Source: JAFGIT01 sp016929465 [NCBI: Candidatus Coatesbacteria bacterium]
Lineage (GTDB): Bacteria > B130-G9
Direction: 5' to 3'
DNA: 6,289 bases
Assembly (NCBI GenBank): GCA_016929465.1
Contig: JAFGIT010000319.1
Location: 1 to 6,289 of the forward strand
Below are positions 1 to 6,289 of this stretch, in pieces. Under the pieces are notes generated by a model, which worked only from the letters and a program-made list of their open reading frames with translations, did not search any database and was not told where the DNA came from. The translations under genes were made by a program, and so were the position numbers. Position 1 is the stretch's first letter. Each line of letters begins with the position of its first letter.

Positions 1-117
1 CGCGGTCTCCACGTCGTAACCTTCGTCAAGGAGTATCTCCTGCCAGACGTCTCTTAGAGTTTGCTCGTCATCCACAATTAGAATGCGGGGCCGCTCATGC
101 ATTCTATTAGAAGCCAC
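1..117 (-). CDS. Response regulator receiver domain, N-terminal fragment (runs off the left edge)
   Basis: Only the first 39 codons are present. The translation contains RPRILIVDDEQTLRDVWQEI followed by LLDEGYDVETA. This is the first beta strand, the acidic pair (VDDE) that helps coordinate Mg2+, and helix alpha-1 of a CheY-like receiver domain; the acceptor aspartate lies beyond the window. The output domain is unseen, so it could be a NtrC-type activator, another DNA-binding regulator or a stand-alone receiver. I chose the GTG at 117 because AGAGGA sits 10 nt upstream (128-133). The ATG at 102, which would give MHERPRILIV, has no Shine-Dalgarno at a usable distance but is a common-looking N-terminus and remains possible. 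The frame is open upstream to a stop at 166-168. The gene lies downstream of, and on the same strand as, a sigma-54 promoter (496-512), which suggests activator-dependent expression. Domain identity is firm; the start is not. Confidence 0.88.
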   Translation of the reverse strand, partial: MASNRMHERPRILIVDDEQTLRDVWQEILLDEGYDVETA

Positions 118-127
118 CGACTTCGCT

Positions 128-133
128 TCCTCT
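128..133 (-). promoter_or_regulatory. Shine-Dalgarno AGAGGA for the response regulator gene
   Basis: The minus strand reads AGAGGA 10 nt before GTG at 117. The same hexamer precedes the 68-codon frame at 377 (positions 386-391, 8 nt spacing). It decides the start call in favour of GTG 117 over ATG 102, which would be 25 nt away. Confidence 0.5.
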
Positions 134-170
134 GATGATATACCGTCCAAAGCACCCACCCACGCTTAAT

Positions 171-377
171 CTAATTGTCTTGAAAGCACATTTGAGTTTT
201 GCCCGTAGTCAGACGCTGAGATTTCTTTCCAAGGTCCACGACCTGACAATCACCTTCTCGTCTTGATGTCGAAAAGAGTGACACTAGCAAGGAATTCCTG
301 AGGCCAAAAGGGGGATCGATAGCTCGCGCGGTTTCGCGAGACTCCTGCATCTTGGACGACGAATATTCACGGCTCAT
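171..377 (-). CDS. Possible small protein, 68 aa, unrecognised
   Basis: I do not recognise this product. The frame starts at ATG 377 with AGAGGA 8 nt upstream (386-391), a better ribosome site than the large gene upstream has, and ends in TAG at 171-173, about 53 nt before the response regulator GTG. The product is basic and Ser/Arg-rich, with one short hydrophobic patch (LRNSLLVSLF, about residues 26-35), two cysteines and no signal peptide or clear membrane segment. Third-position GC is about half, so codon use does not separate coding from non-coding. It lies about 108 nt downstream of the predicted sigma-54 start site (about 485), so it would be the first gene of that transcript. Against it: no known family, and a GC-rich 6-bp inverted repeat (323-340) inside it, which would equally fit an untranslated structured leader. 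Position and ribosome site support it; sequence character does not. Confidence 0.3.
   Translation of the reverse strand: MSREYSSSKMQESRETARAIDPPFGLRNSLLVSLFSTSRREGDCQVVDLGKKSQRLTTGKTQMCFQDN
323..340. repeat. GC-rich inverted repeat CTCGCG-N6-CGCGAG
   Basis: Perfect 6-bp arms (323-328 and 335-340) with a 6-nt spacer. No T-run follows on either strand, so it is not an intrinsic terminator. It falls inside the possible 68-codon frame and in the predicted transcript of the sigma-54 promoter, where it would form a stable short hairpin. Confidence 0.45.
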
Positions 378-385
378 CCACCTAA

Positions 386-391
386 TCCTCT
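386..391 (-). promoter_or_regulatory. Shine-Dalgarno AGAGGA before the 68-codon frame
   Basis: The minus strand reads AGAGGA with 8 nt to the ATG at 377, a near-ideal spacing. It is the main support for translation of the small frame. Confidence 0.4.
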
Positions 392-418
392 GCTATAAGC
401 AAAGAGACTCCAGCGAAA

Positions 419-456
419 GCCGACCAGATGTACCATGTTTGGCATATCTGGTTGGC
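419..456. repeat. 38-nt imperfect inverted repeat / hairpin in the predicted leader
   Basis: The outer arms GCCGACCAGAT (419-429) and ATCTGGTTGGC (446-456) pair over 11 positions with one G-T. The pairing continues inward for six more positions to a 4-nt loop (436-439). Overall 14 of 17 positions are Watson-Crick. Read as a minus-strand transcript, the stem has two A-C mismatches and one G-U. It starts about 30 nt after the predicted sigma-54 start and ends about 28 nt before the AGAGGA of the small frame. On the minus strand it is followed only by TTTCGC, too few T for a good terminator. It could be a leader hairpin, a protein-binding palindrome or a weak terminator of the large gene. Confidence 0.55.
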
Positions 457-495
457 CCGCTAATACAAAACACAACAGACCACACTCATAATATT

Positions 496-512
496 AGCAA
501 TTCGTATGCCAA
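496..512 (-). promoter_or_regulatory. Sigma-54 (-24/-12) promoter reading toward the response regulator
   Basis: The minus strand reads TTGGCATACGAATTGCT. Against the consensus TGGCACG-N4-TTGC(A/T) it matches 10 of 12 informative positions. GG and GC are separated by exactly 10 nt, which is the defining spacing, and TTGCT is a perfect -12 element. Placing C497 at -12 puts transcription start near 485. It would transcribe the possible 68-codon frame and then the response regulator. Such promoters need an enhancer-binding protein with a GAFTGA loop; one is encoded immediately upstream. Confidence 0.65.
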
Positions 513-622
513 TTGTTCAAGTTCCATTTTCAGTCAGTTTGGAGAAGAGCCGGTACTGGCCCTTTCAGCGGGGATATGGTCTGCCCAGAGCGAGAGATTT
601 GCGCTCACAGTCTGGAGGCTCA

Positions 623-640
623 ATTCAGGCGCTGCTGAAT
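623..640. promoter_or_regulatory. Candidate enhancer (UAS): ATTCAG-N6-CTGAAT
   Basis: Perfect 6-bp arms (623-628, 635-640) around a 6-nt spacer, centred about 146 bp upstream of the predicted sigma-54 start. Enhancer sites for dimeric Fis-type regulators are typically inverted repeats at about -80 to -200, so geometry fits. A second, weaker inverted repeat (GAGCG-N9-CGCTC, 588-606) is centred near -112. The two do not share a motif, so only one, or neither, may be the real site. Confidence 0.4.
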
Positions 641-712
641 CTCTCAGATGAAACGTAACAATGTATGACAGAAAGGACATCTTGAGATCGAGGAGCGGGA
701 CCATCTAGCTGA

Positions 713-3700
713 TCAATCGCTCTCTGAGGGCCTATATTCATCGAGTGACAGGCCGTGTTTCTTGACCAATCGATAGAAATTTTGTCTCGACAGCCCCGCC
801 ATTCTTGCAGCTTGAGCCACATTGCCACCGGATGCCTTTAGTACAGTATTCAGGCGAGATGCCTCCACATTGTCCTTTACATCCTTGAGGCGCGCAACCT
901 GCTTCTCGCCTTTTTCCACCAATCCCAGGTCGGCCTCGGTGATGGTGCTGCCGGATGAGATCAATATTGCCTTCTCCACCTTGTTCTGCAGTTCTCGGAC
1001 ATTTCCGGGCCAGTTATGGTGCATCATCCTCTCCACAGCCTTCACGGAGAACATTTTCTTTCTCTTGTTGTACTTCTTCTTGCCCAATGCGAGAAAGTAA
1101 TTGGCCAGACGTAGAATATCGTCGTCTCGATCTCTGATTGGAGGCAATGGCAGGTGAATTACGCTCAATCTATAGAATAGGTCTTCCCTGAATTCGCCCT
1201 CTTTCACGGCGACCTCCAGGTCACGATTGGTCGCCGCGATTATTCTGCAATCGATCTTTATCTCCCCCTCGCCGCCGACCCGTTCGATCGTCCTGTTCTC
1301 CAAAAATCTCAGGAGTCGGACTTGCATATCGAGTGAAAGCTCCCCTATCTCATCGAGGAAGATCGACCCCTTGTGACCGTATTCCAATCGTCCTTTTTTC
1401 TGCTTGTGCGCGCCCGTAAATGCCCCTCTCTCGAAACCGAATAGTTCTGCCTCGACCAGGTCTCTCGGGATTGCGCCACAATTGATGACAACAAGTTTCT
1501 CCTCTCTCCTGAGACTCCTGTCATGTATAGCTCGGGCGAGCAGTTCCTTCCCGGTCCCCGTTTCACCGGTTATCAGGACCGTCACATCTGTCTTGACGAC
1601 CTTAGATGCCTTTATCATTACTTTCTGCAGGATCTCGCTCGTCCCGATGATCTCCGGAAAGACCCCAGGCCTCGCGGGGATGTCGTGCTTGCTCGGTAGT
1701 AGCATGGGCGGCACACTTTGCTCCTCACCGAGTAGTCTGATCCTGTCAATCAATTCTGCAATGTAGAAGCTCTGCCTATCATGCCGCACAGAGTCTTCGA
1801 TGGCCTTGGCCGCAAGTCTGGTAAGCGACTGAATGGCCATAAACGGGTGATTTCCGGGCATCTCCAACAATTCTGGCGTGTCCAGATATATCGCCCCGAG
1901 TCGCTCGTTTTTTCCATTGAGGGGGACGCATACTAACGAGCCGTCGATGCTGAGTTCGTGAAGCCAATCCGGTCTCTCTGTTCCACGTCTGATGAATAGA
2001 GGGGTGCCGGTCAGGTTCACTCGTCTGCTAATCTGTTCTGGCCCGTGGAGCCGGTTGGGATCGAGTACTTTGCCTTTTTTGTCCATTGCCCTCGTCATCT
2101 TCAATCGGCCACTATCTGCCTTGATCGCAATGCAGGCTCTCTCGAAGGGAGTGGCGGCTAGCAGATGAGAGAGTATGATATCGCATGCCTCCGTTAGTTC
2201 TACACCGGGCAGGTCAAAGCCGGCGGGAATCGCGCTTTCCCCGGCATCCATCGCGTCTTCGTTCCCAGCGACCTTCGTCGCGGGCGGAAAATCCTTCTCC
2301 ATCTCTCTCTGAATGACGCCCCATGACCTGGCGAATCGCTTCATGCTCCCCTTGCCGGAGAATTGTGTCTTCCGGTCAGCGGGTAGGGTCAATATCAGGG
2401 CATCGATTGCGGACGCTGCCTTTGCATAGGAAGTGTAGCTCTCAGAGAGTTTGCTGGCCTTTAGATTGTAGTCGCCGAGCGCCCAGAATAGTTGGAATTT
2501 CAGCATGGGCAATGATAGATGCTGCAGGATGGAATTCGCCCGGCTCAGACAGATTGCTGCATCGTCGAGTTTCTTCTCCTCCATGTGAACTCGCGAAAGC
2601 GTCACAAGGCAAGTGAATTGATCCGAAGGCCTTCTCGCGCCCTCGAGCAAGTTAAGTACTTCTCTGCAGAGCTCACGACTCCTGTCATACTCGCCAATCT
2701 CGAGGTGAGCTCCTGCAAGCCCCAGCATCGCCGGGATGGCCGTTGGAAGCTTGCGCCTGGGCTTGTCATCCAGCGCGGACCCGAGACTGAAGATCGCCGT
2801 CAGATGATCCCCCATTCCGAGATGATCGAGGCCAATCTGCAGCGCTACGTTCTCGGAAATCAATGGTTCGCCTTCACTCACCAGAAGCTTCGAGGCCTCG
2901 AAGTGCGAACGGAACGCGCCATCGAAGTCCCCTATCTCCCTCATTATCTCTCCACGTGTGATAAGAGCAGCCGCAAGCCCGCGTACATCGCCAATCAGCC
3001 GCTTTATTGATATTGCCTCCTCGATATGGCTGATTGATGCCTCGAAATCACCCTGTCTCAACAGATTGCTTGCCATATTCTGCATTGTTGTCGATGCATT
3101 CCGTCGATCGCCGACTCTCTGGAAAATGGACAGCGCCTCCTTATAGGAGCTCATCGCTTCAGTCATCTCAGATTGCTCTGCCCGAGCGGAGCCTATACTA
3201 TTCAGAGTAACTGCGAGCCTATGATCTTCGCCAACCTTCTCATAGCTTTTCTTGGCTTGAATGAACCGGCCGAGAGCCTGCTCGTATTCACCCTTAGCCC
3301 AGAAGACGGCGCCGATATTATGCAAGATCGCCCCCCGCTCGTTCTCATTCTTGGCGAGTTCAGCGCTTCCCAGCGCATCCTTGAAGTACTTGAGAGCGGC
3401 ATCGACTTCGCCCTGCAGCCAATGTATTTTGCCCAGAGCGTGAGCGGCCAATCCCTCGCTGGCAGGATTGGAATCAGCAGCGGCGATCGCTTTCGCTTCA
3501 GCAAGGACCTCTGTGGACCTTTTCAATTCGCCCTTGAGTCTGTGCACTTCCGCTATTCCCATCTTGCTTGCGAATCGCTCGGAATTAAGATCGACCTTCT
3601 CGGCAAATTCTAGAGCTTTCTCGTAGCTCTCGGCCGCCTGGTCGTAATTCGAGAGCAACAATTGCAGGTCTCCGCGCCCGCGGTATAGCTCTATGCCATA

Positions 3701-5977
3701 TTGAGACTTCCTGTTTATCGAGAGGTTCTCCGCTATAGAATCGAATAAGAGAATCGCTTCATTCAGGAGTTCGAGTGCCCTGGTATTGCAGCCTGTCTCG
3801 CGGAAAACCTCCCAGAACGCCTTAGCCATCTGGAAGGCCTCCTCGGTCATCTCCGACTTCACGAGATCATATGTCATATTTAGCTTCGACTCACATTCGT
3901 CGCCGCCCCCCGGAGGCAACTTACGCGCATACTCAACGGCCTTGCGATGTATGGCCAGCATCTCCTCTCGCCCGATTCCCTCCAGACAAGCTCGCTTGAA
4001 CACATCATGCCTGAAGTCTACGGTGGTTGCCGCTGGAAGCAGGCGCCAATTCAGAATGCCTAACCTGCAAAGATCGTCTATGGAACGGATAAGGCGACCC
4101 TTGAATTCGCTTACGGATCCGATTAGAGAAGCGGTCCTGTGGCCGGCTAGTACTGCAATGGTCTTGAGCAAGCGCACAGATGCCCCGTCGAGATTCGCGA
4201 GAATGTGGTGTGCGAGGGCCTCTGGCGTGGCGGCCCCTATCGGTATTTGAGATGTCTCCAGTTTTTTCTTGACCTCTTGATCAATCGGGATTGAGAGGTT
4301 TCCCTTCAGACAGATGACCCTTGCCGCCGCTGACAGCCAGGCCGGATTCCCGCCGAAAGTGTCATATAGCGTTGCGGACAGCCCTCTGAGTGGCGTTTTT
4401 GAGCCGAGGATGGAGCCGAGGATGCCTGCAGCCATTTCTTCGCTCACGGCTCCCAATTCGATCGTCTCAGAGACCGAGCCGGAGCTCTTGTACACTCCTG
4501 TTGAAGGCGGATGTGCCGGAGTAGGAGCACCTTCACAGAACAACGGAGGGCAATTCTCCTCCATTCGAGGGGATGTAACGAGCACGAATAGCCCACCCCG
4601 CGAGCTCTTATCGATCTGCCTCCTTCCGGTCAGTTCACGCCAGAGATCGGACAATATCGAGATCGATGGCCCGAGCATATTCTGCGCGTCGTCGAGAATC
4701 AGAACCCAGAATTCACGTTTGAGCAGGGTCAATGCCGTCTGGATTGACTTCTTATGCAGCGCCTTTGACATTTTCCGTATCGATGTCGCTTGCTCGATGC
4801 CAGTTTGCTCCGACTGCTGCTCGATTATCCGCTGCAGGTCTCGACGAATCGAATTGAGCGAGTCCAGTAGAGGCTTGCTCTGCCTTCCTTTGACCGTGGA
4901 AATCGCGGATAGCAGAAGCTGGAGAATGCTGCAATACGGGTTCAATGATGTGCTCGAACAGAAGGACCTTGCCACGGGATACCCCTTCTGTCGGCATGCC
5001 TCGGCGAACTCATCTGCTATGACGGATTTGCCTGCTCCCGAGACGCCGGAGAGGCGTATAGCCCCTGAGCCCCTGCTCCTGGCCTTGGCGAGAGACTCCA
5101 TCAGCTGAGCCATAACCTCATCTCTCCCATTCAGGGGAGCACAGAACAAGCAGCAAGGGGCAGAGAGCTTTCGTGAGTGACCCGCTACAGAATCACCGAA
5201 AGATGGTCTCAGCAGCTCTAGCAGCTCCATACATGATTGAGGTCTCTTGGCGGGCTCGGGATTCGTCGATTCGAGAACCATATTGAGCACGTTCTGATCG
5301 GCTCTTCTCATGGCGTTGCCGAGGAATTCCCGCGCGGAGCTTCTGTCAGCTGATTGGAGCTTTGCGAGCGAGTCGCGATTCAGCTGTCCCCCGGAAAGCA
5401 GATCGAAGGCTATAAGTCCGAAGCAATAGATGTCCGAACGCGGGTCGATTATACAGGCTGGGCCCAACTCGGGGGGATAATAAAGAGCTTCATCGCTCGT
5501 TTCGCCAGGAGCAATCCTGCCTCCCCAAAAGCCGAGATCAAGTAAGAAGACCTTATCCGTGCCAGCATCGAAGAGCACATTGTTAGGTCGCAGGTTCCCA
5601 TGGAACTCGCCCTTGGAATGGAGCTCGGCGAGTGTCGAGAAGAATCTGGAGAGAAGCCTCGTTCGCTCTTTCGCACTTTCGAGAGGGACATCGGTGATCG
5701 AAACGCCGGAGACCATATCGATCTCATGGAAGATCGTCTTCCCTGTTTTTTCGATTTGGCCGACTTTGGGGACGAATGGAAATTCAACGCTGCGCATCTG
5801 CTCATGGCTTCTGAGAAAGGCCAGCTTGAGGGGTGGATCGCAGGAGGCCGTATCGAGCGCCTTGAGCACCAGATTCTCTTCGGTAACTCCGCTTGTCACG
5901 GATAGCGTCAGAAGGGAACCGCGATTTGCGAGTTCCCTTTGTAACGAGTATTTATCGGGCAGCCAAGACAAATCCAT
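713..5977 (-). CDS. Giant sigma-54-dependent transcriptional activator: kinase-like / STAND ATPase / TPR / GAF / AAA+ / Fis HTH
   Basis: Cytoplasmic regulator of 1754 aa with no membrane segment; family members are usually annotated 'sigma 54-interacting transcriptional regulator'. Domains: (1) kinase-like, about 9-258, with K39 in LVLKA, catalytic loop HGNLRPNN (126-133), DLG (147-149), PPE (168-170) and SDIYCFG (181-187). N128 replaces the catalytic Asp and no GxGxxG loop is visible, so it is probably a pseudokinase. (2) AAA_16/STAND ATPase from about 282, Walker A GVSGAGKS (311-318), Walker B VLILDD (425-430), followed by a winged-helix-like tail ending in FRHDVFKRA (655-663). (3) About eleven TPRs, 761-1195, many at exact 40-residue spacing. 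(4) GAF-like, about 1258-1395. (5) Sigma-54 AAA+, about 1440-1670: Walker A GETGTGKE (1471-1478), GAFTGA (1518-1523), Walker B IFLDE, FYRLSV, WPGNVREL. (6) Fis-type HTH, about 1708-1740. All AAA+ residues needed to remodel sigma-54 RNA polymerase look intact. ATG 5977 is the only plausible start: the frame has an upstream stop about 27 nt away. Its ribosome site is poor (GGGGA, 14 nt away). Inputs (ligand for GAF or TPR) are unknown. The likely target is the sigma-54 promoter downstream. Confidence 0.95.
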   Translation of the reverse strand: MDLSWLPDKYSLQRELANRGSLLTLSVTSGVTEENLVLKALDTASCDPPLKLAFLRSHEQMRSVEFPFVPKVGQIEKTGKTIFHEIDMVSGVSITDVPLESAKERTRLLSRFFSTLAELHSKGEFHGNLRPNNVLFDAGTDKVFLLDLGFWGGRIAPGETSDEALYYPPELGPACIIDPRSDIYCFGLIAFDLLSGGQLNRDSLAKLQSADRSSAREFLGNAMRRADQNVLNMVLESTNPEPAKRPQSCMELLELLRPSFGDSVAGHSRKLSAPCCLFCAPLNGRDEVMAQLMESLAKARSRGSGAIRLSGVSGAGKSVIADEFAEACRQKGYPVARSFCSSTSLNPYCSILQLLLSAISTVKGRQSKPLLDSLNSIRRDLQRIIEQQSEQTGIEQATSIRKMSKALHKKSIQTALTLLKREFWVLILDDAQNMLGPSISILSDLWRELTGRRQIDKSSRGGLFVLVTSPRMEENCPPLFCEGAPTPAHPPSTGVYKSSGSVSETIELGAVSEEMAAGILGSILGSKTPLRGLSATLYDTFGGNPAWLSAAARVICLKGNLSIPIDQEVKKKLETSQIPIGAATPEALAHHILANLDGASVRLLKTIAVLAGHRTASLIGSVSEFKGRLIRSIDDLCRLGILNWRLLPAATTVDFRHDVFKRACLEGIGREEMLAIHRKAVEYARKLPPGGGDECESKLNMTYDLVKSEMTEEAFQMAKAFWEVFRETGCNTRALELLNEAILLFDSIAENLSINRKSQYGIELYRGRGDLQLLLSNYDQAAESYEKALEFAEKVDLNSERFASKMGIAEVHRLKGELKRSTEVLAEAKAIAAADSNPASEGLAAHALGKIHWLQGEVDAALKYFKDALGSAELAKNENERGAILHNIGAVFWAKGEYEQALGRFIQAKKSYEKVGEDHRLAVTLNSIGSARAEQSEMTEAMSSYKEALSIFQRVGDRRNASTTMQNMASNLLRQGDFEASISHIEEAISIKRLIGDVRGLAAALITRGEIMREIGDFDGAFRSHFEASKLLVSEGEPLISENVALQIGLDHLGMGDHLTAIFSLGSALDDKPRRKLPTAIPAMLGLAGAHLEIGEYDRSRELCREVLNLLEGARRPSDQFTCLVTLSRVHMEEKKLDDAAICLSRANSILQHLSLPMLKFQLFWALGDYNLKASKLSESYTSYAKAASAIDALILTLPADRKTQFSGKGSMKRFARSWGVIQREMEKDFPPATKVAGNEDAMDAGESAIPAGFDLPGVELTEACDIILSHLLAATPFERACIAIKADSGRLKMTRAMDKKGKVLDPNRLHGPEQISRRVNLTGTPLFIRRGTERPDWLHELSIDGSLVCVPLNGKNERLGAIYLDTPELLEMPGNHPFMAIQSLTRLAAKAIEDSVRHDRQSFYIAELIDRIRLLGEEQSVPPMLLPSKHDIPARPGVFPEIIGTSEILQKVMIKASKVVKTDVTVLITGETGTGKELLARAIHDRSLRREEKLVVINCGAIPRDLVEAELFGFERGAFTGAHKQKKGRLEYGHKGSIFLDEIGELSLDMQVRLLRFLENRTIERVGGEGEIKIDCRIIAATNRDLEVAVKEGEFREDLFYRLSVIHLPLPPIRDRDDDILRLANYFLALGKKKYNKRKKMFSVKAVERMMHHNWPGNVRELQNKVEKAILISSGSTITEADLGLVEKGEKQVARLKDVKDNVEASRLNTVLKASGGNVAQAARMAGLSRQNFYRLVKKHGLSLDEYRPSESD

Positions 5978-6042
5978 CTGTATCGAATAATTCCCCGAGA
6001 TTCACACATGGGTACTTGACGACAATCAGAAGCCAGACAAAT

Positions 6043-6067
6043 TCCCCCTAGGGTGTCCATCGGGGGA
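6043..6067. repeat. Inverted repeat TCCCCC-N13-GGGGGA upstream of the large gene
   Basis: Six-base-pair GC-rich arms (6043-6048, 6062-6067) with a 13-nt loop. The left part also contains the 8-bp palindrome CCCTAGGG (6046-6053). It lies 66-90 bp upstream of the large gene's ATG, in its probable leader or operator. No T-run follows on either strand. Confidence 0.4.
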
Positions 6068-6130
6068 GATGTCATAAATAGTTACGCTATCCAAGAGTCG
6101 ATTTCAAGTTGTTTTCTGAACGGGTGTGAC

Positions 6131-6243
6131 CTCAAACTGCAAGTAAGTTATCTGATGATCCGATCTCTATCGGAATCCGCCCCGCTTCAGCCGAGGTGAA
6201 GACTCCCCAATAATCAGATAGGTTTGAGATTTGGGCTTTTTTT
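6131..6243 (+). ncRNA. Candidate structured RNA / attenuator with terminal T-run
   Basis: On the plus strand one continuous segment, ATCAGATAGGTTTGAG (6213-6228), can pair with CTCAAAC (6131-6137) and TTATCTGAT (6148-6156), leaving a 10-nt bulge on the left strand only. Enclosed are hairpin TCCGAT-N4-ATCGGA (6159-6174) and hairpin CTTCA-N7-TGAAG (6185-6201), making a three-way junction. A competing stem CCCAAT (6206-6211) with ATTTGGG (6229-6235, one bulged T) is followed by GGGC and seven T (6237-6243), like an intrinsic terminator. Its loop would contain the whole 6213-6228 strand, so the two folds exclude each other. It matches no riboswitch or ncRNA family I recognise. The T-run favours the plus strand, but no plus-strand gene is visible before the edge. 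Moderately to weakly supported. Confidence 0.35.
6229..6243 (+). terminator. Possible intrinsic terminator (plus strand)
   Basis: ATTTGGGC followed by seven T. Its upstream partner is CCCAAT at 6206-6211. The stem is short (about 6 bp with a bulge) and the loop large (17 nt), so on its own this is a weak terminator. It would end a plus-strand transcript initiated in 5978-6130. Confidence 0.35.
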
Positions 6244-6261
6244 GAATCCCCCGTTGGGCTT
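6231..6261. repeat. Direct repeat TTGGGCTT x2
   Basis: Exact 8-bp copies at 6231-6238 and 6254-6261, 23 bp apart start to start, about two helical turns. The second copy runs into an exact TATAAT (6261-6266, plus strand), which lacks a -35 at the usual spacing. It could be a regulator-binding pair or chance. Confidence 0.3.
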
Positions 6262-6289
6262 ATAATCGGTCATTATTGCTATTAGAAGA

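Follow-up and report, generated by a model that had tools for sequence, protein, structure and literature searches.

A predicted sigma-54 promoter between a giant activator gene and a lone receiver, and a candidate regulon that includes a conserved noncoding RNA

Organization of the locus

The window, the whole stretch of DNA analysed here, is the entire contig C43 (6,289 nucleotides) of genome G000, an assembly of 423 contigs that is 86% complete. On its minus strand lie, in order, the gene for a giant sigma-54 activator (bEBP) of 1754 residues (positions 713-5977), a spacer of 562 bases and the 5′ part of a response regulator gene (1-150, with TTG at 150 or ATG at 102 as the first codon). 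The response regulator is truncated by the contig end, and contig C128 begins with the remaining part of its receiver domain (C128:1-282), a stretch of 93 codons up to the stop, beyond which lies a convergent gene. The receiver is recognized by PF00072 in the G001 ortholog. It has no output domain and therefore would not, by itself, form the second transcriptional layer that the first-pass annotation of this DNA had assigned to it.

The phylum sample used for comparison consists of four genomes, G000, G001, G002 and G003. The order of giant gene, spacer and lone receiver is common to G000 (across the contig break), G001 and G002, giving two syntenic loci besides the window. When contigs were scanned with two peptide patterns for further loci, only G002 itself and one weak Pirellulales match were returned. 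At gathering level, Rfam models matched two tRNAs and nothing else in the window and in loci L040-L042. A small protein encoded in the response regulator leader was considered and rejected: the long frames there, including one of 135 codons in G001, are unlike one another in the window, G001 and G002, and the stretch that they have in common, QPD, is short.

Architecture of the giant activator

The giant is composed of a pseudokinase-like domain, an AAA_16 ATPase, a TPR array, a GAF-aligned region, a Sigma54_activat AAA+ domain and a Fis-type helix-turn-helix (HTH). The Sigma54_activat, HTH_8, AAA_16 and several TPR models exceed their Pfam cut-offs. The AAA+ domain (residues 1443-1609, positions 1151-1651 on the minus strand; 238.9 bits) contains Walker motifs and the intact GAFTGA that had been reported for it (residues 1518-1523, 1409-1426), and the protein thus has the defining sequence features of a bEBP. 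The HTH_8 domain (residues 1703-1739, 761-871; 27.1 bits against a cut-off of 22) has a recognition helix, SRQNFYRL, that is identical in G001 and differs in G002 by a change of F to L.

The protein-kinase-like domain (residues 32-247, 5237-5884 on the minus strand) scores 27.9 bits, below the Pfam cut-off of 31.7, and the HRD position reads HGN in all three giant orthologs, leaving the domain without the catalytic Asp of an active Ser/Thr kinase. It is likely a pseudokinase, and because of the low score and the HGN in three orthologs, the kinase-type sensing that had been proposed for this protein is doubtful. Pfam does not call a GAF domain in the giant itself, although the corresponding region aligns with the GAF-bearing stretch of a 1840-residue paralog in G001. 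A Pfam scan found no HisKA in the giant, and hence no sign of the C-terminal histidine kinase of HstK-type proteins.

G001 encodes a full ortholog, also of 1754 residues, that aligns with the giant at 50% identity, and in G002 the ortholog is divided between two contigs. In G003, whose assembly is 83% complete, we found no giant, leader hairpin, close receiver or giant-like HTH, and the closest match to the HTH of the giant scored 23 bits. The 1840-residue paralog of G001 (L043:6249-11771, minus strand) has an intact kinase domain followed by AAA_16, TPR, GAF, Sigma54_activat and HTH_8, and a counterpart of 1841 residues is present in G003 (L044:434-5959); Pfam domains were scanned in the G001 protein only. 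In both genomes, the next gene encodes a protein of 484 residues.

A predicted −24/−12 promoter reads into the response regulator

The predicted sigma-54 promoter, TGGCATACGAATTGCT, lies at 511-496 on the minus strand, directly downstream of the activator gene and reading into the response regulator, as the first-pass annotation had it. Scored over the 12 positions of TGGCACG-N4-TTGCW, it matches at 10 with exact GG-N10-GC spacing, and with that spacing fixed it is the sole site of at least 10/12 in the window, both strands counted. Transcription is predicted to start at 485, which sigma-54 geometry places 26 bases on from the T of TGGC. On the opposite strand, a frame of 99 residues covers the site. 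When the 562-base spacer was shuffled 5000 times with its dinucleotides preserved, a site of at least 10/12 appeared on the strand reading into the response regulator in 1.9% of the shuffles (0.019), so the site taken alone is suggestive but is no proof.

The spacer of G001 contains a 10/12 site, TGGCACAATGAATGCT, in the same aligned column, where the chance of a 10/12 site in that spacer is 0.045. Outside the features described here, the window and G001 spacers are 43% identical, and in 200,000 simulations of decay at this background identity a 10/12 site survives in 0.13%. The plain identity of the sigma-54 stretch, 11 of 16, is equalled by 71 of 638 windows and is therefore unexceptional. 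The expectation that the −24/−12 bases would be conserved in syntenic relatives thus held for G001 but failed for G002, in whose spacer the strand reading into the response regulator offers no sigma-54 match better than 7/12. At the corresponding place, G002 has a 10/12 sigma-70-like pair, TTGACG-N18-TATAGT, and there appears to have been a swap between sigma-54 and sigma-70 promoters between genera at an otherwise conserved leader.

The G002 pair raises the alternative that 511-496 matches by chance or that it belongs to a sigma-70 promoter with an extended −10 (TGC-TAATAT in the window, TGC-TAGTAT in G001) and a poor −35. By eye, TTGAAC-N18-TAATAT can be read in the window and TTGCAT-N18-TAGTAT in G001, and chance alone would give the spacer a 10/12 sigma-54 site with a probability of about 2%. 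A scan for sigma-70-type pairs, however, found none in the first 760 bases of the window and, in G001, one elsewhere and none at the site. This reading also leaves unexplained both the conserved TGGCA of the −24 element and the dyad described below, which lies 143-144 bp upstream in a geometry matched at the RNA promoter. We consider it improbable and favor a sigma-54 promoter at this position.

We also asked how such sites are distributed in the phylum. The pattern TGGCAY-N5-TTGCW has 11 matches in G000 compared with 5 for the same pattern read backward, but 24 compared with 22 over G000-G003 together, so there is no overall numerical enrichment. Seven of the other 23 matches are intergenic, 12-161 bases ahead of a frame, and 16 are within frames. 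Some of the intergenic matches precede frames with what we take to be FlgB-like and GvpA-like starts, and canonical −24/−12 sites look to be in use in this phylum. G000 encodes RpoN (PF04552, 180 bits) in an open frame of 511 residues, presumably with a Q-rich start and the RpoN box SRRAVAKYRE, both judged by eye.

Three further observations concern the surroundings of these sites. G000 shows this layout once more on contig C413 (L085, G000:C413:7060-7075), where a sigma-54 site downstream of another activator gene points into the frame that comes next. The string GTTGTG(G)TTTTG directly follows both predicted sigma-54 starts in G000, one copy being in the window (476-466, minus strand) and the other at the start of the RNA gene described below. 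A similar repeat, GTAGCCGTAGG..CCTACGG, was recognized by eye in the G002 spacer (L041:3790-3980), after the G001 RNA gene (L104) and at a G003 contig end (L107:2200-2362), where the contig terminates in the repeat just upstream of rplM; the repeat may be the cause of contig breaks and is perhaps the cause of the promoter change in G002.

A 15-bp dyad upstream of the promoter and near the start of the giant gene

A 15-bp dyad, GTCATACATTGTTAC, lies at 655-669 on the minus strand, 144 bp ahead of the −24 T, and is a candidate enhancer (UAS). Its G001 equivalent, GTCACACAATGTTAC, is 143 bp ahead of the −24 T, and neutral decay keeps the spacer dyad in 0.017% of simulations. A second copy of the 15-mer in the window, GTCATAAATAGTTAC (6071-6085, plus strand), differs from the dyad by one mismatch and is located 94 bp upstream of the start of the giant gene; G001 has a counterpart, GTCATAAAAAGTTAC, 105 bp upstream of the giant start and also with one mismatch. 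The position of these copies suggests an autoregulatory site through which the giant would regulate itself. We found no sigma-54 site of at least 8/12 at the promoter of the giant.

The G002 locus differs here as well. Its response regulator spacer has no dyad with fewer than two mismatches, the one 2-mismatch match lying beyond the hairpin, and the promoter of its giant has none with up to 2 mismatches. A stretch of that promoter, GTAACCTATTTATGCTC, looks dyad-like by eye but has more than 2 mismatches and was not counted. The proposed cascade from giant to response regulator is therefore favored by the G001 site and by the near-identical 144 and 143 bp spacings, whereas G002, with neither the site nor a dyad of fewer than two mismatches, does not follow it.

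The dyad pattern GTMAYA-N3-TRTKAC was derived by eye from the spacer copies, after the sequences had been viewed, and the 15-mer pattern GTCAYAMAWWGTTAC was built from the four copies at the giant locus, which makes it circular for those copies. Exact matches to GTCAYAMAWWGTTAC number two in G000, two in G001 and none in G002 or G003, all of them at the locus of the giant. Allowing one mismatch adds three in G000-G003, for 7 in total compared with 4 for the backward control; two of the three (G000 and G002) represent one orthologous promoter, and the third (G002:C59) lacks a 9/12 sigma-54 site in its vicinity. The dyad pattern itself occurs at 11 places in the four genomes compared with 7 for its backward control. 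Two of these are the seeds, five fall at one orthologous promoter found in all four genomes, and four are within open frames. For three of the in-frame dyads, no sigma-54 site of 9/12 was found across a locus of ∼1.8-3 kb, and for the fourth the nearest is about 790 bases away. Since the number of matches hardly exceeds that of the backward-read controls, the signal in the dyad, as far as these sequences go, is its position.

A conserved hairpin in the response regulator leader

The 5′ end of the response regulator leader contains a conserved hairpin of 48 nt (413-460, minus strand), present in single copy in G000, G001 and G002; a search of G003 with the hairpin model found none. The hairpin begins at +26 in the window and +28 in G001 relative to the predicted sigma-54 starts, and at about +21 from the predicted sigma-70-like start in G002. 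Folding z-scores around it are −6.2 in the window (410-470), −1.4 in G001, where the right arm was clipped, and −2.0 in G002, and for longer stretches of the leader they are −4.0, −2.0 and −0.2, respectively. In the alignment, 89.5% of cells pair, and two pairs have changed on both sides. As 119 of 500 shuffles equal those two, three hairpin sequences cannot prove a role as RNA.

This leaves some room for reading 413-460 as a long DNA operator in place of an RNA element, a question that concerns the hairpin alone and is compatible with the other readings. The arms are conserved and the loop is variable, and the opposite strand is also scored by the hairpin model, with E-values of 0.002 and 0.013. 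By hand count, A-C mismatches are about as frequent as G-U, so neither strand is preferred. On the other hand, 19 pairs is long for a dimer site, the distance from the hairpin to the predicted transcript start is kept in spite of the different promoter type in G002, and two pairs are double-changed, with the reservation given above. We regard an operator as the less probable function and tentatively retain the hairpin as a feature of the leader RNA.

A second predicted promoter with paired dyads precedes a ∼300-nt RNA gene

The dyad search led to a larger candidate target outside the window, a conserved RNA gene at another locus, whose promoter is present in all four genomes. There, two dyads stand exactly 68 bp apart in every genome, with mismatches (far/near) of 1/0 in G000, 0/1 in G001, 0/0 in G002 and 0/2 in G003. 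The near dyad is followed by an 11/12 sigma-54 site whose −24 element lies 145, 143, 122 and 144 bp away in G000, G001, G002 and G003, respectively, the G002 distance being about two helical turns below the others. Sigma-54 sites of 11/12 occur four times in 122,747 bases of phylum DNA, and all four are at the RNA promoters. Pairwise identity in the promoter region is 36-66%. A divergent gene on the other side of the promoter encodes, in G002, a family-2 glycosyltransferase.

The conserved stretch measures 291-308 bases between the predicted start and the terminator T-run. A terminator hairpin with a T-run is found in all four genomes by eye and is paired in the alignment fold. RNAalifold predicts 65 pairs, of which 11 have both sides changed in some sequence. 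In a core of 91 columns, 4 of 32 pairs are double-changed compared with 1.0 in shuffles, and a count of 4 is reached in 1 of 500 shuffles; pair types show no excess (407 of 500 shuffles). When the core structure is slid by +1, 3 double-changed pairs remain, with the share of paired cells dropping to 52% from 94.5%. Single-sequence folds have z-scores of −5.8 in G000 and −2.2 in G001. The longest sense frame has 49 codons and antisense frames reach 97; the covariation disfavors antisense coding. In all four genomes, the gene is thus predicted to have what a sigma-54-dependent regulatory RNA should have in its sequence: a −24/−12 promoter, a terminator and no conserved sense frame.

At E-values up to 5, an Rfam search of L102, L104, L105 and L096 returned only one chance match, to a human lncRNA family. 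A model of the RNA core finds one match per genome in all four phylum genomes. Outside the phylum, where a cut-off of 0.1 per genome was used with stricter filters in force, 382 other genomes gave 6 matches at E-values of 0.004-0.05, no more than expected by chance. The core was found neither in plasmids or phages nor, when searched as a 26-mer, in viral contigs. Pairing of the new RNA with the response regulator leader was considered and set aside, because shuffles paired as well in 100, 10 and 24 of 100 cases for G000, G001 and G002, respectively.

Beyond the RNA terminator, G000 and G002 have a PqqD/radical-SAM operon (L102:1-2110 and L103:4679-7649, both on the minus strand). In G002 its Pfam content is PqqD, a PqqD-radical-SAM-SPASM fusion and a weak HPr-kinase match, a RiPP-like set for peptide modification. 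The operon is absent from the contig of the RNA gene in G001, and the G003 contig stops about 350 bases past the RNA.

A candidate regulon and the protein that would bind the dyad

The best-supported addition to the first-pass annotation is a candidate regulon under one dyad, made up of the giant locus and the receiver promoter, with the RNA gene as a member in each of the four genomes. The sequences themselves show where the sites lie, how they are conserved and spaced, and that the RNA covaries. From these we infer the binding of the dyad by the giant and the activity of the promoters, and the identity of the dyad binder is the weakest link of the regulon. The giant is favored because of its proximity and because the exact 15-mer is exclusive to its locus.

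The main argument against the giant as binder comes from G003, which retains the dyads and the RNA with no detectable giant or giant-like HTH. Several other activators are encoded in these genomes, and the giant of G002 has no dyad nearby, so one could suppose that another sigma-54 activator binds the dyad and that the giant, the receiver and the RNA are all its targets. The restriction of the exact 15-mer in G000 and G001 to the giant locus speaks against this, as does the nearly unchanged recognition helix across the three giants, which parallels the constancy of the dyad across genomes. The giant is, moreover, less naturally seen as a mere target when its own promoter is devoid of a sigma-54 site of at least 8/12. 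Control by another activator is in our judgment unlikely, though a good deal less so than a chance or sigma-70 origin of the 511-496 site, and we take the giant to be the probable binder. A further protein of interest is encoded in G002 (G002:C2, L123:709-1692), a 327-residue AAA+ protein with Walker motifs and an HTH 58% identical to that of the giant. We saw no GAFTGA in it by eye, and it could be a non-activating competitor for the same dyads.

With the giant as binder, the lone receiver and its leader with the hairpin would be transcribed from a functional sigma-54 promoter at 511-496. The giant would sense a signal through its ATPase/TPR/GAF-like front half, assemble its AAA+ domain and, with its Fis-type HTH bound to the 15-bp dyad some 144 bp upstream, remodel RpoN polymerase. 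It may also control its own gene through the 15-mer close to the start. Its most widely kept target would be the ∼300-nt terminated noncoding RNA, reached through the paired dyads and the 11/12 promoter. We put at roughly two in three the probability that this noncoding RNA, present throughout the phylum sample, is driven by the giant, as is the neighboring receiver in two of the three lineages.

A more far-reaching version assigns roles to the targets, which we infer in turn. The giant could be the dedicated switch of an uncatalogued, phylum-wide RNA family and of a lone phospho-receiver with an RNA-hairpin leader, its pseudokinase/ATPase sensor feeding an RNA branch and a phosphorelay branch via RpoN; genera would differ by gain or loss of the receiver branch, as in the sigma-70 swap of G002. 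For this version we consider the odds to be about even.

Comparison with known systems

A search of open-licence PMC literature found nothing on the architecture of the giant or on the RNA. The natural comparison class for the giant is the sigma-54 activators (bEBPs) of the NtrC/XylR/FhlA kind. Like them, it has a Sigma54_activat domain with GAFTGA and a Fis-type HTH, and it is accompanied by predicted −24/−12 promoters with a candidate dyad 122-145 bp upstream. It differs from them in its length of 1754 residues and in its front, which is pseudokinase-like with AAA_16 and TPR and is not a receiver, PAS or V4R domain.

The HstK-type kinases of cyanobacteria are described as having a Ser/Thr kinase, GAF and histidine kinase in one protein (PMC2176072, PMC1262709). 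The giant resembles them in joining a Ser/Thr-kinase-like front, GAF (in the paralog at least) and a signaling output in one long chain. It is unlike HstK in that its output is a sigma-54 AAA+ domain and HTH with no HisKA, its catalytic Asp is missing and a TPR array is present.

Regulatory RNAs that depend on sigma-54 include GlmY/GlmZ, and Pxr of Myxococcus. Qrr of Vibrio is described as another (PMC10162802). The new RNA is like all of these, as far as its sequence tells, in being free-standing behind a −24/−12 promoter with upstream activator sites. It is unlike them in its length of ∼300 nt, and no Rfam relation was found for it. What began as a promoter-like string has become a small, testable candidate regulon. 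Its elements are two predicted sigma-54 promoters, a proposed binding site, a candidate site of autoregulation and a non-Rfam RNA family. If the regulon is as proposed, a noncoding RNA is here under sigma-54 control, exerted by an activator with a sensor half that departs from the textbook types.
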